From the IMG/VR virus record IMGVR_UViG_3300025769_000364, positions 1-35,999 of that record: a DNA stretch of 35,999 bases. One strand, 5' to 3'. Source of the DNA: a virus. The notes beneath the pieces were generated by a model. The model did not search any database, was not told where the DNA came from, and saw only the letters and a program-made list of their open reading frames with translations. Positions within the stretch are counted from its first letter, which is position 1. Every line of letters starts with the position of its first letter. Made by a program: the position numbers and the translations under genes. This document shows positions 1 to 35,999 of this stretch, one piece after another.

Positions 1-32
1 ACCTTTTTTATTTTGATTTCATATTCAGTCAC
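1..32 (-). CDS. 5' end of a gene running off the left edge
   Basis: Only the first ten codons are visible, beginning at a GTG (VTEYEIKIKK). A good ribosome binding site, GGGGAGAG, lies just upstream, and the GTG starts 11 bases after the previous stop codon, so the arrangement fits the downstream member of the same leftward operon. An ATG at the same spot is followed at once by TGA and cannot be used. Nothing can be said about function. Confidence 0.45.
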   Translation of the reverse strand, partial: MTEYEIKIKK

Positions 33-43
33 ATTCTCTCCCC

Positions 44-202
44 TTAAACAAAAAGCACTAGTGCAAACATGAGTCCAAACAACCCCAGCATACTGAGCAC
101 ACCACCACACAGATTCGCCATGAATTCTGTATCGTATTCACTGTGGTCATAAACAGGTGCCTTATATACACCACCTACTTCATTTCTAGAATATGTTTTC
201 AT
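44..202 (-). CDS. Small single-pass membrane protein, unknown
   Basis: This is a 52-residue protein with a polar N-terminal half (MKTYSRNEVGG...) and a hydrophobic C-terminal segment (about residues 33-52, LSMLGLFGLMFALVLFV) that should span the inner membrane. The start overlaps the stop of the preceding gene as TAATG, and GGAGG lies 7 bases before the ATG. Both features argue that it is real and translationally coupled. I do not recognise a family. Confidence 0.65.
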   Translation of the reverse strand: MKTYSRNEVGGVYKAPVYDHSEYDTEFMANLCGGVLSMLGLFGLMFALVLFV

Positions 203-354
203 TACGCAACCTCCGCAAAAGCATCATCTTCAAGGAAAACACGAAGGTTGTGTTCAACCTCCATCTCATTAAGAGCATTTACATACTCACAAAGGTTACC
301 AATATCACCAGTATCAACAAACTCACCAGTGGTCATGTCAACTAAAATTCCCAT
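202..354 (-). CDS. Small acidic hypothetical protein
   Basis: This 50-residue acidic protein (starts MGILVDMTTGEFVDTGD, ends FLEDDAFAEVA) is preceded by a GAGAGA ribosome binding site. It is the first gene after a putative promoter at 381-409. The stop overlaps the next start (TAATG). No domain is recognised. Confidence 0.65.
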   Translation of the reverse strand: MGILVDMTTGEFVDTGDIGNLCEYVNALNEMEVEHNLRVFLEDDAFAEVA

Positions 355-370
355 ATCAATCTCTCACTCT

Positions 371-450
371 TTAAAAACTTATTATGTCACACTTTTTGGA
401 TAAAAACAAGGGAAAAGATGGAATACATTATATTCCGTTTTTTCATGCAT
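371..450 (-). repeat. Intergenic stop-hairpin-promoter cassette, copy B
   Basis: This segment is clearly similar to 2561-2640. Read on the minus strand, both begin in the TGA stop of the upstream gene, continue through an A-run, a GGAATA/TATTCC hairpin with a 5-base loop (420-436 here), then a -35/-10 pair with 17-base spacing, and end in GTTTTTAA just before the next gene. Confidence 0.7.
381..409 (-). promoter_or_regulatory. Putative sigma70-type promoter (cassette copy B)
   Basis: On the minus strand, TTGTTT (404-409) and CATAAT (381-386) are separated by 17 bases. It lies upstream of the small gene starting at 354. The boxes match the consensus only in part, but the same arrangement is preserved in the second copy of the cassette. 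Confidence 0.45.
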
Positions 451-994
451 ACCAGCTTCGGTAGAAAGATTTGCCTTCTTCGGCAGGACTTGCAAACTGA
501 CTGTCACTAATCCTGATACCGCGACCAGTAATTCGCTTCTTGAACTCTTCTCCAATGAAGGCATCTTTGACAGGAACAACAAGGTCACTCATGAAACCTT
601 CACTACCTTCGATACTCTTAAGACCAATCTCACGAAGAGTCACAGTCGCACCTTTCTTGGCAACAACCTGATAGGCATCGACGTTGGTCTGTTCCCAACC
701 CCAACTGGCAACGAAGATGTCACCCTCTTTGACGTTCTCCTGTGCTTCTTTACGTTCAACGACACGTTTTGCTTTGCGTTCTGCTTTGTATGCCTCAGTC
801 TCAGCAAGACGTTTGAGATAGTCTGCACAGTACTCGAACATACGTTCTACGGTACCGAAACGATAGTTGAACTCGATTTTGTAACCAAGACGAGCACGTT
901 TGGTGAAACGAACACACTTAGCGACAGGACGCTCTGCGTCGATAGTCAACTGCAAACCACGTTCTGCGAAACCTTCAATCAACATCTCTCTCAT
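443..994 (-). CDS. Conserved phage hypothetical protein
   Basis: The protein has about 183 residues: an N-terminal part rich in basic residues, a helical Lys/Arg/Glu-rich stretch around residues 60-90 (AERKAKRVVERKEAQ), then a probable small beta domain starting near KEGDIFVASWGWEQTN. It resembles hypothetical proteins of other T4-like phages, but I know no function. The ORF opens at 1000, but the ATG there touches the AAGGA ribosome binding site. The ATG at 994 has proper spacing and is preferred. A strong promoter lies just upstream (1025-1053). Confidence 0.8.
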   Translation of the reverse strand: MREMLIEGFAERGLQLTIDAERPVAKCVRFTKRARLGYKIEFNYRFGTVERMFEYCADYLKRLAETEAYKAERKAKRVVERKEAQENVKEGDIFVASWGWEQTNVDAYQVVAKKGATVTLREIGLKSIEGSEGFMSDLVVPVKDAFIGEEFKKRITGRGIRISDSQFASPAEEGKSFYRSWYA

Positions 995-1012
995 AACCAT
1001 TCCTTATCATCA

Positions 1013-1027
1013 AATTACAGAGTAATT
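1013..1027. promoter_or_regulatory. Palindromic operator candidate
   Basis: AATTAC-N3-GTAATT is a perfect 6-bp inverted repeat overlapping the -10 box and start region of the promoter at 1025-1053. The same palindrome sits at the same place in the promoter at 22722-22750. Confidence 0.5.
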
Positions 1028-1053
1028 ATACAGTATAACCCGTAGTAGGTCAA
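1025..1053 (-). promoter_or_regulatory. Strong sigma70-type promoter
   Basis: On the minus strand, TTGACC (1048-1053), a 17-base spacer and TATAAT (1025-1030) form a near-consensus host promoter. It drives the leftward gene starting at 994. Confidence 0.75.
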
Positions 1054-1055
1054 GT

Positions 1056-1110
1056 CGTAAGTTATTGATTTTAAAAGAGAAAAAAACCCTCGATAAATCA
1101 ATAACTTACG
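1056..1110. repeat. Perfect 16-bp inverted repeat
   Basis: The arms are 1056-1071 and 1095-1110, an exact 16-base match (CGTAAGTTATTGATTT) around a 23-base loop. One arm lies inside the loop of the terminator at 1087-1114, so the two structures exclude each other. Confidence 0.8.
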
Positions 1111-1114
1111 AGGG
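1080..1114 (-). terminator. Rho-independent terminator after the DNA methyltransferase
   Basis: Read leftward, CCCTCG (1109-1114) pairs with CGAGGG (1087-1092) around a 16-base loop, followed by a run of seven T. It ends the transcript coming from the methyltransferase gene and precedes the promoter at 1025-1053. Confidence 0.75.
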
Positions 1115-1152
1115 CAAAAAAGTAACTTTTTTTATACCGATTTGTTATATGC

Positions 1153-1911
1153 TTATGCAAAAAAGTTATGTAAAGTTGCAACATTTTCAACACGTTCGAG
1201 TGCAATTTTAACATAATCTGGACTTATCTCAGACCCAATCCAGTTACGATTCATCTGTTTACATACTACAGCTGTGGTTCCAGACCCCATGAAAGGGTCA
1301 TATACAACGTCACCTTCGGCACTAAAGTTATCCAGAATAGTACGTACCAATCTGGTGGGCATCACCGCACCATGAGACTTCACGTGTTTTTCACGAGGAA
1401 TCTTCCACACGTCTGAGAGAGTACCACGTTTAAAATAAACACTCTTTCGGAACCTACGAGAGATAGGATAATCCTTTTCGAAAACAAGAATAAACTCAAA
1501 CTGACGATTGAGTACACCTTCCTGTATTGCGGGTTCACCATGGCCCTTGTCCCAGATAATCACATCTTTTAGGTGCTCAGCATAATCACCAATCATCTGA
1601 AAGAGTGCTTGTTTACTACCTGCAACTACAGCAATATTATAAAACACCCTCTGAGAGACCCGTAGGCACTCGGAGAGAACTTTTGAGTGAAACTCTAGGT
1701 AATCCTCTGTGGTCAAGTCATCGGTAAACTCAGTGTACTTTGCTGAGTTCTCAGACATGTTGTTCCCACGTGAGACGAGTTTACCATTGGACACTCGTCT
1801 ACGTAGATTATACGGCGGTGAAGTGATAACCAGATCAACTGAGTCATCATCCATCTTGGAGAGAGTGTCTAGACAACTCTCATTGTGTATTTTAGAAGTT
1901 GTATTTTGCAA
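1153..1911 (-). CDS. Beta-class DNA methyltransferase (N6-adenine or N4-cytosine)
   Basis: This enzyme transfers a methyl group from SAM to an amino group of a DNA base. The catalytic motif TSPPYN (about residues 30-35) comes first and the SAM-binding motif DPFMGSGTT (about residues 205-213) last, the order that defines the beta class. SPPY does not distinguish N4-cytosine from N6-adenine. The open frame extends to 2004, but that part lies over the neighbouring gene and looks unlike the family. The region expected at the N-terminus (KIHNESCLDTL) follows a TTG at 1911, which I take as the start; no ATG is available there. The upstream nuclease and Mom-like genes suggest a modification or restriction role, but an orphan phage methyltransferase remains possible. 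A terminator follows at once. Confidence 0.88.
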   Translation of the reverse strand: MQNTTSKIHNESCLDTLSKMDDDSVDLVITSPPYNLRRRVSNGKLVSRGNNMSENSAKYTEFTDDLTTEDYLEFHSKVLSECLRVSQRVFYNIAVVAGSKQALFQMIGDYAEHLKDVIIWDKGHGEPAIQEGVLNRQFEFILVFEKDYPISRRFRKSVYFKRGTLSDVWKIPREKHVKSHGAVMPTRLVRTILDNFSAEGDVVYDPFMGSGTTAVVCKQMNRNWIGSEISPDYVKIALERVENVATLHNFFA

Positions 1912-2110
1912 GTTCTTTTTTTCCGGTAATCTCGCGAAACTTACGACGAGAAGGAGACCATTGTTTCGAAGGTGCATTGAAGTACACCGCATCGGTAGTA
2001 CCATCTTTTATGTAACCAACAAGTTTACCACCATCAGTGATGTAAATGTGATTAGGGGTTTCGGGAGCTTTATCCCAAACTGTGATTTCTTGTTTTAAAC
2101 GGATAGTCAT
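1892..2110 (-). CDS. Small conserved phage hypothetical protein
   Basis: The 72-residue protein contains TVWDKAPETPNHIYITDGG near the N-terminus and a basic stretch (PSRRKFREITGKK) near the end. It resembles short hypothetical proteins of other T4-like phages. Its 3' end overlaps the methyltransferase start by about 20 bases, and it begins 2 bases after the previous stop. Function unknown. Confidence 0.75.
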   Translation of the reverse strand: MTIRLKQEITVWDKAPETPNHIYITDGGKLVGYIKDGTTDAVYFNAPSKQWSPSRRKFREITGKKELAKYNF

Positions 2111-2112
2111 CG

Positions 2113-2349
2113 TTAAAATAACTCGGATTGTGAATTGGGTTTTGCAATCAAATAAACACCAACAGCTGTTGGGATATCACTGAATGGGTATTCGTTGGTC
2201 AGAAGTCGCCATTTTGCAACATGTTTGCTATCACCATCATCGGTTCGAATCCAAACACTTTCAGGAAGGTCTTTCTCTACGACACCCAATACCGGAGCAT
2301 ACATCGCACCGTAGTTTATCTCAACTGAACGACCAATCAAATCTACCAT
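2113..2349 (-). CDS. Small hypothetical protein, probable beta-barrel
   Basis: The protein has 78 residues from MVDLIGRSVEINYGAMYAP. The ORF opens at 2382, but GGAGG lies 7 bases before the ATG at 2349, and the earlier start would overlap the previous gene. The alternating beta-like pattern (VLGVVEKDLPESVWIRTDDG) suggests a small SH3-like or Tudor-like domain; that is a guess. Function unknown. Confidence 0.7.
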   Translation of the reverse strand: MVDLIGRSVEINYGAMYAPVLGVVEKDLPESVWIRTDDGDSKHVAKWRLLTNEYPFSDIPTAVGVYLIAKPNSQSELF

Positions 2350-2350
2350 C

Positions 2351-2539
2351 TCAATTCCTCCATGCATTTTCAAACTCTTCATACCCTACACTGTGTACCA
2401 CACAGATAGGTGATTTACGCAACTTGTTATACAACTCTTCGGGGACAAACTGCTTCTGACCAATTGCTCTATATGCCGCTACGTACTCAGCATAGGTCTC
2501 AAAAGCAGATGATGGTGGCAAACTCTTTGATACGAACAT
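2351..2539 (-). CDS. Small hypothetical protein
   Basis: The 62-residue protein begins MFVSKSLPPSSAFETYAEYV and ends EFENAWRN. The ORF opens at 2557, but GAGGAG lies inside that extension, 10 bases before the ATG at 2539, so the later start is preferred. It is the first gene after the promoter at 2571-2599, and its stop lies 2 bases before the next start. No family is recognised. Confidence 0.65.
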   Translation of the reverse strand: MFVSKSLPPSSAFETYAEYVAAYRAIGQKQFVPEELYNKLRKSPICVVHSVGYEEFENAWRN

Positions 2540-2560
2540 GTGCGTGTCACTCCTCATTGA

Positions 2561-2640
2561 TTAAAAACATATTATCGCATACTTTCCGGAATAAAACAAA
2601 CGAAATGTTGGAATACGTTATATTCCAGTTTTTCATGAAT
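2561..2640 (-). repeat. Intergenic stop-hairpin-promoter cassette, copy A
   Basis: This is the partner of 371-450. It has the TGA of the upstream gene at 2633-2635, a hairpin TGGAATA/TATTCCA, and a promoter with 17-base spacing. The two copies look roughly three-quarters identical by eye. Confidence 0.7.
2571..2599 (-). promoter_or_regulatory. Putative sigma70-type promoter (cassette copy A)
   Basis: On the minus strand, TTGTTT (2594-2599), a 17-base spacer and GATAAT (2571-2576). It heads the run of three small genes plus the methyltransferase (2539 down to 1153). Confidence 0.5.
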
Positions 2641-3133
2641 ACTCGACTTTAATAGTTCGTCTTTTCTTGCCTTGATTGACAACCAAGTCACCGCTAAAAT
2701 ATGTAACATTTTTATTGTCAACCAACTCTTTTTTGCCATAGTGAGTAGCATAGTAATTCTCACCACCACCTCGCCAATCAGATTCGACTAGTGGAGTCCC
2801 AGCAACAAAAAATCTGGGTTCGTCATCTACAATTTCCCAACTCACAAAAACATAATATCCAGGTCTTTTTGAAAAAGTACCACCTCTCCAGTTATGACCA
2901 TTAGTTGTTTTGATTTCGATAGGTTCACCATTAAAACGAATGTCCGGTTCACTATCCAACTTCGGGGCAACTGCACCATCAACCAACTTCTCGATGTTGT
3001 TTTCAAACAATCCAGAAATATCCTCGGACAACTGTTTATTACTCTTCCTCAGTCCAACCTCATCATAGAAAGAAAGCAACTTTTTCAGGTCACCCTTAAC
3101 ACCGTTCAAAACATTTTCACCAATCACAATCAT
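2633..3133 (-). CDS. PD-(D/E)XK superfamily nuclease, restriction-enzyme-like
   Basis: This 166-residue protein carries P63-D64, then eight residues, then E73-I74-K75 within EPDIRFNGEPIEIKTT. This is the metal-binding active site of the PD-(D/E)XK fold used by most type II restriction enzymes and many phage nucleases. An upstream acidic residue (E44) could complete the site. The length fits a compact single-domain endonuclease. A GAGGAAATGGT ribosome binding region precedes the ATG. It follows the Mom-like gene by 9 bases, so the two are probably co-transcribed, and a DNA methyltransferase lies four genes on. Cleavage of unmodified (host or rival) DNA is a reasonable inference. Specificity cannot be predicted, and a repair or recombination nuclease is the alternative. 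Confidence 0.7.
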   Translation of the reverse strand: MIVIGENVLNGVKGDLKKLLSFYDEVGLRKSNKQLSEDISGLFENNIEKLVDGAVAPKLDSEPDIRFNGEPIEIKTTNGHNWRGGTFSKRPGYYVFVSWEIVDDEPRFFVAGTPLVESDWRGGGENYYATHYGKKELVDNKNVTYFSGDLVVNQGKKRRTIKVEYS

Positions 3134-3142
3134 ACCATTTCC

Positions 3143-3952
3143 TCACTCAAAAAATTTATTTAATGTTGCTGTTTCAGTTTGATGAGAATGAACATTCTTT
3201 TTATTATACTTAATCTCTTCAAACGTGAAAGATGGTTGTTCAATTCGTTTCTTATCTTTTCGGACGGTGACATCCCACCATTCCAAATCTTTGTCTTTAG
3301 GATATTCCCTAGACCAATTAAGATTAGAAGATTTTAACATTTTTTTAGCTGTTTTGTCAAGCGGGTAGATATATCTAAACATGTACCCATCTATTTTACG
3401 TATACCTTTAGACAACATAAAATCTGAAGTCAACCAAAAAATTTTCTTACGATTACTGAATAATGCATTTTCTTTACACAGTTCTTTAGTCGAACGAGGA
3501 TGGAGTTTCTCACCGTTTTCCATCATGTAAACATTTGTCCAGTATTTCTCACCAAAGTAAAAGTTTGAAGCTTGATAGACATATCCACATTTTCCCATGA
3601 TACCATCAGCCATGGTATAGAGAAAAAGTTTAGTTGGATGATTCTTTTTAATCCACTTAATTGTGGCAGATAACATTTGTGATTCACTATTTTTAGGCAT
3701 ATCAGGATGCATACACATCTTACCGATTTCCCAATAGTCCTTAGATTCAAGACCAGTAAACATTTTGTTTATTGTTGCTTTGGGTTGAGTCCCCCATCCA
3801 AGAGTGAGTACCCCAACTAAATCATTTTCTAGAAAGAAACCTAGAAAATGTTTAGTCAGTCTGGGCATAACAGGCGAATAGTGATACCTCTGAACGAATT
3901 CAGTGGCATCAAATCTATTTAATTCTTTTATAGTATAGTCAAACTTTGACAT
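3143..3952 (-). CDS. Mom-like DNA modification protein (GNAT-like fold)
   Basis: This 269-residue protein resembles the family of phage Mu Mom, a GNAT-like enzyme that converts adenine in DNA to N6-carbamoylmethyladenine and so blocks restriction. The family-like blocks are HPDMPKNSESQML (residues 82-94), corresponding to the P-x-N-S-x-S region, and ADGIMGKCGYVYQASNF (115-131), corresponding to the Mom block with a conserved Asp followed by G-x2-Y-x-A-S-x-F. An N-terminal segment with RYHYSPVMPRLTKHFLGFF also fits these proteins. The assignment comes from motif memory, not a search, and the base modified is unknown. The promoter at 3959-3987 ends so close to the ATG that the mRNA may have no leader. 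The PD-(D/E)XK nuclease follows 9 bases downstream. Confidence 0.65.
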   Translation of the reverse strand: MSKFDYTIKELNRFDATEFVQRYHYSPVMPRLTKHFLGFFLENDLVGVLTLGWGTQPKATINKMFTGLESKDYWEIGKMCMHPDMPKNSESQMLSATIKWIKKNHPTKLFLYTMADGIMGKCGYVYQASNFYFGEKYWTNVYMMENGEKLHPRSTKELCKENALFSNRKKIFWLTSDFMLSKGIRKIDGYMFRYIYPLDKTAKKMLKSSNLNWSREYPKDKDLEWWDVTVRKDKKRIEQPSFTFEEIKYNKKNVHSHQTETATLNKFFE

Positions 3953-3958
3953 CTAACC

Positions 3959-3987
3959 ATCATAACGCATTACAATAAGAATGTCAA
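3959..3987 (-). promoter_or_regulatory. Strong sigma70-type promoter before the Mom-like gene
   Basis: On the minus strand, TTGACA (3982-3987), a 17-base spacer and TATGAT (3959-3964). Only six bases separate the -10 box from the ATG at 3952, placing the expected transcription start at or next to the A of the start codon. Confidence 0.7.
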
Positions 3988-3990
3988 GCT

Positions 3991-4134
3991 TTATCGACCT
4001 TGCCCTCGATATTTTTTGTAAGATGCTTTCTTTCGTTTATTGAGAGAAGCGGTTTTGAAGTGACCATCACCAATAGAAGTACCCTTCGGTTTACTTACTA
4101 TCCTTGTTGCACTTAACGATTTTGCTTTCGCCAT
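3991..4134 (-). CDS. Small basic conserved phage protein
   Basis: The 47-residue, very basic protein begins MAKAKSLSATRIVSKPKGTS and ends KKASYKKYRGQGR. The SLSATRIV start and KKYRGQGR end match a short protein I recall from marine T4-like phages. The charge suggests nucleic-acid binding, but no function is known. AGGTGG stands 6 bases before the ATG. The 5' part overlaps the end of the preceding small gene by 44 bases in another frame. Confidence 0.75.
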   Translation of the reverse strand: MAKAKSLSATRIVSKPKGTSIGDGHFKTASLNKRKKASYKKYRGQGR

Positions 4135-4246
4135 TGGGGTCCACCTTTTTCGTATATATCAATTCAGCAGAGGAAACTTTCTTGTCTAAGGTAATAACCT
4201 TACCACAAAACAATCTATAAACATAGGCAACCGATTGGTCTTTCAT
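4091..4246 (-). CDS. Small hypothetical protein overlapping its neighbour
   Basis: The 51-residue frame starts MKDQSVAYVYRLFCGKVITL and ends KIVKCNKDSK. It fills the gap between guaC and the small basic gene, and its composition looks coding. The ribosome binding site is weak, and the last 44 bases lie over the start of the next gene. An upstream in-frame GTG at 4255 is an alternative start. Moderate to low confidence. Confidence 0.4.
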   Translation of the reverse strand: MKDQSVAYVYRLFCGKVITLDKKVSSAELIYTKKVDPNGESKIVKCNKDSK

Positions 4247-4280
4247 TTTTGTCACCGTGTTTTGCACTTATTTAGATAAC

Positions 4281-5312
4281 TTATTCTCCTACTGTATAAG
4301 ATTCTAAAACTCTATTGTGCTGGTTATTAACACGGATAAATGTTGTGCATTTTGATAATTGTTTTAGACCAGTAGCACCCACATAAGTACAAGCGGAACG
4401 AAGACCACCAAGAATATCCTGAATGGTGGGCTGAACAGGTCCTCGATAGGGGACCTCGACCACACGACCCTCACTAGCTCTATAATCTTTGAAATCATCA
4501 CCTTGGGCTTCCTTTGAACTCATTCCATAAAAAAGAAGGTTTCCGGTATCAGGATTTCTTTCACCACCACCTTCATCGTGTCCAGCAAGCATACCACCCA
4601 ACATAACAAAATCTGCACCAGCAGCAAATGCCTTTACGACATCACCTGGACAAGTACAACCACCATCAGCAATAATATGTCCACCCAGACCATGTGCTGC
4701 ATCAGCACATTCAATAACTGCTGAAAGCTGTGGGTACCCAACAGCTGTTTTGATACGAGTTGTGCAAACAGAGCCCGGACCAATTCCAACTTTAACGATA
4801 TCTGCACCACGTAAAATTAACTCTTCGGTAATATCTGGTGTAACAACATTACCAGCTATCAGTGTCGTATTAGGAAACATCTCCCTAACTTCAGAAACTT
4901 TACTAAGAAAATATTCACTGTAACCATTTGCAACGTCAATACAAATGAATGGTATTCTAGTTTGTGCAATATCAATTTCATAACTAAAAACCTTTAACGT
5001 ATGCATATCATCTTGACTTATACCAATTGATAAAATGCTATTCGGGACCCCAAAATAACCATCATCGTATGGTCTTGATGATTTGGTCAAACAAGTCCAC
5101 ATGTCAAACTCTGATAATTTTTTTGCCATCTCAACTGTACCAACACCATCCATGTTGGCAGCAATGATAGGAACTCCCGAAAAATTTTGACCACTATTTC
5201 GAAATTTATAAAGTCGTTTTAAGTCAACTTCTGAACGACTCCCAACAGTTGACCTTTTTGGTCTTAGTAAAACATCACTATAATCTAGTTTAACCTCACT
5301 CTCAATTCGCAT
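4281..5312 (-). CDS. guaC: GMP reductase
   Basis: GMP reductase converts GMP to IMP with NADPH, feeding guanine nucleotides back toward adenine. The protein is 343 residues, close to E. coli GuaC (347), and lacks the CBS pair that most IMP dehydrogenases carry. The catalytic loop [11 protein letters not shown] (176-186) holds the nucleophile Cys183. GGMLAGHDE (239-247) and [10 protein letters not shown] (261-270) are the phosphate-binding and mobile-flap regions, with the GMSS wording of reductases. AGAGG lies 9 bases before the ATG. In an AT-rich phage this enzyme plausibly diverts guanine nucleotides from degraded host RNA into the adenine pool; that role is inferred. It is co-oriented with the MazG-like gene and other nucleotide genes. 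Confidence 0.92.
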
Positions 5313-5315
5313 TAA

Positions 5316-5447
5316 TTACAACCTCTTAGACTTGTAAAAACTAATATACTCAGGCCAACGAAACAGGTTGTTTCGAATATGACACCAAAACAATCCATTG
5401 TATGGTGGTTCTAATTTTACTGGAATATCTAATTCTGTTTGTGTCAT
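5316..5447 (-). CDS. Small hypothetical protein upstream of guaC
   Basis: The 43-residue frame reads MTQTELDIPVKLEPPYNGLF and continues with WCHIRNNLFRWPEYISFYKS. Aromatic-rich, coding-like composition and a position 3 bases before guaC, in the same direction, support a real gene that would otherwise be a 165-base gap. Start-codon support is modest (GAGG 14 bases upstream, GAG nearer). No family known. Confidence 0.55.
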   Translation of the reverse strand: MTQTELDIPVKLEPPYNGLFWCHIRNNLFRWPEYISFYKSKRL

Positions 5448-5477
5448 TTGCTCATTACCCTCACGTAAAATAAACTG

Positions 5478-5747
5478 TTATCCATTTGATGGTTCACCTT
5501 CGTACCACTTAACTAATGTACTAACTCGAAATGAACGCCATGCATCTTTGTCCATACACCAAACAACTATATGGTCTGATTCTTCTTTCTGTTCCAAAAT
5601 CTCAGGAACATTATGTGCAGACAACACAGAATTTAATGTACAAGGCATTACACGTAGTTCACCCGTATCGATTTTAGTAAACTCTACTGTTACTATACCC
5701 TTTTTAGCTGCATCAACAAATCCATCAATTGTTGTGTGTTCACTCAT
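5478..5747 (-). CDS. DUF2693-like (WYL_2, SH3-like beta-barrel) phage protein
   Basis: The 89-residue protein contains MPCTLNSVLSAHNVPEILEQ followed by SDHIVVWCMDKDAWRSFRVS and a terminal VKWYEGE. This wording is characteristic of the small phage family DUF2693 (WYL_2), predicted to form a Sm/SH3-like barrel; its biochemical role is unknown. Its start overlaps the end of the MazG-like gene by 8 bases, indicating translational coupling. Confidence 0.8.
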   Translation of the reverse strand: MSEHTTIDGFVDAAKKGIVTVEFTKIDTGELRVMPCTLNSVLSAHNVPEILEQKEESDHIVVWCMDKDAWRSFRVSTLVKWYEGEPSNG

Positions 5748-6078
5748 CTAAGTCTTCCTCTTTCACAAAAATACCATCAATCATTTTGCCCTTTCTGTCT
5801 TTGATATCCTCCCAAGCAACTTCAAGGCAATCGGTAAAATGCAAATCATTACGTTCCATAATATTAATCATAACAACTAGCATATCACCCAAGTCATCAC
5901 GAATGTCTTTACCCTTACAAACACTGTCACTCAACTCACCAAGTTCTTGCATAAGTTTGAGCACTTGGTCTTTATCGGTACTCCCTTCAATGAGGTTGCG
6001 GTCACGATGCCACGTTTTAATACGTGACACCATAACATCTGTTATACCTCTTGCTTCACCATTCCATTTATCGTTCAT
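5740..6078 (-). CDS. MazG-like nucleotide pyrophosphohydrolase
   Basis: The protein has 112 residues from MNDKWNGEARGITDVMV. MazG-type all-alpha enzymes hydrolyse (d)NTPs to monophosphates, and phage versions are thought to adjust nucleotide or alarmone pools. The metal-binding helices are visible as LMQELGELSDSV (E45, E48) and RDDLGDMLVVMINI (D61, D62, D65), the E-x2-E plus D-x3-D arrangement. The ORF opens at 6099, but the first seven codons lie over the preceding oxygenase gene and the ATG at 6078 has an AGG upstream. It sits between DUF2693 and an oxygenase, close to guaC. Confidence 0.82.
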   Translation of the reverse strand: MNDKWNGEARGITDVMVSRIKTWHRDRNLIEGSTDKDQVLKLMQELGELSDSVCKGKDIRDDLGDMLVVMINIMERNDLHFTDCLEVAWEDIKDRKGKMIDGIFVKEEDLDE

Positions 6079-6080
6079 AA

Positions 6081-6719
6081 TTATACACCTGAAATCCATC
6101 CTGTGGCAATATACTTTTCACCCTTTAATGGTGGATTGCCTCTATGCATGTGAGTAAAGTATGCTGGCCATATAAGTCCCTGTCCTTTTTTTGGTGAGAA
6201 TCGTAAGGATTGATATAAAAATTCTGTCTCACCACCTTCTTCAACATCGTTCAAAAATATCGCCCACGCCAAAAACCTACCATTAGTTAATTTAGGTTCA
6301 TGTTCACAATGCCATATATGATACCCTTCACCAGGTAATGTCATCTGTAATTTGCCGATTGGATTTATGTATTCGAAATCATACATCGACTCATAATCTA
6401 ACGACCTGGAATCATATGGTGGAACTGGATATTTTTTCAAGTATTCTGGAACAAGAGCCGTTGAAACGTAATGTAGAAGATCTGCATCAACCTCAGGCTG
6501 AAGATGGTATTCTTCATAGAGAGGCGCGTTCATTGGATTCATCATATACGCTTCGTCCATTTTATTGGTTGTTACCGAATCTCTTTTGACAGTCAAATTA
6601 TAATGTTGTGCTCGGTGAAAATGGTCAATCAAATGATCACATTGGTTCGAGTCAATACAATTATTAATCACCATAACATGCTGGTCAAAATACGTATCTA
6701 GTCCAATTTCATCACTCAT
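6081..6719 (-). CDS. 2OG-Fe(II) oxygenase (prolyl-4-hydroxylase-like)
   Basis: This 212-residue double-stranded beta-helix dioxygenase would couple 2-oxoglutarate decarboxylation to oxidation of an unknown substrate. The first metal pair is H137-x-E139 in GYHIWHCEHE. The strand AWAIFLNDVEEGGETEF follows, the distal His lies in THMHRGNPPL (H190 or H192), and the 2OG-binding basic residue is probably K202 in GEKYIATGW. The start at 6719 overlaps the peroxiredoxin stop as ATGA; an upstream extension to 6752 would run through that gene. Similar proteins occur in marine T4-like phages. It is one of six such enzymes in this window. Confidence 0.85.
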   Translation of the reverse strand: MSDEIGLDTYFDQHVMVINNCIDSNQCDHLIDHFHRAQHYNLTVKRDSVTTNKMDEAYMMNPMNAPLYEEYHLQPEVDADLLHYVSTALVPEYLKKYPVPPYDSRSLDYESMYDFEYINPIGKLQMTLPGEGYHIWHCEHEPKLTNGRFLAWAIFLNDVEEGGETEFLYQSLRFSPKKGQGLIWPAYFTHMHRGNPPLKGEKYIATGWISGV

Positions 6720-7270
6720 GCTGCATCTGACTCTCTGAACCGAGACTGACAATACGCAAGAACATTTTCCGGTGTAGAAACCTCATAGGGGTCATCATCA
6801 GCATTATCACGTTGACTCGGTTCCGTAAATAAAGATTCAACTACACAATCGTTAACAACCATTGCATAACGCCATGAACGACGACCAAAGCCAAGATTAT
6901 CTTTATCAACAAGTGCACCAACTTTTTCGGTAAATAATCCTGATCCATCTGGAATCACCTCCACGTTTTTCAATTGTTGATCTTTTCTCCAAGCATTCAT
7001 CACAAACGCATCATTAACTGAAAGACAGTATATTGCATCAATACCAGTGGATTGAAAATCTGCAAAAGAGTTTTCATAACCAGGCAATTGATACGTCGAA
7101 CATGTTGGGGTGAATGCACCAGGAAGAGCAAACAAAACAACTCGTTTGCCTTTGAAATAATCATCTGTGGTTTTATCTTCCCATCGAAAAGGATTTGGGC
7201 CTTCAATGGATTCATCACGTACACGTGTACGGAAAGTTACACTAGGTAACGTTTCTCCTTTTTTTATCAT
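6716..7270 (-). CDS. Peroxiredoxin (Prx5-like)
   Basis: The 184-residue thioredoxin-fold peroxidase would reduce hydrogen peroxide or alkyl peroxides. PGAFTPTCS holds the peroxidatic Cys57 in the Prx5/AhpE-type P-G-A-F-T-P-x-C context. A downstream block (LGFGRRSWRYAMVVNDCVVE) holds the usual Arg and another Cys. AAAGGA lies about 9 bases before the ATG at 7270; the ORF start at 7291 adds seven residues and is less likely. Prx5 is often reduced by glutaredoxin, and this phage encodes one at 27955-28212, a possible partner. It is stop-start coupled to the oxygenase that follows, itself a redox enzyme. Peroxiredoxin genes are uncommon in phages. Confidence 0.88.
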   Translation of the reverse strand: MIKKGETLPSVTFRTRVRDESIEGPNPFRWEDKTTDDYFKGKRVVLFALPGAFTPTCSTYQLPGYENSFADFQSTGIDAIYCLSVNDAFVMNAWRKDQQLKNVEVIPDGSGLFTEKVGALVDKDNLGFGRRSWRYAMVVNDCVVESLFTEPSQRDNADDDPYEVSTPENVLAYCQSRFRESDAA

Positions 7271-7487
7271 AATATCGATTCCTTTTATCAAACCAAACTC
7301 TAACGTAGTACTTACGTACTACAGCCAAAACAAACAAACAACTAGTCATAAAAACTGTCATTTGTACTGCACTCATCTCCATGCTTAGAGCAAATGCAAC
7401 CATTACATAATTAAGTGGAAAATTTATTGCTGTACCAAACAGCGTATCACTCATAGATTCTTTTAATGCTTTTGTGTTTACTTTCAA
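7242..7487 (-). CDS. Small conserved membrane protein
   Basis: The 81-residue protein has a short polar start (MKVNTKALKESMSDTLFGT), two hydrophobic segments (about residues 20-36 and 40-57), then a strongly basic tail (KYYVRVWFDKRNRYYDKKRR). This points to a two-pass inner-membrane protein with a cytoplasmic tail. Proteins of this wording recur in marine T4-like phages without assigned function. It overlaps the start of the peroxiredoxin gene by 29 bases. Confidence 0.78.
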   Translation of the reverse strand: MKVNTKALKESMSDTLFGTAINFPLNYVMVAFALSMEMSAVQMTVFMTSCLFVLAVVRKYYVRVWFDKRNRYYDKKRRNVT

Positions 7488-7736
7488 TTATAGTCCTTTT
7501 TGTATTTCATCAAGTTCTGCAATTTTCTTATTGATGATTTCAACACGGTTCGGCCAATAGATGTATTCTTTATCAGAATCTTTAGCCAAGTTCTCCAATA
7601 ATGGACGGATGAAATCATCCAATCTTTTAATCACTTCTACCGCACTGGTAGTCTTCTCAACAATTGTTGTGTCCAACGCCGCAAGTTCATTTGCATCGAC
7701 AGCTGTAAAACCAAAGTCGTTATATTCGATTGTCAT
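7488..7736 (-). CDS. Conserved phage hypothetical protein
   Basis: The 82-residue protein is largely alpha-helical, with KEYIYWPNRVEIINKKIAEL near the C-terminus. That phrase is familiar from small proteins of T4-like phages, but no role is known. The start overlaps the SDR-like stop by 4 bases and the stop directly adjoins the next start. Part of the same operon. Confidence 0.78.
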   Translation of the reverse strand: MTIEYNDFGFTAVDANELAALDTTIVEKTTSAVEVIKRLDDFIRPLLENLAKDSDKEYIYWPNRVEIINKKIAELDEIQKGL

Positions 7737-8254
7737 GTATACCTCTTTGCTTTTTGTTGTTGTACACTTCTATAATTCTCTTTGTGTGATACAGTTATCT
7801 CAGAAAACTCTAAGTGATTATGTTTCAATACAAATAGTATTGTATCAGCAATTTCAGAATAAGTCAAGCTCGATAACTCATCTTCAATTAATCCGAAATT
7901 CAATGTGCAGACTCTAAACTTTTTTTCAGAATTGTAAATTAGATTATTAGAGAAATGATTAAGTGCCGCCTTTTGTGCAGCATATTTATAACCTTTGGAA
8001 ATATTCGGTTGTGAAGCACGTGAAGATATGTTGATTAGTAATTTACTATCATCGTCTTTCCATTGGTGGTAAAACTTTTCTGTTAACTCAATTTGACCCC
8101 ACTCAACGTGAGCATGATTGATAAACACATCACAATCAAAAGCACAACTTGAACTAATGTCGCCATCTATAAGTCTATAAGATGTCCACTCCGCATCAAC
8201 ATTCTCCATTAAATATTCTGCTAGTTTCGATGAACCTGTTATTCCAATTTTCAT
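7733..8254 (-). CDS. Short-chain dehydrogenase-like (SDR) protein, compact
   Basis: This 173-residue Rossmann-like protein has a dinucleotide-binding start (MKIGITGSSKLAEYL), an N-H-A-H stretch at residues 47-50 near the usual NAG position, Ser77/78 in INISSRASQP and the catalytic-type Y91-A-A-Q-K95. It is much shorter than ordinary SDRs (about 250 residues), so the substrate-binding end is trimmed. NAD(P)-dependent oxidoreduction of a sugar or other small molecule is the best guess. The start overlaps the stop of the radical SAM gene as ATGA, suggesting one pathway. Confidence 0.75.
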   Translation of the reverse strand: MKIGITGSSKLAEYLMENVDAEWTSYRLIDGDISSSCAFDCDVFINHAHVEWGQIELTEKFYHQWKDDDSKLLINISSRASQPNISKGYKYAAQKAALNHFSNNLIYNSEKKFRVCTLNFGLIEDELSSLTYSEIADTILFVLKHNHLEFSEITVSHKENYRSVQQQKAKRYT

Positions 8255-9168
8255 TTTGTCTCGTAGTAATTCACCAACATATCAAAACTATTACCACCAA
8301 CCAATGTACCCCTGACGCTACAAGTGTTACAAGGTTTGTGTTTCCTGTTACCCTTTGCTAGTCGTTTTCTAATTTTGTTCAACTCTTTGCATAACCAGAT
8401 TTCTTTAATTGATTGTTGTAAGACATTTCCGACAACGCGACTCCTACCCCAATCATTTGCACAAAATAAAACATCACCGTTCCAATCGATAAACAATTTG
8501 TAAAACGGAACGTAACATGGCGAATCTTTCACCTCATCGAGTGATGCATCCTCCTGCCCATACCAATCAACCAAACCAGAACGATTGTTAAATATTATTC
8601 CAAAATCTTCTTGTGACCAGTGGACTCGATATTTAATTTTCTGTTCGACATCATCCAATCCCTCTATCATTTCATCAAAGACCGGCACTTGTTCTGGTCC
8701 ATCGTAAAGATTGATATGCAAACAACTCAATCCTCTATCAAACAAATCATGGATAAACTCTTTTGTTAGGGGGTCACCATTCGTATTACACTCAATCCAA
8801 ATGTCTGGATTGTATTTGCGAAATTGTTGGATAATGTCAAGAATGTTTGGGTTCAGTAAATTTTCACAGAAACCAGAAATCGCAATGGTGCCTTTGAAAT
8901 TGATTTCGGCAATTTTCTTTGAGATAACTTCTGCACCTTCACCTGTCATATGAAGGTTACGATTGGGATAAACTTCTGGATTGTGTCGAGGACAAAAAAC
9001 GCAAGTCCGATTACACAAATCGGATGTACTTACATCAATAACAAAAATTGAATCCATAATACCAGAAACACCTTTCTGGAAATGTGAATTTTCAAACTCA
9101 CGCCGTCTTTCCAAAAAAGTATTTTGATTGTGTTTATCGACTACAGGTATCTTCTCATAATTTTGCAT
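8251..9168 (-). CDS. Radical SAM enzyme with SPASM-like C-terminal cysteines
   Basis: The 305-residue protein carries C52-x3-C56-x2-C59 (LCNRTCVFCP), the ligand set for the SAM-binding [4Fe-4S] cluster, near the start of a TIM-barrel-like sequence (TIAISGFCENLL, IWIECNTNGDPL, CLHINLYDG). C-terminal cysteines in DSPCYVPFYKLF, VLFCANDWG and KPCNTCSV resemble a SPASM-type region with auxiliary clusters. Such enzymes modify peptides, sugars or nucleotides by radical chemistry; the substrate here is unknown. GGAAAG precedes the ATG at 9168; the ORF start at 9189 lies deeper in the previous gene. It is coupled to the SDR gene downstream. Confidence 0.88.
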   Translation of the reverse strand: MQNYEKIPVVDKHNQNTFLERRREFENSHFQKGVSGIMDSIFVIDVSTSDLCNRTCVFCPRHNPEVYPNRNLHMTGEGAEVISKKIAEINFKGTIAISGFCENLLNPNILDIIQQFRKYNPDIWIECNTNGDPLTKEFIHDLFDRGLSCLHINLYDGPEQVPVFDEMIEGLDDVEQKIKYRVHWSQEDFGIIFNNRSGLVDWYGQEDASLDEVKDSPCYVPFYKLFIDWNGDVLFCANDWGRSRVVGNVLQQSIKEIWLCKELNKIRKRLAKGNRKHKPCNTCSVRGTLVGGNSFDMLVNYYETK

Positions 9169-9601
9169 AGATATATCTTTCCGCTCCATCGGGTACTTCT
9201 CTTTGATATGAGAATCCTAATTCATCACCGACACTAAATCCATACGAGTTTTTCTTTATCGCAACAGAGACATTATCATCAATTTCATCAATCGGATTTC
9301 TAGGATTTTGATTATACTTTTTAAATATAATTCTATTGAAATTCTTATTCAAGAAAGCAAGTTCAAACTGAGAAATATAGAAAACACCATCTTGTAAATA
9401 TGAATAACAATACTTTCCATTATCCATAGCATTCATACCAAGCTTGACAGCAAGACTATACGGTATGTCTAAACAATAGTATCCCTCACACAATTCCTTT
9501 GAGATAAAATCATATTCACAACTCAATGTTTCAGAGTTGTAAGAATCGATTTTTGTTTTTGAGATGTCGGGCAGTCTTTGATGTACTCGGCGTCTTACCA
9601 T
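9155..9601 (-). CDS. Hypothetical protein upstream of the radical SAM enzyme
   Basis: The 148-residue protein has no motif I recognise. It has a basic start (MVRRRVHQRLPDISKTKIDS), then aromatic-rich alternating beta-like segments (GYYCLDIPYSLAVKLGM, GKYCYSYLQDGVFYIS). The start overlaps the preceding stop as TAATG, and its 3' end overlaps the radical SAM start by 14 bases. It could be a substrate or partner of the radical SAM enzyme; that is context only. Confidence 0.7.
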   Translation of the reverse strand: MVRRRVHQRLPDISKTKIDSYNSETLSCEYDFISKELCEGYYCLDIPYSLAVKLGMNAMDNGKYCYSYLQDGVFYISQFELAFLNKNFNRIIFKKYNQNPRNPIDEIDDNVSVAIKKNSYGFSVGDELGFSYQREVPDGAERYIYAKL

Positions 9602-10290
9602 TATTTTTTCATTAACTTGTTAACCAACTCTTCAGACAGTTTAACAAATTTTTCAATCATAATTTTTTTAACATCATTGGTATCCACATCAAATCCAAGT
9701 TCTTTTGACTTATCTGCAATTTCTTGTTTTGACATTTGAGCCAGTTCATTTTCTGAAGGTATAATAATCTGTTGCCAAGATTCGTTTATTTTGGGAGCCA
9801 AGTTTGATGAGGTTACTTTTGGTTTGTTTGTTCCACTCTTAGGTGTTTCAGTAACATTCTTCTGCTTTTCCAAAACCATCAACTTAGATTCCAATAGTTT
9901 TATGGTTTCCTCAGATTTAGCTAACTGACTTTCAACACTCTTACGTAGTCTTCTTTCATCATCAACCAACTCATCTTTTTTACCGAAACGAGTCTGCAAC
10001 TCCACCGACTTAGCTGCTTCGATTTCAGTTTGCAACCTAAGAATATTTTCATCGTGCCTTTTTAATATAGAATCAGTTTCCAACAAAGATGCAATGCATT
10101 CTTTATTAGCCACAGCAAGTGATTCACACTCTTCTATTGATACATTTCCACTTTTCAATAATCTATTTAAAGATTGCAATAAAATTCTAACAACTGATGG
10201 TGAAATAGGAACTGTTGTTTTCGCCCTCTGTTCAGAAACTTTCGTTAATTCTTTTACAAGTTCTTCTAAAGATTTTTTTTCAACAACCAT
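9601..10290 (-). CDS. Coiled-coil hypothetical protein
   Basis: The 229-residue protein has a helical N-terminal part (VEKKSLEELVKELTKVSEQR), a long Lys/Glu-rich coiled-coil region about residues 70-145, a Ser/Thr/Pro linker and a small C-terminal helical part (QEIADKSKELGFDVDTNDVK). GAGGG lies 4 bases before the ATG at 10290, and this start clears the upstream gene. It may be a scaffold or assembly factor. Function unknown. Confidence 0.75.
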   Translation of the reverse strand: MVVEKKSLEELVKELTKVSEQRAKTTVPISPSVVRILLQSLNRLLKSGNVSIEECESLAVANKECIASLLETDSILKRHDENILRLQTEIEAAKSVELQTRFGKKDELVDDERRLRKSVESQLAKSEETIKLLESKLMVLEKQKNVTETPKSGTNKPKVTSSNLAPKINESWQQIIIPSENELAQMSKQEIADKSKELGFDVDTNDVKKIMIEKFVKLSEELVNKLMKK

Positions 10291-10297
10291 AATACCC

Positions 10298-10810
10298 TCA
10301 CTGAATCTCTGGGAAAGCTTTTTTTGCAATAGACTTGGTGATGTTCTTAAACGGCCACTTCTTGTCTTTGACCAAATCCATCAATTCTGATTCATTCTTG
10401 TTAACACTTTCTAACAGACGAATCCACATCATTTCTCTTCGGTTAGAAGATAACTGGTCTGTTACATAGTACTTAAAGTTTTTTGCTTCAAACCTTAAAG
10501 CATTCTCCGCTAAATCGGAAGCTGGTGCCACGTTTGGAGTGTAGGGTGTTTTACCTTCAGGTAAACGAGAAACGATGTTATCACTAAAGACCCACATCAA
10601 CACAGATTTGACCGCACCATTTCTTTGGTTGAAAACCCTAAGACCGTTTATTGCATTATCTTCACTTTCTCCAGCTACGATGTTTGCTTGACACAAAATT
10701 TCAAAGACATCTGCATTTTGTGTCAATCGTTTCCTTTCAGTTTGAAGTTCCATTAGTGGTTTGTTAGGTGCACCTTTTGGTCTACCACGACCACGTTTTT
10801 CTTCTGACAT
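10298..10810 (-). CDS. DUF6433-like phage protein with an AT-hook-like N-terminus
   Basis: The protein has 170 residues from MSEEKRGRGRPKGAPNKP. The RGRGRPKG tract is an AT-hook-like minor-groove binding motif. The C-terminal half (ending MMWIRLLESVNKNESELMDL and the KKWPFKNITKSIAKKAFPEI block) matches a family I know as DUF6433 in marine T4-like phages, usually near DNA metabolism genes. AAGGAG stands 7 bases before the ATG. It directly follows RNase H, consistent with a replication-associated role, but no biochemical function is established. Confidence 0.8.
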   Translation of the reverse strand: MSEEKRGRGRPKGAPNKPLMELQTERKRLTQNADVFEILCQANIVAGESEDNAINGLRVFNQRNGAVKSVLMWVFSDNIVSRLPEGKTPYTPNVAPASDLAENALRFEAKNFKYYVTDQLSSNRREMMWIRLLESVNKNESELMDLVKDKKWPFKNITKSIAKKAFPEIQ

Positions 10811-10820
10811 TATGTTCTCC

Positions 10821-11663
10821 TTAAAGAGTGAAATCACTGATGTTATCCATGAGTTCATCTAGACGATGCACTCGTAGATAATCGAAAATTTTTCCAGTAG
10901 GAGGGGTGGAACCATCAAACTTGTCACGGATTTCATTTTCTAAATCATCAGGTATTTTATCTAAATCAATTAATGTTCTATTCCTAGAATAGTTACGATA
11001 GTATTTATCATCTTTTTTCACACCCTCTTCTAGATATTTCTGAACTAACTTTTTAGTCAAAGGTTTTTGCCGAGTACCAGTTTCAATAGCATCGTCATCT
11101 GATAAAACATTTGGGATGCCATCTGATTTATCACCACGTAAAATATGTTCCATGAGAAACACTTCGGGGTTATCTGGTTTTACAAACTTACCTAAATTAG
11201 GTGACCATTGTTTAACCGATGAATACTTTTGTAATTGTTGGAAATCTTTATCACCACTGATAATCAATATCGGTTCTTGACCATGATAGTGTTTAGTCAA
11301 AACTGCAATAATGTCATCTGCTTCCGCATGGTCAACTTGCATATAGTGGTAAGGCATATTCTCGCAAATTTCTGTTTTGATTTTGTCGAGTGTTTCGAAA
11401 ATCTCGCCCCAGTTTTTATCGTCGTTGTCTCTTGACTTTTTTCTATTTGATTTATATGCGGGGAAATACTCACGTCTCCATGGTTTCTTAGAATCGCAAC
11501 ACAAGACCATCTTACCATACTCACCAGTATATTTTTTCTGATATGAACGAATAGAGTTCAAGACCATATGTCGCAACAAATCTTCACTTAAGTTTCCGTT
11601 ACTAATTTTTAGTTGTACCATCAAACCAGAAATGATTGTCTGGCTAAAATCAAGGAGTATCAT
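10821..11663 (-). CDS. rnh: T4-type RNase H, 5'-3' exonuclease/flap nuclease
   Basis: The 280-residue protein belongs to the FEN/5'-nuclease family and would remove RNA primers from lagging-strand fragments (T4 Rnh is 305 residues). Metal-site acidic blocks are visible: LLDFSQ near the start, VLCCDSKKPWRREYFPAYK, DHAEADDIIAVL, ISGDKDFQQL and RGDKSDGIPNVL (helix-hairpin-helix region). The ORF begins at a TTG at 11675, but the ATG at 11663 immediately precedes the conserved MILLDFSQ. It adjoins the GIY-YIG-like gene and is followed by the DUF6433-like gene. Confidence 0.92.
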   Translation of the reverse strand: MILLDFSQTIISGLMVQLKISNGNLSEDLLRHMVLNSIRSYQKKYTGEYGKMVLCCDSKKPWRREYFPAYKSNRKKSRDNDDKNWGEIFETLDKIKTEICENMPYHYMQVDHAEADDIIAVLTKHYHGQEPILIISGDKDFQQLQKYSSVKQWSPNLGKFVKPDNPEVFLMEHILRGDKSDGIPNVLSDDDAIETGTRQKPLTKKLVQKYLEEGVKKDDKYYRNYSRNRTLIDLDKIPDDLENEIRDKFDGSTPPTGKIFDYLRVHRLDELMDNISDFTL

Positions 11664-11664
11664 A

Positions 11665-12060
11665 TTATTTCTCAATCAAATGTTTGGAATGTATTTTACA
11701 TCCAATGAAATTGTTGTAGTAGTTGTCATCTAACAAAACATCATTTTCAAATTGAAGTTTAGCTTCGTAGTAGGAACATTGTCCTTTGGTCTTGCAGAGT
11801 CTAAGTATTTCTCTTTTAACTTCACCACCTTCTTGGACATGTTCCTTGAGTAACTCATTCGAACCGTGGTATGTTTTCCAATCACTTTCAACAATTGTTC
11901 TTTTTCTTCTCTTTCGAGTTTTTGTTACAGGTAGTATTTTAGGTTTCCAAAAAAACTTTTTACCAATGTACATTCTACCACAATCATCTGTAATAAGATA
12001 GACGAAACCGTGAAATTCTTTTGGAGTTTCGGTGAAAGGTTCACCTTGATAATACCACAT
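11665..12060 (-). CDS. GIY-YIG-like nuclease domain protein
   Basis: The 131-residue protein carries FVYLI (19-23) and MYIGKK (30-35), the two tyrosine strands of GIY-YIG nucleases, then basic residues (KTRKRRKRT) and YYEAKLQFENDVL with the probable catalytic Glu98, and a terminal N-rich segment (YYNNFIG). This fits a stand-alone GIY-YIG domain of the type conserved in T4-like phages; it may act in DNA processing rather than homing, since no DNA-binding extension is present. It is flanked by the carbamoyltransferase C-terminal gene and RNase H with 1-2 base spacing. Confidence 0.75.
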   Translation of the reverse strand: MWYYQGEPFTETPKEFHGFVYLITDDCGRMYIGKKFFWKPKILPVTKTRKRRKRTIVESDWKTYHGSNELLKEHVQEGGEVKREILRLCKTKGQCSYYEAKLQFENDVLLDDNYYNNFIGCKIHSKHLIEK

Positions 12061-12062
12061 TA

Positions 12063-12692
12063 TTATTCAGGTTCATCATCCGATATGGGAAAAGACTTTT
12101 CCCTTATTTTATAATAAGGTATATCAATTTCTTGGTCTTCTGGTACATACAATTGATTTATTTCAGAACGATTACATGTATCGATAGCATCTTCTATAGT
12201 GTCAACCAAAGCCTCTCCAGCCAAATTGAAAGAGGTGTTAAAGATAATAGGCACACCAGTCTTTTCGTAAACCTTAGATATCAAATTATAGTAATTTGGA
12301 TTTTGTTCTTCTGACAAAGTTTGAATTCTACAAGTATCATCAAAATGAACAATACTAGGAACTTTTGTTTTAGCCAAAGGTTTTGCTTTTATGGCAAAAG
12401 ACATGAAGGGTGATTCTTCAAGACTATCCATAAAAAAATAATCGTGAACATGTTCTAGTAAAATTGTTCCAGCAAACGGCCGCCACCATTCTCTTTGTTT
12501 AACACTATTAACAATTTCTTTAGCATTCGGATTTGTAGGGTCGAAAAGGATTGACCTATTACCAAGAGCCCTCGGACCAATCTCCGCATCATTTTGAAAA
12601 ATAGCAACAATTTGTTTATTATCTACAATCAAACTAGCACACTCATCCAAGTCTCTAACAACATTAGTGTAAATATTAGTCCTATATTTCAT
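12063..12692 (-). CDS. Carbamoyltransferase, C-terminal domain as a separate gene
   Basis: This 209-residue protein equals the C-terminal catalytic part of NodU/TobZ/CmcH-type O-carbamoyltransferases: IGPRALGNRSIL, REWWRPFAGTIL and VPIIFNTSFNLAGEALVDT are the hallmark blocks. In the usual ~550-600-residue enzyme these follow the Kae1-like domain in one chain. Here the chain is cut at the domain boundary, and the gene has its own ribosome binding site (GTGAGG, about 6 bases upstream). The ATG overlaps the stop of the N-terminal gene as ATGA within TCAAAATGA. The two products presumably assemble. The acidic C-terminus (SDDEPE) is unremarkable. Confidence 0.88.
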   Translation of the reverse strand: MKYRTNIYTNVVRDLDECASLIVDNKQIVAIFQNDAEIGPRALGNRSILFDPTNPNAKEIVNSVKQREWWRPFAGTILLEHVHDYFFMDSLEESPFMSFAIKAKPLAKTKVPSIVHFDDTCRIQTLSEEQNPNYYNLISKVYEKTGVPIIFNTSFNLAGEALVDTIEDAIDTCNRSEINQLYVPEDQEIDIPYYKIREKSFPISDDEPE

Positions 12693-13942
12693 TTTGACCT
12701 CACGGAATTAATGTAATCATTATAACAAAAAAGTGCTGCACCAATTGAAGTACCACTATCATTCGCCGCTGGGTCAACAAAAAATTTATGTTCGGGGAAC
12801 TTTTTTAAGTACTTGTAATTGTTAGTGCAATTCAAACTAAATCCACCACTCAAAACAATATTTTTGCAATCTGGATTTAAATCAATAGCTCGTTGAATAA
12901 TCTCAACAGCGTCGTCAAAAGATTCCCGTTGCATATAATGTGTAATTTCTGCCAGGTTGTAGGAATTAATCGACCCAGTATCGTATTCTTCATCTTCATT
13001 CCAACGTCTACCGTAAGCAGCCCAACCCATAACCTTTCCAGAATTTCGACCCAAATCATCAAACCCATTAGCGACACACAATTCCGAAAAGTTCATACCG
13101 TTAGAAGTCTTAGAATCAAAAACAACTTCCACCCCATCCTCTATACCCGTATGGATTTCTTTGGATTGGGATATGCACATAGTTCGGGGATATTCCTCGT
13201 GTCCTAGATGAGGGAATCCATTTATTGCCAACGATGCGAGGGCCCTAGAATTAGACATCCTCTTCCATTGTGGAACTGGATTGGCACCAGGAATCAATTT
13301 CCAAATCGTTTCCACTTCTTGATAATCAGGCCATTGTTCATGATAGGTTTTTGCTCCACCACCGTCCCAAGCAATACCAATAGCCTCCTCTGAACCATTC
13401 CATGGTGAGAAATGATATCCTGACAATACGTGATACACATGATGTGATGGAGGATGAAAGATAACTTTTCCTTCATCTATGTTCGGAAAATGAGCATTAA
13501 CTACTCTTCTATTTAATTCCTCATCCATATATGGATATAGAGTATCTTCCCAATTTATTTCTTTTAGTGTGCCTGGGAAAACTTTACATAGATGTTCATA
13601 GTGGTCGCGACTTAGTTGTTTGGCATTCCACATGTTCATGAATTGTTCTGCTTCTTGCCAAGTGGTCAGACCCCCTTTAACAGGGTCAATAATATATTCA
13701 CCATTTTTTTCATCTGCGGAAAATGCATTTCTCCTATCAAATGAAGAGAATATAATATAATCTAAATCTTCGAACAAATGCATATTCGTTTGAAGAGAGA
13801 CAAAACTATGGTAACCTCTTTCTTCCATAGACCAATATTTTTGTCTACGAGCCCTATCTTCTTCAGCAAATTTAGTTATCTGCCCATCTTCCAATAAACA
13901 AAAACTACTTTCATGGGAAGTATTCACACCCAATATTTTCAT
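12689..13942 (-). CDS. Carbamoyltransferase, N-terminal Kae1-like domain
   Basis: This 417-residue protein corresponds to the ASKHA/Kae1-like domain of the carbamoyltransferase family, which makes carbamoyl-adenylate from carbamoyl phosphate and ATP and passes it to the second domain. Visible blocks are MKILGVNTSHESSFCLLEDG (phosphate 1), PPSHHVYHVLSGYHFSPW (His metal ligands), IGIAWDGGGAKT, and IVLSGGFSLNCTNNYK with DPAANDSGTSIGAAL near the end. It stops just where the catalytic C-terminal domain should follow; that domain is the next gene. Acceptors known for the family include sugars, antibiotics and, in some phages, modified DNA bases; none can be assigned here. GAGG precedes the ATG. Confidence 0.88.
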   Translation of the reverse strand: MKILGVNTSHESSFCLLEDGQITKFAEEDRARRQKYWSMEERGYHSFVSLQTNMHLFEDLDYIIFSSFDRRNAFSADEKNGEYIIDPVKGGLTTWQEAEQFMNMWNAKQLSRDHYEHLCKVFPGTLKEINWEDTLYPYMDEELNRRVVNAHFPNIDEGKVIFHPPSHHVYHVLSGYHFSPWNGSEEAIGIAWDGGGAKTYHEQWPDYQEVETIWKLIPGANPVPQWKRMSNSRALASLAINGFPHLGHEEYPRTMCISQSKEIHTGIEDGVEVVFDSKTSNGMNFSELCVANGFDDLGRNSGKVMGWAAYGRRWNEDEEYDTGSINSYNLAEITHYMQRESFDDAVEIIQRAIDLNPDCKNIVLSGGFSLNCTNNYKYLKKFPEHKFFVDPAANDSGTSIGAALFCYNDYINSVRSK

Positions 13943-13958
13943 AATCTAAACCTCTATT

Positions 13959-14126
13959 TTATTCTTCTAGCTCGAAAGCCCTGTCTAATTGTTCTTCTGT
14001 GATTAGACCTTTGTCCATAAGAACTTCGACTACAGTGTTACCACCAGAGTTTTGACCAGCACGATATGAAAAGAAAACACACCCCGCAATAAACAAAACG
14101 TGAACTAACAATAAATCCCAACCCAT
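13959..14126 (-). CDS. Small membrane-anchored protein
   Basis: The 55-residue protein has an N-terminal hydrophobic anchor (MGWDLLLVHVLFIAGCVFF) followed by YRAGQNSGGNTVVEVLMDKG and an acidic helix. The short GQN-x-GG pattern is familiar from small proteins of marine T4-like phages. TAAGGAG lies 5 bases before the ATG. Function unknown. Confidence 0.7.
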   Translation of the reverse strand: MGWDLLLVHVLFIAGCVFFSYRAGQNSGGNTVVEVLMDKGLITEEQLDRAFELEE

Positions 14127-14136
14127 ATCCGACTCC

Positions 14137-14712
14137 TTATGATGTCTTCATAGAGTATTTAGTGAACCAGTTTGGCATCCGTCTGTTCTTGTTCCAGTTC
14201 ATCGAAAAACGTTTTTGTTTGGTATGATAAAAAGCACGATAAGATTTTACAGGATTATCGGGGAACATACACTCTGGGCTATCACCCATAGCAAGTTTAA
14301 ATGGTGTCGGTCCAATATCTGGAATGTTCTTAGGTATGTTACTCAAAGGATAACGCAATTGAACATCAGTCTTTGACACTTTACCGAATCGATGTGTGAA
14401 CTCATCTAACAATGCAACAAAGTGTTCGTAGTGCCAGAGATAGTTGTCTTTGGATTCACGAGTCCAGATAGTAGATGGATGGTTGTGATGAACAGCACCG
14501 TATAAAGATACTTCCATATTATCATCTGGATGACGCCAGTAATTGATTATTGTTTTACCAGACTTCGAGGGCCTGCGTTCTACATAACCATCTAGCATAC
14601 GGTGTGCAGTGGAGAGCATTTGACCGGATTCGATATACATCTTTCGGATATGCTCATCGCATTGTTCCTGTGCAGATTTTACAGGACACTCATTAAGTTT
14701 AAATATATTGAT
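14137..14712 (-). CDS. Conserved phage protein, probable ATC start
   Basis: This 191-residue protein belongs to a family common in tailed phages and giant viruses whose members usually begin M-N-I-F and carry a conserved W-x-R-E-S-x-x-N-Y block. Visible here are ECPVKSAQEQCDEHIRK, SGQMLSTAHRMLDG, NHPSTIWTRESKDNY, FTHRFGKVSK, IPKNIPDIG and SYRAFYHTKQKR. Function is not known to me. The family start aligns with an ATC at 14712 (I-N-I-F), preceded at ideal distance by AAGGAG. There is no ATG before residue 41 of the longer frame, and the TTG at 14760 would add 16 residues lying over the preceding gene. I therefore propose the ATC start, with TTG 14760 as the alternative. Confidence 0.75.
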   Translation of the reverse strand: MNIFKLNECPVKSAQEQCDEHIRKMYIESGQMLSTAHRMLDGYVERRPSKSGKTIINYWRHPDDNMEVSLYGAVHHNHPSTIWTRESKDNYLWHYEHFVALLDEFTHRFGKVSKTDVQLRYPLSNIPKNIPDIGPTPFKLAMGDSPECMFPDNPVKSYRAFYHTKQKRFSMNWNKNRRMPNWFTKYSMKTS

Positions 14713-14830
14713 CGATTTTCTCCTTGGGTGGATTTTTCTTTGATTCTTTTTTGCGGTCAATCATAACTGTAGTGCGATTGAATTTATGTGCGTGTTTAGC
14801 TACCGGATTAATCGGAGATACTAAAGGCAT
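14699..14830 (-). CDS. Small basic conserved phage protein
   Basis: The 43-residue basic protein begins MPLVSPINPVAKHAHKFNRT and continues with TVMIDRKKESKKNPPKEK. The NPVAKHA-x-K-x-N start followed by a Lys/Arg-rich tail matches a tiny protein I recall from many marine T4-like phages. It overlaps the DUF3310-like gene (23 bases) and the next gene (14 bases), in different frames. A nucleic-acid-binding role is possible from charge alone. Confidence 0.75.
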   Translation of the reverse strand: MPLVSPINPVAKHAHKFNRTTVMIDRKKESKKNPPKEKIDQYI

Positions 14831-15305
14831 CCGGGTTGAAACCCCCCGATTCTGAGATAAATTTTCTGTTAACCTCATTCCATTCCTCGACTGTTGCTGC
14901 GTCTATACTAAAGTTCCATTCACCCCGTGGGATATGTGCATTTGGGTCATGATGAAAAGGTGCAGCACTATAATTTTTGTTATACTCAGGGTAAGGGCCA
15001 TAGGCTGGATTACGGTCCTTAGTTTTATTCTCTTCATCGTGAATATATAACTGGATTAACGTGTAGTGCAAGATCTTCATCAAATCATTTCTTGCATCGC
15101 AGGCACTACCCTTGTTACCATATCTTTTAGCATACTTGATTACATTGCCCAAGCAAAAACCAGTACCATGCCCACTGTCAATAATAACATCCGTGGCTTG
15201 ATACTTGTCGGTTGCGTAGTGTTGGTCGTATGTTTTGTCAACATATTGTTGCAACTCCCGAATTAATCCATCTTCGTAAAATTTATAATTAATTTTTGTT
15301 GTCAT
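14808..15305 (-). CDS. DUF3310-like phage protein
   Basis: The 165-residue protein contains GFCLGNVIKYAKRYGNKG and ARNDLMKILHYTLIQLY, the core of the phage family DUF3310 (sometimes labelled nucleotide-kinase-like, without firm evidence). A YATDKYQATDVI region upstream and a Pro/Tyr/Asn-rich linker follow the usual order. The ATG at 15305 overlaps the previous stop as TGATG, with GAGGAAA ahead; a TTG at 15308 is adjacent but unnecessary. Role unknown. Confidence 0.8.
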   Translation of the reverse strand: MTTKINYKFYEDGLIRELQQYVDKTYDQHYATDKYQATDVIIDSGHGTGFCLGNVIKYAKRYGNKGSACDARNDLMKILHYTLIQLYIHDEENKTKDRNPAYGPYPEYNKNYSAAPFHHDPNAHIPRGEWNFSIDAATVEEWNEVNRKFISESGGFNPDAFSISD

Positions 15306-15529
15306 CAAATTTCCTCTAATGTGTCGAAATCAATCACAGGCAAACACCAGTTTGACTCCATCATTCTCAAACACCATTTAACACCATCGCGAGACTCTGC
15401 TTCAACTGCAACTGCATTTTCTGTAACAAACTCAATCACACCGTCTTCAGTATAGTGACATTCATGAATACCATAAAGTTCACCTTTCTTGACTACACGA
15501 TAATTCCAATAAGATTCACCGTCACTCAT
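15305..15529 (-). CDS. Conserved phage hypothetical protein
   Basis: The 74-residue protein from MSDGESYWNYRVVKKGELYG continues IHECHYTEDG and ends VIDFDTLEEI. The N-Y-R-V-V-K, G-I-H-E-C-x-Y-x-E-D-G pattern recurs in small phage proteins and looks like a compact beta fold. It overlaps the hydrolase stop as TAATG, with GGTGG upstream. Function unknown. Confidence 0.75.
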   Translation of the reverse strand: MSDGESYWNYRVVKKGELYGIHECHYTEDGVIEFVTENAVAVEAESRDGVKWCLRMMESNWCLPVIDFDTLEEI

Positions 15530-16131
15530 TAATGCCACCTATAAAATTTATGACTACCAATAATACCCACATATCGCATACCTCGGTCATCAATCCAACT
15601 CGGAGAAATGTCGAGTGTGTGATAATGTGTTGAACCTTCAGTTATACCACGATGCGTATCGTTTGTCAAGATATTTCGTGCAATGAATTGTGCATCTTCC
15701 CATGCATGAAGGTCTTGTGGTGTATCATCCATTCCATCACAATACCAACTAAACTGGCATTTATGTCGAACCGGAACCTCTTTACCTCGTTCTTTCCACC
15801 ATTGACTATGTACTGACTGCTTAACCACCTCACATATTGTATTAGGATAGTATCGACTATCAACTCGATTTAGAACAACATCTGCAACACTAACACGCCC
15901 AGCATAACTGTCACCCCTAGACTCGAAATAAATGTTGAGTGCAAGACAATCCAACTCTTCAGTCTCCGGCGATACACGTAATATAATACCTTCAGATGTA
16001 TTCTGTACAGGATCCACCGGGTTTGTCGATTCTCGCGAAGTCTCTTCTTTCGGTATCTCTTTATTTTCAATAGGTTGTTCGGCATTACCACATCCTGTTA
16101 ACAATAGAACAAAAAATACCAAGCGAAACAT
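15529..16131 (-). CDS. SleB-type cell wall hydrolase with lipoprotein signal (candidate endolysin)
   Basis: This 200-residue protein has an N-terminal hydrophobic segment ending in a lipobox (FVLLLTGC, lipidated Cys14), a charged linker of about 45 residues, and a SleB/hydrolase_2 lytic-transglycosylase domain. The domain shows ALNIYFESRGD with catalytic-type Glu70, GRVSVADVVLNRVDSRYYP, and CQFSWYCDG. It should cut the glycan strands of peptidoglycan. A lipid anchor on a lysis enzyme is unusual and would fix it to a membrane facing the periplasm; secretion by the host Sec/Lol system would make a holin unnecessary for export. The strong promoter at 16164-16192 sits directly upstream. The next gene is stop-start coupled. 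Confidence 0.85.
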   Translation of the reverse strand: MFRLVFFVLLLTGCGNAEQPIENKEIPKEETSRESTNPVDPVQNTSEGIILRVSPETEELDCLALNIYFESRGDSYAGRVSVADVVLNRVDSRYYPNTICEVVKQSVHSQWWKERGKEVPVRHKCQFSWYCDGMDDTPQDLHAWEDAQFIARNILTNDTHRGITEGSTHYHTLDISPSWIDDRGMRYVGIIGSHKFYRWH

Positions 16132-16163
16132 ATAAAGTCTCTCAAAGTCTAAGTGAATTATTT

Positions 16164-16192
16164 ATTATATACTAGTTCGAGGAAAATGTCAA
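16164..16192 (-). promoter_or_regulatory. Consensus sigma70-type promoter
   Basis: On the minus strand, TTGACA (16187-16192), a 17-base spacer and TATAAT (16164-16169) match the consensus perfectly. It lies in the 3' end of the sulfotransferase-like gene and reads toward the SleB-type hydrolase. Confidence 0.8.
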
Positions 16193-16954
16193 GCGTTCAA
16201 AGATATTAATATCTTCTGAATACACAGATTTGATGGTGTCCATGTTCTCTTCTAACCATTCATCCACTTCCGGCACCGAGAGAGACTCATTAATTTTTGC
16301 AAATTTTGCAACTTTATTGTAGTCTGGATTCAATATTCTAAGGATAGGGGGTATTATATTTTCAATTTCCGACAAATGATAGTACTTAATTCGACTATCA
16401 GACAAGGGAGTAACCTTTTTTAACATCTCATTGAACCCACCATTGAGTTCAGACCACGTGATTTTTTTATATTTTTCCAAGTCAGTGGTACTTTTTTGGA
16501 AATGTTCCTTCAACTCCTCTTCATCATAGGGTAAAAACAGTGATTGGGGCCAAAAATGCAGGTTAATAGTGGTTGTCAACGGCCAATAATACTTTTGCTG
16601 ATACTCCCAGTATGTTTGGGGTTGCAAATGTTTGAGATTTTTGTGAAATGATGCATACTCATACTGCACTGCACTACGAAAACGTTCTAATGGGTGTCGA
16701 AGAAAGAAAATAATCTCATTGTCGGGATTTTGCCATGCCTCATCATCAGAATGAATCAAATGAACCTTATGCACATCGGAGATATCACCGAAAAGCTTCA
16801 CAGTTTGTAGTCTACTCGAACCATTCTTAGGAATAGACATCACAATTTTATTGAGAGACGGTATATAATAAGCATACTCAAAGATTATCGACCGATTTTT
16901 CTTAATATCATCAGTCAAATAATCCCGAGAGAAGTAATAATGCATCTGTATCAT
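16172..16954 (-). CDS. Sulfotransferase-like protein
   Basis: This 260-residue protein fits the sulfotransferase family 2 type, which moves sulfate from PAPS to a carbohydrate or similar acceptor. SIPKNGSSRL (around residues 40-49) stands in the 5'-phosphosulfate-binding loop position, and IIFFLRHPLERFRSAV is the 3'-phosphate-binding block with the R-x-P-x-x-R-x-x-S pattern. A later Glu-rich region and a C-terminal helical part complete the usual order. The start overlaps the methyltransferase stop as ATGA, so the two are coupled. A role in modifying a host or virion glycan is inferred. The last bases carry the promoter at 16164-16192. Confidence 0.75.
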   Translation of the reverse strand: MIQMHYYFSRDYLTDDIKKNRSIIFEYAYYIPSLNKIVMSIPKNGSSRLQTVKLFGDISDVHKVHLIHSDDEAWQNPDNEIIFFLRHPLERFRSAVQYEYASFHKNLKHLQPQTYWEYQQKYYWPLTTTINLHFWPQSLFLPYDEEELKEHFQKSTTDLEKYKKITWSELNGGFNEMLKKVTPLSDSRIKYYHLSEIENIIPPILRILNPDYNKVAKFAKINESLSVPEVDEWLEENMDTIKSVYSEDINIFERLTFSSN

Positions 16955-17493
16955 AGGTTTATTTTTAAATACCCCTTCTTAACGTCCAACACTTCATAAA
17001 CAACGTCATATTTATCCAAACATTTATCCACTGCCGATGCTAATAGAGGAAATGTCTCACGCAACATCAGATAATCATCACACAAAATGCAATCCGAAGA
17101 AACACCGGATCGGTTTTTTAGGACAACCTCCAACTCATCTGCCAATGGATATCTCTTAGAGTCATACTCTATACCCCTATCCACAGCATTAGACACCCCA
17201 CCATGCGCATCTAACCACCACATTGTCCTCCCAAAGCCCGAACAATCTAAACTTTGAAGTCCATCCGGTGAATGAGTACCCCACAAAATAGTAGAATTGG
17301 GTGGTTGAACAAAATTTACTCCGATAGGTGGTAGCATCTGTAAAACGGATTCCGAATTCATCTCAATGGTAATTATTCTATCCACATGTGGAGACATATC
17401 GATAATAGTGTCTCCTCTACCGAATCCTGTTTCAACAATAGTGTCAAATGGGAATGATTCTTTATCAAATACGTATGTAATATTGCTTGTCAC
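16951..17493 (-). CDS. Class I SAM-dependent methyltransferase-like protein
   Basis: The 180-residue protein opens near IVETGFGRGDTIIDMSPHVD, the glycine-rich SAM-binding loop, followed by ITIEMNSE, whose acidic residue would bind the ribose. WWLDAHGGVS and CILCDDYLML provide the later acidic and His residues. It is a minimal Rossmann methyltransferase; the acceptor is unknown. The only clean start is GTG at 17493 with AAGGA upstream; a nearby ATG is in another frame. It is coupled to the sulfotransferase-like gene, so the pair may decorate the same glycan or small molecule. Confidence 0.72.
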   Translation of the reverse strand: MTSNITYVFDKESFPFDTIVETGFGRGDTIIDMSPHVDRIITIEMNSESVLQMLPPIGVNFVQPPNSTILWGTHSPDGLQSLDCSGFGRTMWWLDAHGGVSNAVDRGIEYDSKRYPLADELEVVLKNRSGVSSDCILCDDYLMLRETFPLLASAVDKCLDKYDVVYEVLDVKKGYLKINL

Positions 17494-17501
17494 TTGTCAT
17501 T

Positions 17502-17774
17502 CTATCCTTGTGTATTATGTAACTCTCTTATAACATCATTCAATATACTGGTAGGAGCATAGATGTGAGTTTCTCCTCCGTGTACAATGATAGTATTATC
17601 GTTATCATCTATTGCATTACGGAAAGGACCCGGTAAGTCATCTCGACCAATATCACGTGCTTGCATATTTGCTAATCCAGGTGGTAAATCACTCGTCCTA
17701 ATAACATTAAGGGAAGGTCGGGGTCTGTTGTGATTAGAGAAATCTAATCCATCTCGGGGGTATCTTCTAGACAT
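17502..17774 (-). CDS. Hypothetical protein
   Basis: The 90-residue protein has an Arg/Asn/Pro-rich start (MSRRYPRDGLDFSNHNRPRP) and a beta-like end (NTIIVHGGETHIYAPTS). No family recognised. It is the first leftward gene after the divergent control region and lies about 190 bases downstream of the putative late promoter at 17974-17981. No clear ribosome binding site is visible. Confidence 0.6.
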   Translation of the reverse strand: MSRRYPRDGLDFSNHNRPRPSLNVIRTSDLPPGLANMQARDIGRDDLPGPFRNAIDDNDNTIIVHGGETHIYAPTSILNDVIRELHNTQG

Positions 17775-17846
17775 ATGGTTATTTAGTAAAAAAGGTATTT
17801 TTTCGGTATTTTCCCCAAAAAAAATTTTTTGAGATACAGTCTGAAA

Positions 17847-17900
17847 CTCCTTAGAGAAAATAGGGGTGGGGCTTTAGGCGACCCACAGATTTTCTAGGAG
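17847..17900. other. Long imperfect hairpin
   Basis: CTCC pairs with GGAG, AGAAAAT with ATTTTCT and GTGGG with CCCAC, nested in that order around the loop GCTTTAGGCGA. In the leftward transcript from 17974-17981 it would lie in the 5' leader of the gene at 17774. Confidence 0.6.
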
Positions 17901-17973
17901 TCCCTAAACACTGTTTTTCTTAGCATATATCCGAGCGGGCCAAGAGACAGTCAAAGGTGAGGGTCTCTGATTG

Positions 17974-17981
17974 TATTTATA
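17974..17981 (-). promoter_or_regulatory. T4-type late promoter box, leftward
   Basis: On the minus strand this is TATAAATA, the exact T4 late consensus, in non-coding DNA. Two direct GACAGGTA repeats spaced 11 bases apart lie just upstream. Transcription would start near 17964 and read into 17774. Confidence 0.55.
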
Positions 17982-17982
17982 G

Positions 17983-18001
17983 TACCTGTCTGATACCTGT
18001 C
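17983..18001. repeat. Two 8-bp direct repeats at one helical turn
   Basis: TACCTGTC occurs at 17983-17990 and 17994-18001, an 11-base period that puts both copies on the same face of the helix, immediately upstream of the leftward late box. This is a candidate activator or initiator site. Confidence 0.5.
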
Positions 18002-18153
18002 AGCTACTTGACATTAGATTCAATTATCCTTTAAGAAACAACAAAGTTATTATAACGAAGTTCTCTGAGATTGCCTAGTCCGTTTTTAGACCGATTTGCT
18101 ATATGATTATAACAAAACAGTCTAAAAAAACTCAAAAAAACCCTTGTGAACGC

Positions 18154-18182
18154 TTGACTTGGTACTCAATATCTGAGATCAT
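18154..18182 (+). promoter_or_regulatory. Putative sigma70-type promoter for the plus-strand operon
   Basis: TTGACT (18154-18159), a 17-base spacer and GATCAT (18177-18182). The preceding GAACGC extension is the same as that before the -35 box of the promoter at 16187-16192. The start near 18189 would give a leader of about 108 bases. Confidence 0.5.
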
Positions 18183-18204
18183 TACCATGTAAGTTAATGA
18201 GAGA

Positions 18205-18280
18205 GGAGAGATTAGATACCAACTGAATGCTACTGGAGTCTACGGACTAGAATTTAACTGAAAGCAACTGGAATCTCTCC
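18205..18280 (+). ncRNA. Structured mRNA leader candidate
   Basis: A perfect 9-bp stem (GGAGAGATT 18205-18213 with AATCTCTCC 18272-18280) closes a region that contains AGTC-TACG-GACT (18237-18248), a hairpin capped by a UNCG-class tetraloop, and two imperfect 21-base direct repeats (18221-18241 and 18256-18276, 18 of 21 identical). It ends 16 bases before the first start codon, so it may control translation. Confidence 0.45.
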
Positions 18281-18296
18281 CAACCCACTTTAAGGA

Positions 18297-18431
18297 ATGA
18301 AATTGAAAAACGTTACTATAGAAACTCTTAAGAATGCACCTAAAGGTGCTCCCGTGATGATGAAAGCAGGTAGAGATGCAAAGATGTTAAGATTGGCATT
18401 GAAGATTGCCAAAGAAACGGAGAAAGTGTAA
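18297..18431 (+). CDS. Small basic protein, first gene of the plus-strand operon
   Basis: The 44-residue basic protein begins MKLKNVTIETLKNAPKGAPV and ends LKIAKETEKV. The stop overlaps the next start as TAATG. AAGGA directly abuts the ATG; the TTG two codons on (18303) has better spacing and may be the true start. Unknown function. It lies directly after the structured leader. Confidence 0.6.
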   Translation: MKLKNVTIETLKNAPKGAPVMMKAGRDAKMLRLALKIAKETEKV

Positions 18432-18670
18432 TGACTACTAACTTTATTGCTCTGCGTAAGAATCCCGCATTTCGGGAGTTCCGTAACTACATATTGTCTT
18501 TCTATGGTTATGATGGTCTCTATCCGATTGCAGGGTTGAACGTTGGGAAAGTCGAAGTTGCCATCGTGGACTATATCAAAATGTGCAGTGACCCTCAAAA
18601 CTTCTTCGAGTGGGGCGATGGGGACTCTGTTGACCGTGAACGTGTTCGTGATATACTGGAGGTAGCGTAA
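18431..18670 (+). CDS. Hypothetical protein, plus-strand operon
   Basis: The 79-residue protein begins MTTNFIALRKNPAFREFRNY and ends with an acidic helix (DGDSVDRERVRDILEVA). The pattern suggests a small alpha-helical protein. It is coupled at both ends by TAATG overlaps. No family recognised. Confidence 0.7.
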   Translation: MTTNFIALRKNPAFREFRNYILSFYGYDGLYPIAGLNVGKVEVAIVDYIKMCSDPQNFFEWGDGDSVDRERVRDILEVA

Positions 18671-18957
18671 TGTTAAAATTTGAGAATACTGCTGAACTTG
18701 GTGACATGATTCGTGCATATGACTTCGAACCTATTCCAGGCCGTCCTGAGTTCTATGTGACAGGACGTGTTGTTGAGAAAGGTCCTATCTATCATGAAGC
18801 TGGTCGATATATCTGTGATGGTTACACTATTATCTGCCACTATGACTGCGATGATGACCGTCGCCATGGTAAGAAAGTACATGTACCCTTCGAATTGTCT
18901 TTGACTGACTTCGATAATCGTATTGAGAACTTGACAAAAATAGTGGAGATGGTATAA
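18670..18957 (+). CDS. Hypothetical protein with Cys/His-rich centre, plus-strand operon
   Basis: The 95-residue protein has a beta-rich middle (EFYVTGRVVEKGPIYHEAGR) and ICHYDCDDDRRHGKKVH, where Cys and His residues could bind metal, followed by EDVPF-like strands and an acidic helical end. Probably a small beta-barrel. It is TAATG-coupled to the genes on both sides. Unknown function. Confidence 0.7.
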   Translation: MLKFENTAELGDMIRAYDFEPIPGRPEFYVTGRVVEKGPIYHEAGRYICDGYTIICHYDCDDDRRHGKKVHVPFELSLTDFDNRIENLTKIVEMV

Positions 18958-19049
18958 TGAAAGACGTTGCGTTTATTGTTGGAACTTTGTTTGTAATTCC
19001 TCCTGTAATCTTTGCGATTGCAGTAACTTTACTATGGATTATATCATAA
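18957..19049 (+). CDS. Tiny membrane protein, plus-strand operon
   Basis: The 30-residue protein starts MKDVAFIVGTLFVIPPVIFA and ends ITLLWIIS-like (AIAVTLLWIIS), almost wholly one transmembrane helix. Both ends share bases with neighbours (TAATG and TAATG), which strongly suggests it is translated. It could be a small regulator of a membrane complex or a lysis factor; neither is supported beyond its hydrophobicity. Confidence 0.6.
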   Translation: MKDVAFIVGTLFVIPPVIFAIAVTLLWIIS

Positions 19050-19222
19050 TGAAAGATTATTTTTTGGATTATTGTGATGCACGTGCTGAACTTGCTGGTA
19101 GCCGTGTTACCATTGAGAATCTGGTTCGTGCACTTGAGATAGAATCACCAATTCTGAAACTGGCCAGCTTAAAGATGGCAAAGCAACAACTTGCTAGTAT
19201 TAACAAGGCATTAGAGAAATGA
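19049..19222 (+). CDS. Small helical protein, plus-strand operon
   Basis: The 57-residue protein begins MKDYFLDYCDARAELAGSRV and ends LASINKALEK. It is likely an alpha-helical hairpin. The ATG at 19049 overlaps the previous stop (TAATG); an in-frame ATG at 19034 would overlap the membrane gene and is less likely. The stop overlaps the next start as ATGA. Confidence 0.65.
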   Translation: MKDYFLDYCDARAELAGSRVTIENLVRALEIESPILKLASLKMAKQQLASINKALEK

Positions 19223-19377
19223 GTAAGATGGGGGGTTTAGTATTCGAAGTACAAGAAAGGATTGACAATCCTGAGATTCCATTGCATAATATAGTGGAAT
19301 GGCTCGTAGAAGAACGACACTTTTCCGAAGCTGGTGCTGAGGATTTTGTGGTCGGTGTAATGACTTTGGAGGGTTGA
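19219..19377 (+). CDS. Small acidic protein, plus-strand operon
   Basis: The 52-residue acidic protein starts MSKMGGLVFEVQERIDNPEI and ends EDFVVGVMTLEG. It is coupled to both neighbours (ATGA before, TGATG after). No family recognised. Confidence 0.65.
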   Translation: MSKMGGLVFEVQERIDNPEIPLHNIVEWLVEERHFSEAGAEDFVVGVMTLEG

Positions 19378-19592
19378 TGAACGAACAAGATGAGTATGGA
19401 CCCATGATTACCGACATTATATCTCGGTTAAGTAAGGGTGAAGATGCAAATTCAATTGTTGAATCACTTCGAGAATTATACGGATTCGGGCATCATACAG
19501 CTTCAAGACTTGTTGAAAAGTGTTATACTATCCTTATGGATGACGAAGAGGCATCAGTACTTGACATAGACGAAAAACTTTTGGTAAAATAG
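19377..19592 (+). CDS. Small helical protein, last gene of the plus-strand operon
   Basis: The 71-residue protein (MNEQDEYGPMITDIISRLSK, then YGFGHHTASRLVEKCY, ending DIDEKLLVK) looks like a compact helical domain; the GHHTASRLV segment is reminiscent of a DNA-binding helix, which is only an impression. It follows the previous gene as TGATG; an in-frame TTG at 19374 is unnecessary. A terminator follows 25 bases after the stop. Confidence 0.65.
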   Translation: MNEQDEYGPMITDIISRLSKGEDANSIVESLRELYGFGHHTASRLVEKCYTILMDDEEASVLDIDEKLLVK

Positions 19593-19616
19593 ATAGAGGT
19601 TTCCTTAGTGTGTTTA

Positions 19617-19657
19617 CCCCTCACGAGACTCTCTGTAGTCTCCTCTGAGGGGGTTTT
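19617..19657 (+). terminator. Rho-independent terminator of the plus-strand operon
   Basis: CCCCTCA (19617-19623) pairs with TGAGGGG (19646-19652), with an inner stem GAGACT/AGTCTC around CTCTGT, followed by G and four T. The stem is long; the T-run is short. Confidence 0.7.
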
Positions 19658-19716
19658 GGGTATCTCGGAATAGGTTGGGTTGACTCTCTACTAAATACCC
19701 GTTAAGGACCTCTCAG

Positions 19717-19848
19717 CATACTCACCAAAACACAAAAAATTCATCATTCCCATCTCACCACAATTTCCCATTATTTTCCACAATATCCCACCTTCCCCCA
19801 CATTAATTTAATATCAACCCCTTTCCCATCATCATATAAATATTTAAA
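19717..19848. other. G-free, C-rich spacer
   Basis: There is not one G on the plus strand for 132 bases, and CCCA-type runs recur (CCCATC, CCCATT, TCCACA, CCCACC, CCCCCACA). It carries no credible gene. It lies between the operon terminator and the oxygenase gene, with the late promoter box at its right end. Confidence 0.75.
19835..19842 (+). promoter_or_regulatory. T4-type late promoter box, rightward
   Basis: TATAAATA, the exact T4 late consensus, lies in non-coding DNA 32 bases before the ATG at 19875. This is the usual distance for a late gene. Confidence 0.75.
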
Positions 19849-19874
19849 GTATTGATATATCTAAGGTTTATAAA

Positions 19875-20540
19875 ATGCAATTTTTGAATCCCTCTCCTAC
19901 CATATACGAATGTCCTGTAATAGATTTCTCTAAGAATGGTTGTGTGTGGCAAATAGACAATTTCTTTACAGACGAAGGTTTGCGTTTATTATGGAACAAA
20001 AGACAAACTATATTGGAATATATCGAAAAATCCTTCTCTACTCTTTCAGTTGCAATCCCGAATAATGATGAGTTAGTCCCAAGTCGACCAACTAAAAATT
20101 GGTTTGATATGATGATAAATGATTATCGTATATTTTTAGAGCCAGTAGATTTTGATATATCGAAGGAAGTGTTATCTCTCTATCACTCATATCGGCCGTT
20201 GAGTGTCTTCGGTAATCACAAGATGACTTATCCTAATGGATTTGATATTAAAGTCAGAACACAACTTGGGATAACCTTACCTCGGAGTTTATATGCACAT
20301 CACTCGGATGCAGAGTGGAAGTTTATGTCAATGATAATATACTTGGGGGAATCGGGTGATGGGACTCGGTTTTTACCTTATAGAGACTCTAATTATAGTT
20401 CAAGTATAGAGATACCATGGAAGAATAATTGTGGATATTTCTTTTTCTCTACTGACTCTTCATGGCATTTCTATCAAAATACATCATGGACGGATTTACG
20501 TTCGGCATTAATTGTAAATGTTGTACCGACAAATCGTTAA
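19875..20540 (+). CDS. 2OG-Fe(II) oxygenase-like protein, plus strand
   Basis: The 221-residue protein has the double-stranded beta-helix signature: H-x-D as H-S-D in YAHHSDAEWKFMSM, IIYLGESGDGTRFLPY, the distal His in STDSSWHFYQNT and the 2OG-binding Arg in DLRSALIVNVV. The substrate is unknown. It is the only larger gene on the plus strand and has its own late promoter, so it is probably expressed with virion genes, unlike the five leftward oxygenases. Its stop overlaps the end of the convergent gene at 20537 by 4 bases. Confidence 0.78.
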   Translation: MQFLNPSPTIYECPVIDFSKNGCVWQIDNFFTDEGLRLLWNKRQTILEYIEKSFSTLSVAIPNNDELVPSRPTKNWFDMMINDYRIFLEPVDFDISKEVLSLYHSYRPLSVFGNHKMTYPNGFDIKVRTQLGITLPRSLYAHHSDAEWKFMSMIIYLGESGDGTRFLPYRDSNYSSSIEIPWKNNCGYFFFSTDSSWHFYQNTSWTDLRSALIVNVVPTNR

Positions 20541-20737
20541 TCATCTAATTTAAAACCGAATTTTTCTAGTACTTCGGCATACTCTTCGGGTGTTTCAACC
20601 TTCTCTAGTTCCTGTACGAAAAAGGCAATCTTAGTGATATGCATAGTGTCCCATGCTTCATGGAGTTTATCTTCTAGATTCTTTAGGAATAGTCTTCTTT
20701 TTCTTTCTTCTGATAAATCTATGATTTTAGCAGTCAT
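20537..20737 (-). CDS. Small charged helical protein
   Basis: The 66-residue protein begins MTAKIIDLSEERKRRLFLKN and ends EYAEVLEKFGFKLDD. It is rich in charged residues and predicted to be helical. It meets the plus-strand oxygenase tail to tail with a 4-base overlap. No family recognised. Confidence 0.65.
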   Translation of the reverse strand: MTAKIIDLSEERKRRLFLKNLEDKLHEAWDTMHITKIAFFVQELEKVETPEEYAEVLEKFGFKLDD

Positions 20738-20748
20738 AGATTTATTTA

Positions 20749-20925
20749 TTAGGCAACTTCGATAATATATTCGCCTTCGGGTGTCTTACGGAACCGCATG
20801 GTGTCTTCGGGTTTCACCGCTAAATCTTCGATGACTTCTTCCGGTAATAATACATAGTATTCCACCAATCTTCCGGTGTAGATATAAGGTGAACGGTACT
20901 TAACCATGATTTCTTCTTCAAGCAT
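20749..20925 (-). CDS. Small AbrB/SpoVT-like beta protein, second copy
   Basis: The 58-residue protein (MLEEEIMVKYRSPYIYTGRL, then YYVLLPEEVIEDLAVKPEDT and MRFRKTPEGEYIIEV) has the V-x-L-P-x-E-V-x-x-x-L-x-V-x-P-x-D pattern of AbrB-type swapped-hairpin domains. Its neighbour at 20918-21109 has the same layout, so the pair probably arose by duplication. The ATG at 20925 overlaps the upstream stop; the ATG at 20907 with GAAGAAG ahead is an alternative. The open frame to 20976 lies over the neighbour. Confidence 0.6.
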   Translation of the reverse strand: MLEEEIMVKYRSPYIYTGRLVEYYVLLPEEVIEDLAVKPEDTMRFRKTPEGEYIIEVA

Positions 20926-21109
20926 TTTCAGTCTCCACATTTTTTTCGATGGTATACCCATATGTAGTACCACCATTTAACCCATCATCAATAATAGTTT
21001 TTCGAAAGACGAGTTCATCTCCTGGTTGTAATTTAAATTCTAATGCTACCTCATCAGGAATATTAATATTATAGAATTTAAATGTTGAACGTACTTTTTC
21101 AGTAATCAT
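20918..21109 (-). CDS. Small AbrB/SpoVT-like beta protein, first copy
   Basis: The 63-residue protein begins MITEKVRSTFKFYNINIPDE, then VALEFKLQPGDELVFRKT. The I-P-D-E-V-x-L-x-F-x-L-x-P-G-D-E-L-x-F-R-K wording is close to AbrB/MazE-type DNA-binding or antitoxin domains. No toxin-like partner is next to it, so a DNA-binding or structural role is likelier. The start at 21109 has AAGGATG upstream; 21121 is the alternative. It overlaps both neighbours. Confidence 0.65.
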   Translation of the reverse strand: MITEKVRSTFKFYNINIPDEVALEFKLQPGDELVFRKTIIDDGLNGGTTYGYTIEKNVETENA

Positions 21110-21305
21110 TTTTAACAACATCCTTACTTGATACTAATACTAGACTACCTTCGATGGGCCAAGTATTACCACCCCGAGATGTGCATTGAATTTCTTCGGG
21201 AATATCCCCTTGAAGTTTAATAAAAAGATTACGGCCTTTACTACTCACATAAGTGGACTCTACCGTACCACTCACTACATGACCTTGATAATTATACTGC
21301 TTCAT
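21099..21305 (-). CDS. Small beta-rich hypothetical protein
   Basis: The 68-residue protein (MKQYNYQGHVVSGTVESTYV, then SSKGRNLFIKLQGDIPEEIQ) is predicted all-beta, resembling an OB- or SH3-like small barrel. AAGGAAAGAAAA precedes the ATG. Its first codon lies 21 bases after the 3' end of tRNA-Tyr, so it may be transcribed with the tRNA. Function unknown. Confidence 0.65.
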   Translation of the reverse strand: MKQYNYQGHVVSGTVESTYVSSKGRNLFIKLQGDIPEEIQCTSRGGNTWPIEGSLVLVSSKDVVKNDY

Positions 21306-21325
21306 TTTTCTTTCCTTATAATTAT

Positions 21326-21409
21326 TGGTGGAAGGGGTTGGATTCGAACCAACGTAGCTCTCGCGTCAGATTTACAGTCTGATGGTTTTAACCACTCACC
21401 CACCCTTCC
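21326..21409 (-). tRNA. tRNA-Tyr (anticodon GTA), CCA encoded
   Basis: The 84-base cloverleaf starts with acceptor GGAAGGG (21403-21409) pairing with CCCTTCC, has a T arm GTTGG-TTCGAAT-CCAAC, an anticodon stem TCAGA/TCTGA with loop CTGTAAA (anticodon GTA), a short class II variable arm as expected for bacterial tRNA-Tyr, and discriminator A plus encoded CCA. No other tRNA is seen in the window. Confidence 0.95.
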
Positions 21410-21419
21410 ATAAAATGCA

Positions 21420-21457
21420 CATTGTACACTATAAGAAACATTGTACATTATAAGAAA
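21420..21457. repeat. Two tandem 19-bp repeats before tRNA-Tyr
   Basis: CATTGTACACTATAAGAAA (21420-21438) is followed directly by CATTGTACATTATAAGAAA (21439-21457), one mismatch. On the minus strand each copy contains TTATA(A/G)TG and the palindrome TGTACA. The block lies between the end of the previous gene and the tRNA 5' end. Confidence 0.8.
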
Positions 21458-22059
21458 CTTAATATCTCGTCGGTTTGTTCTTGATGCCAGCCACTAATCC
21501 AGTCCCAGACACCTTCATGAAAGAGTTCCCAATCATCGGTGAAAGTTTCTTCATCTTCATCCCAAAGTGCTGCAAGTTCTTCGTTATCATCAATCATGAG
21601 TTCACGAATTTCATAATCGTCTAATTCATATGACTCTTCAAGTCCTTCATGAGTATATACCTGAACACCAGTGAAATTGGGCATTTCATCTGAATAATTA
21701 TATACAGCAACAACACTTTTGTCAACCATAGAAATTTCATTAACTAACCATTCAACAAATGGTGCAGTACCAGACCAGGCAGAATACATGGAAATACCGT
21801 ATTCATCCCAATCTTGGGCATATGCCCATTTTGCACCAACTAAGTCATGCATTGATGCCCATTTTGCACCAACTAAGTCATGCATTGTCAACTCTGGATT
21901 ATTGAATACTTCATCCAAATCATCCACGAATGCATAAGCAAGATGACACTCATACTTGTCTTTAAATTTATCAAAACGCTCTAGAGTCTCTCGCAATTTA
22001 TTCACACCCTCACTACTAATAGTGTGAAAGTACAAATACGAATCTACATGATTCGCCAT
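21448..22059 (-). CDS. Acidic hypothetical protein with an internal tandem repeat
   Basis: The 203-residue acidic protein begins MANHVDSYLYFHTISSEGVN and has a very acidic C-terminal third (IDDNEELAALWDEDEETFTD). The start and the KWAYAQDWDEYGISMYSAW region loosely recall phage/plasmid Api92-type ferredoxin-like proteins, low certainty. An exact 33-bp duplication (21822-21887) repeats the eleven residues MHDLVGAKWA(S/Y). The 3' end overlaps the repeats upstream of the tRNA. Function unknown. Confidence 0.72.
   Translation of the reverse strand: MANHVDSYLYFHTISSEGVNKLRETLERFDKFKDKYECHLAYAFVDDLDEVFNNPELTMHDLVGAKWASMHDLVGAKWAYAQDWDEYGISMYSAWSGTAPFVEWLVNEISMVDKSVVAVYNYSDEMPNFTGVQVYTHEGLEESYELDDYEIRELMIDDNEELAALWDEDEETFTDDWELFHEGVWDWISGWHQEQTDEILSFL
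21822..21887 (-). repeat. Exact 33-bp tandem duplication inside a gene
   Basis: 21822-21854 and 21855-21887 are identical. The unit is a multiple of three, so the frame is kept and eleven residues are repeated. Confidence 0.9.
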
Positions 22060-22071
22060 AATAAAATCCTT

Positions 22072-22191
22072 TTAGTCTGTAAATTTACCATCTTGAATTA
22101 AATGGTGTAAACGATGATTAAAAATAGTCCATATTAAAGCTAGAAGACTAGACTCTGTATATGTACCTGCCTCACACTCATATTTCCACAT
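22072..22191 (-). CDS. Tiny hypothetical protein
   Basis: The 39-residue frame starts MWKYECEAGTYTESSLLALI and ends HHLIQDGKFTD. Its composition looks coding, and it ends 12 bases before the next gene, in the same direction. It begins right after the duplicated gene-end fragment at 22193-22222, so its ATG may have been placed by that duplication. No clear ribosome binding site. Moderate to low confidence. Confidence 0.45.
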   Translation of the reverse strand: MWKYECEAGTYTESSLLALIWTIFNHRLHHLIQDGKFTD

Positions 22192-22192
22192 T

Positions 22193-22222
22193 TAGATAGT
22201 CTCCATCCAGTAGTCGAAGAAT
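22193..22222 (-). repeat. Duplicated 3' end of a neighbouring gene, copy 1
   Basis: These 30 bases match 22459-22488 with one mismatch. They encode FFDYWMETI plus stop, the exact end of the gene at 22458-22694, but here there is no gene body in front. Confidence 0.8.
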
Positions 22223-22225
22223 ATA

Positions 22226-22453
22226 TTATCCACGAAGAGAATTCGCCTTTTCTAAAATTTCATCCATAGGTGCAATCTCATCACCATATATGTCTTTGTA
22301 TATTTCATACATGGCCATAACTTTAAGTGCAAGTTTAAGTCCGTCAGTACCAACATCAGTCTCGTTGTCGAGGTCAAGTAACCTCTGCTCACACTCTTTA
22401 AACTTACCTTCAGGTAATTTGTCAATCTCTGCTTGTCTATCGAAATTTAACAT
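22226..22453 (-). CDS. Hypothetical helical protein
   Basis: The 75-residue protein begins MLNFDRQAEIDKLPEGKFKE and ends DEILEKANSLRG; mostly helical and acidic. The open frame to 22537 lies over the preceding gene, so the ATG at 22453 (AAGGAC directly ahead) is chosen. No family recognised. It lies between the two copies of the 30-bp duplicated segment. Confidence 0.62.
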   Translation of the reverse strand: MLNFDRQAEIDKLPEGKFKECEQRLLDLDNETDVGTDGLKLALKVMAMYEIYKDIYGDEIAPMDEILEKANSLRG

Positions 22454-22457
22454 GTCC

Positions 22458-22694
22458 TTAGATAGTTTCCATCCAGTAGTCGAAGAATTTACGTGGACCC
22501 CAATGGTCGGCAGCACCAGTGTTGAAGTAATCATCATGTATTGCTAGTGCAATCCTATCTGCGGTGTCGTCTCGACCCTTTTGAGTCAGATACCAATCAG
22601 CTGGCAACGTCTTGTCTGCAAGCCTAGCGAGTTTAGTATTGTCTAACTCCATCAAAGGGTGAACAAAATAATCGTAAAAGTCATTTCCATCCAT
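22458..22694 (-). CDS. Hypothetical protein behind a strong promoter
   Basis: The 78-residue protein starts MDGNDFYDYFVHPLMELDNT and ends DHWGPRKFFDYWMETI. It is the first gene after the promoter at 22722-22750; the ORF start at 22757 would lie upstream of that promoter and is rejected. The last codons are duplicated at 22193-22222. Function unknown. Confidence 0.65.
   Translation of the reverse strand: MDGNDFYDYFVHPLMELDNTKLARLADKTLPADWYLTQKGRDDTADRIALAIHDDYFNTGAADHWGPRKFFDYWMETI
22459..22488 (-). repeat. Duplicated 3' gene end, copy 2 (in the gene)
   Basis: This is the parental copy of the 30-bp segment also found at 22193-22222. It encodes the end of the gene at 22458-22694. Confidence 0.8.
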
Positions 22695-22709
22695 AATTTT
22701 TCTCTCTTT

Positions 22710-22724
22710 AATTACATAGTAATT
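22710..22724. promoter_or_regulatory. Palindromic operator candidate, second copy
   Basis: AATTAC-N3-GTAATT overlaps the -10 box at 22722-22727. It is the same palindrome in the same position as at 1013-1027. Confidence 0.5.
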
Positions 22725-22750
22725 ATCCCACAATTCTATGAGAATGTCAA
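22722..22750 (-). promoter_or_regulatory. Strong sigma70-type promoter
   Basis: On the minus strand, TTGACA (22745-22750), a 17-base spacer and GATAAT (22722-22727). It lies between the stop at 22769 and the start at 22694. Confidence 0.8.
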
Positions 22751-22768
22751 CACCCAAAAGTGGAGAAA

Positions 22769-23131
22769 TTATGAAAGTTTATAGTGTAAATCGATTGTTT
22801 CGATGTCCGAATCGAACTCAATATCAACATCTTTTCTCAAAATGAAAGCACTTTTGTCCTCATATTGAGAAAAGAATGGAACTGGAGAGAATTTATATTC
22901 GAAATTATCACTCATCGGTAAATGAACAATATAATCACATCCGTCTTTATCAGAATCAGTGACAATTATATTTTCCTTTACCCTCAAATACTGAATAATA
23001 TTCTTATTGAAGTCACGCATAATTCTTGCGCATTTATCGAAAGTTGTTTCGGGTTCATTATTAAATATAATTCTCAATCGAAATAAATCACTCTCCGGTA
23101 TACAGTTCTCGAATAGAAAAAATCTACGCAT
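22769..23131 (-). CDS. Hypothetical protein
   Basis: The 120-residue protein begins MRRFFLFENCIPESDLFRLR and contains DSDKDGCDYIVHLPMSDN in its middle, a beta-like alternation followed by an acidic end (DIEFDSDIETIDLHYKL). No family recognised. The ATG at 23131 overlaps the end of the preceding gene by 8 bases; the longer frame from 23170 would overlap it more. Confidence 0.65.
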   Translation of the reverse strand: MRRFFLFENCIPESDLFRLRIIFNNEPETTFDKCARIMRDFNKNIIQYLRVKENIIVTDSDKDGCDYIVHLPMSDNFEYKFSPVPFFSQYEDKSAFILRKDVDIEFDSDIETIDLHYKLS

Positions 23132-24152
23132 AGTGGTTGGCAATGTACAAAGATGCAAATCTATCTTCATGCATTTTTTCTACATCATCGGCCTTCACAA
23201 ATAAAACTTGTTGTGCTAGTCCAAGATGATAGTCATGGTCTCCGACATCATGCCCAAAATCATCTGAAATTAAAGGTTGTTTATACCACATCCTAAGATT
23301 CTGGAAAAGAGTAGATTCATCATTTTCCTCATCTTCACTCAAGGTTGGTCCTGCCCACGAATAGGGAAAATTTGGTTTGATTTCATTCTCGTATGCAATA
23401 CGATACTTTTCCAAAAGTTCCTTATTTTCTACAGGATATTCTAAAATAGTTCCTGGTTTAGTACCATAATCCTGAATACTTTCGTCTTCTTCAATACAGT
23501 CCTCGATAAACTTCTGCGCGTTATTACCATACTGTTGTTGATACTTGTATGGGTCTTCCATGAATTTTTCACGAATTTTTTTGATAGTACCGTTAGTGAA
23601 AGACATAAATCCGGGTACATACTTACTATTATTTGAAACAAAATTAGAAGGCACAAACCTGACATAGGTATGAGAGTGCTTTTTATTATATTCCATCTGT
23701 TCTTCTGTTAGATAAGCATTGTGGTCGGTCACTGAGTTACCTGCATGTGGTACCCTACCCATAAAAAATGGCATTTGTGCAGCATCGGTCAGCTGATATT
23801 TTACATCGACCAACTGAATTTCTGGGTGTACAAAACCGTGGGACTCCCCTTTTTCATCAAACTCCTCGATAGCTTCAACACCATATCTACCCAAATCAAA
23901 TGTTTCCAAGATAAACCAATTATCGTTGATGTAATTTTCATCTCTCTTTAGGTGAATAATATTCACATATTCTGATATGCCTTCAGGGTCATCGGTCAAA
24001 CAATGAAACGAAAGAGTACCACCTTTTCCGTCTTCGCCTTGTGGGCCAAGAATGTGTTTTCTTGACAGTTGTCTTTCAAATCGATTTACGTCTTCAGCTG
24101 TGACACCATTGCTTTCAGTTTTTAAACAAAGTAACCATGTTATATTAGCCAT
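23124..24152 (-). CDS. Large hypothetical protein
   Basis: The 342-residue protein starts MANITWLLCLKTESNGVTAE and has no motif I can name. There is a central aromatic-rich part (THTYVRFVPSNFVSN) and an acidic stretch near residue 275 (SEDEENDEST). His-rich HDVGDHDYHLGLAQQ near the end could bind metal. It sits directly downstream of thyX in the same operon. Soluble and probably cytoplasmic, as no signal or membrane segment is seen. Confidence 0.75.
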   Translation of the reverse strand: MANITWLLCLKTESNGVTAEDVNRFERQLSRKHILGPQGEDGKGGTLSFHCLTDDPEGISEYVNIIHLKRDENYINDNWFILETFDLGRYGVEAIEEFDEKGESHGFVHPEIQLVDVKYQLTDAAQMPFFMGRVPHAGNSVTDHNAYLTEEQMEYNKKHSHTYVRFVPSNFVSNNSKYVPGFMSFTNGTIKKIREKFMEDPYKYQQQYGNNAQKFIEDCIEEDESIQDYGTKPGTILEYPVENKELLEKYRIAYENEIKPNFPYSWAGPTLSEDEENDESTLFQNLRMWYKQPLISDDFGHDVGDHDYHLGLAQQVLFVKADDVEKMHEDRFASLYIANHYA

Positions 24153-24167
24153 TTCTAAAATAAACTC

Positions 24168-24824
24168 CTATACTAAAGGGTATATGTCCCTAATTATTTT
24201 GGCACACTCTTGTGCAATTTGGATATGTTCCAATTGTGTACCATTTTCCTTTCTCAGTTCAATGTAATGTACCCAACTTCTGAGTGTACCATTAACATAC
24301 ATTCTACTTACCGTGTTTCCTTCCGGTAACACGGCTCGTGCTTGCTCTTTCGCAATACCATTTGTTATAGCCCACTCATATGCATTTTTAGAAGTTTCGA
24401 TAACATTTTGTTGCATCGCCCGCCAGAACAAATCTAATTCTTGGTCTGTGCAAGCAATACTATTTTGTCGATTCTTGGTATCTTGTAGACGAGTTTCTCT
24501 GACTTCAAAGTCTAAATCTTCTGTTGGGTCTGCATATCTCTGACTAAATTCCTGAAAAGAGAAACTTCGATGCCTTAGAATTTGTCTAGCAATGTCACGT
24601 GTTGTTTCAATCTCCAGACATGCACTAACCATCTCCAACGGAGACCAGTGTTTATGTTTAATCAAATATTTGACAAGTTTTTCACTGGTTTCTTTATTGT
24701 TTTGGTTACTTGGATTACTGACTCTAGCACAATATGCAATAAGGTCTAGTGCACTACTGTAATCGTTTATATCTTCTATTGAATTTAACGGAACTTGACT
24801 ATGACTAATCAATTTAACTTTCAT
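24168..24824 (-). CDS. thyX: Flavin-dependent thymidylate synthase
   Basis: ThyX makes dTMP from dUMP using FAD, NADPH and methylene-tetrahydrofolate. The 218-residue length is typical. The signature R-H-R-x7-S is present as R84-H-R-S-F-S-F-Q-E-F-S94, followed by QRYADP. TTRDIARQILRHRS provides the helix before it, and the C-terminal ARAVLPEGNTVSRMYVNGTL block is the dUMP-binding part. With RNR and glutaredoxin a few kilobases away it supplies thymidine for an AT-rich genome. It lies between the oxygenase array and a large hypothetical gene. Confidence 0.95.
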   Translation of the reverse strand: MKVKLISHSQVPLNSIEDINDYSSALDLIAYCARVSNPSNQNNKETSEKLVKYLIKHKHWSPLEMVSACLEIETTRDIARQILRHRSFSFQEFSQRYADPTEDLDFEVRETRLQDTKNRQNSIACTDQELDLFWRAMQQNVIETSKNAYEWAITNGIAKEQARAVLPEGNTVSRMYVNGTLRSWVHYIELRKENGTQLEHIQIAQECAKIIRDIYPLV

Positions 24825-24833
24825 ATTATTCTT

Positions 24834-25517
24834 CTACCTTGGCACAAAAAAATTCACTTGAGCATAACGCCATTTATCACCACTATAACTCTCATAGTTA
24901 TTTATATATGCACCATGTAATCTATTACCAGGAAAAATGACACATCGATTGTATTTATGTTCTATAACCTTAGTTAATTCAAACTCTTCTTCGACTGGAT
25001 ACAGAAGGTTGATTGATTCGTTATTTCTTATCCAAGCACCATCATATACAGCAGTGCCACCATCTTCCTGTTTGTCTAGATACACAATCATGTTTAATGT
25101 GCAAAAATCATCAGGGGCACCAAAGTCAGAATCAATATGTGGATAGTGTTGTAAATTCGAATCGAAAATTGTTTTTGTTTGAAAACAATTCACTTCGAAA
25201 ACCCAGTCAAAATCGTACTCACCTCTATGATAAAATTTTCTGCAAACATTTAGTAGATTTTCATATCTAGAAGTTATAACACGATTTGGAAATGCAATTT
25301 TATCTATAAGTCTACAATCGTTATAGTCAATATTATTTCTGGTATTAGTCTCTGCATCGTATTTCCACAAAGGATAAGAATTTCTACTAGTAAGATAATC
25401 ATGTATATCTTCTATATTTTCATAGAAATCATCTATTACGATACAGTTGTCTTCAAAAACATAATCTCTGACATCTCTAAATTTTAGTAACTCAACCACA
25501 TCGTGTGTTTTATACAT
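24834..25517 (-). CDS. DUF6445-like 2OG-Fe(II) oxygenase
   Basis: The 227-residue protein has H-x-D in HYPHIDSDFG, a strand LNMIVYLDKQEDGGTAVYDG, the distal His in FPGNRLHGAYI and the basic residue in KWRYAQVNFFV, the full set for a 2OG-Fe(II) dioxygenase of the DUF6445 type. N-terminal DDFYENIEDIHDYLTSR is the usual lead-in. GGAGA sits 6 bases before the ATG at 25517 (a GTG directly ahead opens the frame at 25520). First of three adjacent oxygenase-like genes. Substrate unknown. Confidence 0.78.
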   Translation of the reverse strand: MYKTHDVVELLKFRDVRDYVFEDNCIVIDDFYENIEDIHDYLTSRNSYPLWKYDAETNTRNNIDYNDCRLIDKIAFPNRVITSRYENLLNVCRKFYHRGEYDFDWVFEVNCFQTKTIFDSNLQHYPHIDSDFGAPDDFCTLNMIVYLDKQEDGGTAVYDGAWIRNNESINLLYPVEEEFELTKVIEHKYNRCVIFPGNRLHGAYINNYESYSGDKWRYAQVNFFVPR

Positions 25518-25529
25518 CACAAATCTCCA

Positions 25530-26087
25530 TTAATGTAAAATATTCACATTTATAAACCTAGACATTTGACCTGTTTGTGGTTCTATGCTATGCTCATAAC
25601 AATTTGACCAGATAACAAACTCACCAGGTAATAAACTAACATGAATAGATGATTCTGTCATTGGTGTTCCATATGTTGACACATTTCTTTCATTGCATAC
25701 CGTAGACTGATTTGAAGTATACAAACCACTATTATACGCTGAAGAGATTGGATTGTAAATAGATATTGTGTGTGGATGTTTATTATAATCTCCCATCCCC
25801 AGAAGAATGTATCCAGTCATACTGACTCTTTCCACACTGTGTCTAATTTTATACTGTTCTTCAACAATGTCCTCTACAAAGAGATTGATTTTAAACTCTT
25901 CCTCGGGGCCGTGGTTCTGTTTGCTCTTGACATCTACACAGAATTCACGCATCTCTTGTTCTACTAGAGGCAAGTGAGAATCAATTTCATTGATATTATT
26001 TGTTAGTTTCGTATAGATACTCTGTTCTATGACACCCCTATAAAAACTGTCCCCGAAACAACGGATATTATATAAATCATTATACAC
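25530..26087 (-). CDS. 2OG-Fe(II) oxygenase-like protein, possibly degenerate
   Basis: The 185-residue protein has the cupin-like layout: SMTGYILLGMGDYNKHPHTI at the first metal-site region, SIHVSLLPGEFVIWSNCYEH with a distal His, and SRFINVNILH with the 2OG Arg. The first site reads H-P-H-T rather than H-x-D/E, so iron binding may be altered. It overlaps the next oxygenase by one base and lies 12 bases before the DUF6445-like gene. Confidence 0.6.
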   Translation of the reverse strand: MYNDLYNIRCFGDSFYRGVIEQSIYTKLTNNINEIDSHLPLVEQEMREFCVDVKSKQNHGPEEEFKINLFVEDIVEEQYKIRHSVERVSMTGYILLGMGDYNKHPHTISIYNPISSAYNSGLYTSNQSTVCNERNVSTYGTPMTESSIHVSLLPGEFVIWSNCYEHSIEPQTGQMSRFINVNILH

Positions 26088-26743
26088 TAGAATGCCTCTT
26101 TATGGTTGATATTGAAAGAGAGTGAATACCTTTCATACGAATAGTCATAAAAATTATCCATCTCGACTCTGTGTCTCAAATAAGATGGCCACATCAAAAA
26201 ATCACCAGGTTCGGGATAAAAATGCACTGCATTATTGAAAGTTTCATTACCGAAAGTCTTAAATTTACTCCCACTAATGGAAGTGTTTTCTGATGGATTA
26301 GCATCACGAGTAGACCAGTGATGAACTTCTAATGGATTGGTAAAAATAATAGGACTACCACTCATTACATATATTGTACCCGAGATTATCGAATTCGGGT
26401 GATTATGCTCATTGTGTTGATTTTCATGAACATACTTGTTTCCCCATAAAAACAAATGGGGTTTACCTGCAAGATTCGTGTGACTAAGGTATTGTGAACA
26501 AATTTTATGATAACTTTCAAACAATACATTTTCTAGTCCTTTAAACCAAGGTTTACTACAAAACACATCATTGATTTCAGGATAGAAATATGTGGTATAA
26601 TTTCTAGTTGGGTCATGTGGGTCAAGCTTGACCGTTTCTTCCAAACAGGTGTTTAAGTCATAAATGATTTCATTTATTGGTAGCTGACTGTAATGTCCCT
26701 GAAAGAGAGTTTCTTGAAACATGGGAAATGTTCGATATTGCAT
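26087..26743 (-). CDS. 2OG-Fe(II) oxygenase (2OG-FeII_Oxy_5 type)
   Basis: The 218-residue protein matches the phage-rich 2OG-FeII_Oxy_5 family: NEHNHPNSIISGTIYVMSG at the first site, then SPIIFTNP, FYPEPGDFLMWPSYLRHRVE with the distal His, and ERYSLSFNI with the 2OG Arg. Proteins like this are common in marine T4-like phages; substrates are unknown. The stop is shared with the start of the following gene. Confidence 0.82.
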   Translation of the reverse strand: MQYRTFPMFQETLFQGHYSQLPINEIIYDLNTCLEETVKLDPHDPTRNYTTYFYPEINDVFCSKPWFKGLENVLFESYHKICSQYLSHTNLAGKPHLFLWGNKYVHENQHNEHNHPNSIISGTIYVMSGSPIIFTNPLEVHHWSTRDANPSENTSISGSKFKTFGNETFNNAVHFYPEPGDFLMWPSYLRHRVEMDNFYDYSYERYSLSFNINHKEAF

Positions 26744-26745
26744 AA

Positions 26746-27180
26746 TTATTCTTCGTTGTTATCCAACCAGTCTTCAGCAGTAGTACCTTCTGACTCTGTA
26801 GTCGCTTCGCGATAATAAATGATTAGTTCTTTTTGTTGTCTAACATAACGTCGAACCTCTTGAAAGTTCTCTGCCATTTTTTCATAACCATCGGGTGTGA
26901 GAGCAAACACAACAAACTGACCGTCGAGCATCTTCTCTATCTCTTTGACCTTTTCTTCGATATTGTCTTCGGTAATGACAAAGAAGTTTACATTGAGTAA
27001 ATCAATCTCTTGAGGAAGAGGTGGTTGGTAGATGCGTAGAGGTACTTTCTCAGTTACCGTTACTATCTGTGGTTCCGGTTGGATTATCTGTTCCTTCGGA
27101 CCCCACTCCAGTCTTGGCATCAGGTTGCACCCCGTCAGCAGGAGGGGTATCATCAATATCCATAAGTTCTTTTGTATCAT
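26746..27180 (-). CDS. Outer-membrane lipoprotein spanin subunit (o-spanin-like)
   Basis: The 144-residue protein begins with a lipoprotein signal (IPLLLTGC, lipidated Cys18) followed by a Pro/Gln-rich stretch (WGPKEQIIQPEPQIVTVTEK) and a helical charged part. A lipoprotein gene starting inside the 3' end of a membrane-anchored coiled-coil gene is the typical Rz/Rz1-type layout, so I read it as the outer-membrane spanin. The o-spanin would sit in the outer membrane and span with the i-spanin to fuse membranes at lysis. The overlap is 131 bases. It is longer than most o-spanins. Confidence 0.72.
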   Translation of the reverse strand: MIQKNLWILMIPLLLTGCNLMPRLEWGPKEQIIQPEPQIVTVTEKVPLRIYQPPLPQEIDLLNVNFFVITEDNIEEKVKEIEKMLDGQFVVFALTPDGYEKMAENFQEVRRYVRQQKELIIYYREATTESEGTTAEDWLDNNEE

Positions 27181-27556
27181 CTTCTAACATCCTAAACACT
27201 TTTTCAGTTCCATTGTTAATCCGTTTCTCAATCATGCCTGGTTTGGCACGAGCAAGACGTGTCAAGTTGTGGTCTTTAAAGACCTTCATATAATTTGATT
27301 TCTCTTTTGCCAACTCGTTATTCGCCAAGGTAAGTTTGTTCATGGCTTCACCCTGTTTCTTGGCATTTTCTTCTGCTGCCTTGAGAGATGCTTGTGCAGT
27401 ATTGACTGCAAGTTCTAACTGAACTTGGTTTTCTTTGAGAGTGCGATTATTTGCTTCGAGTTGAACCACTTCCGATTCAAGATTAGATACTGTAACCTGG
27501 TGGTAGGCATATCCACCACCAAGAACAATCAAAAAAATAACTATCAAATACGGCAT
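27050..27556 (-). CDS. Inner-membrane spanin subunit (i-spanin-like)
   Basis: The 168-residue protein has one N-terminal transmembrane helix (YLIVIFLIVLGGGYAYHQV), then a long coiled coil (about residues 25-85, VSNLESEVVQLEANNRTLKE and on), then a low-complexity Gly/Thr/Asp/Asn-rich tail. This is the i-spanin plan. The tail is encoded where the o-spanin gene overlaps in another frame, which explains its odd composition. The pair completes lysis after the SleB-type hydrolase acts. Confidence 0.75.
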   Translation of the reverse strand: MPYLIVIFLIVLGGGYAYHQVTVSNLESEVVQLEANNRTLKENQVQLELAVNTAQASLKAAEENAKKQGEAMNKLTLANNELAKEKSNYMKVFKDHNLTRLARAKPGMIEKRINNGTEKVFRMLEDDTKELMDIDDTPPADGVQPDAKTGVGSEGTDNPTGTTDSNGN

Positions 27557-27557
27557 A

Positions 27558-27707
27558 TCACTCTATCTCATCATCTTCTTCATAAATTTCTATTTGACCA
27601 CTACAAAAAGGACAAAAGAGGGGTTTGAGGTCCCATTCAAGCCATCCCTCTTCTTTGGTTATTTCAAAATCATCACACTCTTCACAGTAACATGACCACC
27701 TTGACAT
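27558..27707 (-). CDS. Small zinc-ribbon protein
   Basis: The 49-residue protein has two cysteine knuckles, C6-x-C8-x2-C11 near the start (MSRWSCYCEECDD) and C32-x2-C35 (LFCPFCSG), which fit a zinc ribbon, and an acidic tail (EEDDEIE). It overlaps the previous stop as TAATG and lies 1 base before the i-spanin gene. It could be a nucleic-acid or protein-binding accessory factor; unknown. Confidence 0.65.
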   Translation of the reverse strand: MSRWSCYCEECDDFEITKEEGWLEWDLKPLFCPFCSGQIEIYEEDDEIE

Positions 27708-27958
27708 TATAACGCCCTTGGTATGTATTTGTCAGTGGGATTTAACATCTTCCAAGCATTTTTAAAACTTTTATGTTTACCGTCGATAGTCATATAAGGA
27801 GTAGAATATTCAAGGTCTTCTTCTATGATATCACTACCTACAACATAAACTCTAACTTCTGCGTACTTTCTATCAACGCAGTTTGATAGGTGCAACCACC
27901 TCCAATCTTCAGCACTTCTATCCGACTCTTTTGGTAAATAAAGTTTAATCTGTTTCAT
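27707..27958 (-). CDS. Hypothetical protein between glutaredoxin and the zinc ribbon
   Basis: The 83-residue protein begins MKQIKLYLPKESDRSAEDWR and has beta-like central strands (YAEVRVYVVGSDIIEEDLEY). No family recognised. Its start overlaps the glutaredoxin stop by 4 bases, so it is in the nrd operon. Confidence 0.7.
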   Translation of the reverse strand: MKQIKLYLPKESDRSAEDWRWLHLSNCVDRKYAEVRVYVVGSDIIEEDLEYSTPYMTIDGKHKSFKNAWKMLNPTDKYIPRAL

Positions 27959-28212
27959 AGGTCAAAACCCGTGGTCAAATTTTTATGAGTGGAAATCAAT
28001 TCCCTATACCCACCTACCCACGTGTCGTTTACTTGAACAACAGGAAAGGACTTGGCTTCGGGAAATTTTTCTTTCATTTCCTCGATGGTAAAATCTTCTT
28101 CCAATTTCAGATATTTAAACTCGATATTTTGAGTCTCACAGTAAAATTTTGCATTGGAACAATTTGGACAATTATCCTTACCCCAAATAGTCACCCTTAC
28201 AGGATAGGTCAT
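27955..28212 (-). CDS. Glutaredoxin
   Basis: The 85-residue thioredoxin-fold protein has the active site C15-P-N-C18, the cis-Pro segment SFPVVQV and the GGYRELI motif that contacts glutathione. Glutaredoxins reduce class I ribonucleotide reductase after each turnover; the gene sits directly after nrdB in the same operon, which supports that role. It might also serve the Prx5-like peroxiredoxin at 6716-7270. AGGAG lies 9 bases before the ATG. Confidence 0.92.
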   Translation of the reverse strand: MTYPVRVTIWGKDNCPNCSNAKFYCETQNIEFKYLKLEEDFTIEEMKEKFPEAKSFPVVQVNDTWVGGYRELISTHKNLTTGFDL

Positions 28213-28224
28213 TGTATTTATCTC

Positions 28225-29322
28225 CTATAATTTAAAATCACTGAATGTATTGTCAGTAATATCCTGTTTAATACCACCAATAACATAGGACTCAATTTCT
28301 GTTTCTTGTGGTGCATTTTGCAAGCCTCGACTATTGAACCAGTGTTGTGTCCAAGGTAATGGGTTGTTACGACTTGATATATCGTAGATGTCATTGTAAC
28401 CAATAGCACGTAACCTTTTGTTAGCAATGTATTCTATATATTGACCCAACAAAGTTGATGATAGTCCAATCATAGAACCCTTTTCAAATAAGAAATCAGC
28501 CCAGTCTTTTTCCTGTCGTACCGCACCTTCGTACAATTCATACACTTCTGTTTCACAGTCCTTCATGACTTTATTCATCACTTTATCATTCTCGTGATGT
28601 TGATAACACTTAAGTATATGTTGTGAGATAGCAAGGTGTTGTGACTCATCACGTGCAATCAGTGAAATAATCTTTGCACTACCTTCCATTAGTTTTAACT
28701 CACCGAATCCGAATGAACAGGCAAACGATACGAAAAACCTCAGACCTTCTAGAATATTAACACTAATGAGGGCCATGTAAAGTGATTTTTTAAGTTCATA
28801 CTCATCAACAGGTAGACCAATAAGTTTTTTCCTACCTAAGTCGATGAAATGGTCATACTTCTCAGTGACCATCTCTGCACGTTTTACAATGGCAGGTTCA
28901 TTAAGAATAGTGTCAAAAACATCAGCAGGGTCGGAGTAAACATTTTTGATAATGTGTGTGTAAGAACGACTGTGGATTGTCTCCATGAAGTCCCACGCAA
29001 TGATACAAGATTCTAGTTCGGGTAAAGAAACAAAAGGCAAAAATGCAATAGCAGGTGCACGTCCCTGCACCGAGTCTAGTAGTGTTTGGTATCGAAGATT
29101 AGATGTGAAGATATGCTTCTGACCTTCAGACAAACTTTGATAATCAGACCTATCTTTCTGTAGTGACACCTCTTCTGGTCTCCAAAAGAAACCAAGTTGT
29201 GTTTGAGTCAACTTGTCAAAGATGGGGTATTTAAATACGTCAAACCGTTGGTTGTTTAATGGTTCACCGAAAAATAAAGATTGTTTGGTGTAATCCACAT
29301 TTTTTTTATTAAAGACTGTCAC
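28225..29322 (-). CDS. nrdB: Ribonucleotide reductase class Ia, beta subunit
   Basis: NrdB holds the diiron-tyrosyl radical that starts ribonucleotide reduction. The 365 residues show the metal ligands in LLDSVQGRAP (Asp), FMETIHSRSYTHI (Glu, His and the radical Tyr), and ARDESQHLAISQH (Glu, His); T4 NrdB is 388 residues. The C-terminus ends in the short helix that docks on NrdA (ITDNTFSDFKL). It starts at GTG 29322, overlapping the previous stop (GTGA). Expressed with nrdA, the intervening small gene and glutaredoxin. Confidence 0.95.
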   Translation of the reverse strand: MTVFNKKNVDYTKQSLFFGEPLNNQRFDVFKYPIFDKLTQTQLGFFWRPEEVSLQKDRSDYQSLSEGQKHIFTSNLRYQTLLDSVQGRAPAIAFLPFVSLPELESCIIAWDFMETIHSRSYTHIIKNVYSDPADVFDTILNEPAIVKRAEMVTEKYDHFIDLGRKKLIGLPVDEYELKKSLYMALISVNILEGLRFFVSFACSFGFGELKLMEGSAKIISLIARDESQHLAISQHILKCYQHHENDKVMNKVMKDCETEVYELYEGAVRQEKDWADFLFEKGSMIGLSSTLLGQYIEYIANKRLRAIGYNDIYDISSRNNPLPWTQHWFNSRGLQNAPQETEIESYVIGGIKQDITDNTFSDFKL

Positions 29323-29540
29323 TCGTCAATCACCCTAAGTTTAGAATTATTCAAGGATTCTAAAGTAGCAATCAACTCGTCATATCGAGCAATCTTTTCA
29401 AGTTCGCCTTCTAGTGTTTCCATAAAGTCACCATGCTCCGCAACACCTACAGGGTTGGATATGAATGTTTCCCAGTTCATTACATGATATGCACGTCTAC
29501 CTTTTAGATACTCCATCATTGCGTCATTAATGTGTTGCAT
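29319..29540 (-). CDS. Small conserved protein of the nrd cluster
   Basis: The 73-residue helical protein contains YHVMNWETFISNPVGVAEHG and a Glu-rich helix. I recall short proteins with this NPVG-x-x-EHGD motif next to nrdA/nrdB in marine T4-like phages, function unknown. GGAGAG lies 3 bases before the ATG, and both ends overlap neighbours. Confidence 0.78.
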   Translation of the reverse strand: MQHINDAMMEYLKGRRAYHVMNWETFISNPVGVAEHGDFMETLEGELEKIARYDELIATLESLNNSKLRVIDE

Positions 29541-30555
29541 TTTCTCTCCTATGCGGGTTTTCTGTCGTTAAGTTCCTATAGGCCATCCTATGTCCATAGA
29601 TTTTTCTATCTTCTTTAGACCTTTTCTCAAACCATTGATTAAACATTCTTGAAATCATTCTATCATCTTCATCTGTACTAGCATATCTGTTTTTTCTACC
29701 GTCCCATGCTAATGGATGTTTATCTGGCCTCGGTCTATGCTTAAGGTCTTCATCATTTTCTTGCCTAAGTTTTATGTAGTCATGGTCTCCTTTCATCTCA
29801 CCTTCAAAGACATCTACAATACCACCCATTTGAACATCTATTGCATAATGACAAAAAATATGATATGAATAGTCTCCAAGAAGTCTATCTCTCCAATGAA
29901 TAACATTCGGTCCCATATAAAACATCAGGTCGCCAGGAAACAATTCTATTGATTTACACCCATTAAGTTTCCTTTCCACATGAGATAATTGTTGAGATAA
30001 CTCTGGAATCGTTCTTTGATCTCTACAAGAATAATCATCATCATTTCTTACCCATATTTTCCATGGTGAACCATCATCCGTTTTATAATTCAGACACATT
30101 GTTGCACTGATTTCACACGATGGTCTGTCAGTATGAGCACCCAAAAAAGAATTTCTGAAATACTTCCTACTAAAGGAATAAGTTTCCACAACTGGTATAT
30201 CTAACACTTCGGATAAAATACGGTGAACGTATCTATTCATAGCCACAGAATGTGGACCCGAATGACCACCGTTAGAAGAGTTAGTGTTTTCCACTCCAAA
30301 TAAAGGTGTAGCAATCACTTTTTCTCTTGCATGATTCATATTAAGATTGTGGTTTTTAAAATCAGAATTCCGTTCTACTGTCAACCAACAATCTAAAGCA
30401 AATTGAATGACATCTTTTGGAATTACATCTCTAAGAATTAAGTATCCTTGAGTGAAAAAATCTATAGTTTCCTGATTTGTAACTCCTGAAACCCACCCAC
30501 TGGGTGGGCAATCCATCCAATATTTTACAGTTCTTGCTTCATATGGCACAGGCAT
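29527..30555 (-). CDS. Phytanoyl-CoA dioxygenase-like 2OG-Fe(II) enzyme
   Basis: This 342-residue protein is larger than the other oxygenases here. The first metal pair is H-x-D in LGAHTDRPSCEISATM, a substrate/strand block is YKTDDGSPWKIWVRND, the distal His is in MGPNVIHWRDRLLG, and the C-terminal basic tail (KHPLAWDGRKNRYASTD) is unusual. The frame opens at 30609, but GAGGATTGCG precedes the ATG at 30555, and this overlaps nrdA by only 17 bases. Placement inside the nrd operon is odd for an oxygenase and suggests co-regulation with DNA synthesis. Substrate unknown. Confidence 0.78.
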   Translation of the reverse strand: MPVPYEARTVKYWMDCPPSGWVSGVTNQETIDFFTQGYLILRDVIPKDVIQFALDCWLTVERNSDFKNHNLNMNHAREKVIATPLFGVENTNSSNGGHSGPHSVAMNRYVHRILSEVLDIPVVETYSFSRKYFRNSFLGAHTDRPSCEISATMCLNYKTDDGSPWKIWVRNDDDYSCRDQRTIPELSQQLSHVERKLNGCKSIELFPGDLMFYMGPNVIHWRDRLLGDYSYHIFCHYAIDVQMGGIVDVFEGEMKGDHDYIKLRQENDEDLKHRPRPDKHPLAWDGRKNRYASTDEDDRMISRMFNQWFEKRSKEDRKIYGHRMAYRNLTTENPHRRENATH

Positions 30556-32845
30556 CGCAATCCTCACCTTCATCATCAATAATTGGTTGTAAGAATGGGT
30601 CTGGTTCATCCACCTTTACAACGTCTTCAGTTTTACCATCCATCGTATTGTGATAGTAAGAAGTTTTCCAACCTAACTTATATGTAGTCAACAAATCTCT
30701 TGCCATCACAGATACGGGCACTTCGTTGTTTTCATATTTTTCTGGATTGTATGACCAATTACCAGAGATGGCTTGGTCAAAGAACTTCTGCATCACAGCA
30801 ACAATATTAATATAACCCGTGTTATCTTCCATATCCCACAGCAATGTGTATGAGTTTTTAAGATTATGATACTGTGGTACAATCTGTTTTAATGTGCCCT
30901 TCTTACTCTTCTTGACACTCAAATAATCACGTGGTGGTTCAATACCATTAGTTGCATTCGACACAACAGATGAACTCTCAGATGGCATCTGAGCAGAAAG
31001 AGTTGAGTGACGGAGGCCAAATAACAAGATATCCAATCTTAGTTGGTCCCAATCCATATTATACTCTGGTGCAACAATCTGGTCAACCTCTTTTTTATAG
31101 TGGTCGATTGGTAGATATCCCTCTGAATATTTTGTACGATCAAACCATTCACACTTACCTTTTTCTTTAGCAAGGGTGTTTGATGCTTTCAACAGGTGAT
31201 ACTGAAAACTCTCAGTCAACTCATGTACCAGTTTCAATGCTTCAGAATCCGAGTACTTAACCTTGTTCTTGGCAAGAAAGTGTGCAAGTCCGATATATCC
31301 GATACCTAATGAACGACGAGCAAGGGTTGACCTCATTGCAGCCTCGATAGGATATCCCTGATATGAAATCAGTTCATCAAGTCCCCTAACAGCAAGGTCA
31401 CACAAGCTTTCCATCTCATCCATTTTAATAATACCGACATTGATTGCAGACAAAATACACAATGCAATTTCACCTTCGGGGTCATCAATATGTTTGATAG
31501 GTTTTGTTGGTAGTGTAATTTCTTGACATAGGTTCGACATACTCACCTTGTCCAAGAATGAACTATGAGTATTACAATGGTCGATGTTCATGACATACAC
31601 TCGTCCAGTCTCAGCTCTTTCTTTCAGAAGGTCAGTAATTAACTCACGTGCAGAAATAGATTTCTTCGGTACAGAGTGTTTACGTTCATACTTCTCATAT
31701 AACTCATCAAACTCTTCGGTACCAAATGCATCATACAAATCAGGTGCATCGTGTGGTGAAAACAAAGTAATGTTGTCATTAGAGATAAACCTTTCGTAAA
31801 ACAACTTACTCATCTGGATAGAGTAGTCCAACTTACGTACACGATTATCCTCGGTTCCTTTGTTATTCTTCAGTACTAAAATGTCTTCAATCTCTTGGTG
31901 CCAGATAGGAAAGTGAACTGTAGCACTACCACCACGTACACCGTTTTGTGTGCAACATCGAACTGTGGATTCAAACTTCTTCAAGAAAGGAATGACTCCT
32001 GTGTGTTGTACTTCCCCACCACGAATCTTGGCACCCAATCCTCTAATACGACCTGCGTTGATACCAATACCAGCACGTTGTGCTACGTACCTACCAATAG
32101 CCATGTCACTGGAAAAAATTGAGTCTAGGCTGTCATCAGAATCAATCAACACACACGATGCAAATTGACGCATAGGTGTACGTACACCAGACATGATTGG
32201 TGTTGGGATACTAATCTTGAATGTAGAGATTGCATCGTAGTAGTCTTTCACATACTTGATACGTGTTTCAGTTGGATACTTGTGAAACAACACCATAGAA
32301 ATTAACATATACATGAACTGTGGTGTCTCAAATACTGAACCACTAGAACGGTCTTGTACAAGGTACTTGTCAACAATTTGCTGCAATCCAGCATAAGTGA
32401 AAAGGTTATCACGATTATGCTTGATATAATTATTCAGTGTCTCCATTTCTTCATCAGAGTACATGTCCAAAATCTCTGGGTCATATACACCAGCATCAAT
32501 ATTACGTACAATCAAACCCTTGAGATGTGGATGAATTTCAGAGTCTTTCCACTTAGTGTTGAACACCTGTTTTTGTACGGAGTATAACAGCAAACGTGCA
32601 GCCACATACTGGTAGTTGGGATTCTCTAGTGAAATCAAATCACTAGATGATTTAACGAGAATTTTTTGAATTTCTTTTGTAGTGATACCGTCATAGAATT
32701 GAAGACCACTATTAATTTCAACAAGAGATTGTGATACACCTGTAATACCTTCACATGCTTTGTTTACCATTCTGTGGATTTTATCTAGATTAAGAGAATC
32801 ACGTGAACCATCACTCTTAATAACTTTAATCTCTTGTTCGGTCAT
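30539..32845 (-). CDS. nrdA: Ribonucleotide reductase class Ia, alpha subunit
   Basis: The 768-residue NrdA reduces ribonucleotides to deoxyribonucleotides; T4 NrdA is 754 residues. It begins with an ATP-cone (VIKSDGSRDSLNLDKIHRMV), giving allosteric control. The barrel part has GINAGRIRGLGAKIRGG, NGVRGGSATVHFPIWH, NLCQEITLPTKP (catalytic Cys) and the C-terminal CDACAI pair for reduction by glutaredoxin. The start overlaps the primase stop as ATGA. The product acts as the alpha-beta complex with NrdB. Confidence 0.96.
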   Translation of the reverse strand: MTEQEIKVIKSDGSRDSLNLDKIHRMVNKACEGITGVSQSLVEINSGLQFYDGITTKEIQKILVKSSSDLISLENPNYQYVAARLLLYSVQKQVFNTKWKDSEIHPHLKGLIVRNIDAGVYDPEILDMYSDEEMETLNNYIKHNRDNLFTYAGLQQIVDKYLVQDRSSGSVFETPQFMYMLISMVLFHKYPTETRIKYVKDYYDAISTFKISIPTPIMSGVRTPMRQFASCVLIDSDDSLDSIFSSDMAIGRYVAQRAGIGINAGRIRGLGAKIRGGEVQHTGVIPFLKKFESTVRCCTQNGVRGGSATVHFPIWHQEIEDILVLKNNKGTEDNRVRKLDYSIQMSKLFYERFISNDNITLFSPHDAPDLYDAFGTEEFDELYEKYERKHSVPKKSISARELITDLLKERAETGRVYVMNIDHCNTHSSFLDKVSMSNLCQEITLPTKPIKHIDDPEGEIALCILSAINVGIIKMDEMESLCDLAVRGLDELISYQGYPIEAAMRSTLARRSLGIGYIGLAHFLAKNKVKYSDSEALKLVHELTESFQYHLLKASNTLAKEKGKCEWFDRTKYSEGYLPIDHYKKEVDQIVAPEYNMDWDQLRLDILLFGLRHSTLSAQMPSESSSVVSNATNGIEPPRDYLSVKKSKKGTLKQIVPQYHNLKNSYTLLWDMEDNTGYINIVAVMQKFFDQAISGNWSYNPEKYENNEVPVSVMARDLLTTYKLGWKTSYYHNTMDGKTEDVVKVDEPDPFLQPIIDDEGEDCDACAI

Positions 32846-33843
32846 ATCTTTTTATACTCCATAAACTTGGCTTTGGCAGATAGACCACGGAAAGTACATG
32901 CGTCGATAATATCAATCAACTCTTCTGAGGTCAGACCACTTCTGACCATATCATTTATATCTTTGCACGAACCAACTTTCTTTTTGTCCCATATACAAAC
33001 ATCATAACCATTCGAAATGACATCCTCAATCTTCTTGAGTATCACGTCATTGCGTGGTTCATTGTCGTATATCAATACAGCATTCTCTTTTATATCGGAT
33101 GGTATCTTTCCAAAGTCACTACCACCCACAGCAATACTATTTTTCAAGAAAAAGCTGTCAATAGGACCTTCAGTAACATACACTTTCTGTGTCTTATCTA
33201 CGTTATTTAAATTATAAATTAATGGTCTGTTGGCATCAATTCTCACGGTCAAATATCTAAGTGGACTCTCGTTTATTGCTCGTCCCGATACACCAACTAA
33301 TACACCATCTTCATCATAAAAGGGAATGACAATTCTGGGGTCACTCCCAAAAACTCTGTCAGAATACTTAGGCGACAATTCAGTCAAAGTTTGCGCACTT
33401 TCAACGAATCTCAACTTTATTTCACGAGAAATTCCCCTATCTTCTAGATAGGATTTTGCCGCAGGATGAGACCAAGCATCTACTGATATTTTATCCAGTA
33501 TGGGTTTTGTTTTGGGTATAAACTTGAACGCATTAGCCGAGGGCATTTTCTGTGCCCTCGGTGTTCTGCCATGTTCTTTTAACCATTCTTTCTTATAGTC
33601 TCTGTGAACTACAGGAAAGTTATCTTTCAAAAAGTTTACAGATGATGTGCTCTTACCACAATTGTGACATTTGTAAATAAAACTACCCCCGTTTGGGAAA
33701 TGATATCCACGAGCCTTCAGTTTATTTTTCTGGGAATCACCACAATAAGGACATCTGTGGTTGAGGGTGTTGTCGTTCTTCCATTTGGCCAAATCCAGAT
33801 ATGGCATAGCCATCGACAAGTATTTTTTCTCCAACCAAATCAT
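32842..33843 (-). CDS. 61: DNA primase, T4 gp61-like
   Basis: The 333-residue protein (T4 gp61 is 342) would make RNA primers for the lagging strand with the phage helicase. The N-terminal zinc ribbon has C31-x2-C34 and C59-x2-C62 (CPYCGDS ... CHNCGKS). The Toprim-type catalytic region shows VYVTEGPIDSFF and AVLIYDNEPRND with its acidic residues. IVIPFYDEDGVLVGVSGR lies before it. It is coupled to nrdA by an ATGA overlap, so priming and dNTP supply are co-expressed. Primers are removed by the RNase H at 10821-11663. Confidence 0.92.
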   Translation of the reverse strand: MIWLEKKYLSMAMPYLDLAKWKNDNTLNHRCPYCGDSQKNKLKARGYHFPNGGSFIYKCHNCGKSTSSVNFLKDNFPVVHRDYKKEWLKEHGRTPRAQKMPSANAFKFIPKTKPILDKISVDAWSHPAAKSYLEDRGISREIKLRFVESAQTLTELSPKYSDRVFGSDPRIVIPFYDEDGVLVGVSGRAINESPLRYLTVRIDANRPLIYNLNNVDKTQKVYVTEGPIDSFFLKNSIAVGGSDFGKIPSDIKENAVLIYDNEPRNDVILKKIEDVISNGYDVCIWDKKKVGSCKDINDMVRSGLTSEELIDIIDACTFRGLSAKAKFMEYKKI

Positions 33844-33855
33844 GGATAGAGTATA

Positions 33856-34662
33856 TCACGTATTAGAGAAATCTGCAACTTTATTTTTAGGTACTTGGAC
33901 AACATATCTAGCGGTTGGGTCATACTTCGGTTTGTCTTCCTTCACTACCATACTTGTTGATGTAACGAGTAGGAGCACAGCAAGGGGGTCAAATACAAAT
34001 ATGATTAAGTATATCACCCATCTGATAGCATTGTCAAGGTATTTGTCAGCATCGTCCCCATAAATTACCTCTGCAACATACAACATTGGACCCACTTCAG
34101 ACTTCTGCACCAACTGAGCTTTACGTAGGGGTAAAAGTTCTTCGTTGTACTTACCAATTTGTTCTACTTGTGCATCGATATCACGTGTTATCTGTTCTCT
34201 CTCGTCGGTCTGAACACGGTTAACATAGTTCCTATCCTGTGGTCTAGCTGTTTGTAAAACCTCGTCTAGGGACGTTATACGGTCTTTGAGACGGTTTATT
34301 TTAGACTGTGCTGCACTCTTCCTCTCCTCAATAATCTCGATGGAAAGGTCATAGTCACCACTAGTAACAGTCTGTTCTAAATGTGCACGAGATAGGTAAC
34401 CAAAGATACCTAGAGATGTGATGACCATCAAGACTATAACGGCCGTGACCAGATAGTATTTCATGAAATTCAAATACTTCCAGACTAGATGTAGGTATGC
34501 AGCAGTAACGAGTTTGGCAAACTCAAGAGTGGATGCCATGACAATAACACCAACCTTGGCACCAGAGAACATTGTTGCTAACCCGATAACCGAAAAGTAT
34601 GCAGCGATTGTTGCAACGGCTATTGAGGTGGCAAGTGCTAGGTAGTTAAGAAACCTTACCAT
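33856..34662 (-). CDS. Multi-pass membrane coiled-coil protein
   Basis: The 268-residue protein has three hydrophobic helices in the first 95 residues (FLNYLALATSIAVATIAAYF; VGVIVMASTLEFAKLVTAAY; YYLVTAVIVLMVITSLGIFG), a coiled-coil stretch about residues 110-190 (EERKSAAQSKINRLKDRIT), then a fourth helix (AIRWVIYLIIFVFDPLAVLL) and a basic cytoplasmic end. Proteins with this layout are conserved in marine T4-like phages with no known role. The ATG at 34662 overlaps the DUF6321-like gene by 17 bases. Confidence 0.82.
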   Translation of the reverse strand: MVRFLNYLALATSIAVATIAAYFSVIGLATMFSGAKVGVIVMASTLEFAKLVTAAYLHLVWKYLNFMKYYLVTAVIVLMVITSLGIFGYLSRAHLEQTVTSGDYDLSIEIIEERKSAAQSKINRLKDRITSLDEVLQTARPQDRNYVNRVQTDEREQITRDIDAQVEQIGKYNEELLPLRKAQLVQKSEVGPMLYVAEVIYGDDADKYLDNAIRWVIYLIIFVFDPLAVLLLVTSTSMVVKEDKPKYDPTARYVVQVPKNKVADFSNT

Positions 34663-35380
34663 CACGTCTTACGAAATCAGCAAATCGCTTCTTACGTACC
34701 ACGGGTTTATCGGTTGCAGTAGCAGGACCAGTAGAGTTCGTAGGTGCTTCTTCATCAACCTTGGCACTTGCTCTCCATTGGTAACAACTCCAGTAACGTG
34801 CTTTCCACTTGGGGCCTGGGTCTGCACAATTGTGACGTGCACGAAATGACTTTCTACGTTCCGGTGAATCACGTTTGATATCCATGTTGGGGTCACCGAA
34901 TGTGACCTTGACGACATTTCCTTTGTCATTCTTAACGTATACACCAAACTTCTTATTTGACCCAGACGGCAAACGGAAGGGGTTGTTGAGTTCAACCTTC
35001 TTACCTTGATATTCTGCCTCAGAAATTACATGATCAAACAACTCTTCACATTCTTCACAACACGATTCGTTTGATTCTGCAAAAGTTTGGTATTTGTTTA
35101 ATTCTCTATTCAAAGAAGATAGACCCGATGAGTTTTTAGCAACAAAAACCAGTCCTTTATCTGTGCTTCCAGAGTACTTAATGTCACCTTTTTTCACATA
35201 CTTTCTCAAGATATCATCAACTTTCTTTTGACGAGAATCACCATCGAGATGGTCAAGCCTTACGTGGAATTCACGCTCTTCCATCGGAGTATGTTTCTTT
35301 GCCTTCTTCGTTGATTCTGGGGTACCCCATTCGGGTTGTTCTTTATACCAACGGTCTGTTGCTTCTTTAAAATATTTCAT
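34646..35380 (-). CDS. DUF6321-like phage protein
   Basis: The 244-residue protein has a charged N-terminal half with a Cys/Glu cluster (ESCCEECEELFD), then the conserved block GKKVELNNPFRLPSGSNKKF, VTFGDPNMDIKRDSPERRKS and FRARHNCADPGPKWKARYWS. This block is what I know as DUF6321 in marine T4-like phages. Conserved Cys, Trp and Tyr in ARYWSCYQWR suggest a structural or metal site. The C-terminal tail is low complexity and basic. It is coupled to the genes on both sides. Function unknown. Confidence 0.82.
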   Translation of the reverse strand: MKYFKEATDRWYKEQPEWGTPESTKKAKKHTPMEEREFHVRLDHLDGDSRQKKVDDILRKYVKKGDIKYSGSTDKGLVFVAKNSSGLSSLNRELNKYQTFAESNESCCEECEELFDHVISEAEYQGKKVELNNPFRLPSGSNKKFGVYVKNDKGNVVKVTFGDPNMDIKRDSPERRKSFRARHNCADPGPKWKARYWSCYQWRASAKVDEEAPTNSTGPATATDKPVVRKKRFADFVRRDGKVS

Positions 35381-35888
35381 CTGACGTTACCAATGCTGGG
35401 TGACCATTTATTTTTGCATTATACACAGTGAAACCGAAATATTTACTATGTTCGCTCACAATTTCACATTTAGATTTAGACTTGAATATCAAGTCGGTTT
35501 GTTCAAAATCTCGAACTAAATTATATGTCTCACCTAATACTAACTCTTCATCGTTAGTTTCAGTGATACCATATTGTTTGACCATCTCTTCAGACAACAT
35601 ATTAACCTGTTCATCTGACAACTCTGCAAACTCTTTGAGTAAAGCAAGTGCAGCAGCATAAGATGCAAATTTGGACTTACCAAAAGGAACCTTTTGTATA
35701 ATTCTCTTTAGATTGAATACAAGTCTATGTAAGTATGTATAAGACTCCTTTTCTGAATTGGTAGTAGGTTTGTTCTCGATTCTATTGTTCTTGTTATTAG
35801 GGTCTTGCTTATACTTTATTCTTTCACCATTCTTATCGATGAACCCCAATTCATAAGCTTTAGTATCCTCAAAAGGTGTTGTTAACAT
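35367..35888 (-). CDS. Conserved marine T4-like phage hypothetical
   Basis: The 173-residue protein starts MLTTPFEDTKAYELGFIDKN, a beginning I recall from T4-like marine phages. It contains a helical block SYTYLHRLVFNLKRIIQKVP followed by FGKSKFASYAAALALLKEFA, and ends in beta strands (FGFTVYNAKINGHPALVTSD). The ORF reaches 35936, but the late promoter at 35942-35949 would place transcription start within that extension, so the ATG at 35888 is preferred despite a weak ribosome binding site. Confidence 0.75.
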   Translation of the reverse strand: MLTTPFEDTKAYELGFIDKNGERIKYKQDPNNKNNRIENKPTTNSEKESYTYLHRLVFNLKRIIQKVPFGKSKFASYAAALALLKEFAELSDEQVNMLSEEMVKQYGITETNDEELVLGETYNLVRDFEQTDLIFKSKSKCEIVSEHSKYFGFTVYNAKINGHPALVTSDEIF

Positions 35889-35941
35889 CTTAAGGATACG
35901 AAAGACTATTAATGTATCTACGACTCTAGTTACCATAGGAC

Positions 35942-35949
35942 TATTTATA
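35942..35949 (-). promoter_or_regulatory. T4-type late promoter box, leftward
   Basis: TATAAATA on the minus strand lies 54 bases before the ATG at 35888. It overlaps the last codons and stop of the gene that enters from the right edge. Confidence 0.65.
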
Positions 35950-35999
35950 ATTCTCTGAGAACTTGAATAAATTTTTGGTCTAATGGTATCTCTATTTTC
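35945..35999 (-). CDS. 3' end of a gene entering from the right edge
   Basis: The last seventeen codons read KIEIPLDQKFIQVLREL and end in TAA at 35945-35947. The stop codon lies within the TATAAATA box of the late promoter. Too short to identify. Confidence 0.5.
   Translation of the reverse strand, partial: KIEIPLDQKFIQVLREL

Follow-up and report, generated by a model that had tools for sequence, protein, structure and literature searches.

A run of seven small, overlapping genes on the plus strand of a phage genome fragment raises the question of how such a block is controlled and which of its parts is most telling. The window analyzed here, 35,999 nt in length, is an entire 36-kb IMG/VR virus record (IMGVR_UViG_3300025769_000364). 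Judged by its gene content, the phage is T4-like. The minus strand carries T4-like genes, among them a member of the phrog_624 phage DNA-binding protein family, and the ribonucleotide reductase large subunit encoded there shares 72% identity with cyanophage proteins. Megablast against phage isolates returned no match, which places the phage in an uncultured lineage. T4-like phages rank among the most abundant marine viruses, and clusters of small ORFs are normal in their marine representatives. We know of almost no RNA-level control of T4-like early genes except in T4 itself.

The first-pass annotation of this DNA had described seven plus-strand ORFs with stop-start junctions at 18297-19592, and the coordinates proved exact (Table 1). 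Four junctions read TAATG, and the others ATGA and TGATG. Across 1000 dinucleotide shuffles of the region, coupled ORFs never formed a chain of more than three, compared with the seven observed, and a codon-usage score was best in the gene's own frame for six of the seven (the 30-aa gene 4 was neutral); shuffles and codon usage together rule out chance ORFs as the source of the block. The same annotation had given the block its own promoter, structured leader, and terminator, which agrees with the promoter-like site, the covariation-backed pairing of the leader, and the strong terminator-like hairpin after gene 7. A compact, separately transcribed small-gene block is supported. The description of the block as opposite to the rest of the window stands for the block itself but not for everything downstream, as the next ORF (19875-20540, 221 aa, without a family), beyond an AT-rich gap, is also on the plus strand. 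In relatives, the phrog_624 gene (window 14137-14760, minus strand) is often the upstream neighbor of genes 2 and 3; in the window it lies on the strand opposite to them, which suggests a local inversion.

Table 1. Coordinates of the features of the block and its leader, with the basis for each assignment.
Feature	Position	Strand	Basis
Promoter-like site TTGACT-N17-GATCAT	18154..18182	+	related phages: TTGACT-N17-GATAAT, same place
Ladder (tower) RNA leader, 76 nt	18205..18280	+	covariance model, pair counts, recurrence in 14 other contigs
Ladder, outer helix	18205-18213 with 18272-18280	+
Ladder, first loop	strand A 18214-18227 facing strand B 18267-18271	+
Ladder, second helix	18228-18231 with 18263-18266	+
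Ladder, flipped loop	strand B 18232-18236 facing strand A 18249-18262	+
Ladder, top helix	18237-18240 with 18245-18248	+
Ladder, UACG tetraloop	18241-18244	+
Probable ribosome binding site of gene 1, AAGGA	18292..18296	+	sequence
Gene 1, 44 aa, basic	18297..18431	+	relative in L008
Gene 2, 79 aa, phrog_7799 / T4-GC 82	18431..18670	+	profile match, helical model
Gene 3, 95 aa, SH3/Sm-like small beta-barrel model	18670..18957	+	predicted structure, relatives
12/12 sigma-70-type site TTGACA-N16-TATAAT, gene 3/4 junction	18931..18958	+	unconserved among close relatives
Gene 4, 30 aa, single transmembrane helix	18957..19049	+
Gene 5, 57 aa	19049..19222	+	relatives in L006, L010
Gene 6, 52 aa, probable gene 7 paralogue	19219..19377	+	profile match
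11/12 sigma-70-type site within gene 6	19262..19290	+
Gene 7, 71 aa	19377..19592	+	same small helical family as ORF in L002 and L010
11/12 sigma-70-type site, gene 7 end	19561..19590	+
Intrinsic-terminator-like hairpin and T run (TTTT) closing the block	19617..19657	+

All data are genomic; promoters are consensus calls, and the transcript start is likewise a prediction. Across the whole 36-kb window, three plus-strand sites reach at least 11/12 of the sigma-70 consensus, and all three fall inside the 1.3-kb block (chance about 5e-5 under uniform scatter). These internal sites are suggestive only, given that one overlaps a TAATG junction, which supplies part of its −10, and that this one is unconserved in close relatives. 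The operon is probably expressed early, which would fit the clustering of strong sigma-70-type matches within it.

None of the seven proteins had been assigned a recognizable family, which fails for gene 2. Its product matches the phrog_7799 profile (E=3.1e-23), a family annotated as T4-GC 82 in marine cyanophages (homologue PHM2_059), there within runs of small ORFs. Invariant F, Y, D, and DRE.VRD columns mark the family, together with a conserved WGDGDS.DRERVRDI region and a C-terminal motif; it is widespread in marine T4-like phages, and our scan recovered at least 572 related stretches. The weak best matches of the helical model were mostly to sigma factor region 2 (Z 5.0, rmsd 3.4, 68 aligned), at a Foldseek E above 2 that is not significant, and a helical bundle may match by chance. 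For gene 3, which has 134 relatives in viral contigs, the predicted small beta-barrel model, a fairly confident one (pLDDT 85), most closely resembles L19-type, Lsm, and Sm barrels with a middling best score (Z 6.2, rmsd 4.4, 81 aligned), and PHROG and Pfam scans of the relatives gave chance-level matches only. The Cys/His-rich character earlier ascribed to this protein is not a family signature: those residues are unconserved among its relatives, so there is no zinc-finger signature, and a Cys/His zinc site was rejected.

The remaining genes are more local. For genes 1 and 5, a small number of relatives occur in closely related phages, there too adjoining gene 3; that of gene 1, in contig L008, shares 71% identity and there too lies directly behind the leader RNA, and those of gene 5, in L006 and L010, sit behind gene 3 at 45-48% identity. 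Gene 4 is indeed the bare transmembrane helix first described. Single-helix peptides are also present close to gene 3 in L008 and L010, and look-alike single-helix membrane peptides lie by gene 3 in different phages (L008:10282-10389; L283, ...ISGAVGLLGIFFFMAALAILPWSVL). One profile matches both gene 6 and gene 7 (E 2.5e-5 and 0.012), which are probably paralogues; a direct scan with gene 7 alone found no relatives. Pfam and PHROG searches of the seven proteins matched no effector, toxin, anti-defense, or structural family, and no protein of the block hints at a particular host target. Small novel effectors often lack Pfam or PHROG matches, and the host-takeover or anti-defense role first proposed for these proteins is neither supported nor refuted.

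The most informative element of the block is its leader. The stretch that separates the promoter-like site from gene 1 contains an RNA built like a ladder, each unit of which is a helix followed by a recurrent internal loop, with a 14-nt strand A (AGANNNNAACUGAA) facing a 5-nt strand B (ACUGG). The second copy of the loop in the window is reversed, short strand first, and a UACG tetraloop sits on top. Ladders in other phages carry one or two extra rungs, with core lengths of 75, 108, and 141 nt (107 in one contig). Each rung adds exactly 33 nt, 21 in the 5′ arm and 12 in the 3′ arm, and both arms change together; it is difficult to account for such coordinated gains unless pairing is under selection. 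Rfam 15 at the gathering threshold matched only tRNAs in the window and eight related loci and gave no family for the leader, while permissive Rfam searches returned nothing over it. The ladder RNA is previously uncatalogued. Two other accounts of the leader were dropped. A mini-ORF, MLLESTD (ATG CTA CTG GAG TCT ACG GAC TAG, start near 18227), is a by-product of the loop sequence and does not occur in L283, and a CsrA-type GGA sponge does not suit strand A, which lacks GGA and is equally conserved.

Pairing was assessed by comparison. Over nine distinct sequences and 33 pairs, 97% of cells pair and 8 of the 33 pairs change on both sides, with independent covariation events being few because most ladder sequences come from close relatives. 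None of 500 shuffles did as well, and structures slid along the alignment pair at 27-50%. As this alignment had been fitted to the structure model, we carried out a second test with fixed registers, in which 67 of 70 positions paired across ten distinct module helices (shuffled mean 41, maximum 64; 0 of 200,000 shuffles as good as observed). A scan of 3.6 Mb for the structural motif gave 14 distinct matches, 11 of them in true ladders, compared with one in the reversed control. The folding energy of the window leader is unremarkable (z 0.17 with flanks, −1.98 for the element alone) and not significant, so the case for structure rests on the comparative evidence. The structured leader mentioned in passing by the first-pass annotation is thus borne out by covariation and not by folding energy.

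Nested inverted symmetry of this kind could also form in single-stranded DNA, as in a cruciform or a replication or recombination site. We consider a DNA element most improbable, since the orientation of the ladder and its distance to the promoter-like site are fixed, U-G and G-U juxtapositions persist in every loop, and G-U variants occur at three pairs but A-C variants at none. If the ladder acts as RNA, it might serve to slow mRNA decay as a generic 5′ hairpin whose internal loops have no specific partner. Its place near the predicted 5′ end and its outer helix of 8-10 bp, the most stable part, would suit such a role. That reading seems rather unlikely in light of the ordinary folding energies, the duplication of entire loop modules, and the pattern of conservation, in which conservation is higher in the loops than in the helices, and the latter vary freely provided that pairing is kept. 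Loops conserved in sequence and helices conserved only as pairs suggest recognition, not mere stability.

Pattern scans added at least 14 IMG/VR contigs to the window as carriers of the ladder, which takes the form of at least 10 distinct sequences and occurs at most once per record where records were searched whole with the model. Most of these contigs fall in the same group as the window. The ladder helices of L283 differ, and its gene 3 relative is at 37% identity. In L426 and L445 the helices are altogether different, the ladder has three rungs, and an unrelated 152-aa gene stands behind the leader; the L426 record encodes a T4-type prohead protease. The ladder spans at least three diverged T4-like lineages. 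Among isolate phages, blastn of the leaders matched only promoter-like stretches, and the fetched regions of coliphage Bas89, Cronobacter phage A24, and coliphage AV123 held no ladder. Bacterial and archaeal genomes gave 18 pattern matches, none of them a ladder by the covariance model.

The association with promoter-like sequence is constant: in 10 of 10 tabulated arrangements the −10 ends 14-23 nt upstream of the ladder, and in L426 and L445 a TTGACA...TACAAT site lies just upstream. The promoter stretch of L426, AAAAAAGATTAAAATAGTGGTTGACA, is shared with coliphage intergenic regions (e.g., Bas89 and SU10), which suggests a host with ordinary sigma-70 promoters. Separately, a palindrome, GGAATATAAYGTATTCCA, occurs upstream of promoter-like sites at window positions 436 and 2626 (−) and in L002, L006, L008, and L022, both with and without the ladder RNA; it is possibly an operator or upstream promoter element.

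What follows the ladder varies. Genes 1, 2, and 3 come behind it in the window, genes 1 and 3 in L008, gene 3 in L002-L005 and L007, and a gene 3 relative in L283. In L134, L136, L145, and L157 a G-rich terminator-like hairpin separates the ladder from tRNA genes, and gene 3 was not found. A second conserved, G-rich structured stretch (GGGGGTGGTTCCC..GGGGAGGGTAATGCCTCC plus ATACAG.GCGGGG.GG..GGGGC.ACTGTAT; L142:3870, L128 (rc 849), L134 (rc 763), L136:1600) lies between the ladder and a phage tRNA-Thr gene or the next gene and has no Rfam match.

The occurrence of the ladder before differing protein genes and before tRNA genes argues against gene-specific translational control. The obvious candidate for such control would be gene 3, whose product could repress its own synthesis through the leader: it follows the ladder in the window and seven of the contigs above (L002-L005, L007, L008, and L283), and its SH3/Sm-like barrel model represents a fold that is often nucleic-acid-binding. 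We regard this as highly unlikely, as the ladder is intact where no gene 3 was found (most records being fragments) and most relatives of gene 3 occur without it. Tandem small-molecule aptamers forming a riboswitch are quite improbable as well. A conserved internal loop repeated within one molecule does resemble a binding pocket, but the folds show no alternative pairing with the ribosome site or a terminator, the downstream genes share no common pathway, and no Rfam riboswitch matched. Alternatively, the ladder could work in trans, as a small RNA or sponge in its own right with only incidental genes behind it. The T runs after the ladder in L134 and L426/L445 are compatible with this, as is the terminator-like hairpin of the four tRNA-associated contigs, but a ribosome site and an ORF within about 10-35 nt give the ladder the look of an mRNA leader in the window, L002, L003-L005, L007, L008, L283, and L426/L445, which makes action in trans distinctly unlikely.

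The combination of a recognition pattern with changing downstream genes favors a cis-acting RNA that bears on transcription or decay. We infer that the leader is a transcript-level, cis-acting recognition RNA, functioning in antitermination or mRNA stability. In the reading that we prefer, to which we assign a probability of roughly 40%, the block is an early small-gene operon of a T4-like marine phage whose ladder leader acts in cis through a loop-docked factor. The operon transcript would begin with the conserved stack of identical modules, the loops of which would be docking sites for a phage or host factor, either RNA polymerase or an RNA-binding protein. Several copies of the factor could then bind near the 5′ end of the nascent transcript and act in cis, promoting read-through of terminators in the manner of the HK022 put RNA or shielding the early message from degradation. 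The seven proteins would be accessory early proteins.

More tentatively, the leader may found a new modular class of RNA, in which nested, identical protein- or polymerase-binding loops, tuned in number by evolution, provide portable control for chosen T4-like transcripts. The repeated, strictly conserved loop offers a direct handle as bait for its partner, and the natural range of one to three rungs supplies variants for tests of dose or avidity. Membership in the operon also hints at early expression for the families of gene 2 (a very widespread orphan family) and gene 3 (a widespread barrel family).

Several known systems help to place the locus. As in the cyanophages that carry T4-GC 82 (phrog_7799), gene 2 is a member of the family by sequence and sits among many small ORFs, whereas the window copy lies in an isolated counter-strand block behind a ladder RNA. 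For the leader, the nearest functional analogue by position is the put RNA of phage HK022, which suppresses termination through the zinc-binding domain of the polymerase beta-prime subunit. The ladder likewise lies just behind a promoter-like site, presumed here to be early. HK022 putL is a structured RNA of about 70 nt located just behind an early promoter, and it acts on the transcribing polymerase (PMC9378689). The architectures differ: put consists of two side-by-side stem-loops and the ladder of one nested stack with a variable number of identical loops, and HK022 has two put sites per genome where the ladder is present once per record. Since put RNAs are recognized by two adjacent stem-loops, we do not file the ladder among them. 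Within the T4 family, the leaders of T4 genes 32 and 43 are structured and bind the phage proteins gp32 or gp43 (PMC3014915), so structured leaders of this kind exist in this phage family. An autogenous operator of the gene 32/43 type was rejected for the ladder, which is present without gene 3 and before an unrelated gene. The T4 operators are a pseudoknot in one case and a hairpin in the other, each specific to the gene that follows it, whereas the ladder precedes different genes, even tRNA genes.
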